A stretch of DNA of 64,000 nt, taken from positions 1 through 64,000 of the forward strand of contig JAIPBJ010000003.1 of assembly GCA_021739625.1 (NCBI GenBank), written 5' to 3'. The translations under genes and the position numbers were made by a program. This DNA is from Flavobacteriales bacterium (lineage in GTDB: Bacteria; Bacteroidota; Bacteroidia; UBA10329). Below are positions 1-64,000 of the stretch, one piece after another. Each line of letters opens with the position of its first letter. Position 1 is the stretch's first letter. The notes beneath the pieces were generated by a model. The model had not been told where the DNA came from. It made no database searches and saw nothing but the letters and a program-made list of their open reading frames with translations.

Positions 1-124
1 ATAACAGGAGTGCATCCAGTCCATGCGGACACTCACTTCTCAAAGGGTACAGAAGCAGGTTCCCCTGCTCAGAAAACATGCCGAGGCACGAGGTTGGGGG
101 TTTCATGGGCGCCATTGCCTGAAT

Positions 125-532
125 TCAGCCTCCAGCCGTGAATTCCTTCATCTCGCCCGGCTGGCCGTCCTCATACTTGGATGGGCATTTCATCAGAATC
201 TTGGAAGCTTCGAAATGGTCTCCATCGTATTTGCCCACCAGCACCACCTGTTCAGACCGCTCAAAGTCCTGAGGTTTGCTGCCAGTGAATCTCACCTTTT
301 CCTCACGGCCGTTGATATCAACCATGAAAAAAGAGAAGAGGTTGGCATCCACCTGCGGGTCGTAGGTCATCTCTCCCTCCTTGTTCAGATGGCCCACCAC
401 GTGATATTCCTTGCCCGGATTGTCCTTTGCTTCTGCGAATGAGGCGTAGGTGCTGCTATCAGAGACAGTGCTCATGATGGCACCGATGGCGATGGCAATG
501 ACGATGATGCCGATGATGTGGATGCGTTTCAC
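125..532 (-). CDS. ccmE: Cytochrome c maturation protein CcmE (heme chaperone)
   Basis: ORF 135 aa: N-terminal TM, then the CcmE-type OB-fold sequence (YHVVGHLNKEGEMTYDPQ...VRFTGSKPQDFERSEQVVLVGKYDGDHFEASKILMKCPSKYE); adjacent to ccmD/C/B-like genes. Confidence 0.9.
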   Translation of the reverse strand: MKRIHIIGIIVIAIAIGAIMSTVSDSSTYASFAEAKDNPGKEYHVVGHLNKEGEMTYDPQVDANLFSFFMVDINGREEKVRFTGSKPQDFERSEQVVLVGKYDGDHFEASKILMKCPSKYEDGQPGEMKEFTAGG

Positions 533-627
533 TTTCTCAACGAATTACGAATGAATACGAATTTACGAATGGGACGAGGGGCGAGTGATGCGGGACGAGT
601 GCAGGGGTTCCGCACCGATTCCAATCT

Positions 628-885
628 TCAATTTCCCCCTTTACGGTTTTCCATTTTCGAGATGCGCCTATCAAGGGCGATGAGGTAGAATGCCAGACCG
701 AGGAAGATGATGGCAATGACGCCCACCACCACATAGATCTTTCCATCTCTGCGGAGGGTGTCGGCCATTTCAACCTCCTGGGCCATCGCTACCAACGGAA
801 AAACCAACATGGCCAGTACGCTCCACACTGATTTCCATTTGCCGTTGGCCGTTTTCACCTTCTTTCTATTTTCCATTTTCTTCAA
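628..885 (-). CDS. CcmD-like small membrane protein
   Basis: 85 aa with one TM and DRRISKMENRK tail, between ccmC-like and ccmE genes; the true start may be internal. Confidence 0.6.
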   Translation of the reverse strand: MKKMENRKKVKTANGKWKSVWSVLAMLVFPLVAMAQEVEMADTLRRDGKIYVVVGVIAIIFLGLAFYLIALDRRISKMENRKGGN

Positions 886-1540
886 TCAGATTTAAGAGTC
901 TTACACGCACATTCAAGAGCCAAACGCCCAGAAGCGTCCATCCTATGATGGCGGGATAGAACACGAGTTTCATGTTGTAGTTGAGATCATAACCACCGAA
1001 TCCGGGATTGCCTCCATTGCCAGGGTGAAGACTGTCTGTGAGCCTTGGCAACACCATGATGAACACCATGAACATCACGTATGCGAAGATGTTGTAAACG
1101 GCTGCTACACGTCCACGTTTCTGTTCCTCCTCCATGCTGCCGCGCAGCACCACATAGGCCAGATAGACCAGCATGCCCATTGCCACCCCGTTGAGTTTGG
1201 GGTCGTTGGTCCACCAGTCTCCCCATGTGAATCTGGCCCAAAGACTGCCTGTCAACACACCAAGCACACCCATGAACAGGGCCACCTTGGTGCCCTCTGC
1301 TGCAATGCGGTCGCTCCTCATATCGCCCCTTACGAGATGTAGGATGCTGTGTACCAACGACACTGTCAGAAGGATCATCATGCCGAACCATTGGGTGACA
1401 TGATAGAAGAGGTTGCGGATGCTTTCGTTGAGGATGGGAAGCTTGGGAACATCGATCAGAAGTCCCGCTATCAGGTCATAAGTTATCAGAATGACGGAAA
1501 GCCATTTCCACCATGCGAGGCCCATCACTTTAGCATTCAT
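866..1540 (-). CDS. ccmC: Heme exporter / cytochrome c biogenesis protein CcmC (CcsA family)
   Basis: 224 aa polytopic membrane protein with WGDWWTNDPKLNG (WWxxDPxL tryptophan-rich heme-handling motif). Confidence 0.9.
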   Translation of the reverse strand: MNAKVMGLAWWKWLSVILITYDLIAGLLIDVPKLPILNESIRNLFYHVTQWFGMMILLTVSLVHSILHLVRGDMRSDRIAAEGTKVALFMGVLGVLTGSLWARFTWGDWWTNDPKLNGVAMGMLVYLAYVVLRGSMEEEQKRGRVAAVYNIFAYVMFMVFIMVLPRLTDSLHPGNGGNPGFGGYDLNYNMKLVFYPAIIGWTLLGVWLLNVRVRLLNLIEENGK

Positions 1541-1650
1541 ACCTGTTCAGTTCTTGCGAAATGGATAATCGAATAAGGGCAGACTCGGTTCATGCATTCA
1601 GTGTTCCACGGCCAGACCGGCTCGATCATGCATGTGTCAATGTCGGTGAA

Positions 1651-2307
1651 TCAGTCCCGCCAAAGGTACGGGAACAACAGGAGGCTGAGGGTGATGATAA
1701 TCACTTCCAAAAGTAACAGGACCCCGATGAGCGGATAACTGATAGACCAGTCGAGGCCGTCCACGGCATTCTTGGAGAGTTTGATTAGTGTGAGCAGGAA
1801 CGGAAGTTGCACCGGAAAACTGAGAATGGCCATGAGGCTGAGGTTGTTCTCGGTCTTGGCGGCAATGGCCGACATCAGCGTGAGGATACTGGCAAATCCC
1901 GTGCTGCCCAGCACCAGTGCTATCACGAACAATGTGTGATCCTGCACCATATCGCCCACCCACCACACATAGATCATGTAGGCCAGCACCCCGATCACGG
2001 CCATCAGCAGGGCATTGTACAGCATCTTGGCAAGCACGAATGCCTGTGGCCCGATGACCGTGTAGAAATAAAGCATCCGCCCTCGGCTCTCTTGAATGAA
2101 AGACCTGCCCACCGCATTCAGGGCCGCGAACAGCATGATGACCCAGAACAGCGCATTCCAGACCGGTGCGCTCACCACTTGCTTGAAACTGAGGTAGCAG
2201 ACGAAAACAGTGCTCACCACATAAAGCAATATGCCGTTGAGCGCATAGCGGTTGCGCAATTCCAATTGGAACTCTTTCAAGAATAGGGTGCGCACCTGCT
2301 GCCACAT
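1651..2307 (-). CDS. ccmB: Heme exporter protein CcmB (ABC permease)
   Basis: ORF 1651..2349; start placed at MWQQVRTLFLKEFQLELRNRYALNG because a TACCTTTG element lies just upstream at 2312-2319; CcmB-type sequence. Confidence 0.85.
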   Translation of the reverse strand: MWQQVRTLFLKEFQLELRNRYALNGILLYVVSTVFVCYLSFKQVVSAPVWNALFWVIMLFAALNAVGRSFIQESRGRMLYFYTVIGPQAFVLAKMLYNALLMAVIGVLAYMIYVWWVGDMVQDHTLFVIALVLGSTGFASILTLMSAIAAKTENNLSLMAILSFPVQLPFLLTLIKLSKNAVDGLDWSISYPLIGVLLLLEVIIITLSLLLFPYLWRD

Positions 2308-2311
2308 GCGG

Positions 2312-2319
2312 CAAAGGTA
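2312..2319 (-). promoter_or_regulatory. Bacteroidota -7 element TACCTTTG upstream of ccmB
   Basis: Matches TAnnTTTG; ~5 nt from the MWQQ start codon, so the transcript may be leaderless or nearly so. Confidence 0.5.
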
Positions 2320-2336
2320 GCCTCCCCCTCGCTTCC

Positions 2337-2344
2337 TATATTTG
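2337..2344 (+). promoter_or_regulatory. Bacteroidota -7 element TATATTTG upstream of the E1 gene
   Basis: Matches TAnnTTTG, divergent to the ccmB element, 70 bp before the ATG at 2415. Confidence 0.45.
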
Positions 2345-2414
2345 CCCACCGACCCTTTGCTTCTCTGGAATTTTCCAAATACCCAAGGATTCGGCCTTCC
2401 AATAGCGATTCACG

Positions 2415-4829
2415 ATGACAGACACCGCCACTGCAACAGCCCCCGCCATCAGCAAGGATGCATTCACCAAAGAGGTGCTGAACGACTTCCGCATCGCCAA
2501 CGAGAGCCGCCAAGCAAGCCTGCTTGGAAGGAAGGAGGTGCTGACAGGCAAGGCCAAGTTCGGCATCTTCGGAGATGGCAAGGAGGTGGCGCAGATCGCC
2601 ATGGCCAAGGCATTCCGCAATGGCGACTGGCGTTCGGGCTACTACCGCGACCAGACCTTTATGATGGCGGCCGGGCTGCTCACTGTGCAGGAATTCTTCG
2701 CCCAGCTCTATGCCCATCCCGACCTCGCTGCCGACCCATCGAGCGCGGGCCGCAGCATGAACGGCCATTTCAACACCCGTAGCATCAACGAGGACGGAAG
2801 CTGGAAGAACCTTGTTGAGCAGAAGAACAGCGCGGCCGACCTCTCGCCCACCGCTGGGCAGATTCCACGACTGCTGGGCCTGGCCCACGCGAGCAAATTC
2901 TATCGCAACAATGAGGCATTGCACGGCATGACGCAATTCTCCCACAAGGGCGATGAAGTGGCCTTTGGCACCATTGGCGATGCCAGCACCAGCGAGGGGC
3001 ATTTCTGGGAAACCGTGAATGCTGCGAGCGTGCTCCAAGTGCCACTCGTGCTTTCGGTCTGGGACGATGGCTACGGCATTTCCGTGCCCAAGAAATTCCA
3101 AACGGTGAAGGAGAGCATAAGTGAGGCTCTGAAAGGTTTCCGGGCGGAGGACGGAAAACCCGGGCTGCACATATTCAATACAAAAGGCCATGATTATGCG
3201 CACTTGGTGCAGACCTACTCAAGTGCCGCAAAACTGAGCCGCGAAAAGCACGTGCCCTGTCTCATCCATGTGGAGGAGATGACCCAGCCGCAGGGCCATA
3301 GCACCAGTGGTTCGCACGAGCGGTACAAGAACGCTGAACGGTTGTCGTGGGAGCAGGAATTCGACTGCATCCTCAAAATGCGGACGTTCATCATTGAGAA
3401 GGGAATCGCCACCGAAGAGGAGTGCAATGCCATTGAGAATGAGGCGAAGAAGACCGTGCGCGAGCGGCAGAAGGCGGCCTGGGCGGCTTTCGTGGGCAGC
3501 ATCAAGGCAGAGATTGCCGAGCTGCAGACCCTGTTGAACAACCTTGGCACCGCGACAGGGACGAATGACCTGAACGCGCTTTCGCAAGGGTTGGACAAGG
3601 CCATCGACCCGCTGCGCAAAGAGCTGATGGAGACCGCCCGCGAAGCACTGCTGCTGGTGGCCGGAAACACCTCGGACGAGGCCAGCGCCCTGCGCGAATG
3701 GCTGCGCAGCATGGAGAAGTTGAACCATGACCGTTTCAACTCCCACCTGTTGAATGAAGGGCCTAACAGCGGAATGAACATCAAACCCGTGGCTCCCGAA
3801 TATGCTGCCGATGCCCCGTTGGTGGACGGCCGCGAACTGCTGCGCGACAACTTCGACCAGATTCTCACCGACCGCCCCGAGGTGTTGGCCTTCGGGGAGG
3901 ACCTCGGCAACATCGGTGGCGTGAATCAGGGTTTCGAGGGATTGCAGAAGAAGCATGGCGAACAACGCGTGTTCGATGTGGGCATCCGCGAGGTCAGCAT
4001 CATGGGGCAGGGCATAGGCATGGCGTTGCGCGGGCTGCGGCCCATTGCCGAGATCCAATACCTCGACTACCTGCTCTATGGCCTGCAACCTTTGAGCGAT
4101 GACGTGGCCTCGCTGCACTGGCGCACCAAGGGCGGACAGAAATGCCCGCTCATTGTGCGCACACGCGGCCACAGGCTGGAAGGCATCTGGCACAGTGGCT
4201 CGCCCATGGGCATGATCCTCGGCTCGCTGCGCGGGTTCCATGTCTGTGTGCCCCGCAACATGACGCAGGCGGCAGGGTTCTACAACACATTGCTCGCCTC
4301 GGACGATCCCAGTATCGTGATAGAGCCGCTGAATGGATACCGCACCAAAGAGAAGCTGCCGACCAACCTTGGGGCCTTCCGCACTCCGTTGGGCGTGCCA
4401 GAGGTGTTGACCCAAGGCACGGATCTGACCATCGTCACCTACGGGTCGTGTGTGAACCTTGCGCTGCGGGCCGTGGAGCGATTGGCCAAATTGGGTGTCA
4501 GTGCCGAACTGATCGATGTGCAGACGCTATTGCCCTTCGACCTTGGGCATTCCATTGTTGCTTCGCTGAAGAAGACCAACCGCATACTTGTCATTGATGA
4601 GGATGTGCCGGGCGGGGCATCGGCCTATATCCTACAACAGGTGTTGGAAGTGCAGAAAGGCTATCGCCATCTGGACTCAGACCCGTGCACACTTACCGCC
4701 AAGGCCCACAGACCGGCCTACGGCACAGACGGGGATTATTTCAGCAAGCCGAGCGTGGAGGACATGGTGGAAGCGGCCTATGGGATGATGAGCGAGGCGG
4801 ATCCTGCCAAGTATCCTGCTTTGTATTAA
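2415..4829 (+). CDS. Fused alpha+beta E1 subunit of a 2-oxoacid (probably branched-chain) dehydrogenase
   Basis: 804 aa: N-terminal TPP-binding alpha half (GDEVAFGTIGDASTSEGHFWE) and C-terminal transketolase-like beta half (EVLAFGEDLGNIGGVNQGFEGLQKKHGEQRVFDVGIREVSIMGQGIGMALRGLRPIAEIQ). Confidence 0.9.
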   Translation: MTDTATATAPAISKDAFTKEVLNDFRIANESRQASLLGRKEVLTGKAKFGIFGDGKEVAQIAMAKAFRNGDWRSGYYRDQTFMMAAGLLTVQEFFAQLYAHPDLAADPSSAGRSMNGHFNTRSINEDGSWKNLVEQKNSAADLSPTAGQIPRLLGLAHASKFYRNNEALHGMTQFSHKGDEVAFGTIGDASTSEGHFWETVNAASVLQVPLVLSVWDDGYGISVPKKFQTVKESISEALKGFRAEDGKPGLHIFNTKGHDYAHLVQTYSSAAKLSREKHVPCLIHVEEMTQPQGHSTSGSHERYKNAERLSWEQEFDCILKMRTFIIEKGIATEEECNAIENEAKKTVRERQKAAWAAFVGSIKAEIAELQTLLNNLGTATGTNDLNALSQGLDKAIDPLRKELMETAREALLLVAGNTSDEASALREWLRSMEKLNHDRFNSHLLNEGPNSGMNIKPVAPEYAADAPLVDGRELLRDNFDQILTDRPEVLAFGEDLGNIGGVNQGFEGLQKKHGEQRVFDVGIREVSIMGQGIGMALRGLRPIAEIQYLDYLLYGLQPLSDDVASLHWRTKGGQKCPLIVRTRGHRLEGIWHSGSPMGMILGSLRGFHVCVPRNMTQAAGFYNTLLASDDPSIVIEPLNGYRTKEKLPTNLGAFRTPLGVPEVLTQGTDLTIVTYGSCVNLALRAVERLAKLGVSAELIDVQTLLPFDLGHSIVASLKKTNRILVIDEDVPGGASAYILQQVLEVQKGYRHLDSDPCTLTAKAHRPAYGTDGDYFSKPSVEDMVEAAYGMMSEADPAKYPALY

Positions 4830-4850
4830 TGCTGTGCCCGGGGTGTCCTA

Positions 4851-6416
4851 CTAGCTGACGTCCTCGTCAGTATTTGAGCTACCCGAACGGGTAAAGAAGG
4901 CCAGTATCGCTCCAACAATAATTCCACCCAAGAGTCCGCCAAAATGGGCTGCATTGTCCGAGTTTCCGAAGAACCCGAGTACAAGACTTACCCCTGCATA
5001 AATTGCCAGTAGGGCCCACATGGATTTTCCACCTTCTTTACCGAAGCGTTTGAAAAGATTGAAACTGGCAATGATGCCAAAGAGTCCGAAAATGGCGCCC
5101 GATGCCCCTACGCTCACCGTGTTCTCGTGCCACCAAATGCTGGCAAGGCCGGCCATGATCCCAGTGGTCAGATAGGCCAGACCAAGGAGGATGGGCCTCA
5201 CATGGTCTCGGAGGATGATGGCAGCCAACATTAGGCCGAACATGTTCATGATCAGATGGGCAACTCCGGCATGCATGAACATGCAAGAGACCAGTCGCCA
5301 GTATTCTCCATTCAGCACTTCGGCCCTTCGAAGGCCCCCAAGATCCAGTAGCGAAGTTGCTGTAGGTGACATGAAACTTGCGCCCTCTGCTATCATCCAG
5401 ATGAACACTGCGATATTGATATTAATCAGAATGGCTGCCAGTTTGTACTCTCCAAACGGGTTGAGATACTGGAGGAATTCCTTCAGTTCGTCATCGCCTT
5501 GAGGTCGCGCTTCTACGAAAGCGGTGTATTCCTTCCTGTCTGTTTTTGGAATGGCGACCATGAGCAACACTATGAACGAACCGATAAGGAAGGAGTAGAA
5601 TATCCACTGGAACGAACTGCCCGTGCGCGCTTCGAAAGGCTCGTAGCTCGCTGTCAATATGACCACGTCTTCGATGGTCTCATTGGCATAGAGCGGTGAC
5701 TGTTTTATGGATTCGAAGTATCCGTCCTGATCGTCAGAGAAAGGGACGCGTTCGAAGTAGGTCGCCTTCCAGAAATCGAGTTGGTGAAACTCTTCCCAAC
5801 ATTGGTCTGCAAAAATTTCGAAGGCCTCGTCCTTTTCCTCGTCCGATGTCCCTCCATTGCTGACACGGTCGTGCCTGTGAACACCGAGCCATACATTATT
5901 CTCCCCGCCCCTGAACGGGGAGGCATAGTAAATGAGGAAGTTGAAGTCCTGACTGTGCTTGCCCGACACGTTAGCGGTGTAGTAGGGCACCATGTTGTTC
6001 TTGTCCACCTCATACGATTCTACCTTGAAATATTTCTCTGCTGGAAATTGGGCTATTTCGCCTGCTGTGGTCACTTCGTTCAGCCGATAGGAGGCCTTCA
6101 CCATGTATTGCTGCACTACAATGATGGTTGCGGCTATGGCCAATCCCATGATCAACTGGTAGAGAAAGTGCCCGTTGTCGCTTTTGCCACGTACGGCAAG
6201 AATTCTGACCCGCTTGCGCATAAAGACCAGAATGGGAATCCAAGGCAGGAAGATCGGGATCCAAAAATTCAACAGGTCTTCTTTGAGATGCAGCGCACCT
6301 AACTCGATCTCCAGCAGCCAACGCAGGCCGGTATATCCTGCCACTGTGGTTATGGCTATAAGCAGAAAAGGAAGGAAGACTACCTTCAGTCGGATGAGTA
6401 TTGCTTTACTGTTCAT
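4851..6416 (-). CDS. Rhomboid family intramembrane serine protease with N-terminal membrane extension
   Basis: 521 aa; C-terminal rhomboid core (HAGVAHLIMNMFGLMLAAIIL ... SVGASGAIFGLFG ... DNAAHFGGLLGG). Confidence 0.9.
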   Translation of the reverse strand: MNSKAILIRLKVVFLPFLLIAITTVAGYTGLRWLLEIELGALHLKEDLLNFWIPIFLPWIPILVFMRKRVRILAVRGKSDNGHFLYQLIMGLAIAATIIVVQQYMVKASYRLNEVTTAGEIAQFPAEKYFKVESYEVDKNNMVPYYTANVSGKHSQDFNFLIYYASPFRGGENNVWLGVHRHDRVSNGGTSDEEKDEAFEIFADQCWEEFHQLDFWKATYFERVPFSDDQDGYFESIKQSPLYANETIEDVVILTASYEPFEARTGSSFQWIFYSFLIGSFIVLLMVAIPKTDRKEYTAFVEARPQGDDELKEFLQYLNPFGEYKLAAILININIAVFIWMIAEGASFMSPTATSLLDLGGLRRAEVLNGEYWRLVSCMFMHAGVAHLIMNMFGLMLAAIILRDHVRPILLGLAYLTTGIMAGLASIWWHENTVSVGASGAIFGLFGIIASFNLFKRFGKEGGKSMWALLAIYAGVSLVLGFFGNSDNAAHFGGLLGGIIVGAILAFFTRSGSSNTDEDVS

Positions 6417-6770
6417 GGAGAGGGTACAATCACTTTTGGTTGAGTATGGAGGTCGGACACCAAGGTCTCAGGCTGCAAGGTTGAGAGGAACTCCATCATC
6501 CAAACATAGAAAATTAACCTTATCCGGGATAGATTGTGGCTTGCGCAGGTCTTCCTTAGGAAAGGCTCCTGTAACAGGGTGCGAGGCCATGTCAACCTAT
6601 GAGACGGCCACACAAAGTCCTCTTAAGCCGTAGTGACCGGAGGAATAAATCACACTCAGTGCGCATGACCAGATCATGCTCGGTTGGCAACTCTGCGTGC
6701 GAAAGACAGCCTCATTCGTGCCGCAAATTGGCCATGAAATCTGTGGTTAAAGCATAGTTGCCTCCGTCTT

Positions 6771-6930
6771 ACACAGAGATGTTTCTGTGACAAGCATAGA
6801 TGATTATGTTTTATGCAGACCAGTCTCTGTCATACACATAGGTATCTCTGTGTTTGACAGAGCTATCTGTGTCACAGACAGAGATGTCAGTGTGTCAGAC
6901 AGAGATAGCTATCTTTGACACACAGATACG
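6771..6930. repeat. Phased 21-bp half-site array [AG]TCTCTGT / ACAGAGA[TC], mirror-symmetric
   Basis: GTTTCTGT at 6781, GTCTCTGT at 6823, ATCTCTGT at 6844, ATCTGTGT at 6865; inverted ACAGAGAT at 6878-6885 and 6899-6906, ACACAGAT at 6920-6927; also ACAGAGAT at 6773-6780. Confidence 0.8.
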
Positions 6931-6968
6931 TATGCTTTAGCCACCGATATTAAACGAATCTCAACGCC

Positions 6969-7397
6969 ATGATCTGGAGAAAACCAAAAGGGCCAGTTAG
7001 CCCGAAGATGCAACGCAAAGCAATCCCAGAGGGCTTCAACACGGGGCGCATCATTATGAAAGCCATGCGGGAGTCAGGCGTCTCGCAGGCCGAGATTGCC
7101 CGCCAAACGGGGCGTAACGCCAGCACGGTGAAAGAGGTGCGAAGAAGGAAAAGCACACAGGCGAGTATTCTACACGAATTCTCCATCGTGATGGGCATTG
7201 ACCTGTTCCGCCCGCTGAGCGACAACCTGCCGGAACACATACGCGCCAACCCCGACACCGCGAGGATCGAGGCCCTGAATGCGGAAAAGGAGACCCTGAA
7301 CCAGCTGGTGGCCGACCTGAAAGCGCAGCTTGCCCAACTGCGCGAGGACAATGGCTATCTGAAGAAGATGATCGATATTTTCTCCAAGGACAGGTGA
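6969..7397 (+). CDS. Small helix-turn-helix DNA-binding protein with C-terminal coiled coil
   Basis: 142 aa; SQAEIARQTGRNASTVKEVRRR HTH, then DARIEALNAEKETLNQLVADLKAQLAQLREDNGYLKKMI heptads. Confidence 0.75.
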   Translation: MIWRKPKGPVSPKMQRKAIPEGFNTGRIIMKAMRESGVSQAEIARQTGRNASTVKEVRRRKSTQASILHEFSIVMGIDLFRPLSDNLPEHIRANPDTARIEALNAEKETLNQLVADLKAQLAQLREDNGYLKKMIDIFSKDR

Positions 7398-7443
7398 GGC
7401 GTATCTCTCTGGTTGTTTTGAAACAACCGAAGCAGTGGCAGAT

Positions 7444-8055
7444 TCAAACGAACCGCCTCACCTCGCGCTTGATCCCGTTCTTCACCTGTTCCCAAGTGAT
7501 GTTCTCCAAGCAATTGGGGTCTGGGCTTTCATCGGCATCAACAAAATAGGTGACGCTCTTCAGTACGTGGAAAATGTCTTCCGTTCCGAATTTTTGGCGA
7601 TAGAAGTCGAGCATCTCCGCAAATTGAAACTCACGGAATAGGAAGAACAGGTCGAAGAAATCCTTCTTGGCCGCCCTGCTTGAAATGGCACTGAGCTTCA
7701 TGGCACAGATGTCCTGTCGCCCTATCATGCGTATGCCATCGACCGTGACAGGTGCTTGGAGCAGCGGATAGGGATAATGCAGGATGTCCACCTTCACATC
7801 GTTCACACGAAGGTTCAGGGTCTTGATTCCTTTTTCAGCAATATCCACCTGATAGTGTTCCCGAAGTGCATCGAGCACTGCCTCGGCATCGAACTTGGCT
7901 GTGCTGAACAGGTCGAGGTCTATGGAAATGCGATGCCCTATCTGCAGGGATAGCGAGGTTCCTCCGACAAGCAGAAAACCTTCCAATTCAGGAAGCCGCA
8001 TCAGCGACCTCAGTAGTTCCAGTGTGCCCGGTTCAACTGTTTCAGTCCGTAGCAT
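7444..8055 (-). CDS. Nucleotidyltransferase, AbiEii/AbiGii toxin family
   Basis: FLLVGGTSLSLQIGHRISIDLDLFS matches the GGTxLxLxxGHRxSxDLDLF signature. Confidence 0.9.
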   Translation of the reverse strand: MLRTETVEPGTLELLRSLMRLPELEGFLLVGGTSLSLQIGHRISIDLDLFSTAKFDAEAVLDALREHYQVDIAEKGIKTLNLRVNDVKVDILHYPYPLLQAPVTVDGIRMIGRQDICAMKLSAISSRAAKKDFFDLFFLFREFQFAEMLDFYRQKFGTEDIFHVLKSVTYFVDADESPDPNCLENITWEQVKNGIKREVRRFV

Positions 8056-8306
8056 GTGAAGTTTTCGATGGGTGTGTCAAACAGGAATGCGGCAAAGTGC
8101 AGGGACTTCTCATTCAAGTAGCGTGTCTGCAATAGCACTTCCCGGATCTTGGCCTTGCCATAGATGCGCATGGATTCTTTCCAGTCGTCCCATGTGCCGC
8201 GTTCCAATACCCTCGGAATAATGGTGCGATAATCCCGCTCCAGATCTAACTTGGTCACATCATATTCCCAAAAAAGTTCTTTGCGGAGAAGCATACGGCC
8301 TTGCAT
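8010..8306 (-). CDS. Putative antitoxin / cognate partner of the AbiEii-family gene
   Basis: 98 aa ORF overlapping the start of the toxin ORF by 46 bp in the same orientation; small hydrophilic protein (YRTIIPRVLERGTWDDWKESMRIYGKAKIREVLLQTRYL). Confidence 0.65.
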   Translation of the reverse strand: MQGRMLLRKELFWEYDVTKLDLERDYRTIIPRVLERGTWDDWKESMRIYGKAKIREVLLQTRYLNEKSLHFAAFLFDTPIENFTCYGLKQLNRAHWNY

Positions 8307-8370
8307 TTTGCCAAAGGCGGATAAAGATAGGTATTAACCCGGTCGCATTGCGGGCTATCGCTCCGGTGGC

Positions 8371-8378
8371 TACTTTTG
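8371..8378 (+). promoter_or_regulatory. Promoter -7 element TACTTTTG of the SAM riboswitch leader
   Basis: TTG at 8348-8350, 20-nt spacer, TACTTTTG: fits TTTG-N19-21-TAnnTTTG; leader begins just upstream of the riboswitch. Confidence 0.6.
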
Positions 8379-8399
8379 CGCCTGTTCTTTGCATTCTTG

Positions 8400-8508
8400 C
8401 TTATCCAGAAAGACGGAGGGATTAGGCCCGCTGATGTCTTGGCAACCTCTCCTCCTCTGGCGGAGAAAGGTGCCAAATCCTGCTCCGCCTCAGGCGGAGA
8501 GAGATAAG
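8400..8508 (+). ncRNA. SAM-I (S-box) riboswitch
   Basis: P1 CTTATC (8400-8405) / GATAAG (8503-8508); conserved CCAGAAAGACGGAGGGATTAGGCCCGCTGATGTCTTGGCAACC and AAAGGTGCCAAATCCTG blocks; upstream of metH. Confidence 0.92.
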
Positions 8509-8696
8509 TTGAAAGTTCCACTTCGGACTTCCTGCTTGACAACGCTTGCCCCTCTGACGAAAGTTGGTGGGGCTTTTTTGTTGGGCTGATACGAATTTTC
8601 ATCATCGAATTACGAATATGTACGAATCTACGAACGGGTCGCAGAGCCATAGCGGCCCAACCACAAACTACAAACTTTGAACCTTGAACCTCTTCT

Positions 8697-9722
8697 ATGA
8701 ACAGAACAGGACTATTAGAAAAAGCCCTTCGCGAACGCATCCTTGTGCTGGATGGGGCGATGGGCACCATGATCCAACGCCATACGCTTACCGAGGAGGA
8801 TTTCCGTGGCGAGCGGTTCAAGCATCATAGCCATCCGCTGAAAGGCAACAACGACCTGCTCAGCATCACGCGGCCCGACATCATCAAGGGCATCCACGCT
8901 GCGTATTTCGAGGCCGGGGCCGACATTGCCGAGACCAACACCTTTAGCGGAACGGCTATCGCGCAGGCCGACTACGCCTTGGAGGATGCCGTGTATGACA
9001 TCAACTACCAGAGTGCGAAGATCGCCCGCGAGGTTGCGGACGAGTTCACGGCCCGCGAGCCGCACAAACCGCGCTTCGTGGCGGGCAGCATCGGCCCAAC
9101 GAACCGCACGGCCAGCCTCTCGCCCGATGTGAACGACCCTGGCTTCCGCGCAGTCTCGTTCAACGAGCTGAAGGATGCGTACATCTTTCAGGTGAAGGGG
9201 CTGATGGACGGTGGCGCAGACATCCTGCTGGTCGAAACGGTATTCGATACGCTGAATGCCAAAGCCGCGCTCTTTGGTATTGAAGAGTACTTCGAGCAGA
9301 TCGGCAGGCGCATTCCCATCATGGTCTCGGGCACCATCACCGATGCCAGCGGACGCACTCTGAGCGGACAGACCACCGAGGCATTCCTCATCTCGGTATC
9401 GCACATCCCGCTGCTTTCCATCGGGCTGAACTGCGCGCTCGGAGCCTCGGCCCTGCGTCCTTACTTGCAGGTGTTGGCCAAGAACGCCCCATTTGCTGTC
9501 AGCGCACACCCCAACGCAGGACTTCCCAACGAGTTCGGTGAATACGATGAGACCCCAGAACTCATGGCCCCACAGATTGAGGACTTCTTGAAGGAGAACC
9601 TCATCAATATTATCGGTGGATGCTGTGGCACAACTCCGGAGCACATCAAGGCGATTGCAGCAGTTGCGGCCAGATACAGTCCACGGTCGATAGACCATAG
9701 TCCGCAGATAATTGACGCATAA
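8697..9722 (+). CDS. metH: Methionine synthase N-terminal module (homocysteine S-methyltransferase), split MetH part 1
   Basis: 341 aa; [48 protein letters not shown]. Confidence 0.92.
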
Positions 9723-9734
9723 TTTCAGTTCATC

Positions 9735-10250
9735 ATGGAAATTCAACGGATAGAAGAGAAAATCTTTGAGGTCAGAGGCCACAAAGTGATGCTCGATTTT
9801 GACCTTGCGGAGCTGTACGGTACGGAGACCAAACGGCTTAAGGAGGCAGTTCGTAGGAACATCAGCAGGTTTCCTCGCGACTTCATGTTCGAACTCACCA
9901 ATGAGGAGGCCGAGAACTTGAGGACGCAATTTGCGACCTCAAGTCAGTGGGGTGGTAGAAGGTATAGCCCATTCGCCTTCACCGAGCAGGGCGTGGCAAT
10001 GCTCTCCTCTGTGTTGAAGAGTGACAAGGCCATCGAAGTGAATATCGCCATCATGCGGGCGTTCGTCTTCATGCGGCAGTACGCGCTCACACACAAGGAC
10101 CTGACCGAGAAGCTCACTGCGCTGGAGCAGAAGTACGACAAGCAGTTCGATGATGTCTATGGTGCGATTGAATTCCTCATGCGGAAGGACAGACAGGAAA
10201 CCGAGCAGAGAGAACGGAAACGCATAGGATACAGGACAGGCGAGGAATGA
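9735..10250 (+). CDS. ORF6N domain-containing DNA-binding protein
   Basis: 171 aa; VMLDFDLAELYGTETKRLKEAVRRNISRFPRDFMFELT...NLRTQFATSSQWGGRRYSPFAFTEQGVAMLSSVLKSDKAIEVNIAIMRAFV is the ORF6N signature. Confidence 0.95.
   Translation: MEIQRIEEKIFEVRGHKVMLDFDLAELYGTETKRLKEAVRRNISRFPRDFMFELTNEEAENLRTQFATSSQWGGRRYSPFAFTEQGVAMLSSVLKSDKAIEVNIAIMRAFVFMRQYALTHKDLTEKLTALEQKYDKQFDDVYGAIEFLMRKDRQETEQRERKRIGYRTGEE
9916..9944. repeat. 29-bp palindrome inside the ORF6N coding sequence
   Basis: ACTTGAGGACGCAATTTGCGACCTCAAGT; 13 of 14 arm pairs complementary; encodes LRTQFATSS. Confidence 0.85.
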
Positions 10251-10597
10251 AAGGCTTTCAACAAGTAGGTCGGAAACGCATGTCATCACAAACTGTGACA
10301 ACATTCCCGCTTTATGCGGTCGCAAACTGCGAACGCATCAGGCCATGCTTTTTGAACATGGCAAATTTGAGGTTGCATACTGAAACCTCAAACGGAGGGA
10401 TGCTTTCAAAGTGCAATCTCAGCACCTTAGAGAAAGGTTTGAGGTCGCAGATTGCGTCCTCAAGTGGTGATACGAAAGTGCTTGGTGTCATTGGAGAAAA
10501 TGTAAATGACCCAAATATGCGGTCACAGTCTGTGACTGCATCAGGCCACTATTCTCTAAGGACGCAGATTGCATCCTTAGAGGATTTAACGATATAG
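10247..10597 (+). CDS. Uncertain ORF overlapping the ORF6N stop (ATGA), with repeated LRSQIASS-like peptides
   Basis: 116 aa; MSSQTVTT, LRLHTETS, LRSQIASS, MRSQSVTA and LRTQIAS occur in one frame; starts within the ORF6N stop codon and ends 1 bp before the next ATG. Confidence 0.4.
   Translation: MKGFQQVGRKRMSSQTVTTFPLYAVANCERIRPCFLNMANLRLHTETSNGGMLSKCNLSTLEKGLRSQIASSSGDTKVLGVIGENVNDPNMRSQSVTASGHYSLRTQIASLEDLTI
10280..10582. repeat. Array of diverged palindromes related to the ORF6N internal palindrome
   Basis: Clear copies at 10280-10304, 10314-10338, 10366-10392, 10439-10463, 10517-10541, 10554-10582; weaker ones at 10342-10362 and about 10401-10435. Confidence 0.85.
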
Positions 10598-10598
10598 T

Positions 10599-11420
10599 TT
10601 GATTATGAGAACATCAAATTCCATTTGTTTACTCTGTCAAGAAAACCCTGCGGATAAAGAAAACTCGCATATCGTTCCAAAGTTTATGACCAAATCCATA
10701 CTTGGAAAATCCAGCGATAAACGGGGATACAGAGTTCTTTCAGATAGGCTACATGAGAGACCCGAATTCACACAAGATAGCGACAAGGAAAGCCATATTC
10801 TCTGCATATCCTGCGAATTATACTTCTCAGTAATAGAAACATACATCTCAACTCGGTTGCACAATAGAATTTGGGATATTCGACATCAAGAAAATTTCAT
10901 CTCTAACCAATCATTGGAAGGTACAGTCTATAAAGTATGCGCAGAAATCGACCCGCTTGTATTCAACCTTTTTTTATTCTCTATAGTTTGGCGTTGTAGC
11001 ATCACCTCATCATTCACCTTTTCAGATTTCAAAATAGGTGAAAGGGAGTCTGAATTAATACGGGTTGCTCTTCATTCGGTCAAAAGAACAAAGCAAAATG
11101 AACTAATTGAAAGGTTGGCATATCCGATAAACCCAATGCCAAAATTTCATTTCATATTGGCTACAGCAGAATACTTCCCAGATAGCTCAATGAACTTGGT
11201 CTGCTGGGATGAAGCAGATAATGATTGGTCATTCGTATTGTACCTGAACGAATACATACTTTGGGTTTCGTTTGACAACCATCCTCGGTTAAATGTATTT
11301 GAGTACCTGAACACTAATCATCAAAGCAATGTGAAGTTGGTGTTCTTATCAGTAGGACGATGGAACGAAGTTCGAGAAGCATTGCTTCATACTATATTCA
11401 AAAAGCATCCCATTCAGTAG
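10599..11420 (+). CDS. Hypothetical protein with two Cys-x2-Cys pairs (HNH-like N-terminus)
   Basis: 273 aa; CLLCQENPADKENSHIVPKFM ... CISC pattern resembles HNH/zinc-ribbon proteins; visibly AT-richer than flanking genes. Confidence 0.5.
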   Translation: MIMRTSNSICLLCQENPADKENSHIVPKFMTKSILGKSSDKRGYRVLSDRLHERPEFTQDSDKESHILCISCELYFSVIETYISTRLHNRIWDIRHQENFISNQSLEGTVYKVCAEIDPLVFNLFLFSIVWRCSITSSFTFSDFKIGERESELIRVALHSVKRTKQNELIERLAYPINPMPKFHFILATAEYFPDSSMNLVCWDEADNDWSFVLYLNEYILWVSFDNHPRLNVFEYLNTNHQSNVKLVFLSVGRWNEVREALLHTIFKKHPIQ

Positions 11421-11487
11421 CTATGCTTTTTCATCAACGAAAAATTCGGCAACTCAGAAGGCTTTGTCATTCACTTTGTGAAATCTA

Positions 11488-14169
11488 ATGTCTGAAATCT
11501 CAATTCCCCCATTGCAGCTGAGCGGCCTCGAACCCCTCCAGATCTACGCTGGCTCCAACTTCATCAACGTTGGTGAAAGAACGAACGTGACCGGGTCGCG
11601 CATGTTCCTTCGTTTGATAAAGGAAGGCAAGTTTGAAGATGCGTTGGTCGTAGCCCGAGACCAAGTGGAAGGCGGTGCACAGATACTGGACGTGAACATG
11701 GACGAGGGCATGATCGATGGCAAGGAGGCCATGGTCAAGTTCCTGCACCTCATTGCTTCGGAACCAGATATTTCACGCATTCCCATCATGATCGACAGCT
11801 CCAAATGGGAGATCATTGAGGCTGGCCTGCAATGCGTGCAGGGCAAAAGCGTGGTCAACTCCATCAGCCTGAAAGAGGGCGAGGAGCAGTTCGTCCATCA
11901 TGCCAAGCTGGTGAAACGCTACGGGGCGGCCGTCATTGTCATGGCGTTCGATGAGCAGGGTCAGGCCGATAGCTATGAGCGCAGGATAGAGATCTGCAAG
12001 CGCTGCTATGACATTTTGGTGAACGTGGTGGGCTTCGCGCGTCAGGACATCATTTTTGACCCGAACATCTTCCCCGTGGCCACGGGCATGGAGGAACATG
12101 CTAACAACGCCTTGGACTTCTTTCGTGCCACCAAGTGGATAAAGGACAATCTTCCGGGCGCGAAGGTGAGCGGTGGCGTGAGCAACGTGTCGTTCTCGTT
12201 CCGTGGCAACGACCCCGTGCGCGAGGCCATGCACTCGGCCTTCCTCTACCATGGCATCAAGGCAGGCATGGACATGGGCATCGTGAACCCGGCCATGCTC
12301 GAAGTGTATGACCAGATCCCGAAAGAACTGCTTGAGCGTGTGGAGGACGTGCTGCTCAACCGCAGAGCCGATGCCACAGAGCGTCTGCTCGATTTCGCGG
12401 AGGGCTACAAGGGCGTGAAGAAGGACGCCAAGGAAGACCTTGAATGGCGGTCGCTGCCCGTGCGCGAGCGGTTGAGCCACGCCTTGGTGAAAGGCATCGT
12501 TGACCACATCGAGCAGGACGTGGAGGAATGCCGCCTGTCGATGGAGAAGCCGCTGCACGTGATCGAAGGCCCCCTGATGGACGGCATGAACATCGTGGGC
12601 GACCTCTTCGGGGCGGGAAAAATGTTCCTGCCACAGGTGGTCAAGAGCGCAAGGGTGATGAAGAAGGCGGTGGCCTACCTCCTGCCCTTCATGGATAGCG
12701 AGGCGGACGGCTCAGCATCGAAGTCGGGCAAAGTGCTGATGGCTACTGTGAAAGGCGATGTGCATGATATTGGAAAGAATATCGTTGGGGTCGTTCTGGC
12801 CTGCAATAATTATGAAGTGATCGACCTTGGTGTGATGGTCCCTGCCGAGAAGATCCTTCAGGCCGCCAAGGAGAACAAGGTCGATGTGATAGGTCTCTCC
12901 GGGCTGATCACACCCTCGCTGGACGAGATGGTGCATTTGGCGAAAGAAATGCAGCGCAGCAGCTTCACCATTCCGTTGCTCATTGGCGGTGCCACCACTT
13001 CAAGGGTGCATACAGCGGTGAAGATCGATGCGCATTACACCAACGATCAGGCCGTGCATGTGCTCGATGCCTCGCGGGCAGTGACGGTGGTCGAAAGGCT
13101 GCTGAGTGCCGACAAGAAGGCCTACGTGGACGGCATCAAGGCCGAATATGCCCAGATGCGCGAGATGCATGCCCGCAAGCAGCAGGACAAGAACCTCATC
13201 CCCATCAGCGAGGCACGGGCCAACCGTTTCCCCATCGCTTGGAAGGCGGAGGATATCCAAAAGCCGAAAAAGCTCGGCATCACGGAACTGAAGAATTTCC
13301 CGTTGGGGGAACTGGTGCCGTACATCGACTGGACGCCATTCTTCCAGACCTGGGAACTGGCGGGCCGCTATCCGCGCATCTTGGAAGATGAAGTGGTGGG
13401 CACGGAGGCAAAGAAGCTCTTTGCAGATGCACAGGCAATGCTCAACAGGATTGTTTCGGAGAAATGGCTCACTGCCAACGGAGTGGTCGGTCTATGGCCC
13501 GCCAACACGGTGGGTGACGACATGGAGGTCTATGACCCGTCCGACCCGTCAAAGAACATCGGCAAGTTCCATTCCCTGCGCCAACAGGGCAAGAAGGGAA
13601 CAGACGTGCCGAACATCGCATTGGCCGATTTCCTCGCCCCGAAAGATTCAGGGTTGCAGGATTACCTGGGCGGTTTCGTGGTGACCACGGGCATCGGCAT
13701 CGAGCAGAAACTGGCCGAGTTCGCAGCCGACCATGACGACTACAGCAGCATCATGCTCAAGGCACTGGCCGACCGCTTGGCCGAGGCATTCGCGGAGAAG
13801 CTGCACGAAATCGTCCGCAAGGACCTCTGGGGCTACGCTTCCGATGAATCATTGGACAACGAGAGTCTCATCAAGGAAAAGTACCGGGGCATCCGTCCTG
13901 CGCCCGGTTATCCTGCCTGCCCCGACCACACCGAGAAGCCCGAACTGTTCCGACTGCTCAATGCCACGGAAAACACAGGTACCATCCTCACTGAATCGAT
14001 GGCGATGATGCCCGCAGCGGCCGTCAGCGGGTGGTATTTCGGACATCCGGAATCGAAATACTTCGGCCTCGGCAAGATCTCAAAGGACCAAGTTGTGGAT
14101 TACGCCCAGCGGAAAGGCATGACGCTGGAGGAGGCGGAAAGGTGGTTGAGTCCTGCGTTGGGGTATTGA
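11488..14169 (+). CDS. metH: Methionine synthase C-terminal module (pterin-binding, B12-binding, AdoMet activation), split MetH part 2
   Basis: 893 aa; [67 protein letters not shown]. Confidence 0.95.
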
Positions 14170-14240
14170 AATCAATCATCAGATACTGTCCCCACCGAGG
14201 CATCGACACGATTGAACACTCCCCCTCACTAGTCCCGGAA

Positions 14241-14520
14241 GCATCAGTGCACCACACCGAAAACCCGGAACACGTCCCTGACGCATCAGCGTACCACCCC
14301 GAAAACCCGGAACACGGCTCTGACGCATCAGTGTACCACCCCGAAAACCCGGAACACGGCTCTGACGCATCAGCGTACCACCCCGAAAACCCGGAACACG
14401 TCCCTGACGCATCAGCGTACCACCCCGAAAACCCGGAACACGTCCCTGACGCATCAGCGTACCACCCCGAAAACCCGGAACACGGCTCTGACGCATCAGC
14501 GTACCATCCCGAAAACATGG
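14241..14520. repeat. 42-bp tandem repeat (six full units plus one partial)
   Basis: Units start at 14241, 14283, 14325, 14367, 14409, 14451, 14493; consensus gcatcagcgtaccaccccgaaaacccggaacacg[tcc/gct]ctgac. Confidence 0.95.
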
Positions 14521-14551
14521 GGTAAAACTGGGGGCTGTTCCCGGTGTGATA

Positions 14552-14578
14552 TCGATGTCTGTGATCCACAGACATCGA
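14552..14578. terminator. Perfect inverted repeat between convergent genes, possible bidirectional terminator
   Basis: TCGATGTCTGTG-ATC-CACAGACATCGA, 12-bp arms, 3-nt loop; no clear U-tract. Confidence 0.45.
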
Positions 14579-14581
14579 GCG

Positions 14582-15259
14582 TCAAAGATGTTTCATCGCC
14601 TCCCGTCTCGATAGCGGACTCAGTTCCGTTGTACTGACGAACTGTCTTACCGCCTCCGCATCGGTCCTGGCATATTCGCGCAGCGCCCACCCTATGGCCT
14701 TGTTGATGAAGAACTCCTTGCTGCCGAGGTTGAGGCGTATGTGACGGAACAGCAGTTCGGTGTCCGTCTTCTGCTTGTAGCCGAGTTGGAAGATGATGCT
14801 TGCCCTGCGCAGCCACAGGTTTTCGTGAATGGCCCATTGGCCTGTTATCTCGGCCTTGTGCCCTGGGAATTTGAGGAAATACGGTCCAACGATCCACGAT
14901 GATAGGCCGTCCACGGTGTCCCACCAGCTTTTGGTGACTATGAGTTCTTCCACAAGTGCCAGATCGCCTTCCCGTATGGAGCGCACCTGTCTGCGCATGA
15001 TGTCCAATGCGCAGTGCTGGAACTCGCGTTGAGGTGCGGCCCACAAGGCCAGCAAAACTTCAGGGTCGAAGGGTGTGGGCATTCCGTTCTCCTTCATAAA
15101 ATCGGCAAGCAATTGTCTGCGCTGGGTGGCCTTGATGCCATAGAACGGGAACAGCCCCTTCATGTAGGCCTGCATGGCGGCAGCGTCCGTAGGGCAGGCA
15201 CGCTGCTCGAGGACGGCCGTGAGCGGGATAAGGTAAACGGGCCTTGCTTTGGATCCCAT
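14582..15259 (-). CDS. DNA alkylation repair protein (AlkD-like HEAT repeat)
   Basis: MKGLFPFYGIKATQRRQLLADFMKENG...SWWDTVDGLSSWIVGPYF...WLRRASIIFQLGYK...LGSKEFFINKAIGWALREYAR; start set at MGSKARP. Confidence 0.85.
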   Translation of the reverse strand: MGSKARPVYLIPLTAVLEQRACPTDAAAMQAYMKGLFPFYGIKATQRRQLLADFMKENGMPTPFDPEVLLALWAAPQREFQHCALDIMRRQVRSIREGDLALVEELIVTKSWWDTVDGLSSWIVGPYFLKFPGHKAEITGQWAIHENLWLRRASIIFQLGYKQKTDTELLFRHIRLNLGSKEFFINKAIGWALREYARTDAEAVRQFVSTTELSPLSRREAMKHL

Positions 15260-15267
15260 GGTGCCGC

Positions 15268-16914
15268 TCACATCCTGATTCCGATCACCAATACATCGTC
15301 CACCTGCTCCTCGTCCCCGCGCCACTGCAACAAACGGTCGACAAGATTCTGTTTCTGTCTGCGCATGGGCATACCTCCCACTTCGGCCAAAAGATCCTTG
15401 AAGCGGTTCTTCATCAATTTCTTCCCATGCGGGCCTCCGAACTGCGAATAGTAGCCATCGGAGGTCAGGTAGATCACATCTCCTTCCTTGCAGACCAGAC
15501 ATTGCTGCTCGAACTGCTTATGCCCCGAATGTCCGCTGGAGGAACCTATCGCAATCCTGGCACCCTCTTTCACATCTATGGCACCATCGCTGAAAACATA
15601 GAGCGGACGCAGGGCCCCGGCAAAGCAGACCTCACGCGTGCTCCGGTCGATGCGGCACAGGACAATGTCCATCCCGTCCTGCATGCGCTGGCCATTCTCC
15701 TGACGCAGGGCACTCACAATTCCCTTGTCAAGTTCGCGGAGAATGTCTGCGGGTTCCGTGTGGCCGTCATGCAGCACCCTGTCCAACAACTGGTGGCCGA
15801 TGGCCGACATCAGTGCCCCTGGCACGCCATGACCCGTGCAGTCCACTGCTGCAACGTAAGAAGTCTCTCCATGTTGATGATACCAGTAGAAATCGCCACT
15901 GACAATGTCCTTTGGAATCCAAAGGACGAAAGAGTCGGAGAACACCCGTTGGAATGCTGTGAGATCGGAGAGCAGTGCCTGCTGGATCATTTTGGCATAG
16001 CGGAGGCTGTCTGTCATCTCCAGATTCCTTCTCGCCAGAAGTTGGGAGGAATGAGAAAGCTCTGCTGTGCGATCGTTCACCCTACGTTCCAGTTCCTCCG
16101 TAAGTTCTCGCAAAGCCTTTTCAGCGAGAAACTGGGTGGTAACGTCCTGCATGGTTCCGAAAACCTTCAACGATTGTGCATTGCCGTCCTCCCTATTGGA
16201 ACTATAGACCCCTTGTATCATTTTGATATGCCTGTCAGATGTCACGATGCGGCATCTGATGGTGGCCGTTGGGACGCGGCCTTCAATGACAGCTTCCAGT
16301 TGCCCGATGACCTCTTGGAGATCGTCAGGATGAACGCTCTCAAAGAACACCTCTCGGGACGGAGAGGCTGTTTCCGGGTTCATGCCCAACACATGATAGA
16401 GATTCTTCGACCACGTCACAATCCCAGACCCGAGGTCCCACTCCCAGTTGCCCATGCCGGCCAACGCCTCGGCCTTTTCGAGGTTGTGGCGGCTCTTGAC
16501 CAGTTCCTGAAGCGTCAATTTCCGTTCCTGTTCAAGCCGTTTCCGGTTCAGCGCGCCTTGGATCGCCTCTGGCAGCCGGCTCAGGCGGTCTTTGAGGATA
16601 TAGTCATCGATACCCGCCTTGAGACAGTCCACTGCCACCTCATCGGGCAATGACCCGGTCACAAGGATGAAGGGCAGATCCTGTCCCTTGAGCCGCATGT
16701 CGGCATAGGCCGCCAGACCGGTGTAGCCCGGCAGCCCATAGTCTGAAAGCACTATGTCGGGAGCGAAATCAGTCAGGCCACCGAGGTAGGAACTGCGGTC
16801 TTCGGTGTGCAGATGTTCGAAGACCATCTTCGAATTGCGCAGGTTGCTGATAATGAGCTCTGCATCGGTCGGAGTGTCCTCCAAAATGAGAATGCGATAG
16901 GTCTTCTTGTCCAT
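15268..16914 (-). CDS. Response regulator receiver + PAS + PP2C/SpoIIE-type serine phosphatase
   Basis: 548 aa; REC domain (ILILEDTPTDAELI...DIVLSDYGLPG), PAS (MGNWEWDLGSG), SpoIIE (DSFVLWIPKDIVSGDFYWYH...VDCTGHGVPGALMSAIGHQLLD). Confidence 0.9.
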   Translation of the reverse strand: MDKKTYRILILEDTPTDAELIISNLRNSKMVFEHLHTEDRSSYLGGLTDFAPDIVLSDYGLPGYTGLAAYADMRLKGQDLPFILVTGSLPDEVAVDCLKAGIDDYILKDRLSRLPEAIQGALNRKRLEQERKLTLQELVKSRHNLEKAEALAGMGNWEWDLGSGIVTWSKNLYHVLGMNPETASPSREVFFESVHPDDLQEVIGQLEAVIEGRVPTATIRCRIVTSDRHIKMIQGVYSSNREDGNAQSLKVFGTMQDVTTQFLAEKALRELTEELERRVNDRTAELSHSSQLLARRNLEMTDSLRYAKMIQQALLSDLTAFQRVFSDSFVLWIPKDIVSGDFYWYHQHGETSYVAAVDCTGHGVPGALMSAIGHQLLDRVLHDGHTEPADILRELDKGIVSALRQENGQRMQDGMDIVLCRIDRSTREVCFAGALRPLYVFSDGAIDVKEGARIAIGSSSGHSGHKQFEQQCLVCKEGDVIYLTSDGYYSQFGGPHGKKLMKNRFKDLLAEVGGMPMRRQKQNLVDRLLQWRGDEEQVDDVLVIGIRM

Positions 16915-17025
16915 GACTACTGATATGAGGGGTGTCTATCTGAATCATTTTCCTGTGCGGTCCCTTACTGTGAGGGCCTATGGCTAGGGCTGCCATTCCC
17001 ATCAAGGAAAGACGGCCCGACCAAG

Positions 17026-17466
17026 TCAATTGGGTGGCTGGTTCAACAGTGCCCAATAGAGTCCGATCTCGCTCACTGCAGCAGCGAAATTTTCGAACCC
17101 GACCGGCTTGACGATGTAGCTGTTGACACCCAGCCTGTAGGCGTTCTCCACATCTGGCTCTTCCTTGGACGAGGTGAGTACGACCACTGGTATCTTCTGT
17201 GTGAGGGGATTCGATTTCAACTCCCGCAGCACTTCCATGCCACTCACCTTGGGCATCTTGAGGTCGAGCAGTATCAGTCGTGGACGGTGTTGGAAATCGC
17301 GTCCTTCATACGCTCCACGGCAGAATATGAAGTCGAGGGCCTCGGCCCCGTCCTCCACATGGTGGATGTGGTTGGTGATGTTCTTGGCGAACAGTGCTGC
17401 CATGGTGAGCTCCGCATCATAGGGACTGTCTTCCACGAGAAGTATGTCAACGATCTTGGTCTTCAT
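17026..17466 (-). CDS. Single-domain response regulator (Rcp1-like)
   Basis: DILLVEDSPYDAELTMAAL...LILLDLKMPKVSGMEVLRELK...VVVLTSSKEEPDVENAYRLGVNSYIVKPV; start set at MKTKIVD. Confidence 0.9.
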   Translation of the reverse strand: MKTKIVDILLVEDSPYDAELTMAALFAKNITNHIHHVEDGAEALDFIFCRGAYEGRDFQHRPRLILLDLKMPKVSGMEVLRELKSNPLTQKIPVVVLTSSKEEPDVENAYRLGVNSYIVKPVGFENFAAAVSEIGLYWALLNQPPN

Positions 17467-17538
17467 GTCGATTGGGGTTTTCAGTTCAAGGGTCAAGGTT
17501 TCGGGATTAAGGTTCATGTTCGTTTTCCAATAGCAGGG

Positions 17539-19680
17539 TCAAGCGCTTGCTGTTCTCTCTGATATGGGATCCATTGCTGGTTCATTTTTCCCCACGGGCC
17601 CTTGTTCCAGCTTGCCCACAGGCAGGCTGAAATGGAATGTTGCCCCGCTGTCCAGTTCGGCCTCTGCCCACACGCTTCCCCCGTGCCGGTTGATGATGCG
17701 TTGCACGAGGGCCAGCCCCACACCCGTGCCTTCGAACTCGCGTCTGCTATGAAGGCGTTGGAACACCCCGAATAGCTTGTCGGAATATGCCATGTCGAAG
17801 CCCACTCCGTTGTCGCGCAGATGGAATGTGATCTGCTCCTCGCTCTGCTCTGCCCACAGCCTTATCTGCGGGTTCTCTTTCTTGGATGAATACTTGAGGG
17901 CATTGGACAGCAGGTTGATGAATACCTGCTTGAGCAGTTGGCGGTCTGCATTCACTTCGGGCAGCTCATCAATGGTCACGGAGTTGGCCCTCTCTGGTTC
18001 GCCCTGCACCTGTTCTGTCAGCACCTCACGTGCAAGGGCTGAAGTGTCCACTTTGGTAAAGGCGAGCTCCTTGCGGCCTGTGCGCGAGAATTCGAGCAGG
18101 TCGTCTATCAACTGGCCCATGGTGGTAGCGTTGTCTCTGATGATTCCGAGCAGCCTGCGGGCATTGTCGTCCAACTGCGGCCCATACTGCTGCTGCACCA
18201 TTTCGCTGAAGCCGTTGACCGCCCTCAGCGGTGCGCGCAGGTCGTGGCTCACCGAATAGGAGAACGCCTCCAACTCCTTGTTCACCGCCTGCAACTGGGC
18301 GGTGCGTTCCTCCACGGTGCGTTCGAGATGCTCATTGAACTCCTTGACCTTCAGTTCGGCCATCTTGCGCTCTGTGGTCTCTATGGACAGGATGAACACC
18401 CCCTGAGGCACAGGCTGAATGCTCATTTCGAAATAGGCCACCTCGCCACTGGCGAATATGAACTCGTTCTCGAAATGGAAGGAGTTGCCCTGCTCCATGC
18501 ACTGGCGGATGAGCCCGTGGACCTTGGTCTCTTCAAAGCCCGGATAGCACTCCATCATGGTCCGGCCGAGCAATTGTTCGGCACTGAGCCGGGCATGCTG
18601 GGTCACAGCCCTGTTCACATACACATATCTCCAGTCATGGTCTATGATCTGAATGCCCTCCATCATGTTGTCGAGCGCATGTCGGAACCGCTTGCCACTC
18701 TCGTCCAATTCTTTGATGCTCGTTTCCAATGCGGCCGTACGGTCACGCACCATACTTTCAAGGTGGGCGTTCAGCTCGGCCATGGCCTGCTCTGCTGCGA
18801 GCTTCTGCGTCTCGTTGCCATTGGCCGCCATGGCCACTTTCCAGATGAGCAGGACGAAGATCACAATCTCCAAGGTGACGTGCATCATTGTGCCGAACTC
18901 TGGCGTGAAGAGTCCGGCCCGCTGGCCGCTGATCCTGAGAAAGCCCAACCCTACAGGCGCCAGCAGTGCGAATGGGAGCAGCAGCCGCAACGCATAACTG
19001 CCCGACAGCGGCCCGGTGAGCGAGGACATGAACCTGCCGTGCTGGTGGGCAAAGAAAATGGCCGTTGCCAACATGAGGTGACCAAAGGCGGTATGCACGG
19101 CCATGGGAATGAAGGCCATCACCCCATAGAACTCCTTTATCTCATAGACATAGCCCAGCATGGGCACCACGGCCAGCAGAAAGAGGGCGATCGCCAAGGT
19201 CTCGGCCCACAATGTCATCTTGTTCTGGCGGTCGCCCCCCAAGCGATAGAGCAGCAGCGATGTGCCGGCAAGCAGGAAGCAGAAGGCGGTGTTGGGGGCC
19301 ATGCGGTTGCGCCCCACCTGCCCTATTTCGCCCTCAAGCTTCGATGCATAGAGCAGCGCATCGAGGGTGCTGTCGCTCCCCATGGCCAATGCCACCAACT
19401 TGACCCCTGCGATGGCCACCACTGTGGCGGCCACGATCGGCCGCACCGTCCGGCCAAAGCCTTGGCCAGTGTCCATCACCAGTGCCATGCCGCATAGGAC
19501 GAAGCAAAGGGCCGTCACCGGATTCATGGCCACGGTTCCCGCCACGGGCCGCTTGAGGAACTCGATGTCCCAATGCCAACCTGCGATCGCGAGGATTCCG
19601 AGCAAGGCCAGCAGGCCGCCCAAGAGCTTTGAGGCGGCAACCAGCCCTCTGTGATTCCGTATGTCAGTGGAAGGTTCCAA
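17539..19680 (-). CDS. Membrane PAS-domain sensor histidine kinase
   Basis: 713 aa; N-terminal TM bundle, PAS domain, HisKA (SYSVSHDLRAPLRAVNGFSEMV), HATPase (LRDNGVGFDMAYSDKLFGVFQRLHSRREFEGTGVGLALVQRI). Confidence 0.92.
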   Translation of the reverse strand: MEPSTDIRNHRGLVAASKLLGGLLALLGILAIAGWHWDIEFLKRPVAGTVAMNPVTALCFVLCGMALVMDTGQGFGRTVRPIVAATVVAIAGVKLVALAMGSDSTLDALLYASKLEGEIGQVGRNRMAPNTAFCFLLAGTSLLLYRLGGDRQNKMTLWAETLAIALFLLAVVPMLGYVYEIKEFYGVMAFIPMAVHTAFGHLMLATAIFFAHQHGRFMSSLTGPLSGSYALRLLLPFALLAPVGLGFLRISGQRAGLFTPEFGTMMHVTLEIVIFVLLIWKVAMAANGNETQKLAAEQAMAELNAHLESMVRDRTAALETSIKELDESGKRFRHALDNMMEGIQIIDHDWRYVYVNRAVTQHARLSAEQLLGRTMMECYPGFEETKVHGLIRQCMEQGNSFHFENEFIFASGEVAYFEMSIQPVPQGVFILSIETTERKMAELKVKEFNEHLERTVEERTAQLQAVNKELEAFSYSVSHDLRAPLRAVNGFSEMVQQQYGPQLDDNARRLLGIIRDNATTMGQLIDDLLEFSRTGRKELAFTKVDTSALAREVLTEQVQGEPERANSVTIDELPEVNADRQLLKQVFINLLSNALKYSSKKENPQIRLWAEQSEEQITFHLRDNGVGFDMAYSDKLFGVFQRLHSRREFEGTGVGLALVQRIINRHGGSVWAEAELDSGATFHFSLPVGKLEQGPVGKNEPAMDPISERTASA

Positions 19681-19894
19681 TTCCCAATGAGGCTAAAGTG
19701 ACTTCACCACAGGCGCGGTAAAGGGTGTTCCGTCAAAGGATCATGCACACTGCACAGTCAAATTTCGGACGCTAAGGTAACAATTGAACAATGAAGACAA
19801 ATGGGTCTGGAAAATTTAATCTGAAATCATGTCCAACTGAGGCCCATTGCGGCCCTTTTGTATGGAGAATGGACCGGGATGTGGGCAGTAGAAA

Positions 19895-19932
19895 TGAAAA
19901 AACCCCGGTCAGCTATCTGCTGCCGGGGTTCG
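19895..19932 (-). terminator. Rho-independent terminator downstream of tRNA-Gln
   Basis: On the minus strand AACCCCGG ...CCGGGGTTTTTTC: 8-bp stem then U-tract. Confidence 0.8.
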
Positions 19933-19944
19933 TTTTGTTCGAGT

Positions 19945-20016
19945 TGGCCCACTAGGGCTCGAACCTAGACTCTTCTGGACCAAAACCAGACGTGTTGCCA
20001 GTTACACCATGGGCCA
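19945..20016 (-). tRNA. tRNA-Gln (anticodon TTG)
   Basis: Minus strand TGGCCCATGGTGTAACTGGCAACACGTCTGGTTTTGGTCCAGAAGAGTCTAGGTTCGAGCCCTAGTGGGCCA: cloverleaf, TTCGA T-loop, TTG in a CTGG/CCAG anticodon stem. Confidence 0.93.
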
Positions 20017-20027
20017 AGAACGGGCGG

Positions 20028-20035
20028 CAAAAGTA
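20028..20035 (-). promoter_or_regulatory. -7 element TACTTTTG of tRNA-Gln
   Basis: caaaagta on the plus strand = TACTTTTG, 12 nt upstream of the tRNA 5' end. Confidence 0.5.
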
Positions 20036-20215
20036 GGAAGTTTCTCAATTCCGCGAAATGCTTTTTTTGGGGGGGAATGGGGTCTTGAACACCCCCCACT
20101 GACCCCATCCACGTGAGGCGGAAATGGAGTGGCGCACCTCGGTGGTGTGACCAGGCATTCTATCATCACCAAGAATCCACCTATTGTGATTCACCCTCAA
20201 AGCCGACAGCCACAC

Positions 20216-21553
20216 TCACAGTTTCATGATGAAAGCCAAAGCATAGTAGGCAGGCCGGTTGTCAACGGCACTTCCAGACCCGGTTGCTGATGTGGTGACA
20301 TTGAACCCATGGCTGTGACTGCCTGCATTGTTGATGCTGAGAGTATGCGAATGGTCTCCGCTCGAAGAGGTGGTGTTGGTGTTGGTGGCGGTGGACGGGT
20401 TGGCCCAATTATACCAAGGAATAGGGCCGGACGGGCCAGCGAGGTGATAGCCCGGCATGGTGTGGGTGTGCGCCCCGGCAGTGGATGTGCTGCCCGTGTG
20501 GCCGTGGTCGCCATCGGCTGCAGTGCTGCCGCTGGCCGTATGGCTGTGGGCCGGAAGCTGTGCCACACTCAGCGCATAGCTGTGCGCACCGCCCGTAGCG
20601 CCAGGATCGGTGCCCGCTGTGGGAACAGAGATCACGAACCTGTCCAGCAGGTTGGGGGTTCCGTTGGTGCCATCGCAGAGGGCAAAACCAGAGGGTATGC
20701 TGGCCAACGTGCCCGACCACATCAGGATGATGCCCGTGGGCAGTGCCGAGGCCGCTCCGCTGGGGCCTGTTGGGCCAGTTGGGCCAATGGAACCGGCAGC
20801 TCCATTGATGCCATCGGCACCTGACGGGCCTGTGGGGCCTGCTATGCCTACACCAGTTGGGCCGGTCAGACCATCAGCACCCGAAGGACCGGTCGGACCG
20901 GTGGAACCAGCAGCGCCATTGATACCATCGGCACCCGATGGTCCCGTGGGGCCTACAGACCCTGTTCCTCCCGGGCCAGTGGGACCGGTTGCGCCATCAA
21001 TACCATTGATGCCGTCAGCACCGGAGGGACCCGTGATCCCGTCCGCACCTGATGGGCCTGTGACACCGGTAAGTCCATTGGCACCGTTCGCACCGTCTGC
21101 ACCTGCGGGACCGGTAGGGCCTGTAACGCCATCGGCACCGTCTGCACCTGCTGGGCCGGTAGGCCCAACGCCTCCATTGGGGCCATTGGCACCCGTGGGG
21201 CCTGTAGGGCCCGTGGGGCCGAGACTCCCGCTGCCACCTGCTGTCTGGATACATGTCCAATCGCTGAGGGCAGAATTCCAATAGCAGAACTGCTTGATGT
21301 CTGTGTCATACACCATCAGGCCATCGGCCGTAGCCATGGGATTCACCTGTAGGCGCTGCAACGTATTGAGCCGTGGCACGAGCAGACCCTTGTCGGTGGA
21401 TGCCATTTCGAGCAGGGCATTGGGATGGGGCGAAGATGTGCCTATGCCCACATTCTCGGTCTGGGCAAAGGCTTTGCCAGCGCATGCGAAGACAACCGAG
21501 AGCGCCAACGGCAACAGACGTGGCAGGAAAGTGTGAGACATTCTATTGTGCAT
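20216..21553 (-). CDS. Collagen-like repeat surface protein with C-terminal phage tail-collar-like domain
   Basis: 445 aa; signal peptide, [16 protein letters not shown] segment, long G-x-y region ([16 protein letters not shown]...), C-terminus [32 protein letters not shown]...[15 protein letters not shown]. Confidence 0.88.
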
Positions 21554-22148
21554 GGCGATGGATTGAAGGGATTGTTGGCACGAATATCATTTTTTATTTG
21601 GGATATGGATCCTCAGCACTTGCATTCATCTGACAGCGCCCTGCCTTAACAGAATGTTTTATCAAATGTGGCAGGTCCAACCAAACCCTTGCGGAGGGGG
21701 GGACCAAAACCGCGTGAGGGCGGCTTTTTACCGCTCACGCCCGATTCTGAATCGCGCGCTCGCAGTCAGGAACCGCGTGAGGGCGGCCAGAAACCGACCG
21801 GTTTCAGGGCGTGGATTTTGGACAGGCACAGTGCCATTGCATCATCAGCACGCAAGGCGGGCCAAGTGAAACCAGGAAGCGTGGCAGACCTTCTCAAAGA
21901 CCTCGAAGGCAAAGGGGCAAAGGCTTCAAAAGGAGCTGCCGTGCACGTATCCGAACAAACAGACCTTTGTAGGCCGTGTGGTGTTCTCTTTCGTTGACCA
22001 TGGTCAGTCTTCCCTGCTTGTGGACATAGTATAACACGATGAAGTGTGCCGGGCGTTCGCATGCATTGAATGCGGTATTGCCTCCAGATACCGTCCCCTT
22101 CCCTCATCCGAGCCCCACTGCATTCCGACCGGCAGCAGCAACCCCGGC

Positions 22149-22850
22149 CTATCCCACCTGCCGCGACTTTCCAGCCACGAAATCCTTGAGATAGAACGGC
22201 TCGAAATAGGCCACGTCCTCCACTTCGCCTTCGGCCAGCTTCCCTTCGGCCAACAAGAACATGCCCTGCGCACTGGCGGTGACCTCAGGCCTGAAAAGGG
22301 CGTTGCGATGGGTCAGCGTGTCGCGACATTTCTCCGCACCATCGCCCACAAGGAGCACGGGGCCGTTGCTCAGCTCATCTAACAGGCTCTGGCCGTCAAC
22401 GACCAAGGCGGTGATGTCGGAGAGCGGGCGGCCCTGCGTGTCGAACGCAGCGGTATAGACCTCCATCCTGCGCGCGTCTATCATGGGGCGGATGCAGTGC
22501 AGTTTGGCCAGCTCCTCGGCAGTGAGCTGCGCAATGGCACGGTGGGCGAGGCTCTGCAGCGCATCGACAGCCAACAGCGGGATTCCCACCGCATAGCACA
22601 GCCCCTTGGCGGCCGACACCCCTATGCGCAGGCCCGTGTAAGATCCGGGGCCCTTGGCCACGCACACCGCATCGAGCTGCTTTGGGACGATGCCCGCCTC
22701 TTGCAGCACCTGGGCCACGGCCAGGGTCAGCTTCTCAGAATGTGAATAGGTGGCATCGTGGCTCTCGCGGATGGCGGCCACCTGTCCGTCAATGGCCAAC
22801 GCCACCGAACACACGAGCGTACTGCTTTCTATATGTAGGATGCGTGGCAA
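22149..22850 (-). CDS. tsaB: tRNA threonylcarbamoyladenosine biosynthesis protein TsaB
   Basis: ILHIESSTLVCSVALA...VCVAKGPGSYTGLRIGVSAAKGLCYAVGIPLLAVDALQSLA. Confidence 0.93.
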   Translation of the reverse strand: MPRILHIESSTLVCSVALAIDGQVAAIRESHDATYSHSEKLTLAVAQVLQEAGIVPKQLDAVCVAKGPGSYTGLRIGVSAAKGLCYAVGIPLLAVDALQSLAHRAIAQLTAEELAKLHCIRPMIDARRMEVYTAAFDTQGRPLSDITALVVDGQSLLDELSNGPVLLVGDGAEKCRDTLTHRNALFRPEVTASAQGMFLLAEGKLAEGEVEDVAYFEPFYLKDFVAGKSRQVG

Positions 22851-22948
22851 ATCGTAATACGTGAGGAAGATGGCATAAGTGAAGAGGTGTTCACAGACCT
22901 GCCTGAATTCCGAGACAATCCGAACAGTGAATGGCGAATAGCCGCAAT

Positions 22949-24340
22949 CTATTCCTTCTCCTCGGTGGCAGTGAACAGCTCGTCCTGCGTCACCACCTGC
23001 ACCGGGTCTCCGTTGTTCAGTTTCTTGGAAATGGCACGGTAGGGGGCGGTGATGATCTCCTCTCCCTTCTCCAGCCCTTCGATGATCTGGATGGATTTGC
23101 TGTTCTGGATCCCGGTCTTCACCTTCCTCATCACCGCCTTGCCATCTTTGAGCACAAAGACCACCTCCACGGCATCCTTGGCGATGGTGACCTCTGCGGC
23201 CGGGTCGGGCGCCTCCTCTTCGTCATCCTCCCCTTCCTGTGGTTCGACCACCTTTTCCACGTCCTTTCCTTCTATCTCCGCTTCGCTGCGGGTGGTCACG
23301 GCCTGCACCGGCACTGACAGCGCATCCACGACCGTGCGTGTCTTGATATCGACCGTGGCCGACATGCCCGGACGGAACGGGGACACGCCCGGCTGCTTGG
23401 TGTTCTCCAGATGCGCATACGAATCGCGCAGCAGGCGCACCTTCACCGCGAAGTTGGTCACCTGGTCGGTGCCCATCGCATCGCTCTTGGCCGAGTTGGC
23501 AATGCTGGTCACGATACCCTTGAACACCTCGCCCAGATAGGCGTCCACCTCCACATCGCAGCTGTCGCCCAGCCCCACGCGGATGATATCGTTCTCGTTC
23601 ACATCCACCTGCACCTCCATCTCGTTGAGGTTGCTGATGGTCATGATCTCCGATCCGGCCATCTGCGAAGTGCCCACCACGCGCTCGCCCTTGCGGAAAC
23701 TGAGCTTCGACACCGTTCCCGACACCGGAGAGTAGATCTCGGTGCGGGTAAGCTGCTTCTCAGCTTCGCGCAATGCGGCCTCGGCACTTTTCACCGTATA
23801 GCGGTTGGCCTCCACACCTTGGCGCGATGCCTCCACCTCGCTGGTGGCCACATCATACTCGCTGCGGGCAGCATCAAAGTCCTGCTGAGACACCACCTTG
23901 TCGCTGAACAGCTTCTGTGTGCGGTCGAAAACGGCCTTCGAATTGGTGAGCCGTGCCTCGGCCTGGGTGAGCCGCGACTGCGAATTGGCCAGATTGGCCT
24001 TGCTGGTGTTGAGCGATGCCTGCAGCCGCTCCACGTTGGAACGCTGGATGTCCGGGTCGATCTTCACCAGCAGTTGGCCCACCTTCACACGGTCGCCCTC
24101 TTTCACCGGCAGTGCCGTGATCTCGCCTGCCACATCGGGGCTGATGTTCACCGCCTCCTCGCTCTGGATCTTGCCACTGGCCGACACCGTCTCGGTGATG
24201 GACTGCAGGCCCGCCAGCTCGGTCGTCACCTTGGTGGCCGGGGCATCGCCTACAAGCCCCTTCTTCTTGGCCACCACTGCGGCAATGACCAAAATCACGG
24301 CCACCACGGCCAGAATCACGAGTACACGTCTGTTGTTCAT
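22949..24340 (-). CDS. Efflux RND/ABC periplasmic adaptor (HlyD/MacA-like)
   Basis: 463 aa; N-terminal TM, barrel-sandwich hybrid (SGKIQSEEAVNISPDVAGEITALPVKEGDRVKVGQLLVKID), coiled coil, acidic insert EGEDDEEEAPDPAAE. Confidence 0.9.
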   Translation of the reverse strand: MNNRRVLVILAVVAVILVIAAVVAKKKGLVGDAPATKVTTELAGLQSITETVSASGKIQSEEAVNISPDVAGEITALPVKEGDRVKVGQLLVKIDPDIQRSNVERLQASLNTSKANLANSQSRLTQAEARLTNSKAVFDRTQKLFSDKVVSQQDFDAARSEYDVATSEVEASRQGVEANRYTVKSAEAALREAEKQLTRTEIYSPVSGTVSKLSFRKGERVVGTSQMAGSEIMTISNLNEMEVQVDVNENDIIRVGLGDSCDVEVDAYLGEVFKGIVTSIANSAKSDAMGTDQVTNFAVKVRLLRDSYAHLENTKQPGVSPFRPGMSATVDIKTRTVVDALSVPVQAVTTRSEAEIEGKDVEKVVEPQEGEDDEEEAPDPAAEVTIAKDAVEVVFVLKDGKAVMRKVKTGIQNSKSIQIIEGLEKGEEIITAPYRAISKKLNNGDPVQVVTQDELFTATEEKE

Positions 24341-25704
24341 TTGTCCGTTGGGAATGCGAGCGGGATGCCCTGATAGAAATCGAGGATCTTGGCGCGGAAG
24401 ATATATTCGTATTTGGCCCTCAGCAGGTCTGACTGGGCAATGGCCAGATTGTTCCTGCCGATGCTGAGGTCGAGGTCGTTGATGGCGCCCACGGCATGGC
24501 GCTGTTCGGCATAGGCGTATGCCCTTTCGGAGGCACTCACACTTTTCAGTCCCGCCTCATACTGCCGGTTGGCGGCCATGGCATCGTTGTAGGCCTGCTG
24601 TACAGATGAGTAAAGCTGATTGCGCGTGTCCTGCAACTGCAGTTCGGCATTGATGCGCGTAAGGTGCGAACGCCTCACGGCAGTGCGCGCCTGCAGCCCG
24701 TTGAAAATCGGTATGGACAGATTGAGACTCACACTCTGGCTCAGGTTGCGGTCTACCTGGTCAGCGTAGCCCACGTCCTCAAACTCAAGGGTCTCCGCAT
24801 TGAAGTCGCGGAATGCACTGGAGTAAAAGGTGCTCACATTGCCGCTTGCCCGCAAGGTGGGCGTGTAGCCCGAAAACGCGATGCGCTCGCCCTTGCGCGC
24901 GCTCTCCAACTTGGTCTCCTGCGCCTTTATCTGCGGCCAATTCTCCATCGCCTTGTCATAGACCGATTGCACCGTGGTGGCTCCGAGGTCTTCCACGGGA
25001 AGGTCCATGGGCGGGCGTTGAATGCTGAAACCGTCCTCAGCCCTTATGTTGAGCAGTTGCTGAAGGGCCACCAGCGAGGTCTGGATCGCATTCTCGGCAT
25101 TCACCACACGCAGTTCCTGAGCGGCCATCTGCGATTCAACGTCCAACAGGTTGCCCATCGGCATGGCGCCAGCGTCCACCAGTTTGCGGGTGCGGTCCAC
25201 CTGTGCGGTGGTAGAGGCCAACTGCTCCTTCGAAACCCTCAGCAGTTCCTCGTTGAACATCACCTGAAGGAAGGCCGAGGCGATGTTCATGCTGATGTCA
25301 TTGACCAGACCCTCCAGATCGTAGTTTGCGGCCAGCACATCTATCTGCGCCTGCTTGAAAGAGTTGAGCAGCCTCAGCCCGTTGAACAGTGTGACATTCG
25401 ACCCTATGCCGAAGTTGTTGGCATTCACCTGCTCGTTCACAAACGAGTTGGTGCCCGGGTCGATGGAACGGCCAAAGTTGATGTTGCCGCCAACATTGGC
25501 ATTCAGGTCGGGAAACATCATGGCCAGTGCCTGGCTCTTGCCATACTCGGCCTGCTGGCGATTGAGCATCGACTGTTTCAGTTGCATGTTGTGCTCACGG
25601 GCATGGTCAAGACAGCGCTGAAGCGACCATGCCTCCTGAGCCGAGGATCTTGGAGCCAGAAGCAGCAGAAAGCCCAGAAGGCACGGGAAAAACGCTTGTC
25701 GCAT
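24337..25704 (-). CDS. TolC family outer membrane efflux protein
   Basis: 455 aa; WSLQRCLDHAREHNMQLKQSMLNRQQAEYGKSQALAMMFPDLNA and paired coiled-coil repeats; 4-bp overlap with the adaptor gene. Confidence 0.92.
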   Translation of the reverse strand: MRQAFFPCLLGFLLLLAPRSSAQEAWSLQRCLDHAREHNMQLKQSMLNRQQAEYGKSQALAMMFPDLNANVGGNINFGRSIDPGTNSFVNEQVNANNFGIGSNVTLFNGLRLLNSFKQAQIDVLAANYDLEGLVNDISMNIASAFLQVMFNEELLRVSKEQLASTTAQVDRTRKLVDAGAMPMGNLLDVESQMAAQELRVVNAENAIQTSLVALQQLLNIRAEDGFSIQRPPMDLPVEDLGATTVQSVYDKAMENWPQIKAQETKLESARKGERIAFSGYTPTLRASGNVSTFYSSAFRDFNAETLEFEDVGYADQVDRNLSQSVSLNLSIPIFNGLQARTAVRRSHLTRINAELQLQDTRNQLYSSVQQAYNDAMAANRQYEAGLKSVSASERAYAYAEQRHAVGAINDLDLSIGRNNLAIAQSDLLRAKYEYIFRAKILDFYQGIPLAFPTDK

Positions 25705-25729
25705 ATCTCAGTGAAGAAATTGGGGCAGG

Positions 25730-25737
25730 CAAAAGTA
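25730..25737 (-). promoter_or_regulatory. -7 element TACTTTTG of the tolC/adaptor operon
   Basis: caaaagta (plus strand) = TACTTTTG, with CAA/TTG 17 bp further upstream. Confidence 0.5.
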
Positions 25738-25951
25738 GTATATGCCTTGCAGGTCAACTTGATCGGTATCCGAAGAGAGCGGGCACTTCAGTTAAACTTT
25801 CCCAACAGGCCATGGGCCATCCGGAGCGAAAGCATTGAAGGACAGCCAACCCGACACATTGTTCCGATGGCTCTGAGCACAATATAGGCCCCAATGCCAT
25901 GAACAGCTCCACAGCCGATGGTTCATAAAGGTTGCCCGTATGTAAATTTCT

Positions 25952-25959
25952 TATGTTTG
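25952..25959 (+). promoter_or_regulatory. -7 element TATGTTTG of acpP
   Basis: TTG at 25932, 17-nt spacer, TATGTTTG, ~35 nt before the acpP ATG. Confidence 0.6.
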
Positions 25960-25993
25960 CAGCTCGAAAAAACCGACTTAAAAACCGACCATC

Positions 25994-26230
25994 ATGTCTG
26001 ATATCGCATCACGTGTAAAGGCCATCATCGTAGATAAACTGGGTGTTGACGAGAATGAAGTGACCCCTGAGGCAAGCTTCACCAACGACCTCGGTGCCGA
26101 CTCGCTCGACACCGTTGAGCTCATCATGGAGTTTGAAAAGGAATTCAACATCGCCATACCTGACGATCAGGCCGAGAACATCAGTACCGTGGGCGAGGCC
26201 ATCAAGTACATTCAAGGGAATGTCAAATAA
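25994..26230 (+). CDS. acpP: Acyl carrier protein
   Basis: 78 aa; [45 protein letters not shown]. Confidence 0.97.
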
Positions 26231-26257
26231 GCCTGTCTTCGATAGACAGCTTGTATG

Positions 26258-26305
26258 TACCCGTTGCTTGCCGTTGTCCACGAGCGCAGGCAGCGGGTAT
26301 TTCTT
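26258..26305 (+). terminator. Hairpin between acpP and fabF, possible attenuating terminator
   Basis: TACCCGTTGC (26258-26267) / GCAGCGGGTA (26290-26299), 9 of 10 pairs, followed by TTTCTTT. Confidence 0.5.
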
Positions 26306-26317
26306 TGAGACAGCATC

Positions 26318-27571
26318 ATGGAACTGAAACGGGCAGTGATAACGGGAATGGGCGCCCTGACCCCCATCGGCAACTCGCTGAACGAATACTGGGACGCCTT
26401 GCGCACAGGCAGGAGCGGTGCGGCCCCCATCACCCACTTCGATGCAGCGAAGTTCAAGACCCGCTTCGCCTGCGAGGTGAAAGGTTTCGACCCCAACGAC
26501 CATTTCGACCGCAAGGAGGGCCGCAAGCTCGACCCATTCGCACAATATGCGCTGGTGGCAGCCACCGAGGCCTGGATACACTCGGGCCTCAAAGAAGATG
26601 CCATTGACCACGACCGCGCTGGTGTGATCTGGGGTTCGGGGATCGGTGGACTCAAGACGTTCTATGACGAATGTGCCGAGTTTGCCAAGGGCGATGGCAC
26701 ACCGAGGTTCAACCCATTCTTCATCCCCAAGATGATCGCAGACATCGCATCGGGCCACATCTCGATGAAATGGAACCTGCGCGGGCCCAACTTCACCACG
26801 GTATCGGCCTGTGCATCAAGCACCAACGCGCTCATCGATGCCTTCAACTACATACGTCTCGGAAAGGCCGACATTTTCGTGACCGGAGGATCGGAGGCGG
26901 CAGTGAATGAGGCAGGCGTTGGGGGTTTCAATGCCATGAAGGCCCTTTCGGAAAGAAATGATTCGCCAGAAACGGCCTCGCGCCCATTCGACCTCGACCG
27001 TGACGGATTCGTGCTTGGCGAAGGTGCTGGCTGCCTCATAGTTGAGGAAATGGAGCACGCCCTGAGGCGCGGTGCCACCATCTATGCCGAGATCGTGGGA
27101 GGGGGCATGAGTGCCGATGCCCACCACATCACCGCACCGCACCCCGAAGGTCTGGGTGCCACCAACGTGATGCGCAGCGCACTGGCCGATGCAGGACTGA
27201 CACCAGCGGGCATCGACTATATCAATGTACATGGTACAAGCACCCCGCTGGGCGACATAGCCGAGAGCAAGGCCATCCTTTCCGTTTTCGGTGAAAGTGC
27301 CTACCGGCTCAACATCAGCTCCACCAAGAGCATGACAGGCCACCTTCTGGGCGCGGCCGGGGCCATCGAGGCCATTGCCAGCGTGTTGGCAGTGTATCAC
27401 GATACCGTGCCTCCCACCATCAACCATTTTACAGACGACCCGCAGTTTGACCCACGGCTCAACTTCACCTTCAACACCGCCCAGAAACGCACCGTGAATG
27501 CGGCCCTGAGCAACACCTTCGGCTTCGGAGGACACAATGCATCGGTAATCGTCAGGAAATTCAAGGTCTAA
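26318..27571 (+). CDS. fabF: Beta-ketoacyl-ACP synthase II
   Basis: 417 aa; NFTTVSACASSTNALIDAFNYIRLGKADIFVTGGSEA, NVHGTSTPLGD, KSMTGHLLGAAGAIEAI. Confidence 0.97.
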   Translation: MELKRAVITGMGALTPIGNSLNEYWDALRTGRSGAAPITHFDAAKFKTRFACEVKGFDPNDHFDRKEGRKLDPFAQYALVAATEAWIHSGLKEDAIDHDRAGVIWGSGIGGLKTFYDECAEFAKGDGTPRFNPFFIPKMIADIASGHISMKWNLRGPNFTTVSACASSTNALIDAFNYIRLGKADIFVTGGSEAAVNEAGVGGFNAMKALSERNDSPETASRPFDLDRDGFVLGEGAGCLIVEEMEHALRRGATIYAEIVGGGMSADAHHITAPHPEGLGATNVMRSALADAGLTPAGIDYINVHGTSTPLGDIAESKAILSVFGESAYRLNISSTKSMTGHLLGAAGAIEAIASVLAVYHDTVPPTINHFTDDPQFDPRLNFTFNTAQKRTVNAALSNTFGFGGHNASVIVRKFKV

Positions 27572-27638
27572 AGCTCACAATTCAAGGCTGCTCAGGTCTG
27601 CAAGACCTTGTCTCCCGTCTCTCGTCCCTTCTTCAAGC

Positions 27639-28361
27639 ATGTTCGCCTTCCTTCGAAAAGAATCGTCAGAGGACAAGGAACTCCGCAAACGGCTGCACTC
27701 GATCCTCGGGTTCCAGCCGCACAACATGGCCCTTTACCATCTTGCATTGACACACAGCTCGGCAGGTCTGGTGGTGAAGGACGGAGTGCCACTGAGCAAC
27801 GAACGCCTCGAATTCCTTGGCGATGCCATGCTCGGTGCCATTGCCGCCAAATATCTGTTCAAGCGATTCCCATTCGAATCGGAGGGGTTTCTCACCGAGA
27901 CCCGCAGCAAGATCGTGAGCCGCAAGAATCTGGGCGGACTGGCCAGCAAGCTGGGGCTGCGCGAACTGGTGAAGAAAGAAGGGTCATTGGACAGTGGCAT
28001 TTCATCCCTTGGCGGTGATGCTTTGGAGGCGCTCGTTGGCGCGGCCTTCATGGACAAGGGGTTCGAACTGACGGAGCGCTTTGTGGTCTCCAACCTCATC
28101 GACAACTTCATCGACCTGGACCAGTTGCTGAAAGAGGATGCCAATTTCAAAAGCAGGATCATTGAGTATTGCCAGAAGCGCAGGCAGCAATTCTCCTTTC
28201 TTATGTTGCATGAGCAGCGTAGCAAGGGCGACAGGCTCTTCGAGGCCCAGCTGCTCATCAACGGGCAACCCCATGGCCGGGGCAAGGGCCGCACCAAGAA
28301 GGAGGCCGAACAGGCCGCAGCCCGAGAGGCCTGCCAAAAACTGGGGATTCTGGAAGTCTGA
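27639..28361 (+). CDS. rnc: Ribonuclease III
   Basis: NERLEFLGDAMLGAIAAKYLF; C-terminal dsRBD (GRGKGRTKKEAEQAAAREACQKLG). Confidence 0.96.
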   Translation: MFAFLRKESSEDKELRKRLHSILGFQPHNMALYHLALTHSSAGLVVKDGVPLSNERLEFLGDAMLGAIAAKYLFKRFPFESEGFLTETRSKIVSRKNLGGLASKLGLRELVKKEGSLDSGISSLGGDALEALVGAAFMDKGFELTERFVVSNLIDNFIDLDQLLKEDANFKSRIIEYCQKRRQQFSFLMLHEQRSKGDRLFEAQLLINGQPHGRGKGRTKKEAEQAAAREACQKLGILEV

Positions 28362-28423
28362 GGTTGACGAGTGGGCCTCCAATGGTCCCAAATAAACAGA
28401 AGGCAGAGCATTTGCGATTTGGT

Positions 28424-28431
28424 TACCTTTG
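28424..28431 (+). promoter_or_regulatory. -7 element TACCTTTG upstream of dxs
   Basis: TAnnTTTG match 27 nt before the GTG start. Confidence 0.45.
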
Positions 28432-28457
28432 CCGCTTAACCGTCAGATAACATACGG

Positions 28458-30392
28458 GTGGACAGAAATCCCTTTGTGCCGGGCAATCTCCTCGCTCGAA
28501 TCAACTTTCCTGCAGATCTAAGGAAACTGAACGAGGAGCAGCTTGAGGCCTTCTGTGGCGAACTGCGTCAATATATCATTGACATCGTTTCACAACGTGG
28601 AGGCCACTTCGGGGCCAGCCTCGGTGTAGTGGAGATGACCACGGCCCTGCACTATGTTTTCGACACCCCTTATGACCAACTGGTGTGGGATGTGGGCCAT
28701 CAGGCCTACGGACACAAGATCATCACAGGGCGAAAGGATGTGTTCTACACCAATCGCCTCTATAAGGGGATCAGCGGTTTCCCCAATCGGAAGGAAAGCG
28801 AATACGACACCTTCGGAGTAGGCCACAGCAGCACCTCCATTTCTGCAGCGCTCGGCATGTCTGTCGCATCAAGGCTCAAGGGCGAAAAGCAACGGCAGCA
28901 TATAGCGGTGATCGGTGATGGCGCCATGACGGGCGGAATGGCCTTCGAGGGGCTGAATCATGCAGGCGTGGAGAACACCAATCTGCTTGTGGTGCTCAAC
29001 GACAACTGCATGAGCATTGACCCCAACGTGGGCGCCCTGAAAGAATACCTCACCGACATCACCATTTCTCCGGCCTACAACAAGATGCGCGATGAGGTGT
29101 GGAATCTCCTCGGCCTTGTGAGCAAGTTCGGTCCCAATGCACAGGAGATCGCATCAAAGATCGAGCATGGCATCAAAGGCTCGCTCTTCAAGCAGAGCAA
29201 CATGTTCGAGTCGCTCAAGTTCCGCTATTTCGGCCCAATTGACGGGCATGATGTGAACCGGATGGTGAGCGTGCTTCGCGACCTTAAGGACATTCCAGGC
29301 CCCAAGATCCTTCATTGCCTCACTGTGAAAGGCAAGGGATATGGACTGGCCGAGCTGGATCAGACCAAATGGCATGCGCCCGGCCTGTTCAACAAGGACA
29401 CGGGCGAGATAAAGGTGGTGAAGCCCGAACAGCCCGAGCCTCCCAAGTATCAGGACGTGTTCGGCCACACCATGGTCGAACTGGCACAGCTCAATCAGAA
29501 GGTGGTGGGCGTGACCCCCGCCATGCCTTCGGGCTGCTCGCTCAATATCATGATGAAGGCCATGCCCGACAGGGCGTTCGATGTGGGAATTGCAGAACAG
29601 CATGCCGTCACGTTCAGCGCTGGGCTTGCCACACAGGGGCTGGTGCCGTTCTGCAACATCTACAGCACATTCATGCAGCGCGCCTACGACCAGGTGATCC
29701 ACGATGTGGCCCTTCAGAACCTCAACGTGGTACTGTGCCTTGACCGTGGCGGTCTGGTGGGTGCCGATGGGGCCACGCACCACGGGGCATTCGACCTTGC
29801 CTACATGCGGTGCATCCCCAATATCACTGTGGCATCGCCCATGAATGAGGAGGAGCTGCGCAACATGATGTTCACTGCCCAACTGCCCGATGCTGGCACT
29901 TGGAGCATCAGATATCCGCGTGGCAACGGTGTGCTGGCTGAATGGCGAACCCCATTCCAACCCATTCCGGTGGGCAAGGGCCGCAAGTTGCGCGATGGTG
30001 CCGATGTGGCCATCCTGACCATCGGCCCATTGGGAAACACTGCCTTGGAGGCCTGTGCAGAGCTTGAGCTGCAAGGCGTGTCGGCCGCTCATTTCGACAT
30101 GCGTTTCGTGAAACCGATCGATGAAGAGATGCTTCACCGCGTGTTTAAGAAGTTCACCAAGGTGATCACTCTGGAGGACGGATGCCGCATGGGCGGTTTC
30201 GGCAGTGCTGTTGTGGAGTTCATGGCAGACAATGGTTACTTTGCACAGGTCGAACGGATGGGCATCCCGGACCGCTTCATTGAACATGGCTCACCGAAAG
30301 AACTCTTCATCGAATGCGGCTACCACAAGGACGACCTTGTGCGCACTGCCCTGCGTATGGTCAGTGAGCCGAAGACTGCCATTGCGGGCTGA
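28458..30392 (+). CDS. dxs: 1-deoxy-D-xylulose-5-phosphate synthase
   Basis: 644 aa, GTG start; RGGHFGASLGVVEMTTALHYVFDTPYDQLVWDVGHQAYGHKIITGR. Confidence 0.97.
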   Translation: MDRNPFVPGNLLARINFPADLRKLNEEQLEAFCGELRQYIIDIVSQRGGHFGASLGVVEMTTALHYVFDTPYDQLVWDVGHQAYGHKIITGRKDVFYTNRLYKGISGFPNRKESEYDTFGVGHSSTSISAALGMSVASRLKGEKQRQHIAVIGDGAMTGGMAFEGLNHAGVENTNLLVVLNDNCMSIDPNVGALKEYLTDITISPAYNKMRDEVWNLLGLVSKFGPNAQEIASKIEHGIKGSLFKQSNMFESLKFRYFGPIDGHDVNRMVSVLRDLKDIPGPKILHCLTVKGKGYGLAELDQTKWHAPGLFNKDTGEIKVVKPEQPEPPKYQDVFGHTMVELAQLNQKVVGVTPAMPSGCSLNIMMKAMPDRAFDVGIAEQHAVTFSAGLATQGLVPFCNIYSTFMQRAYDQVIHDVALQNLNVVLCLDRGGLVGADGATHHGAFDLAYMRCIPNITVASPMNEEELRNMMFTAQLPDAGTWSIRYPRGNGVLAEWRTPFQPIPVGKGRKLRDGADVAILTIGPLGNTALEACAELELQGVSAAHFDMRFVKPIDEEMLHRVFKKFTKVITLEDGCRMGGFGSAVVEFMADNGYFAQVERMGIPDRFIEHGSPKELFIECGYHKDDLVRTALRMVSEPKTAIAG

Positions 30393-30393
30393 A

Positions 30394-30972
30394 GTGGTCA
30401 GGACGCTCACAACGGCCATTCTGCTTCTTGTGGGCACATCTTTCCATTCCGGTGCACAGACTCTTTTTGTGAAAGGCGCCACCAAAGGCACTCCCGACCA
30501 TGTGGCCTATCTGGAGATGGGCGGCATCGGGTACTATTACACGTTGAACTATGAGATCAAGCTGCTGCAGCGATCTGCATTCGCCATGTTCGGCCGCATT
30601 GGGCTCGAATACCTGCCCGTTCGCCAAGCCGACAGGATGGTCCACCTGCCCATTGGTGCCAGTTTCACCATCGGACAGAAGAAGCATCGGATAGAGGCGG
30701 GCATCGCTGGTCTCTTTCGCATCGACTTCAGCCCCGTGGCCTTCGGTGAAGGATTCTACCTGACCAACCCGCCCACAAGGATCTTTCTCGCCCCATCGCT
30801 CGGTTGGAGATTCCACGCCAAACCCAACGAATATGGCGAGTCATTCTTCCTCAGGGTGATGTTCACCCCACTGATCGGCATGGACGTATTCAAGAGCATG
30901 CCCTATTTTCTTCCCCACGCAGGCATAAGTGTGGGCCGCACATGGAACAACCCCAACCGCAAGAAGGGATGA
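30394..30972 (+). CDS. Hypothetical outer-membrane beta-barrel-like protein
   Basis: Part of ORF 30205..30972 after the dxs stop; signal-peptide-like VVRTLTTAILLLVGTSFHSGAQ then alternating strands; exact start uncertain (GTG or TTG). Confidence 0.6.
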   Translation: MVRTLTTAILLLVGTSFHSGAQTLFVKGATKGTPDHVAYLEMGGIGYYYTLNYEIKLLQRSAFAMFGRIGLEYLPVRQADRMVHLPIGASFTIGQKKHRIEAGIAGLFRIDFSPVAFGEGFYLTNPPTRIFLAPSLGWRFHAKPNEYGESFFLRVMFTPLIGMDVFKSMPYFLPHAGISVGRTWNNPNRKKG

Positions 30973-31045
30973 ACCGAACGGGGCAGCACCATTCCCCTGC
31001 TGTCAACATGTCGCTCCGGCCATTGCCCATCTCCATTGTTTCCTG

Positions 31046-31053
31046 TACGTTTG
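31046..31053 (+). promoter_or_regulatory. Promoter -7 element TACGTTTG of the aminopeptidase P gene
   Basis: TTG at 31024-31026, 19-nt spacer, TACGTTTG. Confidence 0.6.
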
Positions 31054-31075
31054 ATTCCCCTTAACAGACAGGAGA

Positions 31076-32365
31076 ATGAGATACCACCGCATAGACCATC
31101 GGCTATTTGTGAGCAACCGAAAACGCTTCACAGAGTCGCTGCTGCCGCAAAGCCTGGCCGTGTTCAACGCCAACGACATCATGCCCGGCAATGCGGACGG
31201 CACATTGAAATTCAAGCAGAACAGCGACCTCTTTCATCTCACCGGTGTGGATCAGGAAGAGACCATTCTGCTGCTGGCCCCCGATGCTCGGGACGAGGAA
31301 CACCGAGAGGTGCTTTTCCTTCGCGAGACCAACGCGACCATTGCCATCTGGGAAGGAGAAAAACTGACGGTGGACGAGGCCCGCAAAGTGACCGGGATCC
31401 AGACCATCTATTGGCTCCGCGACTTTGACCGCATCTTCGGGAATCTCGCCACACAGAGCACCAATATCTACCTGAACACCAACGAGCACGGCCGTGCCAC
31501 GGTCAGCGTGGAGTCCCGCGACATGCGGTTCATCAAGCGTTGTAAGAAACAGTTTCCGCTGCACCAGTATCACAGAAGTGCCCCGATCATGCAGCGGCTG
31601 CGTGCTGTGAAGTCCAAAGTAGAGGTGGCGCTGCTGCAAGAGGCCTGCGACATCACTGAAAAGGGGTTCCGCAGATTGCTCAAAATGGTGAGACCGGGCG
31701 TGTGGGAATATGAACTGGAGGCTGAACTGATCCATGAGTTCATCCGCAACAGGTCGCAGGGATTCGCCTACGAACCGATCATCGCCTCGGGCAAGAACTC
31801 ATGCGTGCTGCACTACATCGACAACAACAAGCAGTGCAAGAAAGGCGATATACTGCTGCTGGACATTGGGGCCGAATACGCGAACTATGATGCCGACCTG
31901 AGCCGTACCATTCCTGTGAGCGGCAAGTATTCAAAACGACAACGCGAGGTGTATGACGCGGTGCTACGTGTGCAGAACGCGGCCATCGGTCTGCTGAGGC
32001 CCGGCACCATGCTCAAGGACTATCACCATGAGGTGGGCCAATTGATGGAGGCCGAACTGGTACGCCTCAAACTCATGTCCAAAGAGGACATATTGAGGCA
32101 GGATCCCAAGCATCCGGCCTACAAGAAGTATTTCATGCACGGCACGAGCCATTTCCTCGGCCTCGACACCCATGACGTGGGCGACTGGGATCAGCCCATG
32201 GCCGATGGCAATGTGTTCACCTGCGAACCGGGCATCTACATTCCGGAAGAAGGCATCGGAGTGCGCATCGAGGACGACATTCTCATCACGCAAAAAGGCC
32301 CAGTGAACCTGATGAGGAACATCCCGAAGGAAGCCGAGGAAATTGAGGAGCTAATGAATCCGTGA
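31076..32365 (+). CDS. pepP: Xaa-Pro aminopeptidase (aminopeptidase P, M24B)
   Basis: 429 aa; LLDIGAEYANYDADLSRTIPVSGKYSKRQREVYDAVL, HGTSHFLGLDTHDVG, GIYIPEEGIGVRIEDDIL. Confidence 0.93.
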   Translation: MRYHRIDHRLFVSNRKRFTESLLPQSLAVFNANDIMPGNADGTLKFKQNSDLFHLTGVDQEETILLLAPDARDEEHREVLFLRETNATIAIWEGEKLTVDEARKVTGIQTIYWLRDFDRIFGNLATQSTNIYLNTNEHGRATVSVESRDMRFIKRCKKQFPLHQYHRSAPIMQRLRAVKSKVEVALLQEACDITEKGFRRLLKMVRPGVWEYELEAELIHEFIRNRSQGFAYEPIIASGKNSCVLHYIDNNKQCKKGDILLLDIGAEYANYDADLSRTIPVSGKYSKRQREVYDAVLRVQNAAIGLLRPGTMLKDYHHEVGQLMEAELVRLKLMSKEDILRQDPKHPAYKKYFMHGTSHFLGLDTHDVGDWDQPMADGNVFTCEPGIYIPEEGIGVRIEDDILITQKGPVNLMRNIPKEAEEIEELMNP

Positions 32366-32396
32366 GCGCGGACCCTGACCATCAGAACGACATCTG

Positions 32397-32702
32397 CTAT
32401 TTTCCTTCGGAAGGATTCTTGAGCACCTTCGGCACCTTGAAATAGTCGCTGTCGCGCTGCGGGGCGTTCTTCAGGGCCTGCTGCTGGGTGATGGTCTGCC
32501 GCGACTCATCGTTGCGGAGCACATTCAATTCCTCGGACAGATAGATGAGCGGCTCCACACCTTCGGTGTCCAGCTCATTCAACTTCTCCATGAAACCGAG
32601 AATGCGGTTCAGGTCGTGCCTGATGCGCTCCTTCTCCTCGCCCTCGAACTGCAGACGGGCCAGATGGGCCAGTTCATCCACGGTCTTGTCTGTAATCTCC
32701 AT
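32397..32702 (-). CDS. gatC: Asp-tRNA(Asn)/Glu-tRNA(Gln) amidotransferase subunit C
   Basis: MEITDKTVDELAHLARLQFEGEEKERIRHDLNRILGFMEKLNELDTEGVEPLIY; longer upstream ORF rejected; TACCTTTG element at 32718-32725. Confidence 0.93.
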   Translation of the reverse strand: MEITDKTVDELAHLARLQFEGEEKERIRHDLNRILGFMEKLNELDTEGVEPLIYLSEELNVLRNDESRQTITQQQALKNAPQRDSDYFKVPKVLKNPSEGK

Positions 32703-32743
32703 GCTCGAGGTTTGCAACAAAGGTAATCGGCCGGGGCACAACG

Positions 32744-33376
32744 TCACAGCACCATGATCGCTCCCGACAGAATGGCCACCCCGATCATAAAACCGACATA
32801 GACCTGAGCAGGGGTATGCGCATTGAGCCGAAGCCGTGCATAGCCCACCAGTCCCGACAGAACGATGAGCGCCATGAGCAGGTGCTGGGCATCGACCTGA
32901 TAGCGCACCGCGAGTCCGATGAACGTGCCAACAAGTCCGCCCATGCCCAGCATGTGAATGCTCACTTTCCACCGGAGATTGATCACCAGTGCCACGCCCA
33001 CCGATATCACCCCTGCCAGCACCAGATCAGGTATCAATGAAGGCATTGGCAACTTTAGGAATAGCGCGTATGTCGAAAGCTGAAAGACGATCACGGTGAG
33101 GAACGGAATGGTGCGTTCAGCGGCCGTATGCATGTGCATGCTCTGGATCACGCCCTTGCGGATGAGGAACAGGAACACGGCCGTGGGCAGCATGATGGCG
33201 TTGATGAGCACCACCCCATAGACGAACTGCCGCACCTCAGGCGAAATCGCATAAGTGATGAAAGTCTCTGCATTGAACAGCAGCAACATCGTGTAGAAAG
33301 GAATGAATATGGGCTGAAAGACCACCGAGAGCAACTGGGCGGAACGCTTTCCGAAGCTGTAGCGTCCTTCAGGCAT
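32744..33376 (-). CDS. PAP2-related membrane protein
   Basis: 210 aa polytopic protein ending GYARLRLNAHTPAQVYVGFMIG (PAP2-type SxxH...AxxH-like C-terminus); annotated family approximate. Confidence 0.6.
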   Translation of the reverse strand: MPEGRYSFGKRSAQLLSVVFQPIFIPFYTMLLLFNAETFITYAISPEVRQFVYGVVLINAIMLPTAVFLFLIRKGVIQSMHMHTAAERTIPFLTVIVFQLSTYALFLKLPMPSLIPDLVLAGVISVGVALVINLRWKVSIHMLGMGGLVGTFIGLAVRYQVDAQHLLMALIVLSGLVGYARLRLNAHTPAQVYVGFMIGVAILSGAIMVL

Positions 33377-34529
33377 ATCTCACATCATCAATGACCATCT
33401 TGGCAATAATCTCGCACATGATCTCGCTGGTGCCACCTCCTATCTGCCCCAGGCGTGTGTCCCGATAGAAGCGCGCCATCGGATACTCCTCCATGAAACC
33501 ATAGCCCCCATACATCTGCAGACATTCGGTGGCCACTTTGTCCGAAAGCTGTGTGGCCAGCAGTTTTGCCATGGCGGCCTCCTTCACCACATACTCGCCT
33601 TTGGAATGGCGGTGGCATATATGGAGCACGAACTGTTTCTGCATCTCCACCTCGCTCGCAAGCTGTGCGATGCGGTGGCGCAGCACTTGGAACCTGTCGA
33701 TAGACCGGCCAAAGGCCTCACGCTCGCGCATATAGGTCAATGTCTGTCCAAGTGCATGCTCGCAAGCGGCCACGGCACCCACGGCCATGCCTATGCGTTC
33801 CAGGGCGAACTTCTGCATGATGTAGTAGAACCCTTGTCCCTCCTGCCCCATCAGCGCTGTGGCCGGCACCCGCACCTCATCAAAGGCTATCTCGCCTGTG
33901 TCTGAGGCATGCCATCCGAGTTTGTTCAGTCTCGAGGCTGTGATGCCGGGCGTGTTGCGGTCGATGACAAACATGCTGATGCCTGCGGCCTTGGCCGATG
34001 GGTCGGTCTTGGCCGCTACCACGAGAAAATCGCTGAGCACCCCATTGGTTATGAAGGTCTTGCTGCCGTTGATGATGTAATGATCCCCATCGCGTGCGGC
34101 CGAGGTGCGCATCGCTGCCACATCGCTGCCACCGCCCGGCTCGGTGATGGCCAGACAGCCGAACAGATCCCCGGCAATGCCCTTCCTCAAATAATGCTCC
34201 TTCTGCTCCTCAGTGCCCTCATTGTCGAGATGCGAAAGGGCCAGATAGACGTGTGCCCCGATGGCAGCCCCCGTCCCGGCCGAATCGATCCTCGCTATCT
34301 CTTCCATGAAGATGACCGTGTAGAAGAAATCGAGGGCGAGACCACCATAGCGCTCAGGACTGGCTATTCCGAAGAAGCCCATGTCACCGAATTTCTTCCA
34401 GATGCTGCGTGGAAGCTCTCCGCGTTCCTCCCATTCGTTGACAAATGGCACGACCTCCTTCTTAAGAAAGTCCCGAAAGGCCTGACGGAAAGTATCGTGT
34501 TCTTCAGTGAAATAATGCATGCGGGCCAT
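33369..34529 (-). CDS. Acyl-CoA dehydrogenase
   Basis: 386 aa; FGCLAITEPGGGSDVAAMRT, FGRSIDRFQVLRHRIAQLASE, QMYGGYGFMEEYPMARFYRDTRLGQIGGGTSEIM. Confidence 0.95.
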   Translation of the reverse strand: MARMHYFTEEHDTFRQAFRDFLKKEVVPFVNEWEERGELPRSIWKKFGDMGFFGIASPERYGGLALDFFYTVIFMEEIARIDSAGTGAAIGAHVYLALSHLDNEGTEEQKEHYLRKGIAGDLFGCLAITEPGGGSDVAAMRTSAARDGDHYIINGSKTFITNGVLSDFLVVAAKTDPSAKAAGISMFVIDRNTPGITASRLNKLGWHASDTGEIAFDEVRVPATALMGQEGQGFYYIMQKFALERIGMAVGAVAACEHALGQTLTYMREREAFGRSIDRFQVLRHRIAQLASEVEMQKQFVLHICHRHSKGEYVVKEAAMAKLLATQLSDKVATECLQMYGGYGFMEEYPMARFYRDTRLGQIGGGTSEIMCEIIAKMVIDDVRYA

Positions 34530-34615
34530 TCAAGTTCGCGTTAGTTGGAAGGTTTCCCGGAAGATGATTCTTCTGCAAAGTAAACACCGTCACCCGCTCA
34601 ACGGGAGCAATGGGC

Positions 34616-35281
34616 CTATTTCTTGACCCGCTTCTTGAAGATTTCACTCACGGCAAGTCCGAGACGAACCTGATAGTAGGGCGAATTGAGGTTCTCCTTC
34701 ACCTCATCATTGCTCATCAGCATCACCCGATAGCCAAGGCCCACACCAAGGCCCGCCCAACGGCTGAACTGGTAGCTCACATCCACGCCCAACTCTAACG
34801 GCATCACAAGGCCATTGCCAACATGCGCATCTGTGGAGGTGCGATAGAATGTTTCACCCATACCTATCTGAACAGGGACGCCCAATGCCCACCCGTCCTC
34901 CTCCCAGAACGTGTACTCCACGTAGGCCATCACATAACGCATCCGCGGTATGGCAGAGTCTCCGTTTCCCGGGTGTTCCTTCGGGTCATACAGTTGGCTC
35001 GTTATCTCCGTCTGCATCCAGTAATAGCCCAGTCCTGCACGGACCGGAAACTTGAACTCCACCCCAAGGCGCGCCCCGAGAAACAGTGCATGGTGCGTGC
35101 GCACAAAGGCGTTCCGTCCCTCAAATTTGCCCATGATGCGGATCTTCTTCCCCTTGCCTGCCTCCTGATCCTGTGCGTTAACATGCAAATGGGCCAGACA
35201 AGGCACGCAAAGCAAGAGTATCGCCACATACCGCGACCATGCCCCTGCCCTGTGCCCCGACATCTCATTGACAGTTATCAT
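34616..35281 (-). CDS. Hypothetical outer-membrane beta-barrel protein
   Basis: 221 aa with signal peptide and amphipathic strands (LGARLGVEFKFPVRAGLGYYWMQTEI...LGVGLGYRVMLMS). Confidence 0.6.
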   Translation of the reverse strand: MITVNEMSGHRAGAWSRYVAILLLCVPCLAHLHVNAQDQEAGKGKKIRIMGKFEGRNAFVRTHHALFLGARLGVEFKFPVRAGLGYYWMQTEITSQLYDPKEHPGNGDSAIPRMRYVMAYVEYTFWEEDGWALGVPVQIGMGETFYRTSTDAHVGNGLVMPLELGVDVSYQFSRWAGLGVGLGYRVMLMSNDEVKENLNSPYYQVRLGLAVSEIFKKRVKK

Positions 35282-35302
35282 CCGTGCAGCACTTTCATAT
35301 CA

Positions 35303-35342
35303 CTCCAAAAAAAATGTCCCCGATCGCTCAGGGACATTTTCC
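35303..35342 (-). terminator. Rho-independent terminator of the oxidase operon
   Basis: Minus strand AAAATGTCCC...GGGACATTTTTTTT: 10-bp stem-loop with T8, just after the coxA stop. Confidence 0.88.
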
Positions 35343-35362
35343 ATTCATTCAGTTCAGAGGCT

Positions 35363-37141
35363 TCAATGGATCTCCTTCTCATCGGCCGTTGGTGGCACGT
35401 TCTGAGGAATGAAATCCACATCCTTGTCCGGCCGGCTGTAATCATACGCCCAGCGATAGACCGTAGGAATGGCACCCGGCCAGTTGCCATGGCCCGGATT
35501 GACAGGAGTTGTCCACTCCAGAGCGTTCGAATGCCAAGGGTTCTGGGAGGCACGTGGCCCGCGATAGATGCTATAGATGAAGTTGAAGAAGAATATCGCT
35601 TGCGCACATGCGCCAAGAATGGCGAACAGGCTGATCATCTCATTGATGTCCTGAAGTCCATCGAAGATCGGGAATGCTGTGTTGTCGTAATAACGCCTTG
35701 GAATGCCCGCCAACCCGAGGAAGTGCATAGGAAAGAACACACCATACATGCTCGTGATAGTAATCCAGAAGTGCGCATAGCCCAAATTCTTGTTCATCAT
35801 GCGGCCATACATTTTCGGGAACCAATGGTAAACACCCGAAAACATTCCAAAGATCGCAGAGGCCCCCATCACAATGTGGAAGTGACCCACCACGAAATAG
35901 GTGTCGTGTATATTGATGTCCAACGCACTGTCGCCAAGTATGATCCCTGTGAGACCGCCAGTGATGAATGTGCTCACCAGACCGATAGCAAACAGCATCG
36001 CTGGGCTGTAAACGATATTCCCCTTCCACAGCGTGGTCAGGTAATTGAACACTTTCACTGCCGATGGAATGGCCACCAGCAGCGTAGTGAACGTGAACAC
36101 CGAGCCCAAGAACGGATTCATGCCTGTGACGAACATGTGGTGCCCCCATACGATCATGGAAAGGAATGCGATGGCAAGCATCGACCCCACCATGGCCTTG
36201 TAACCGAAGATAGGCTTGCGGCTCATGGTCGATACCACTTCGGAGGTGATTCCCAGTGCAGGAAGCAGAACGATATACACTTCAGGGTGGCCGAGGAACC
36301 AGAACAGGTGTTGGAACAGGATGGGGCTTCCGCCTGTGTGTTCCAATGCCTGACCACTGATGAAAATGTCGCTCAGGTAGAAGCTGGTGCCGAAACTGCG
36401 GTCAAATACCAGAAGCAACGCGGCCGACAGCAACACAGGGAACGAGAGCAGACCGAGGATGGCGGTGATGAACAGTGCCCAAGTGGTCAGTGGCATGCGG
36501 TCCATGCTCATGCCTTTGGTGCGCAGGTTGATGATCGTTACGATGTAGTTGATGCCGCCCAAAAGGGAAGAGACAATGAACAGGGTCATACTCACCAACC
36601 ACAGGGTCATGCCGAGTCCTGAACCCGGAATTGCCTGAGGAAGCGCACTCAGAGGAGGGTAGATCGTCCAACCACCTGATGCTGGTCCAGTCTCAACGAA
36701 CAGCGAAGCCAACATGATGACCGATGATCCGAGAAAGAACCAGAAGGACAGCATGTTCAGGAATCCTGACGCCATGTCGCGTGCCCCGATCTGCAATGGA
36801 ATGAGCAGATTGGCGAAGGTGCCGCTCAATCCTCCGGTCAGCACCATGAACACCATGATGGTTCCGTGAATAGTCACCAGCGCGAGATACATGTTGGGAT
36901 CGAGCACACCGTCAGGTGCCCATTTTCCAAGGAATGTTTCCAGTATTGCGAACGACTGGCCCGGCCAGCCCAACTGAAGGCGGAAGAAGACCGACATCAT
37001 CATTCCTACAACCCCCATTATCATGGCGGTGACCAGAAACTGCTTCGATATCATCTTGTGGTCCTGAGAGAACACATAGTGTGTCCAGAAGTCAGGCTTC
37101 CCGTGATGTGCGTGGTGTACGTGTTCTGTATGGTCTGCCAT
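35363..37141 (-). CDS. ctaD: Cytochrome c oxidase subunit I
   Basis: 592 aa; HLFWFLGHPEVYIVLLPALGITSEVVSTMSRKPIFGYKAMVGSMLAI, HDTYFVVGHFHIVMG. Confidence 0.96.
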   Translation of the reverse strand: MADHTEHVHHAHHGKPDFWTHYVFSQDHKMISKQFLVTAMIMGVVGMMMSVFFRLQLGWPGQSFAILETFLGKWAPDGVLDPNMYLALVTIHGTIMVFMVLTGGLSGTFANLLIPLQIGARDMASGFLNMLSFWFFLGSSVIMLASLFVETGPASGGWTIYPPLSALPQAIPGSGLGMTLWLVSMTLFIVSSLLGGINYIVTIINLRTKGMSMDRMPLTTWALFITAILGLLSFPVLLSAALLLVFDRSFGTSFYLSDIFISGQALEHTGGSPILFQHLFWFLGHPEVYIVLLPALGITSEVVSTMSRKPIFGYKAMVGSMLAIAFLSMIVWGHHMFVTGMNPFLGSVFTFTTLLVAIPSAVKVFNYLTTLWKGNIVYSPAMLFAIGLVSTFITGGLTGIILGDSALDINIHDTYFVVGHFHIVMGASAIFGMFSGVYHWFPKMYGRMMNKNLGYAHFWITITSMYGVFFPMHFLGLAGIPRRYYDNTAFPIFDGLQDINEMISLFAILGACAQAIFFFNFIYSIYRGPRASQNPWHSNALEWTTPVNPGHGNWPGAIPTVYRWAYDYSRPDKDVDFIPQNVPPTADEKEIH

Positions 37142-37201
37142 GTTCGTAGGGTGGACAGTTAGGGATTTTATTACAGTGTTCCTGCAGAGGTCTGTCAGAG
37201 A

Positions 37202-38254
37202 TCAGATTCCGTTCGGGGTCTCTGTGGAAGCTTCCAGCACTTCGGCCTGCTGTGGCTTGATTTCGCTTTCTACAGGTTTGCTCAGTTGTTCGGCAAGGGT
37301 TTTCTGCCCGGCAAGCCATGCATTGAAATCTGCTTCAGATTCCACAATGATGTTCATCTGCATGTTATTGTGAGCGGCCCCGCAGATCTTGTTGCAAAGC
37401 AGTAGATAATCGAATTCAGGGTTTCCGGTCTCCACACGCATCTCGGCAGTGGTCATGGTCGGAACGAAATGAAACTGGGTGGTCATGCCGGGCACACAGT
37501 TCATCTGTGTCCTGAAGTGAGGCATGTAGGCCGAATGGATCACATCGCGACTATGAAATTTGAACAGCACGGGCTTGCCAACTGGAAGGTGGAACTCACC
37601 ACGCACCACTTTATCGTCATTTGATGCGGCATCGGTCAAATCCACTCCGAGGGTGTTGCCTCCCTCGATAAGCCGATAGCCTGAAGGTCCGAGTCTGTTG
37701 TCATCTCCAGCATATCGGGCAGTCCAGTCGAATTGCTTCGAATAGAGTTCTATGACCATAGTCTCCTCGGGGGTCGGGCCGGTAATCTCCTGCCAAGTGC
37801 TGAGGCCATAGACGATCAACGATGACAGGACTATGGTAGGCACAATGGTCCAAACCGCCTCCAGCTTTGTGCTGTGAGCAAAGAAGTCAGACTTTCTGTC
37901 GCTGCGATGGAAGTACTTATAACCGAAATATATCAGAAGGATATGTGTGATAAAGAACACGGGCAGGATGATGGCCCAAGTCAGATTGAGCAGGAAATCC
38001 GTTTTCACACCATGGACCGAGGCCGCAACCGGAAGCACTTCCGGTCCCCAGAAGATCTGATAAAAGACATAGGCCATATAGCAGATGCCAGCAAACACAA
38101 GAATGGTTGACTGGGTGCGATTATCGCTTTCCGTCACCGCACTTGGGTCATGACCGCGCAGATCCGCTCCAAGCTCAAAAACTCTTACCACACTCGCCAA
38201 CGCAACGACCGCGAGGATAACAACAAGGACAATCAGAAGATTCAACATTTCCAA
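37202..38254 (-). CDS. ctaC: Cytochrome c oxidase subunit II
   Basis: 350 aa; two TMs and CuA domain (KFHSRDVIHSAYMPHFRTQMNCVPGMTTQFHFVPT...YLLLCNKICGAAHNNMQMNIIV). Confidence 0.94.
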   Translation of the reverse strand: MEMLNLLIVLVVILAVVALASVVRVFELGADLRGHDPSAVTESDNRTQSTILVFAGICYMAYVFYQIFWGPEVLPVAASVHGVKTDFLLNLTWAIILPVFFITHILLIYFGYKYFHRSDRKSDFFAHSTKLEAVWTIVPTIVLSSLIVYGLSTWQEITGPTPEETMVIELYSKQFDWTARYAGDDNRLGPSGYRLIEGGNTLGVDLTDAASNDDKVVRGEFHLPVGKPVLFKFHSRDVIHSAYMPHFRTQMNCVPGMTTQFHFVPTMTTAEMRVETGNPEFDYLLLCNKICGAAHNNMQMNIIVESEADFNAWLAGQKTLAEQLSKPVESEIKPQQAEVLEASTETPNGI

Positions 38255-38294
38255 ATGATTGGGGGTTTAGGACAGTAGCCGTGTCACTGTGGAC

Positions 38295-39488
38295 TCACAC
38301 GTGGTGATGCGCAGCTTCGTCAAGGAAAGGGTGGTTCTTGGCCACGAGCGATGCTCTGCTCAAAGCACTGTGCGTAACAAAGAGGAATGCGCCAAGGAAA
38401 CCGAGGAACATGCCCAACTCCAAAGGACCGAAGCCCCATTCATCCTTCAACGCTCCGGGCATCACCATCACAAAAACATCCAACCAGTGTCCGAACACGA
38501 TGACCACACCGGCCATCGTCAGCATGTTCATGCTGCGCTTCGCATCGCGGTCCATGAGCAGAAGGAAAGGGATGATGAAGGCCACCACCGGCAATGCTCC
38601 GAAGGGAACCGCATAATTCTCCCATCGGTCCATGAAATAGGTCACCTCCTCAGGAATGTTGGCATACCAGATGAGCATGAACTGAGAGAACCACAGATAG
38701 GCCCAGAATATGGTGAATGCGAACATGAACTTGCCCAGATCGTGCAGATGCTCCTCGTTGATATGCTGCATGTAACCGCTCCGCTTCAGATAGACCGTTA
38801 TCATGGCCATCATGGCAATGCCGCTCACCCAGAAGGTGGCAAAGTTGTACCAGCCGAACAGCGTGCTGAACCAGTGGGTATCGATGCTCATGGTGATGTC
38901 CCATGCCGAGGTGGACGAAGTGACGGCATAGAAAATAAGGAACACGGCACCAAGACCAAGGCTCTTCTTGTAATAAGTGAGACCACCTGCAGCATCCTCG
39001 GCCAGCGAGGCCTTTCTGAAGAACAGGGTGAAGGCAAACCAGACCCCCACATATGCAAGGATACGGGCCAAGAAGAAAGGGAAGTTCAAGTAGGCCGACT
39101 TGCCGGCAATGATCTCATCAAAATGATCGCTTGTAGGGTCGGTCAATGCCGGATCCATCCAGTGGTAGATGTGATGCCAGTGCAACGATGGATGTCCACC
39201 GATGACCACCAGAATGAGCATGATGCCCGCGAATGGAATGAATTGTGCCATCGCCTCGGGCACACGTTTCAGCCCGGAAGACCAGCCAGCCTCGGCCACG
39301 TACTGTATGGCCATCCAGAGTGTTCCGATAACGGAGATCCCAAGGAAGAAATACGAGTTTACGAGCACATTGGCCCAGATGCGCTGGCCCGGGATGTGCG
39401 TCAAAATGCCGTACACCACAGCGAGTACACCGAGGAGCACAAGGCCCAAGGTGATCCTTTTGGTGCTTGATTTGACCTTATATTCCAT
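38295..39488 (-). CDS. actF: Alternative complex III subunit ActF (quinol:cytochrome c oxidoreductase membrane subunit)
   Basis: 397 aa NrfD-like polytopic protein in conserved operon position. Confidence 0.88.
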   Translation of the reverse strand: MEYKVKSSTKRITLGLVLLGVLAVVYGILTHIPGQRIWANVLVNSYFFLGISVIGTLWMAIQYVAEAGWSSGLKRVPEAMAQFIPFAGIMLILVVIGGHPSLHWHHIYHWMDPALTDPTSDHFDEIIAGKSAYLNFPFFLARILAYVGVWFAFTLFFRKASLAEDAAGGLTYYKKSLGLGAVFLIFYAVTSSTSAWDITMSIDTHWFSTLFGWYNFATFWVSGIAMMAMITVYLKRSGYMQHINEEHLHDLGKFMFAFTIFWAYLWFSQFMLIWYANIPEEVTYFMDRWENYAVPFGALPVVAFIIPFLLLMDRDAKRSMNMLTMAGVVIVFGHWLDVFVMVMPGALKDEWGFGPLELGMFLGFLGAFLFVTHSALSRASLVAKNHPFLDEAAHHHV

Positions 39489-39520
39489 TCTGACAGTCCT
39501 TTAGCTGTTGCTTGATTAGT

Positions 39521-40147
39521 TCAGATATTCTGCAGTTGCTGCACGTAGCGAATCACCTTCCAACGCTCCTCCTTGGTAAGTTGAGAGGCGTGCGCTCCCA
39601 TCAGATTCTTCCCATAAGTGATTGAAAAGAACATTTTGCCCTCTTCAAGGCTCTTCAGGGTGCTATTGTAGGCCGGTGGTGGCGGGAACTTTCCAGTGGC
39701 GATGAGTGTTCCGTCCCCAGCACCCGCAACTCCATGGCAATGAATGCACATTTTTTCAAAGATGACCTTGCCTTGCTCTGCATGGGCCGCACTTGAGTCC
39801 AAAGGGCTCTTGTCGGCAGCAGCTGCGGCATACTCTTCAATCGTATTCACCCTGTGATAGGGCAACGCATTGATGAGACTTCCCTGATGGGGCCATTCGC
39901 CCTGAGTTATCGTGCCGGCCACCGGTTGTCTTGCACTGAGACTGTCGCTGAACATGGCATTCACAGAGTAGGTCTCGTAAGATGGTGAGCGATACATGTC
40001 GGGCATGTATTCAACACCAGGACTCAGTGGGTTCTTGGTGCAAGAACTCATCGCTACCAACCCGGCAAGCACTGCCATGGTCAATGTGACGAGATTAAAA
40101 TTGAATGTCTTGTTCATCCGTCTGTAAACTTTCGGTTCTGTCACCAA
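39521..40147 (-). CDS. actE: Alternative complex III cytochrome c subunit ActE
   Basis: Lipoprotein-type signal (AMSSCTKN) and one CxxCH (EKMCIHCHGVAGAGDG). Confidence 0.9.
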   Translation of the reverse strand: MVTEPKVYRRMNKTFNFNLVTLTMAVLAGLVAMSSCTKNPLSPGVEYMPDMYRSPSYETYSVNAMFSDSLSARQPVAGTITQGEWPHQGSLINALPYHRVNTIEEYAAAAADKSPLDSSAAHAEQGKVIFEKMCIHCHGVAGAGDGTLIATGKFPPPPAYNSTLKSLEEGKMFFSITYGKNLMGAHASQLTKEERWKVIRYVQQLQNI

Positions 40148-40678
40148 TTACTTCTCAGAAATTTCCTCCACACCGGTCTGCTTCAGGATGGATTTGATCT
40201 CCTCCACATCCATTCCGTGATTCTCCTCCACGTCAATCAGCATCAGAAATTTATCATCCGTGGTGCGCGGGTCGGGGTTCCAATTCTTCTTGCCGGGATA
40301 AGTGCCATTGCGCAGCAGATAGGTGACTGCCATTCCGTGTGCGGCACACCATACGGTCATCTCAAAAGTAATTGGAATGAACGCGGGCAGGTTGTCCATC
40401 AACGAGAAGTTCGGCTTGCCACCGATGTTCATCGGCCAGTCCATGATAAGCAGGAACCAGAACATGAATAGCGCGAGGCCCAGACCGCAGGCACCATAAA
40501 TGAAGCCAGCTATGTGCAGGCGTGTGCGGGGCACTCCGATGACAGGATCGATGCCATGAATGGGGAACGGACTGAACACATCCTTGATGTGAATGCCCTT
40601 CGCCACCAGTTGCTTGGCCGACTTCAGGAGCACCTCCTCGTCACCGAACAGACCGTGTATCTCTTTGTGATGACTCAT
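40148..40678 (-). CDS. actD: Alternative complex III subunit ActD (DUF3341)
   Basis: 176 aa; GLFGDEEVLLKSAKQLVAKGIHIKDVFSPFPIHGIDPVIG. Confidence 0.92.
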   Translation of the reverse strand: MSHHKEIHGLFGDEEVLLKSAKQLVAKGIHIKDVFSPFPIHGIDPVIGVPRTRLHIAGFIYGACGLGLALFMFWFLLIMDWPMNIGGKPNFSLMDNLPAFIPITFEMTVWCAAHGMAVTYLLRNGTYPGKKNWNPDPRTTDDKFLMLIDVEENHGMDVEEIKSILKQTGVEEISEK

Positions 40679-40795
40679 TTCCTGTTAATTAAAGCTGAAA
40701 CATGAAAGGTGAAATGTGAGATGTCCCGAATCCCAACCTATCAATTTTCTCTCTGTGTAAATCTTGAACTGTGAACGTTGAACACTGAACCGCAC

Positions 40796-42181
40796 TCAAT
40801 GATGGTCCTTCTTGAACTGTGAACCACTCGATTTCAGGATGGACTTGACCTCTGCGATCGGAAGCACTGGGAATGTCCGGGCATAAAGAAGGAAGAAGGT
40901 TCCGAAGATACCAAGTGTGCCTATGAAGATGCCTATATCCACCCAGGTCGGATAGAACATGCTCCAACTTGATGGCAGATAATCACGGTGCAGCGAAGTG
41001 ACAATGATCACGAAGCGCTCGAACCACATGCCGATATTCACAAAGATGCTGATGATGAATGTGAGCCAAATGCTTCTGCGAACCTTACGGATCCAGAAGA
41101 TCTGAGGGGTGATCACGTTGCAGCTCATCATGGCCCAATAGGCCCACCAGTATGGGCCGGTGGCCCTGTTGAGGAACGCATACTGCTCATACTCCACGCC
41201 AGAGTACCATGCCACGAACAGCTCCGTGATATAAGCGATGCCCACGATAGACCCAGTGAGGATGATGACCTTGTTCATCAGCTCCACGTGATTGATGGTG
41301 ATGTACGACTCCATGCTCACCACCTTGCGCATCACAAGCATCAGGGTCTGCACCATGGCAAAACCTGAGAAGATGGCACCGGCAACGAAATAGGGAGGAA
41401 AGATGGTGGTGTGCCAGCCGGGAATGACCGAAGTGGCAAAGTCCATGGATACGATGGTGTGAACCGAGAGTACCAACGGAGTCGCGATTCCGGCCAATAC
41501 CAGACTTATCTCCTCAAAACGGTGCCATGCACGCGCATTGCCGCTCCAACCGAACGACATGATGCCGTAGATGGCCTCGCGGATAGGCTTGCCGGCAGTC
41601 ACCGCACGGTCGCGGATGGTGGCAAAGTCAGGGATGAGCCCGATATACCAGAACACCAATGAAACAGAGAAATAAGTTCCGATAGCGAAAACGTCCCACA
41701 GTAGCGGTGAGTTGAAATTCACCCAAAGTGACCCGAACTGGTTGGGAAGGGGCAATACCCAATAGGCCATCCAGATACGGCCCATGTGAATGCCCGGGAA
41801 CAGCGCGGCACAGATGACCGCGAAGATGGTCATGGCCTCGGCAGAGCGGTTGATGGCCATCCGCCATTTCTGACGGAAGAGCAGCAGCACCGCAGAGATG
41901 AGCGTACCTGCGTGGCCGATACCGACCCACCACACGAAGTTGGTGATATCCCATGCCCATTCAACTGTCTTGTTCAGTCCCCATGTACCGATGCCGACAC
42001 CGATGGTGTAGAGGATACATCCCACACCCCAGAGCATCGCCATCACCGCTATGGTGAAAAGTATCCACCAGCTCCTGTTGGCCGCGCCCTCAATGGGGCG
42101 GGCGATATCCTCTGAGATCTGATGATAGGTCTTATCATTCAGTATCAGCGGTTCGCGTATTGCAGCTTCGTGACTCGCCAT
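40796..42181 (-). CDS. actC: Alternative complex III membrane subunit ActC (NrfD family)
   Basis: 461 aa; NFVWWVGIGHAGTLISAVLLLFRQKWR. Confidence 0.94.
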   Translation of the reverse strand: MASHEAAIREPLILNDKTYHQISEDIARPIEGAANRSWWILFTIAVMAMLWGVGCILYTIGVGIGTWGLNKTVEWAWDITNFVWWVGIGHAGTLISAVLLLFRQKWRMAINRSAEAMTIFAVICAALFPGIHMGRIWMAYWVLPLPNQFGSLWVNFNSPLLWDVFAIGTYFSVSLVFWYIGLIPDFATIRDRAVTAGKPIREAIYGIMSFGWSGNARAWHRFEEISLVLAGIATPLVLSVHTIVSMDFATSVIPGWHTTIFPPYFVAGAIFSGFAMVQTLMLVMRKVVSMESYITINHVELMNKVIILTGSIVGIAYITELFVAWYSGVEYEQYAFLNRATGPYWWAYWAMMSCNVITPQIFWIRKVRRSIWLTFIISIFVNIGMWFERFVIIVTSLHRDYLPSSWSMFYPTWVDIGIFIGTLGIFGTFFLLYARTFPVLPIAEVKSILKSSGSQFKKDHH

Positions 42182-42228
42182 CTATTATTGATGATTGATG
42201 TTTGTATATTGATGATCGGGCAGCAGAC

Positions 42229-45200
42229 TCAAACCTCTTCAGAGGTCAGATTCCTCACCTTGGTCATGTAGTAAACATTGGGCTGAACACCGACCTCCTC
42301 CAACAGATGATAGCTCCGTTCGTCCTTCGCCTTTGAGGCCACTCTGCTCTCCGTATCGTTGAGGTCACCGAAAGCGATGGCATGGGTCGGGCAGGCTTCG
42401 GCACAAGCGCTCTGCACTTCCTCGTCCAACACTTTGCGACCCATCTTCTTGGCCTTCAGTTTCGCTGCCTGAATCCCTTGCACGCAGAAGCTGCACTTTT
42501 CCATGACACCGCGGTCACGGACCACTACATCGGGGTTGAGCACCATACGGCCAAGCTCACTGTTGGCTGGATTGTTTCCGAACTCCTTGCTTCCATCGTG
42601 ATACTGGAACCAATTGAACCTCCTCACCTTGTAGGGACAGTTGTTGGCGCAATAACGGGTGCCAATGCAACGGTTGTAGGTCATCTGGTTCAGTCCCTCA
42701 TCGCTGTGCGTTGTGGCGGCCACTGGACAGACCGTCTCACAGGGGGCGTGGTTGCAGTGCTGACACATCACAGGTTGATACGCAACACGGGGTGCCACTG
42801 CGGCAGCCTCCATGGCCGTGAATTTATCTATGGCACCCACGCCTTCAGCTTTGGCCCGTTCAGTGGTCATGTCCGATGTGTAGTAGCGGTCGATGCGCAA
42901 CCAATGCATATCGCGTCCTCTGCGAACCTCTTCCTTGCCTACTACCGGCACGTTGTTCTCGGCTCCACATGCAGTGACACATGCTCCGCAGCCGATGCAC
43001 TTGTTGAGGTCGATGGCCATGCCCCAACGATGCCCGCTGTCGATGGCATGATTGCCCCAAAGATTGGCATCTGCGGCTCCGATCTTGTAATTCTCGTGCC
43101 CATGGTCATCAGCGTGTGCATGACCATCATGTCCATGTTCCTGTCCGTGCGCAGTTGCCGCTGCCTTCCGGGCCGCACTCGGTGCACTTGCCACATAGAA
43201 TTCAACGCGTGGGTTTCCGGCCTTGGCATCTTTGCTGTATTCTGCAAAGGTGGTCTCCTTCACAATGCTCTCACGGCCCATCAGGGTGTGATGCGACTGC
43301 AACTGCGCTATCTCATACTTCTCGTTGGCACTTGAAATGGTCACTCCCCCAACTGAGAAAGAACCATCCTTTGCCAACGGGAAGGCGTTCACGCCCACAC
43401 CATTACCGCTCTTACCTGCGGCAGTACGGCCATAGCCCACAGCCAGACCCACCGTCCCATACTTCTGACCTGGCGAAGGATAGACGGGGATTTTCAGTGT
43501 CACACCGTTGGCAGTCAATATGGCCACATCGGCCATGAAATCACCACGCTCCAGACGACTGAATCCCAACTCCTTCATCTGTGTGGGCGACATGGTCAGA
43601 TAGTTGTCCCATGTCACACGGCTTACTGGATCGGGCAATTCCTGCAGCCATGGGTTGTTGGCCTGCGAGCCATCACCGGCACCTGCCTTCACATACAATT
43701 GCAATTCGAAATCACCGCTATACTTGGGCAACGCGGCAGCCGCCGCATTGACATCGCCTTTGAACGCAATGGCTACAGCTTCAGTCGCTCCATTTTCATA
43801 CACGCCCTCGAACAAGGCGGTATTGAAGAAATTGGCGAACACCGGGTTCAGGCTTGCGCTGTAGATGCTGCCTTTCCAATTCTCACGGATGTAGGTGTAG
43901 TAGTCCGAGTCATTGCCGCTCCATTTCAGCAGCGACTCTTGGAATTGACGCGTATTGAATAGCGGCTGAATGGTAGGCTGCACAAGACTGTAGTGACCCG
44001 CCTTGGGCTCGGCATCATTCCAGCTTTCCAGATAATGGTGGTCAGGAGTGAGAATTCCGACTTTCTCTGCCGTCTCATCCAAACGGTCAGCGAAAGAGAC
44101 TGTGATGTCCACCTTGGCCAGACCGCTGTTGAATTTCTCTGCATCGAAATAGGAATATGAAGGGTTCACCCCATGAATGAGGAGTGCACCGACCTTTCCG
44201 GCATTCATGTCGACCACCAGAGCAGCCATGTCAGCATCATTCCCTTGACGGAGCAGGAGCGGATTGGTCAGGTCAATGGTGGTTCCTATGTTGCCGAGCT
44301 GGCTGTTGATCGCGTTGACCAGCACCTGCTCAGCCTTGCTGTTCGAGCCAGAGATGACTATACCCTTGCCCTTGGCAGCAAGCAGCTCTGATGCGGCCTT
44401 GCTCACCTCAGGACTATCAACGCCACCAGAAACCACGCTTCCACCTGTAGCAGAGGCGATCCTGTTATAGAGCGCCACCAGCGAGTCTATGGTCTCGGAC
44501 GGTTTCTGAGCCACGCGCACATCAGCGTTGCTACCAGTGAGCGACATGTTGGCCTCGAACTGGAAATGCCGGCTCATTTTGCCATCCTTGGGCTTGCGCA
44601 TCTTGGCATAGCGGGCCGCATTGGCGTTGCTGTTAGGAGTTGCAGAGAGGAAATCAGAACCGAAACTCACCACAACTTCGGCCTTATCGAACTGATAGTC
44701 TGCCAAGGCTCGCACCCCGAATGACTCTTCATTCGCGGCAAGGACACCTGAAACGGACAGGGAATCAAGTATCACGTGCTTCACATCACCGAATGCCTCT
44801 GTGAACTCAGCAATGGCGTGCTTGGTGGATGGGCTGATAATGGTCTCTGTGAGCAGAACGACCTGCTTGCCCTCGGAAGCGGCCTTTTTCAGACCGATGA
44901 CGATGTCGCGGTCAACCTCGTTCCATGTGGACTCTGCGCCTCCCTTCAACGGGCCTTTGGCGCGGGCCGCATCATAAAGGGAAAGAACAGAGGAATTGAT
45001 GCGTGCATTCACGCCCCCCAGAGTGACGGTCGATCTTCTGTTACCAATGACCTTGATAGGCCGGCCTTCGCGGGTCTTCACCAGAATGCTGGCATAGTCC
45101 ACACCGTCAAAGAAGCTGCTTGCATACCAGTTGGGCACCCCAGGGGTGATGTCCTCAGGCTTATTGAGGTATGGCACGGAACGCATGACAGGCGTCTCGC

Positions 45201-45405
45201 ATGCTGCCAGTGTGGCTGCTCCTATGCTGAAGCCCATGAACTTCAGGAAATCCCTGCGCTTGGTTCCTGCCTCGGTGCTTTCGTTGCCATCATTGAAGAT
45301 GTCGGCCGTGGCCTCCGGGGTGAATTCGTTGGCCGCAGACTCCTGAAATTCAGGAGTGTTGTGCAGTTCATCGAGTCCTTTCCAGTAAATTTTGGTTCTG
45401 CTCAT
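42229..45405 (-). CDS. actB: Alternative complex III subunit ActB (molybdopterin-oxidoreductase-like + 4Fe-4S ferredoxin domains)
   Basis: 1058 aa; TAT-like [94 protein letters not shown]. Confidence 0.95.
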
Positions 45406-45441
45406 GTCAGAGTCCTTTCCGAAAATTTTTTGTCGAATGAA

Positions 45442-46674
45442 TCAATAGTGGCATTTGGCGCATTCCAGACCACCGATACGTTCCACGGTGATTGGGTCTC
45501 CATTGTGCCATTCAGGGGTCCGTTTGTGCAGATCCTCATAATATCCGTTGTCGGTCACCTGAACATTGGTGGTCCTATGACAGTCGATGCACCAGCCCAT
45601 GGTAAGTGGTGAGTGCTGACCCACAACCGCCTGCTCCTCTACCGCACCATGGCAGGTCTGGCAAGGTATCTGACCGGCCACCACGTGCTGCGAGTGATTG
45701 AAATAGGACAGGTCGGGAAGATTGTGAACACGCACCCATTTCACAGGGGTCGGTTTGCTACCGTAAGTTTTGGTGGCCGGATCATAGTCCAATGCACGAT
45801 AGATCTTGGCAATCTCCGCTGTACCAGTTGGCCCTTGATCCACATAGCTATGGCAGTTCATACAGACATTCAGCGATGGAATGCCTGCCGTCTTGCCTTT
45901 TTCAGCCGATGAGTGGCAATAGACACAGTTGATGCCGTTCTGACCAGCGTGAATCTTGTGCGAGAAATTGATGGGTTGCGTAGGAGCGTATCCCTGATAG
46001 ACACCGATGGTCATCAGCCCTTGAATTCCCATTCTGAGAAGTATCAGCACAACAACAAGTACTGAGAAGGCAGTCCAGCCCCGATGGGTGTTCATCCAGG
46101 AAAGCAATGTGCCTACCGCACCCTTCTCAACAGGGGCTGGAACTCCATCCCTTTCGCTCACAAGATGGGTCAATGACCTTTTCACCCCTCTCAGCACCAC
46201 CAAAAGGAGAAGCAGAAGAAGGGCAAGACCGACAAGGACATAGATGAGCGTATCGCCTGCAAGGGCCCCGGACGGTTTTGCACCCGCATCGGCCACCACA
46301 GCTGCAGCTGCGGGGACTTCTTTCACAGGAGGATTCCTTATATAGGACAACACCCCCTTTATCTCCTCATCCGACAGGAACTCAAAGGCCGACATCGGCA
46401 CCTTGTTGTTGGCGTTGAAGATCTTCACGGCATACGGATCGCCAGCGGCAACCATCTTGCTTGAGTTCTTGACCCAGCTGATCGCCCATTCCTCGCTCGG
46501 AATGCGATCGAACAGACCCGCCAGACCAGGACCCACCATGGCCTTGTCGGTCAAAGTGTGACATGAGGCGCAATTCTGCTTGAACAGTTTCTCACCGTCC
46601 TGAGCATACGCAGAGGAGGCCAGCAGAACAGTCAGTGTGAAAAACGCAGTAGAAATCCTTTTCATCCAACTCAT
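45442..46674 (-). CDS. actA: Alternative complex III multiheme cytochrome c subunit ActA
   Basis: 410 aa; CASCH, CVYCH, CMNCH, CQTCH, CIDCH, CAKCH motifs; operon position. Confidence 0.93.
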   Translation of the reverse strand: MSWMKRISTAFFTLTVLLASSAYAQDGEKLFKQNCASCHTLTDKAMVGPGLAGLFDRIPSEEWAISWVKNSSKMVAAGDPYAVKIFNANNKVPMSAFEFLSDEEIKGVLSYIRNPPVKEVPAAAAVVADAGAKPSGALAGDTLIYVLVGLALLLLLLLVVLRGVKRSLTHLVSERDGVPAPVEKGAVGTLLSWMNTHRGWTAFSVLVVVLILLRMGIQGLMTIGVYQGYAPTQPINFSHKIHAGQNGINCVYCHSSAEKGKTAGIPSLNVCMNCHSYVDQGPTGTAEIAKIYRALDYDPATKTYGSKPTPVKWVRVHNLPDLSYFNHSQHVVAGQIPCQTCHGAVEEQAVVGQHSPLTMGWCIDCHRTTNVQVTDNGYYEDLHKRTPEWHNGDPITVERIGGLECAKCHY

Positions 46675-46883
46675 ACCGTTAGAGGTCTTGAAGCGTCACA
46701 AACCCTTTGATAACGGGCATTTCACAAGAAATGGGTCGTTTTTCGGGCGGCTGCAAAAATAGAAACCAAAGCATGGGCGCTCTCATAATTCACAGAGGGA
46801 ATATAATTTAGAATCGTTCCAAATAGGCACGGGTCAATTCGCAACGCATCCAACAGTCGAAAGGGGTTTGCAACCTTTGCCGT

Positions 46884-47396
46884 ATGACTTCCCGAACCGT
46901 CATCATCCCTTTGCTGGTCTGTCTTGCCTCAGAGCTGCCCCTATGGGCACAGAACACAGACCCTCTGCCCACAGACAGTATGACATATATTGTGCGTGAA
47001 TCGCGCATTGACGGACTGGTCCGGGCCCACGTGAAACAGAACCATAAAAGCCCGGGGATCGAAGGCTACCGCGTTCAGGTCTTCTCCGGATCGGGCAACG
47101 AGGCCCGTCAGCAGGCCAACGATATCAGGCGTCAGCTGATCTCATCAAATCCCGAAATGCCAACGCACCTTGTCTATCAGCCTCCGAATTTCAAAGTGCG
47201 GGTGGGCGACTGTCGCACTGAGTTCGGGGCGATCCGTCTCAAACGAGAGCTGACCTTCTACTATCCACAGGGGTTTGTGGTGCGTGACATCATCAAATTG
47301 CCTCAACTTTCCATCGAAGGCGATGAGCATGCACCACACGCTGAGGTGATAGATGGCGTGGAGGTTCCCATCGACACCGGTTCGGGTCTGGACTGA
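46884..47396 (+). CDS. Secreted SPOR-like domain protein
   Basis: 170 aa; signal peptide; EGYRVQVFSGSGNEARQQANDIRRQLISSNPEMPTHLVYQPPNFKVRVGDCRTEFGA matches SPOR architecture. Confidence 0.7.
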   Translation: MTSRTVIIPLLVCLASELPLWAQNTDPLPTDSMTYIVRESRIDGLVRAHVKQNHKSPGIEGYRVQVFSGSGNEARQQANDIRRQLISSNPEMPTHLVYQPPNFKVRVGDCRTEFGAIRLKRELTFYYPQGFVVRDIIKLPQLSIEGDEHAPHAEVIDGVEVPIDTGSGLD

Positions 47397-47460
47397 ACCC
47401 TCACTTTCCATGAACTCGGACCTGATGAACGGTCTGGGAACCAACAATAGCATTCGCACA

Positions 47461-48615
47461 ATGCAATTCCCAGGAATAGTCCGGTCAAAACTGCCCAATG
47501 TGGGCACCACCATCTTCACGGTGATGAGCGGTCTGGCACGTGAACACGGGGCCATCAACCTCTCGCAAGGTTTCCCCGATTTCTCGATTCCCGACAGGCT
47601 TGGCGAGCTCGTTGCGGAGAAGATGCGCAAAGGCCACAATCAATACTCGCCAATGCCAGGGTTGCCGGCCCTCCGAGAAGCCATTTCACTGAAGGTCCAG
47701 GAACTCTATTCCGCCACTTATGACCCTCAGGATGAGGTGACGGTGACGGCAGGTGCCACGCAGGCCATTTTCACTGCCATCATGGCACTGGTGCAGGAGG
47801 GAGATGAGGTGGTGGTCTTTGAGCCTGCCTACGACTGCTATGTGCCTGCCATTGAACTGGCAGGAGGCAAGGCCATTTTCGTGCAGATGGAGCCTACCGG
47901 TGTTCTGATAGATTGGGAGTATGTGAAGCGGGTCATCAATCAGCGGACGAGGATGATCATCATCAACACTCCAAACAACCCCACTGGGCGCATTATGAGT
48001 GCGCAGGACATGGTGCGATTGCAGAAACTCACCGAGCGCACCGACATCATCATCCTGAGCGATGAAGTGTATGAGCACATCCTCTTTGACGGCTATGAGC
48101 ACCAGAGCGTCTCGCGTTATCCAAAGTTGGCAGAACGGTCTGTGGTGGTGAGCTCATTCGGCAAGACCTATCACTGCACAGGTTGGAAGGTCGGCCATGT
48201 TCTGGCCCCTAAAGAGCTGATGCGCGAGTTCAGGAAGACCCATCAGTTCAACGTTTTCAGTGTGAACACCCCGGTTCAGCACGCCTTGGCGGAATTCCTT
48301 TCGGAAAGGCAACATTACCTCGGTCTGGGAACCTTCTACCAGAGCAAGCGCGACCTTTTCCTTAAATTGATCAAAGACTCGCGTTTCAAGGTCAGGCCCA
48401 GCGAAGGAACTTATTTCCAACTGTTGGACTACTCGGCCATCACAGACGAGAAGGACACTGATTACGCCAACAGACTCACCAAAGAAGCTGGCGTTGCAAG
48501 CATTCCGCTATCGGTGTTCTATCACAGGCCCACGCCTATGACCCAATTGAGATTCTGTTTCGCCAAGGAGGATGAGACCCTTGAACGGGCGGCCGAGATT
48601 CTGAACAAGCTATGA
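47461..48615 (+). CDS. PLP-dependent methionine/glutamine aminotransferase (YbdL-like)
   Basis: HGAINLSQGFPDFSIPDRL, ITVTAGATQAIF-type motif, NTPNNPTGRIMSAQDM, SFGKTYHCTGWKVGHVLAPKEL; internal ATG chosen to avoid overlap with the upstream gene. Confidence 0.85.
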   Translation: MQFPGIVRSKLPNVGTTIFTVMSGLAREHGAINLSQGFPDFSIPDRLGELVAEKMRKGHNQYSPMPGLPALREAISLKVQELYSATYDPQDEVTVTAGATQAIFTAIMALVQEGDEVVVFEPAYDCYVPAIELAGGKAIFVQMEPTGVLIDWEYVKRVINQRTRMIIINTPNNPTGRIMSAQDMVRLQKLTERTDIIILSDEVYEHILFDGYEHQSVSRYPKLAERSVVVSSFGKTYHCTGWKVGHVLAPKELMREFRKTHQFNVFSVNTPVQHALAEFLSERQHYLGLGTFYQSKRDLFLKLIKDSRFKVRPSEGTYFQLLDYSAITDEKDTDYANRLTKEAGVASIPLSVFYHRPTPMTQLRFCFAKEDETLERAAEILNKL

Positions 48616-49409
48616 ATCCACTCCGAGTAACCATCTGTCAACAACCTCTGGTCTGGGAGAACAGACAGAGGAACCTTGAGCATTTTGGGAATCTCCTGTC
48701 CTCTCTGAATGGACAGACAGACTTGGTCATACTGCCAGAGACCTTCACCACCGGGTTCACAACCAATACTTCCGGGCTTGCGGAACCACTGCATGGAGAG
48801 ACGTTGGAATGGATGCGCAGAATGGCGCACGAACTGAATGCCAGCATAACCGGTAGCTTCCTGTGTTCTGAACCGGGCATCGAATCGGTCCAGTATTTCA
48901 ACCGTCTGCTCTGGATGAATGCAGATGGCAGCTATTTCCATTATGACAAGCGACACCTTTTCACCTTCGCTGGAGAGCATTTTCATTTCTCGCAAGGACG
49001 CGAGCGAATCATTGTAACTCTGAAGGGTTGGCGCATCTGCCCGCTCATCTGCTACGATCTGCGGTTTCCGGTGTGGAGCCGCAATACTGCCACCGACCCA
49101 TACGACCTGCTGATCTATGTGGCGAACTGGCCCGAGGCCCGCTCCACTGCTTGGAAAGACCTGCTAGTTGCACGTGCCCACGAGAACCAATGCTACGTGG
49201 TTGGCGTGAACCGTGTCGGCACAGACGGAAAGCAGATACCATACAGTGGCGACAGCCGGGCAATAGGGCCGAGAGGCGAAATGCTCGCCACTTTCGGACC
49301 GCACCAGCAAGGACTTATGACCGTAAGTCTGGACAGACCCGAACTGTTGGACTTCCGGGACAGGTTCCGTGCGTGGGAGGATGCGGACAGGTTCGATCTG
49401 CGGGTCTGA
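48612..49409 (+). CDS. Nitrilase superfamily omega-amidase (YafV-like)
   Basis: 265 aa; LVILPETFTTGF, YDKRHLFTFAGEHFHFSQG, RICPLICYDLRFPVWSRN, NQCYVVGVNRVGTDG; catalytic Glu-Lys-Cys present; ATGA overlap with the aminotransferase. Confidence 0.9.
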   Translation: MNPLRVTICQQPLVWENRQRNLEHFGNLLSSLNGQTDLVILPETFTTGFTTNTSGLAEPLHGETLEWMRRMAHELNASITGSFLCSEPGIESVQYFNRLLWMNADGSYFHYDKRHLFTFAGEHFHFSQGRERIIVTLKGWRICPLICYDLRFPVWSRNTATDPYDLLIYVANWPEARSTAWKDLLVARAHENQCYVVGVNRVGTDGKQIPYSGDSRAIGPRGEMLATFGPHQQGLMTVSLDRPELLDFRDRFRAWEDADRFDLRV

Positions 49410-49473
49410 GCGTGAATGGTGAGCAATTCCACGTTCCGCATCGGCCAGATTGTCAAGCAGTACCGATCGATCA

Positions 49474-52400
49474 TCAACGGATCAGCACCACCTTGCCAGC
49501 GATCTGCTGAGTCCGTCCTCTAAAATCGACAAATTGGATGACCCATGTGTAAACGCCTCCCGGGCAGGTGTCGCCTCCAAGGCCAGAAGGGCCACCGTCC
49601 CAACCCTGCTCAATGTTGGTGCTGAAGTACACCATTTGTCCCCATCGATTGAACACCTTCATATCAAATCCCGTGACGTCCTCTCCATAGGCTTGGAAGA
49701 GATCGTTGACACCGTCAGTGCCCGGTGTGAAGGCCGATGGCACGTAAATGGTGGTATAAGGCGTAACAGTGATGTCCGTGTTCACAGAATCGCGACATCC
49801 GAACTCGCTGACGGCAGTGAGCCACACGCGATAGGCACCAGTATCCTGATAGGCATGATTCGGATTCTCCTCATCAGCGAACGACCCGTCTCCAAAACTC
49901 CAGAGCCATGTATCATCGCCCGTGCTCAGGTTCTCGAAGGTCACCAATGGATCGATGACGGAAATCATGCTCGGCCGGGCGAAGAAGTCCGCTTCAGGCC
50001 GAGGATGCACGATGATCGGGACAGTCACCGTGTCTGTACAGTTGTCCCAAATGGCCACCAGTTGCACATTATAAGTACCATCACCCTGATAGAGATGCGA
50101 AGGGTTCTCTTCTGTTGACGAGGCACCATTGCCGAAACTCCAAGCATAAGTGAGCTGCCCGACAGGCGTTGAGGCGTTGGTGAACTGGGTCTGCGCTCCA
50201 AGGCACACATCGGTTCCTGTGAACTGAGCATCAGGCACGGGATCGACCGTTATGGTGGTCTGGGAAGTATTCACGCAACCGTAGGTATCTGTTCCTGTAG
50301 CGGTATAGGTGGTGGTGACCACGGGTGTTGCGACAGGATCGGCAACGGTCGCATCGCTCAGACCTGTGGCTGGCGACCACACGTAGCTCACTCCTCCGTT
50401 GGCATTCAGCCCGATGGTCTCACCCAGACAGATGCTGCGCGAAGGGCTTGACGCAACGGTGGGCAACGCATGGACTGTGGCCTCGATAGTTCCGGTGGTT
50501 GTGCAATTGCCATCAGATACCGCGTATGAAAGGACATGTATGCCAGCACCGGCAGTGGTCGGAGAGAATACGCCTGTTGGATTGGTGATGCCCGTTCCGC
50601 TCCAAGTTCCGACCGTGGGCGAAAATCCGCTGAGCGTCTCATTCACGGCATCCTCGCACAGCTCAAAGTCTGTTCCCGGATCGACCACGGGTGATGGGAT
50701 GATAGTGACCACGATGGCGTTGGACGCAGCACCAGTGCAGCCCAGATCTGTGGGAATGACCGTAACGCTGTTTCCACTCACCAGTCCGGCTGTAATCCAA
50801 GCATTGTCGGAAGTGTTCTGAACCGGTGTGGTCCCATCGAGAAATTGATAGCTGTCGAATCCGGAAGGCGAGGCGGTAAAGGTGATGGACTCGCCCTCGC
50901 AGATGGTGTTATCGGCATCGGAGCTGCTGAGGGTCACGGCCGGATAGGGATTCACAACAGTGGTGATGGCGTTGCTCGGTTCGCTCACACAGCCTTGTGC
51001 GCTGGTCGCGATCACGGTCAGTGTTGTTCCGTCCTGAAGACTTGATGTTGAATAGATATTGCCCGATCCACTCTGCACAGAGGCCACTCCCTCAAAGAAT
51101 TCATAGTCTGCCAGGCCGCTGGGAAGCACAGTGAAGGTGATGGCATCGCCCTCGCAGATGGCATCGTCCGCATCAGAACTTGAAAGCACTGGCACTGGAA
51201 TGGGGTGGATCACCGTGGCGATGGCGTTGCTGGGCGAGCTGCTGCAACCGTTGTCGGTCGCCACCACAGTGATGCTGTTATTGGGCAGCAGACTTCCGAA
51301 AAGGATGTTGCTGGCGCCATCCTGCATCGAGTTGTTCCCATTGAAGAACTCATAGCTGTCATATCCTGCAGGCGTGGCAGTGAAAGTAAGCAGGTCGCCA
51401 TGGCACACCTGGTCGTCAGGGTCATCGGATGTAAGCGTGACCGCTGGAATGGGATTCACCACTGCTTCAATGGTGTCGCTTGGATTGGCGAAGCAACTGC
51501 CCACCAAGGCCACCACATTGATCAGGTCGCCATTCTGAAGCGATGAGGAGGTGAAAACATTGGAAGCACCATCCTGTGCCACCGTTCCATTGACAAAGAA
51601 GGCGTAGTTGAGGTAATTGCCATCGGCTGTCACTGTGAGTGCATCCCCATCGCAGATCTGCGATGCACTCACCGAGAGATTGACATCGAAATTGCTGGGC
51701 TGCACGGTGACCATGGTCGAATCTGTGACCGGGCCGCAGCAGGGGGTCTGCACTGTAACGTAAACGGTGTAGGTGCCGGGCACTGCAAAATAGATGTCGC
51801 TGGCGGTGGTCATAGTGGGGCCTGAGGCTGTGGCAGGTTGAGCACCCGGCAACACCCAATCATACTGTGTTCCCTGCAATGAAGTGGTGAAACTGTTGGG
51901 GCATCCTGCATCCACTGTGCCATTGTGCGGAGTAATGGAAGGTGTGGCCGGTCCATCAGTGAATATCAGTACGAAATCGGTGAAGGGTGTTCCATTGAGC
52001 GTGACGGTCTTTCTTCCCATTGAGGAATAGGTCACGGCTATAGGCCCACTGCCATTGGCCGATGCGGGCGTTGCGCCTGCACCGAAAGTCCATGCACCTC
52101 CTCCGGCCGATGAGAACAGAATGTTGGAATTGGTGCAGCCGTAGTTCTCAACCGAAATGACCGGAGGGTTGCCGGGCACCGAAGTGATGTTCTGCTGCGC
52201 GACCAGAGTCCCACCGTTCTCGCTCAGTGCCGCACTCGGGCCGTTGGCACCACTGCCGCCCACTCCACCGGGGCCACCAGTGCCACCAGTGCCACCTGCA
52301 CCACCAAAACTGTTGGCGCATGCCCCGGCCGTGCCACCGGCACCACCACCACCACCTGCACCACCTGCACCACCTGCACCGCCAGTTCCGCCCACACCGC

Positions 52401-53553
52401 CCGGCCCGGGACTCAGGTTGCAATCGACCACACTTCCGCCCGCACCATTGCCTACGAGGAACAGTGCAAATGACCCTCCTCCACCAGTACCACCGATACC
52501 GCCACCTCCACCACTGCCGCCTGCTCCGCCACCGCCACCGCCAGCACCGTAATTGTCAGATCCACCGAGCTGCCGGCCGCCACCGCCACCGCCTCCACCA
52601 CCTCCACATCCGGGATTGCCCTGCACGCCATCGCCACCGGGGCCGCCCACGGCATAGTATCCGCCTGCTATGGATCCGGCACCGCCCACTGTTCCGGCCG
52701 CACCCGCAGTGCCATTGCCTCCGGGCTGGCCAGGCTGACCCGAAGTCACGCTGCCGCAACTGGGCGTCTGATTGAAGAACGAGTTCTCCGGGCCAGTGCC
52801 GGTCGCCCCTCCCGTGCCACCACAACCGGCCGGCTGACCCGGAAGACCGGGGCCGGGATTGGTGCCACCTGCATGCCGACCACCGTTCTGACCACGCCCA
52901 CCATTATTGCCCTGGGCACCCACACCGCCATTGCCACCTTGCGGAAGGTTGGGCTCGCTGGCACCCGGCTGACCCGGCTGACCATTGCCCCCGGCAACCC
53001 CGGCAGCACCTGGCGATCCCGAAAGACCGGCACCGCCCGCACCTGTGGTCACCACGCAGCGGACGATATTGTAGTCCGAACAGCCGTTGAGGTATATGCC
53101 ATAGACCGACACTTCGGCCCCTGATGCAGCAGCCACATCGATGGTGAGGTCCTGAAGTCGGAATCCTGTGGCGTTCAACGCGGCAAGGCCCACCAATGCA
53201 TTGGCAGGGGCAGGCAGCACATTGGCGGCCGAACGGCCAATGACCGAAGCGGTGGCATTGCTCTTGACCCATGTGGCCGGATTGAAACCGCCCTCCAGCG
53301 TTATTCCCGATGGAATCTGAAGCGTATTGACAATGGGGTATGTGCCGGCTGCCATCCAGATGACCGTGTTGCCGCCCGATGCCAGACTCAGTCCGTAGGT
53401 CAGCGATGCAGGATTGGAACGGGTGCCGGCCGCCCCACTGCCCGCACCCCCCGGAGTGACATGAATGACCCCACACTGCTGCGAAAATGCAGCATGGGCG
53501 AACAACAGTATCACAGGAATCGATAGAGTCCTGAATTTGGTACTGAATGGCAT
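49474..53553 (-). CDS. Large secreted protein: Gly-rich region, PKD-like repeats, T9SS type-B sorting (CHU_C) C-terminal domain
   Basis: 1359 aa; signal peptide, long G-rich segment, Ig/PKD domains, terminus YVPSAFTPGTDGVNDLFQ...MKVFNRWGQMVYFS...CPGGVYTWVIQFVDFRGRTQQIAGKVVLIR. Confidence 0.9.
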   Translation of the reverse strand: MPFSTKFRTLSIPVILLFAHAAFSQQCGVIHVTPGGAGSGAAGTRSNPASLTYGLSLASGGNTVIWMAAGTYPIVNTLQIPSGITLEGGFNPATWVKSNATASVIGRSAANVLPAPANALVGLAALNATGFRLQDLTIDVAAASGAEVSVYGIYLNGCSDYNIVRCVVTTGAGGAGLSGSPGAAGVAGGNGQPGQPGASEPNLPQGGNGGVGAQGNNGGRGQNGGRHAGGTNPGPGLPGQPAGCGGTGGATGTGPENSFFNQTPSCGSVTSGQPGQPGGNGTAGAAGTVGGAGSIAGGYYAVGGPGGDGVQGNPGCGGGGGGGGGGRQLGGSDNYGAGGGGGGAGGSGGGGGIGGTGGGGSFALFLVGNGAGGSVVDCNLSPGPGGVGGTGGAGGAGGAGGGGGAGGTAGACANSFGGAGGTGGTGGPGGVGGSGANGPSAALSENGGTLVAQQNITSVPGNPPVISVENYGCTNSNILFSSAGGGAWTFGAGATPASANGSGPIAVTYSSMGRKTVTLNGTPFTDFVLIFTDGPATPSITPHNGTVDAGCPNSFTTSLQGTQYDWVLPGAQPATASGPTMTTASDIYFAVPGTYTVYVTVQTPCCGPVTDSTMVTVQPSNFDVNLSVSASQICDGDALTVTADGNYLNYAFFVNGTVAQDGASNVFTSSSLQNGDLINVVALVGSCFANPSDTIEAVVNPIPAVTLTSDDPDDQVCHGDLLTFTATPAGYDSYEFFNGNNSMQDGASNILFGSLLPNNSITVVATDNGCSSSPSNAIATVIHPIPVPVLSSSDADDAICEGDAITFTVLPSGLADYEFFEGVASVQSGSGNIYSTSSLQDGTTLTVIATSAQGCVSEPSNAITTVVNPYPAVTLSSSDADNTICEGESITFTASPSGFDSYQFLDGTTPVQNTSDNAWITAGLVSGNSVTVIPTDLGCTGAASNAIVVTIIPSPVVDPGTDFELCEDAVNETLSGFSPTVGTWSGTGITNPTGVFSPTTAGAGIHVLSYAVSDGNCTTTGTIEATVHALPTVASSPSRSICLGETIGLNANGGVSYVWSPATGLSDATVADPVATPVVTTTYTATGTDTYGCVNTSQTTITVDPVPDAQFTGTDVCLGAQTQFTNASTPVGQLTYAWSFGNGASSTEENPSHLYQGDGTYNVQLVAIWDNCTDTVTVPIIVHPRPEADFFARPSMISVIDPLVTFENLSTGDDTWLWSFGDGSFADEENPNHAYQDTGAYRVWLTAVSEFGCRDSVNTDITVTPYTTIYVPSAFTPGTDGVNDLFQAYGEDVTGFDMKVFNRWGQMVYFSTNIEQGWDGGPSGLGGDTCPGGVYTWVIQFVDFRGRTQQIAGKVVLIR

Positions 53554-53652
53554 CTTTGTCGGGGTTGAATTTTGGATGCGGGTGAAAGGAATGATTATCC
53601 GGATGACGGCAATTGTCAGGACGGACAGACCACGGCCGCGTTGCCCTCAGTC

Positions 53653-54711
53653 CTATTGCACTGTGACCGCCCTGTCTCCGCGTCTCACCATCGATCCTAT
53701 GGGATGGAGCACGACTCCAGCCTCCTTGCAGCACGAGACCACCTCTTCGCGGCCTGCCGGTTCCACCGCCAAAAGCAGTCCACCGCTTGTCTGCGGGTCG
53801 CAGAGGGTGAACAGTTGCGGCCCCGTGAGCGTGGAGACCTTTGACCCATAGCTCTGGAAGTTGCGCATGGTCATATCAGGATAGATGGAGAGGTCCAGAT
53901 AGTGCTGCAAGCCCTCTATCAATGGAATCTTCGAATAGTCGATCACTGCGCTGAGACCCGATCCCTCGCACATTTCGATAAGGTGGCCCAACAGCCCGAA
54001 GCCCGTTACATCGGTGATGGCCATCACTGACCTCATTCCTCCCAGTCGCTCTCCAATGCTATTGAGTGTCAGCATCTGTGCGGTCAACCGTGCCCTGTCA
54101 TCATCGCCCAGCAGACCCCGCTTTCCGGCAGTGGCCATGATGCCGACACCCAGCGGTTTGGTGAGAAACAGCCCGCAACCCTCTGTGGCCGTACTGTTGG
54201 CCTTGATCTGATGGCGGTCTGCGATGCCCGTGACCGCCAGCCCGAAAATGGGCTCGGGCGAGTCTATGCTGTGGCCGCCCGCAAGCGGAATGCCTGCCCG
54301 CGAGCAGGCCTCCCGTGCGCCAGCGATCACCTGCGCGGCAATCTCGGGAGCAAGTTTTGCCACTGGCCAGCCCAGAATGGCAATGGCCATCAAGGGTTTT
54401 CCGCCCATGGCATAGATATCGGAGATGGCATTGACAGCGGCTATTCCACCAAAATCGTGAGGGTCGTCCACAATGGGCATGAAGAAATCGGTGGTGCTGA
54501 TGATGGCACGCTCACCATCAATGGCCATCACGGCCGCATCATCCGAAGTGCTGTTGCCTATCATCAGGTCTGGGAACAGGCCTGCATCGGTCCCTTGGCC
54601 AAGGATGTCCTTGAGCACAGAAGGAGAGATCTTGCATCCACAGCCTCCACCATGGGAGAACTGTGTGAGTCGGACGGGGTCGGACGGTTTTTCCATGGAA
54701 TGTCTGGTCAT
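53653..54711 (-). CDS. selD: Selenide, water dikinase
   Basis: LTQFSHGGGCGCKISPSVL, GNSTSDDAAVMAIDGERAIISTTDFFMPIVDDPHDFGGIAAVNAISDIYAMGGKPLMAIAILGWP; start set at MTRHSMEKP. Confidence 0.95.
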   Translation of the reverse strand: MTRHSMEKPSDPVRLTQFSHGGGCGCKISPSVLKDILGQGTDAGLFPDLMIGNSTSDDAAVMAIDGERAIISTTDFFMPIVDDPHDFGGIAAVNAISDIYAMGGKPLMAIAILGWPVAKLAPEIAAQVIAGAREACSRAGIPLAGGHSIDSPEPIFGLAVTGIADRHQIKANSTATEGCGLFLTKPLGVGIMATAGKRGLLGDDDRARLTAQMLTLNSIGERLGGMRSVMAITDVTGFGLLGHLIEMCEGSGLSAVIDYSKIPLIEGLQHYLDLSIYPDMTMRNFQSYGSKVSTLTGPQLFTLCDPQTSGGLLLAVEPAGREEVVSCCKEAGVVLHPIGSMVRRGDRAVTVQ

Positions 54712-54776
54712 CTGGTTATGAGTATTCGTAATTGTCGGTTGATTGAGTTGCAAGTTCTCCTCTCCATTCTCACGCT

Positions 54777-55796
54777 TCAATTCATCTTTTCCGGCAACAA
54801 CAGCCTTGCATTGCTGTGTGCATCGCCTGTGTCTGTCCTCACCACCGTAAGACCACCACTGCGGTGCTTGTCCCTTCCATATTGGTAGCGTCTGTCGTAA
54901 TAGTCGAGCAGCATATCGGCAACGGTTGCAAGGTCGCCTGTTTCCAGCAGTTCCAACGCTTTCTTTACACGGTCTCCCCCAAAATTCTGCTGCAGTTTCA
55001 CAATGGATGCGGCCAACAGACTGGTATCCACCGTTCCGTAATCGCGCACCAGCCTCTTCACACGTTCTGTTCTGGGAACGTCCAGTTCTATGGCAGGGGC
55101 CGCGTTCATGGCATTCCAAAGGTTCACTGGCAGGTAGGCCCTCCCGATGGTGAGGCTTTCGCTCTCTATCCAAATGGTGCGCTGTGGGTCGAGGGCATTG
55201 AGCTGCGTGAAGATGTCGTTCTGAAACTGTTCGCTGGTCGGCTGCGTGGGCATTCCCAATCCTCCGAAGGCCGACCCCCTATGATTGGCCAGCCCTTCGA
55301 GGTCAATGACCTGCTCGCCCATTTTGCGCAGGGCAAGCAGCACATCGGTCTTGCCCGAACCAGTGGGTCCTGAGAGCACCAGCAGCCGCCCCGGACCGAG
55401 GAATTGCTGCATGATGTGACCTCTGAATGCCTTGTAGCCACCTTCGAGCACCGTGCATTGTAGCCCCAACTGCCCGAAGAGCCATGCCATGCGGTTGCTG
55501 CGCATCCCTCCGCGCCAGCAATGCACCAGCAGTTTCCCGTCCACCGCCACCTCCTCTGCCCGCTTGGCCAGGGCGAGCATTCTGGGCCCCACGAACTCCA
55601 GCCCTTTCTCAATGGCATCCTTGCGGCCCTGTTGTTTATAGAGGGTTCCCACCTGTGCCCGCTCATCGTCAGAGAAAAGAGGGATGTTGAACGCACCGGG
55701 AATATGGCCTGCCACGAACTCGCCCGGTGAGCGCACATCTGCAATGGGAATGGATGCTCCCAATTGAAGGAACCTGTGAATGTCAACGCTCGTCAT
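54777..55796 (-). CDS. mnmH: tRNA 2-selenouridine synthase (SelU/MnmH)
   Basis: 339 aa; rhodanese domain (LLVHCWRGGMRSNRMAWLFGQLG) then P-loop (LVLSGPTGSGKTDVLLAL). Confidence 0.94.
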   Translation of the reverse strand: MTSVDIHRFLQLGASIPIADVRSPGEFVAGHIPGAFNIPLFSDDERAQVGTLYKQQGRKDAIEKGLEFVGPRMLALAKRAEEVAVDGKLLVHCWRGGMRSNRMAWLFGQLGLQCTVLEGGYKAFRGHIMQQFLGPGRLLVLSGPTGSGKTDVLLALRKMGEQVIDLEGLANHRGSAFGGLGMPTQPTSEQFQNDIFTQLNALDPQRTIWIESESLTIGRAYLPVNLWNAMNAAPAIELDVPRTERVKRLVRDYGTVDTSLLAASIVKLQQNFGGDRVKKALELLETGDLATVADMLLDYYDRRYQYGRDKHRSGGLTVVRTDTGDAHSNARLLLPEKMN

Positions 55797-55878
55797 GGTG
55801 CGACAAAGGTGAGTGCAAACGTTGGTCCGGTCACTTCCAGCAGCAGCGGGAAGTCTTACTTTTTTGATTCCCTGACAG

Positions 55879-56040
55879 GGCCGTCAACCCATCAACAGAG
55901 ATCATTTGACCATCTACAAGGCCAATCAACCCGCTGGAAAGACTTTTCTGGCCGTCTGCAAGGCCGAGCAAAACACCGGAAAAACTTTTCTGGCCATCTG
56001 TCGGGCCAAGCAACCCACTGGAAAGACTCAGAACACCTCG
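55879..56040. repeat. Degenerate 41-42-bp tandem repeat (three to four units) between mnmH and metF
   Basis: Units at 55879, 55920, 55962, 56004; consensus ggccNagcaacccNctggaaagacttttctggccNtctgcaa. Confidence 0.85.
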
Positions 56041-56981
56041 GCCGCCACGGCCTTGGTCGCCTCTGACCTACCCATCGTGTAGAAATGGATGCTCGGCACA
56101 TTGGCGGCAATCAGCTCCCTGCACTGTTGGATGCACCACTCCACGCCCACGCGCTGGGCATCCTCATTGGTGCGGCACTGTTCAACGGCCTCGAACAGGT
56201 CGTGGGGCAGGTCGATGTGGAACATGCTGGGCAGCACACGGGTCTGCGATCTTGCAGTCAGCGGCTTGATGCCCGGAATGATGGGGACATTGATGCCCGC
56301 AGCGCGGCAGTCGTCCACAAAACGGAAATAGGCAGCGTTGTCGAAGAACATCTGGGTGACGATATACTCCGCGCCAGCATCCACCTTCTGTTTCAGATAG
56401 CGGAGGTCGGCCTTGCGGTTCGGTGCCTTGATGTGCTTCTCAGGATAGCCTGCCACCCCGATGCAGAAATTCGTGTGCTCCACATCCTTGAGGTCATCGT
56501 CAAGGAAACGGCCACGGTTCATGTCCACTATCTGTCCCACCAGTTCATTGGCATAGGCATGGCCGCCATCCTCGGGACTGAAATCGCGCTCGGTCTTTAT
56601 GCAGTCGCCTTGCAGTGCCAACACGTTGTCGATGCCCAGAAAGCTGAGGTCGATGAGCGCGTTCTCGGTCTCCTCTCGTGTGAATCCTCCGCAGATGATG
56701 TGCGGTATGGCATCGATCCCGAACCGGTGCATGATGGCCGCACAGATGCCCACCGTGCCCGGTCGCTTGCGTATGCTGACCTTCTCCAGAAATCCCCCAT
56801 CACGCTTCTTATAGACATACTCCTCGCGGTGGTAGGTCACGTCCACAAAGGCAGGTCTGAACTCCATCAAAGGTTCAATTCCCTTGAACAGCGTGTCTAT
56901 TCCCTTGCCTTTGAGCGGTGGGAGTATCTCAATGGAGAAGAGTGTGCCCTTGGCCCTTTGCAGATGCTCGGTGACTTTCAT
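56028..56981 (-). CDS. metF: Methylenetetrahydrofolate reductase
   Basis: 317 aa; LFSIEILPPLKGKG, FVDVTYHR, ALQGDCIK, FCIGVAGYPEKHIKAPN, IVTQMFFDNAAYFRFVDDCRAAGI. Confidence 0.94.
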   Translation of the reverse strand: MKVTEHLQRAKGTLFSIEILPPLKGKGIDTLFKGIEPLMEFRPAFVDVTYHREEYVYKKRDGGFLEKVSIRKRPGTVGICAAIMHRFGIDAIPHIICGGFTREETENALIDLSFLGIDNVLALQGDCIKTERDFSPEDGGHAYANELVGQIVDMNRGRFLDDDLKDVEHTNFCIGVAGYPEKHIKAPNRKADLRYLKQKVDAGAEYIVTQMFFDNAAYFRFVDDCRAAGINVPIIPGIKPLTARSQTRVLPSMFHIDLPHDLFEAVEQCRTNEDAQRVGVEWCIQQCRELIAANVPSIHFYTMGRSEATKAVAAEVF

Positions 56982-57059
56982 GTGCTATGCGTGCAAATAC
57001 AACATCCGCTGGACCCTCAGGTTCTCAGCGGATGTCGGAATGGATGATTGAATGTCCGG

Positions 57060-59942
57060 TCAATTGGCGTTGCCTCCCACTTTGTGTACAAACCCGGTGA
57101 TAGGGTCGTAGCCCTGACGGCTGAGGACGTAGTAATACACGCCATCGGCTGCACCGTCCCCGGTCCAAGGGCTGAGGTGATAATCGTCCTGGTCGAGGCA
57201 AAGGCGGCCCCAGCGGTCAAAGATCTTCATGTTGTTGCCCGGATGCAGGTCAAGCGCGTCCACATTGAAGAAACTGTTGTCAGGCACGTTTGAGTTGGGG
57301 TTGAACACGTTGGGAAGGATGATGTTGCAGTTGATGACCTGATAGGTGTACGAATCCTCCGCCTCACCACAGAAGTTCGCCACCGAGATGGTCACGGTGA
57401 ACATGCTGTCCAATGGGCTGTATGCCAACGAATCTGTACCATACACCAACAGCGAATCCTTGTCAACACCATAAGGCGACCAGTTCACAGCATCATGGAA
57501 ATCGGTGTTGATGGTATAGGTCAGGAGAAGATCCCCTTCCACACAGATACGGTTGGTGTCGGATGCGATGACAATGGTCGGTGCCGGGGCGAAGGTCACA
57601 CTCCAATCATGGGTGGTGCCACATTCCGTGTCCGTGTATGTGAACGCATAATTCCCGGCCACGCTCGCTGTGGCGGTCGGAGTCTCGCTCTGCGCATCAG
57701 GGCTGAAGGTCACGTTGCCACCTGTAGGGCCGGTATAGCTCCATGCACCCCCTTCGCGGCTTCCGGCAGCATAGAGCTCCGCATTGTCCTGAAGACAGGC
57801 CTCCAATTGGCCGGTGACATTCACATTCACCACCCTCACCGTGGCCGCGCTTGTGGCACTGCCACAATCGTTGGTAACGACCACCTGAACCCCAGTGGTC
57901 TGGGTCACGCTGTCCAAGATCAATTCCTGTGTGGTCACTGCTCCGGGAGTCCACAGATAGGTGGCGTTGATGCCCGTGTTGAGGGCATTGAAACTCACGT
58001 CAGTTCCGGGACAGACGGTGTCGGTCCCAAGCGGCACGGTCTCGGGCGCCTGGGCGAAGAGCACCTCCATCGTATCGGCCTGACCGCAGTAGTCCGAGGT
58101 GTAGATGAAGGTGTAAGTGCCCTGTTGGTTCACAGTGACGGTCGGATTTCGGCTGAGTGCATTCGGGCTGAATGTTGCGGTCGCCCCTGCTCCTGGACTG
58201 ATGTAAGTCCACCCGCCAATGATGTCATAATCTGCTGCCAGCAGCGGCACACTGAGACCACAGTTGAAGAGGTCGTTGAATGAAGTAAGATTGGGCACCA
58301 CGTTGATGGTCACTGTGGTGTCATAGGTACATCCGAAATCGTCCGTGACCCGGAAAGTATAGCTGTAGTTGCCGGGTTCAGCGGGCTGAACCTCAATTGC
58401 AGAGTCTCCGATAGTGGCTACAATGGTGGGATCGATCACCCAGTTCTGCTCAACAATGGTTGGCGTGTAGGGCGGGGTGGCCGCCAAGCCATCAATGTCA
58501 GCACTGAAGTCCAATCCCCAACTGAAAATGAAGCCATCGTCAGAACCCAGATTGTCAGTGATGGTGATGGTCCATTCACCATTGACAGGGCATCCCACCA
58601 GATCATTGAAGGACTCGAAGGGCGTGTAGGTGCCGGGCGTCATTGAATTACCTGTTGGATTGCCGGCAGTGACGTGATTGCCGAGCGTATTCTCCTGAAG
58701 GATGGTTCCCCAAACGGCCGAGTTCGAGAAACAGTAGTCGGCACCGACACCGGGCTGACCATTTGAATTCACAAAATCTATAGGACTGCCGAGGAAAGTG
58801 TTCGTGCCTCCGGGATATTGCTTAAGAATGATAGTCTGTCCGTTGGGGCAGGTCAATTCTATTTCCAGATCGCCCAAATAGGAGTGCTCCATGTTCACAC
58901 ACAGTTGCTCAAGGTCGTCAGGGCCTTCAATGGTTTGACCGGGCGCATATCCCGCTATGGTAATATCTGTCTGATAAGAAACGCCATTGCCATCGGGCAG
59001 ATAGAGTTGTGTGCCGAATGTTCCTCCGGAAAGAAAATAACCCTCAGTGGGGGTGACCACCCCATTGATGATGGTGGATTCTCCCAGACAGATGGTATCG
59101 TTCACTGCTGCCGTTCCTTCAAATGAAGGCGTTGTGCCCACACGGACGCGGGCCACGGTATATTCTTCCTGACCTTGAATGTCCCTTGCAGTGAGATAGA
59201 TGAGATAACCGGCCTGCTGATCGAACGGGTAGTAGATGGTATCGAGACCGACACCCTCGAAACTGGTGCCATCGCCCATCACCCATTTGAAGAACATGTT
59301 GGAATTCTCCTGCACGTAACCGCCATTACCAGCACCGGAATAGGCGTAGTCGCCCACCGCATAGAACATGACGGAATCTGACTGGCAAATATCCACGAAT
59401 CCTGTGTCTGTCGGCTCAGCATTGGGAATCGATTGAATGGACACGGAGTACGGTTGCCAAACTGTCTGGCACTCCACCGTGCCCGACCAGCCTTCTGTCT
59501 CATCGGCAGCATTCGAAACGAACCGCAGAGTAAGACAGCCCGTGGCGTTGTCCAAGGTTGAAGAGATGATGATCCCATTAGGGTCTGTGGCAGAGTTGAA
59601 TGCCCCAATCAGCGGAGCACTGGTATTCAGACCGTCATAGATGAAAAGCGTGTCGGATTCGTGGATGTCCCAAACGCTGCCCCCGGCAACATCAGCGAAG
59701 AAATTGACACTGTTGCCACCGTCTGAGCAGAATGTGATGGTGAAATCCTCATTGGGCAGATAACCTGTGCCTCCGGCATCTGAGTCGGTGAATGTCACCG
59801 AAGTGCCTGCGCAGCTCACATCCTGCGAACCACCATCAGAAATGGGAACAGTCTGCGCTTGAGCGGAAAATGCAATGACTGCCGACAGGATCAGGCTGCC
59901 GAAGAGGGAATTTGTAATGTGCATGAGATGGGTTTTGCCCAC
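57060..59942 (-). CDS. Secreted T9SS type-B protein with CUB-like and proprotein-convertase P-like domains
   Basis: 960 aa; signal peptide; CUB-like N-terminus; CVNMEHSYLGDLEIELTCPNGQTIILKQ (P domain); C-terminus MKIFDRWGRLCLDQ...GDGAADGVYYYVLSRQGYDPITGFVHKVGG. Confidence 0.85.
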   Translation of the reverse strand: MGKTHLMHITNSLFGSLILSAVIAFSAQAQTVPISDGGSQDVSCAGTSVTFTDSDAGGTGYLPNEDFTITFCSDGGNSVNFFADVAGGSVWDIHESDTLFIYDGLNTSAPLIGAFNSATDPNGIIISSTLDNATGCLTLRFVSNAADETEGWSGTVECQTVWQPYSVSIQSIPNAEPTDTGFVDICQSDSVMFYAVGDYAYSGAGNGGYVQENSNMFFKWVMGDGTSFEGVGLDTIYYPFDQQAGYLIYLTARDIQGQEEYTVARVRVGTTPSFEGTAAVNDTICLGESTIINGVVTPTEGYFLSGGTFGTQLYLPDGNGVSYQTDITIAGYAPGQTIEGPDDLEQLCVNMEHSYLGDLEIELTCPNGQTIILKQYPGGTNTFLGSPIDFVNSNGQPGVGADYCFSNSAVWGTILQENTLGNHVTAGNPTGNSMTPGTYTPFESFNDLVGCPVNGEWTITITDNLGSDDGFIFSWGLDFSADIDGLAATPPYTPTIVEQNWVIDPTIVATIGDSAIEVQPAEPGNYSYTFRVTDDFGCTYDTTVTINVVPNLTSFNDLFNCGLSVPLLAADYDIIGGWTYISPGAGATATFSPNALSRNPTVTVNQQGTYTFIYTSDYCGQADTMEVLFAQAPETVPLGTDTVCPGTDVSFNALNTGINATYLWTPGAVTTQELILDSVTQTTGVQVVVTNDCGSATSAATVRVVNVNVTGQLEACLQDNAELYAAGSREGGAWSYTGPTGGNVTFSPDAQSETPTATASVAGNYAFTYTDTECGTTHDWSVTFAPAPTIVIASDTNRICVEGDLLLTYTINTDFHDAVNWSPYGVDKDSLLVYGTDSLAYSPLDSMFTVTISVANFCGEAEDSYTYQVINCNIILPNVFNPNSNVPDNSFFNVDALDLHPGNNMKIFDRWGRLCLDQDDYHLSPWTGDGAADGVYYYVLSRQGYDPITGFVHKVGGNAN

Positions 59943-59959
59943 TTGATGTGGTGCAATGA

Positions 59960-60355
59960 TTACTTGGATGCCTTATCGAAGGCCGTTTTCACTTCGCTTT
60001 TTGGAAGGAGGGCCAGCATTTTGCCCGACATTCCCTCGATCAGGTAATACTGACGGGCGAAATCATGCTGAGGCAGATCGAGCGCAAGCAGGTTGATGTC
60101 CTTCGCATCGAGACTCTTGAGTGTGATGCTCTGCTGAATGCCGTCTTCCTTCCCCTTCGGAATATCCATGATCTGATATCCATTGTCTAGATAGAAGTTC
60201 CAATAGGCCAGCGTGGCGGCATCGTTCTTCGCCATTTCTGTGAGCTCTTTCTTGCTGAACTTGGCGGTGAGCCGCTTGTCAAAATCCTGTGCCTGCGCAA
60301 CGACAGCACTGAGAACAAACGTGGCAGTGATGACCGAAAGGAGAATTGATCTCAT
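59960..60355 (-). CDS. Hypothetical secreted protein
   Basis: 131 aa with signal peptide (ILLSVITATFVLSAVVAQAQ). Confidence 0.65.
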   Translation of the reverse strand: MRSILLSVITATFVLSAVVAQAQDFDKRLTAKFSKKELTEMAKNDAATLAYWNFYLDNGYQIMDIPKGKEDGIQQSITLKSLDAKDINLLALDLPQHDFARQYYLIEGMSGKMLALLPKSEVKTAFDKASK

Positions 60356-60472
60356 GTTTTTCTTGTTTAGAAGTAGGCGGCAAATTTAACAATAGGGGCA
60401 TACCGACAGCGACCGACCGCACCGTTGACGGTATATTGCTTTTGGGGTTGTGCGCTGTGAACATGAAAAGCT

Positions 60473-60480
60473 TACATTTG
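60473..60480 (+). promoter_or_regulatory. -7 element TACATTTG of the rimP-nusA-infB operon
   Basis: TAnnTTTG match ~48 nt before the rimP ATG at 60528. Confidence 0.55.
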
Positions 60481-60503
60481 CCCCGCGAAATGGAAAAGGA
60501 GAA

Positions 60504-60526
60504 GGGGACACGCAGTCCCCTTTTTT
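60504..60526 (+). terminator. Rho-independent terminator/attenuator abutting the rimP start codon
   Basis: GGGGAC-ACGCA-GTCCCC-TTTTTT then AATG; 6-bp GC-rich stem, U6. Confidence 0.75.
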
Positions 60527-60527
60527 A

Positions 60528-60986
60528 ATGATGATAACAGAGGCTCAGATCACCGCACTTGTTGAGGAACGCATTGCCGACTCAGACCGCTTCATTGTGG
60601 CGGTGCGGGTGCTTGCGGGCAACCGCATCAGGGTGTTCGTTGACGGCCTGAGCGGTGTTACTGTGCGCGACTGTGTTCAGATAAGCCGCCACATTGAGGG
60701 CAGCCTCGACCGCGAGGTGGAGGACTTCGAGCTGGAGGTGTCCACACCAGGACTTACCGAACCGCTGACACACCCCCTTCAATATGTGAAGAACATCGGT
60801 CGAAGCCTTAAGGTGGAGACCAACGAGGGAGTGACCGTGAAAGGCGAGGTACTTACCGCAGATGCCGAGCAGGTCACCATTATGCCTGAGCAGAAGAAAT
60901 TGAAAAAGAATGAAGAGCAGCCCGGTGCGGTATCTATCGGGCTTCAACAGATAAAACAAGCCAAGACAGTAATTTCCTTCAACTAA
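60528..60986 (+). CDS. rimP: Ribosome maturation factor RimP
   Basis: 153 aa from ATG 60528; VTVRDCVQISRHIEGSLDREVEDFELEVSTPGLTEPL; upstream of nusA. Confidence 0.93.
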   Translation: MMITEAQITALVEERIADSDRFIVAVRVLAGNRIRVFVDGLSGVTVRDCVQISRHIEGSLDREVEDFELEVSTPGLTEPLTHPLQYVKNIGRSLKVETNEGVTVKGEVLTADAEQVTIMPEQKKLKKNEEQPGAVSIGLQQIKQAKTVISFN

Positions 60987-60991
60987 AACAG

Positions 60992-62230
60992 ATGAAAAAC
61001 CTCAATCTGGTAGAATCCTTTCAGGAATTCAAAGAATTCAAGAACATCGACAGGGTGACCCTGATGAACATCATGGAGGACGTGTTCAAGAGTGTGCTGG
61101 AGAAGCAGTTCGGAACACAGGAGAACATCGATGTGATCGTGAACGTGGAAAAGGGTGACCTTGAAATATACCGCACACGTGAGATTGTTGAGAACGGTGA
61201 GGTGGAGGATCCCCTCACACAGATAGAGCTATCTGCGGCACTGAAGATCCAGGACGACTTTGAAGTGGGTGAAGACTGCTCTGAGCCTGTCCAATTGGAG
61301 CACTTCGGGCGCAGGGCCGTGCTGGCCATCCGTCAGAATCTGGTGGGCCGCCTGATGGATCTGGAGAAGGACAACATCTTCCGTAAGTATAAGGACCGCG
61401 AAGGCGAGCTCTTCACTGGTGAGGTGTATCAGATATGGAAGCGGGAGGCCCTAATCCTGGATGATGAGGGCAATGAGCTGGTGCTTCCCAAGGGAGAGCA
61501 GATTCCCAGCGACTATTTCAAGAAGGGTGAGACCGTGAAAGCGGTGATCAAAGAAGTGGAGATGGTGAACAACAATCCGCGCGTTGTGCTGTCGCGTACG
61601 GATCCAAGGTTCATCGAACGTCTGTTCGAGAATGAGGTGCCTGAGGTGTTCGATGGCCTCATCACCATCAAGAAGATTGTCCGAGTGCCGGGCGAGCGTG
61701 CCAAGGTGGCTGTTGAGTCTTATGATGACCGCGTGGACCCCGTGGGCGCATGTGTGGGCATGAAAGGCTCACGTATCCACGGCATCGTCCGCGAGCTGAA
61801 GAACGAGAACATCGATGTGATCAACTTCACCAACAACACCCCGCTGTTCATCCAAAGGGCGCTGAGCCCTGCCAAGATCACCCGTTTGGAAATCAAGGAA
61901 GAGACCAAGCGCGTGGATGTGTTCCTGAAGCCCGATCAGGTCTCATTGGCCATTGGCAAAGGCGGTTTCAACATACGATTGGCCGGTCAGCTCACGGGTT
62001 ATGAGATTGATGTGTACCGCGATTCGGAGTCCGATCAGGAAGATGTCGATCTCGAGGAATTTGCCGATGAGATTGAAGGATGGGTGCTTGACGCGCTGAA
62101 AGCCGTTGGTTTCGACACGGCCAAGAGTGTGCTTCAGGTGACCCGCGAGGATTTGGTGAAACGCACCGACCTCGAAGAGGAGACCATCGATGACATTCTA
62201 CGCGTACTGCGCGCTGAGTTTGAAGACTGA
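60992..62230 (+). CDS. nusA: Transcription termination/antitermination factor NusA
   Basis: 412 aa; VDPVGACVGMKGSRIHGIVRELKNENIDVINF, LAIGKGGFNIRLAGQLTGYEIDV. Confidence 0.96.
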   Translation: MKNLNLVESFQEFKEFKNIDRVTLMNIMEDVFKSVLEKQFGTQENIDVIVNVEKGDLEIYRTREIVENGEVEDPLTQIELSAALKIQDDFEVGEDCSEPVQLEHFGRRAVLAIRQNLVGRLMDLEKDNIFRKYKDREGELFTGEVYQIWKREALILDDEGNELVLPKGEQIPSDYFKKGETVKAVIKEVEMVNNNPRVVLSRTDPRFIERLFENEVPEVFDGLITIKKIVRVPGERAKVAVESYDDRVDPVGACVGMKGSRIHGIVRELKNENIDVINFTNNTPLFIQRALSPAKITRLEIKEETKRVDVFLKPDQVSLAIGKGGFNIRLAGQLTGYEIDVYRDSESDQEDVDLEEFADEIEGWVLDALKAVGFDTAKSVLQVTREDLVKRTDLEEETIDDILRVLRAEFED

Positions 62231-62303
62231 GCCATGTGAGCGAACGTCAGGCCGCAAGGGCCGGAGCAGGAGAGAGACAATGCAGAAATGATAAAAAGTG
62301 CAA

Positions 62304-64000
62304 ATGGCAGAGGATAAACGGGTTCGTATTGGTAAGGTGCTGAAAGAGCTCGGGATCGGGCTGGCGACAGCTAAGGAATTCTTGGAGTCGAAAGGGTATG
62401 AGGACATCAACCCGAACACCGGATTGGACGACAAGGGCTACGACCTGCTGCTCAGCCAGTTCGCGGCCGACCGTAAGGTGAAACAGGAAGCCGACAAGAA
62501 GGCCGAGGTGCTGAAAGAACGGAAAGATGAGCGCTTGGCCGCATCAGACCGTCATCCTGAACCGGAAGCTCCTGTAGTCAAGACCCCTGTTGCACCTGCC
62601 ACCCCTGTCACACCCACAACACCGGAACCTCAGCCCGTGGTGACAGCGGCACCGATCTCCACGCCAGCTCAGGAAGTGGATGAGGAAAAGGGATCCGCAG
62701 GCCCGAAGATTCTCGGAACGATGGACCTATCGTCTATTGATCCCCGTGAACGGAAGAAGCAACAGGCCGTAAAAGAGAAGCAGCAACGAGAAGATGCCGA
62801 GAAGCAGGCTGCTGAGAAAGCCGCTACGGACAAGCTGGCCAACGCTGCAAAACTGGATGCCGAAAAGGCAAAACTGGCAGATGATGCCAGCAAGGCCGCT
62901 GCAGCCGAATTGGAGAAGAAAACGGCAGCAGACGCCCTGAAGACAGCAGAACCGGAAGTGATACGCGCTGTGGCCGACAGGCTTGCAGGAACGAAGGTGT
63001 TGGGCAAGATGGAACTGCCCGTGGAGAAGGAACGCAAACCAGTGGCATCGTCCACTGGTGGGGCCGATAATAAACGCAAACGCAAACGTGTGCGAGTGGA
63101 TGAGCCCGCTGCTGCGGCACCTCGCCCGTTGGGTACAGGCCCTGCGGCTGCCAAAGGCCGCAGAGAGGTGAAACCTGCCCTCACCGAGGAAGAGATTCAG
63201 AAACAGGTCAAAGAGACCCTCGCACGCCTTACCAGCGGAGGTGGGAAATCAAAGGCATCCAAGCACAGGCGCGACAAGCGTGCCATGGTGCAGGAACGTA
63301 TGCAGGAGGAGTTCGATGAGCACGAACGCGAGAAGAGCACCCTCAAGGTGACGGAGTTCGTAACTGCGAACGACCTCGCCCAGATGATGGACGTGCCAGT
63401 CACCAACATCATCTCGGCATGTATGAGCCTCGGCCTTTTCGTTTCCATCAACCAGCGGCTTGACGCAGAGACCCTCAGCATCGTGGCAGAGGAGTTCGGC
63501 TTCGGGGTCGAATTCGTGAGTGCCGACTTCCAAGATGCGGTACACGAAGAAATGGACCGCCCAGAAGATATCGTGGAGCGCGCTCCCATTGTCACCATCA
63601 TGGGTCACGTGGACCATGGTAAGACCTCATTGCTCGACTTCATACGCAGCGCCAATGTGGTGGCCGGTGAAGCAGGTGGCATCACCCAGCACATAGGGGC
63701 CTATTCGGTCGAAGTGGGCAACGGGAAACGCATCGCATTCCTCGATACTCCGGGTCACGAGGCCTTCACAGCCATGAGGGCGAGGGGCGCACAGGTCACT
63801 GACATCGCCATCATCGTGGTTGCGGCAGACGATGACATCATGCCACAGACCAAAGAGGCCATCAACCACGCTCAGGCTGCTGGTGTTCCGATGATCTTTG
63901 CCATCAACAAGATTGACAAGCCCAACGCCAATCCAGAAAAGATCAAGGAGCAACTGGCCCAGATGAACCTCCTTGTGGAGGACTGGGGCGGCAAGTATCA
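62304..64000 (+). CDS. infB: Translation initiation factor IF-2 (3' truncated by window end)
   Basis: [32 protein letters not shown]; Ala/Lys/Glu-rich linker; G domain [55 protein letters not shown]. Confidence 0.96.

Follow-up and report, generated by a model that had tools for sequence, protein, structure and literature searches.

A palindrome inside ORF6N genes coevolves with the predicted DNA-reading residues of the encoded protein

The window (the whole 64,000-nt stretch of DNA analysed here) contains an ORF6N gene with a palindrome inside its coding sequence and palindromes of similar size immediately downstream, which raises the question of whether these palindromes are read by the ORF6N protein itself, fold as RNA or move as small DNA units. 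The initial annotation had left all three options open; its description of the locus is confirmed, with the palindrome inside the coding sequence at 9916–9944 and all six palindromes 3´ of the gene at 10280–10580.

9735..10250, plus strand: ORF6N gene, 171 aa, matched by the PF10543 profile
9831..9845, plus strand: codons 33–37 (K R L K E), predicted recognition helix
9916..9944, no strand: in-gene palindrome with core 25-mer 9918–9942, TTGAGGACGCAATTTGCGACCTCAA; predicted operator of the gene's own protein
9948..9965, plus strand: codons 72–77 (W G G R R Y), predicted wing

The 171-aa product belongs to PF10543 by profile search (E 3.6e-38), scoring 130.2 bits against a curated cut-off of 27.8. 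Its best phage family is PHROG 4792, which is labelled 'antirepressor', its viral fold matches in BFVD are KilA-N, Bro-N and antirepressor proteins, and the PADLOC profile PDC-S05 matches it with an E of 1.7e-60. An AlphaFold2 model of the monomer (mean pLDDT 81) contains helices at residues 21–28 and 32–41, strands at 51–53 and 80–83, and a loop at 67–79. In this model residues 33, 34 and 37 are located on the second helix of a helix-turn-helix, and residues 72–77 form a wing-like loop ahead of the last of these strands, the wing being modelled at lower confidence. The protein is thus predicted to consist of a winged-helix DNA-binding domain followed by C-terminal helices. Structure comparison returned no significant PDB homologue of the model, and a sequence search against solved structures gave no match; the predicted fold and the coevolution described below agree with each other on a putative winged-helix mode of DNA binding. 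The palindrome spans codons 62–69 (LRTQFATS), where the helix that precedes the wing ends, about 180 nt past the start codon.

To place this arrangement among homologues, 244 ORF6N genes were compared, drawn from relatives, 80 named genome contigs and 41 viral contigs; most of the genomes are metagenome assemblies, and the phyla covered include Bacteroidota, Omnitrophota, Nitrospirota, Desulfobacterota, Acidobacteriota, Gemmatimonadota, Verrucomicrobiota and others. In 226 of the 244 genes, across multiple phyla and phages, the homologous codons hold a palindrome in which 9 or more of the 11 arm pairs are complementary; 18 genes have no clear palindrome. It nearly always occupies the homologous place, at a median of 198 nt past the start, and 217 of the 226 palindromes are in frame 0. 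Arm positions are paired in 94% of cases at the site, compared with 26% (at most 41%) at the remaining offsets within these genes, and a comparable palindrome is found in 215/244 ORF6N genes versus 44/508 neighbouring ORFs. The initial annotation would have given up its idea of a system if homologues lacked both the in-gene palindrome and downstream copies, or if covariation had no support beyond shared ancestry. This is clearly not the case: the palindrome and the covariation are present in homologues. Downstream copies, common at the window locus, are not a general feature.

The two arms change together strictly by Watson-Crick rules, synonymous sites included. Double changes occur in 10 of the 11 arm pairs across the genes, and the covariation score is 0.68, compared with 0.17 after shuffling and about 0.1 when the site is slid. 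When synonymous codons are permuted among genes, the number of pairs falls from the 2243 observed to an expected 1904 ± 11, which indicates that the protein sequence alone is insufficient to produce the palindrome. Among Thr codons that face AGG, ACC is used 91 times and ACT once, and a T at position 17 faces A9 in 105 genes and G9 in none. Because synonymous G-U pairs are essentially absent, an RNA hairpin is unlikely and the constraint appears to act on double-stranded DNA with two-fold symmetry; mismatches in the arms are of the A-C type in 47 cases and of the G-T type in 24. In six genes the palindrome lies at the homologous place in another reading frame, where it encodes an unrelated peptide (e.g. 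EVITNCDNLPE). A second in-frame palindrome, often of a different class, was seen in the wing region of six loci (L114, L115, L129, L135, L167 and L185).

The bases of the half-site follow a small number of residues outside the palindrome. By mutual information, corrected for background and with the residues encoded by the palindrome left out, position 9 is linked to residue 37 (z = 24) and residue 34 (z = 18), and position 8 is linked to these two as well; position 6 goes with residue 33, position 5 with residues 77 and 33, and positions 1–3 with residues 72–76. Residues 33, 34 and 37 of the predicted recognition helix thus covary with the inner half-site positions 6, 8 and 9, and the wing residues 72–77 with the outer positions 1–5. 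An earlier assignment of positions 5–6 to residue 36 (K or N) is superseded by the mutual information for residues 33 and 77. At positions 8 and 9, R34/E37 goes with CG in 56/57 genes, [VATI]34..Q37 with CA in 110/110, [YQ]34..R37 with GC in 20/21 and N/K with TC in 9/9; elsewhere in the half-site K33 goes with G in 121/121, R76 with G in 148/149 and K76 with A in 38/40. TTGAGGACGCAATTTGCGACCTCAA is the sequence that this code gives for K33, R34/E37, R76 and Y77, and the strongest site predicted for the window protein is TTGAGG(A/T)CGCANNNTGCG(A/T)CCTCAA.

These tables were first derived from the data that had suggested them, and out-of-sample and sister-pair tests came afterwards. Relatedness among the genes was addressed with 112 disjoint nearest pairs. 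At positions 8–9, pairs with the same DNA have the same residues in 57 cases and different residues in none, while pairs with different DNA have the same residues in 6 and different residues in 49 (p = 2e-25). The table from the first set predicts positions 8 and 9 in 94 of 95 genes of the second set, compared with 72 and 61 for the nearest neighbour. The six other-frame genes also agree with the helix code (positions 6, 8 and 9), among them the discriminating R/E (CG) gene, L244. Constraint on the palindrome at the DNA level and its coevolution with DNA-reading residues are, as judged from sequence, well supported. There are 46 code classes among the ORF6N specificities. Over-dispersion of specificities among paralogues is not significant, since a code is shared by 2 of 66 same-genome pairs versus 3.6 expected. 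One locus (L080, in genome G044) carries three tandem ORF6N genes with a different in-gene half-site in each.

Three sister families were sampled in the class Bacteroidia and a few named phages. Palindromes are found in 25/30 KilA-N, 27/30 RhuM and 25/30 Bro-N genes, where codon shuffles lead to an expectation of about 2/30; in enlarged samples with a threshold of at least 9/12 pairs, which include some chance palindromes elsewhere in the genes, the counts are 79/81 for RhuM, 71/78 for Bro-N and 33/35 for KilA-N. In RhuM, the residue 19 before the dyad matches the base at distance 4 (K-C 19/19, E-G 17/17, L-A 10/10, R-C 8/8) and the residue 7 after the dyad that at distance 10 (E-C 37/37, D-T 19/19). 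Single pairings of this kind are R-C in Bro-N, for the residue 11 before the dyad (22/22), and N-T in KilA-N, for the residue 26 before the dyad (16/16). The code is thus replicated in part, and the equivalent sites of each sister family follow a code of their own. KilA-N examples outside the Bacteroidota come from Staphylococcus phage EW and the Streptococcus satellite phages Javan279 and Javan625, in which the palindrome lies 188–191 nt past the annotated start.

Downstream of the window gene, the six palindromes differ in the residues to which the code would assign them.

10280..10304, no strand: array palindrome 1, ATGTCATCACAAACTGTGACAACAT; other specificity class
10314..10338, no strand: array palindrome 2, ATGCGGTCGCAAACTGCGAACGCAT; near the resident protein's own code at positions 3, 5, 6, 8 and 9
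10367..10391, no strand: array palindrome 3, TTGAGGTTGCATACTGAAACCTCAA; N..L-type class
10439..10463, no strand: array palindrome 4, TTGAGGTCGCAGATTGCGTCCTCAA; exact fit to the resident protein's predicted code
10517..10541, no strand: array palindrome 5, ATGCGGTCACAGTCTGTGACTGCAT; x..Q-type class
10556..10580, no strand: array palindrome 6, CTAAGGACGCAGATTGCATCCTTAG; K76-type outer arm with an own-type CG core
10247..10597, plus strand: open frame of 116 codons over the array, no family match
10605..11420, plus strand: gene with the array in its upstream region, no assigned function; possible regulated cargo

Six such sites in about 330 nt are far beyond chance, because base-shuffled downstream flanks of ORF6N loci yield about 0.6 per 126 kb. 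The match of 24 of 25 positions that had been reported for the copy at 10439–10463 is consistent with our count of 26/27 at 10439–10465 against the reverse complement of the in-gene site. The further suggestion that the array was seeded by copying from the gene is not needed, as the copies belong to several specificity classes that are found within other ORF6N genes. On the basis of the code, the array is best described as a cluster of putative ORF6N-type operators, in which site 4 would have the resident specificity, site 2 nearly so and the others partly. An origin as remnants of former ORF6N genes was rejected, as no trace of flanking ORF6N codons surrounds the copies. The open frame over the array begins within the ORF6N stop codon, and five of the six palindromes share this frame and read as LRSQIASS-like peptides; the frame may be coincidental. 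A possible seventh, degenerate palindrome, CTTTCAAAGTGCAATCTCAGCACCTTAGAGAAAG, lies at 10403–10436 and is similar to the LRCNFSTLE class of another locus (L140).

Extra copies are also found beside other ORF6N genes. Upstream there are 45 intergenic copies (1.4 expected), most of them 30–100 nt ahead of the start codon; downstream there are 19 (0.6 expected). The exact own code is present in 19 of these 64 copies, compared with 4.6 by chance, although the match to the own code by mean score is weak, and most of the nearby extra sites are probably not meant for the resident protein. They were also tried as operators of paralogues in the same genome, with 0/38 fits in the sampled genes. A second near-copy of the own site within 700 nt is found for 31/217 ORF6N genes and almost never for RhuM and Bro-N genes, which indicates that classical promoter-operator autoregulation is not general and, from the RhuM and Bro-N genes, that the in-gene site is the essential one. 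Restriction-modification genes are rarely linked to ORF6N in a motif scan. One locus (L051, about 1435–1525, in genome G090) has two clear and one degenerate ORF6N-type palindromes and no ORF6N gene; none was detected in that genome either, and this orphan array resembles the one in the window.

Taken as a whole, these data, all of them computational, probably describe a homodimeric ORF6N protein whose operator is embedded in its own gene, with repression of that gene and silencing of like copies. The ORF6N homodimer would bind through its winged helix to the 25-bp palindrome within its own coding sequence, with helix residues 33, 34 and 37 setting the inner half-site and wing residues 72–77 the outer half-site, and a change of specificity in the protein would be followed by a matching change in the embedded operator. 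Bound at the in-gene site, the protein would act as a roadblock to the elongating polymerase and so repress its own gene, and other gene copies of the same specificity would be silenced by it. As operator and reader occupy one short stretch, they would travel together. The array in the window could add repression, titration or a coupling of the gene at 10605 to ORF6N-type proteins. That the protein physically binds the site, forms a dimer, represses its gene and silences others in trans is inferred, as is what the array does, and these parts differ in likelihood. That the ORF6N protein binds its own in-gene palindrome is very probable; the evidence for self-site recognition is coevolutionary throughout (a near-deterministic code with sister-pair and out-of-sample tests), and it strongly supports the option, already raised by the initial annotation, that the palindromes are binding sites of this protein. 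Autorepression as the main consequence of the in-gene site is plausible, with a good deal less certainty. A scan for promoters and terminators gave no signal above chance.

Three explanations dispense with binding by the ORF6N protein. The palindrome could be an mRNA hairpin that acts in translational control or processing, with the downstream copies as further hairpins; arms of 11–14 bp around a 3-nt centre could fold, and transcribed leaders or trailers contain some of the copies. However, the pairing is strictly Watson-Crick, with almost no G-U even where it would be synonymous and with A-C mismatches in excess of G-T, an Rfam search gave no match, and the sequence is forecast by predicted helix-turn-helix residues, which recognition of a structure alone would not require. 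Despite the covariation, we consider a structured RNA the least probable of all the alternatives. The covariation might instead be internal to the protein, if the peptide encoded by the palindrome packs on residues 33, 34, 37 and 76 and the symmetry of the DNA is a side effect; indeed, the encoded residues vary along with the DNA, and in frame-0 genes the two effects are linked. Such packing leaves the complementarity of the arms at synonymous positions unexplained, does not account for the six other-frame genes, whose unrelated peptide still goes with a fitting helix code (R..E with CG in L244), and is at odds with Gln-A and Arg-G pairings, which are typical of DNA recognition, so that it is very improbable. 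An equally slim chance is given to small mobile units of the Rickettsia palindromic element (RPE) or REP type, inserted in and beside the gene. Intergenic copies, extra in-frame palindromes in some wing loops and one array without an ORF6N gene in its locus speak for them, yet the palindrome occupies a single homologous position in about 93% of genes in many phyla, no transposase is linked, and the sequences follow protein residues. In the 3.69-Mb genome of the window, seven loose matches (≤3 mismatches) were found, of which five lie within the ORF6N locus and one other in an ORF6N-like fragment, so that the family is essentially confined to the locus, and the low copy number and the linked gene, which is ORF6N, do not fit a REP/RAYT system. 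Both the hairpin and the Rickettsia-type unit of the initial annotation thus find no support.

Two further alternatives accept the binding and differ on its use. The protein might bind the in-gene site to mark the gene for replication or segregation, or to provide a target for defence or incompatibility when further copies of the gene come in, rather than for autorepression. The in-gene copy is practically the sole local site in RhuM and Bro-N, members are carried by phages, the window protein matches the candidate defence family PDC-S05 and the specificities are very diverse, all of which would suit such a role; against it, isolated chromosomal genes occur without replication or partition partners, and same-genome paralogues are not significantly more different than chance. 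We consider it rather unlikely, though with a real share of the probability. The array, in turn, may be specific to the resident ORF6N protein and serve either its titration or the regulation of the gene that follows. It has six sites within about 330 nt right upstream of the gene at 10605, with an exact own code at site 4 and nearly so at site 2, but sites 1, 3, 5 and 6 carry, at one or more positions, half-sites assigned to other residues, and no second ORF6N gene was found in the genome. A resident-specific array is accordingly doubtful, if slightly less so than a role other than repression, and regulation of the gene at 10605 as cargo via the array directly upstream is a guess. Returning to the embedded operator, its extension to the whole of ORF6N, KilA-N, Bro-N and RhuM is tentative: each gene may carry the site of its own protein in the codons beside the DNA-reading helix, so that specificity and address would be inherited and exchanged together, copies of the own gene would be controlled or excluded, mutually invisible specificities would result, and local arrays would be collections of addresses.

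Proteins with a binding site within their own coding sequence are known. The iterons of oriLambda lie inside the lambda O gene, and parS can lie inside the gene of ParB/Spo0J itself. Those sites serve replication or segregation and vary little, whereas in ORF6N the specificity is particular to each gene and no replication or partition partner was seen. The proposed control is closer to that of Lac repressor, in which operator O3 supports roadblock autoregulation at the end of lacI (PMC3711431). In that system, as in the one proposed here, the repressor occupies a symmetric site at the gene that encodes it, from which it can block its own transcription. It comprises one gene and one site, however, while the ORF6N-type site lies within the codons of the DNA-binding domain, occurs in the majority of genes in four families and changes in step with the recognition residues. 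Rickettsia palindromic elements and REP sequences are likewise short palindromes that are partly in frame inside genes and partly extragenic; the ORF6N palindromes are not dispersed, have a fixed homologous position and a sequence dictated by helix and wing. By sequence, the window protein is a member of the phage antirepressor and regulator families ORF6N, KilA-N, Bro-N and RhuM/Rha, for which the open-access papers searched describe neither DNA sites nor an embedded operator and report no measured binding or repression. PDC-S05, the profile of which the protein matches, is itself a computational defence candidate, and validation is pending for most PADLOC PDCs (PMC12988326).

If the embedded operator is real, the genes of thousands of uncharacterised regulators, from phages and bacteria alike, could be used directly to read off the DNA-binding specificity of their products, and natural sequences would suffice to fit a protein-DNA recognition code without a binding experiment. 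Families that are annotated as antirepressor, virulence protein RhuM or candidate defence would gain a concrete molecular target, namely the gene that encodes each protein and the relatives of that gene. Unusually, too, a regulatory DNA site would then shape a conserved protein segment, because the arms constrain the amino acids that they encode.

In its genome, the ORF6N gene at 9735–10250 is the only one detected. A second palindrome of the family (G000:C19:5041–5065, locus L007, minus-strand frame) lies at the beginning of an ORF that is otherwise unrelated, where it encodes LKSQNATSSW; it seems to be a fragment left by a former ORF6N gene of a different specificity. ORF6N and the array sit between two adjacent methionine-synthase genes (8697–9722 and 11488–14169). 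In congeners this gap (loci L261–L266) is nearly empty (G003 and G007) or is occupied by another small gene (G001, G004, G006 and G008), which makes it an insertion hotspot. The small gene was judged by eye to resemble a four-helix-bundle (23S intervening-sequence) protein. On the minus strand at 7444–8306, near the insertion, an AbiEii-type nucleotidyltransferase gene adjoins a DUF6922 gene, and the two are likely a toxin-antitoxin-like pair. Right after the second methionine-synthase gene, 14179–14525 encodes a short tandem protein repeat on the plus strand (HPENPEHVPDASAY-like); the minus strand is open as well, and the stretch is minisatellite-like.
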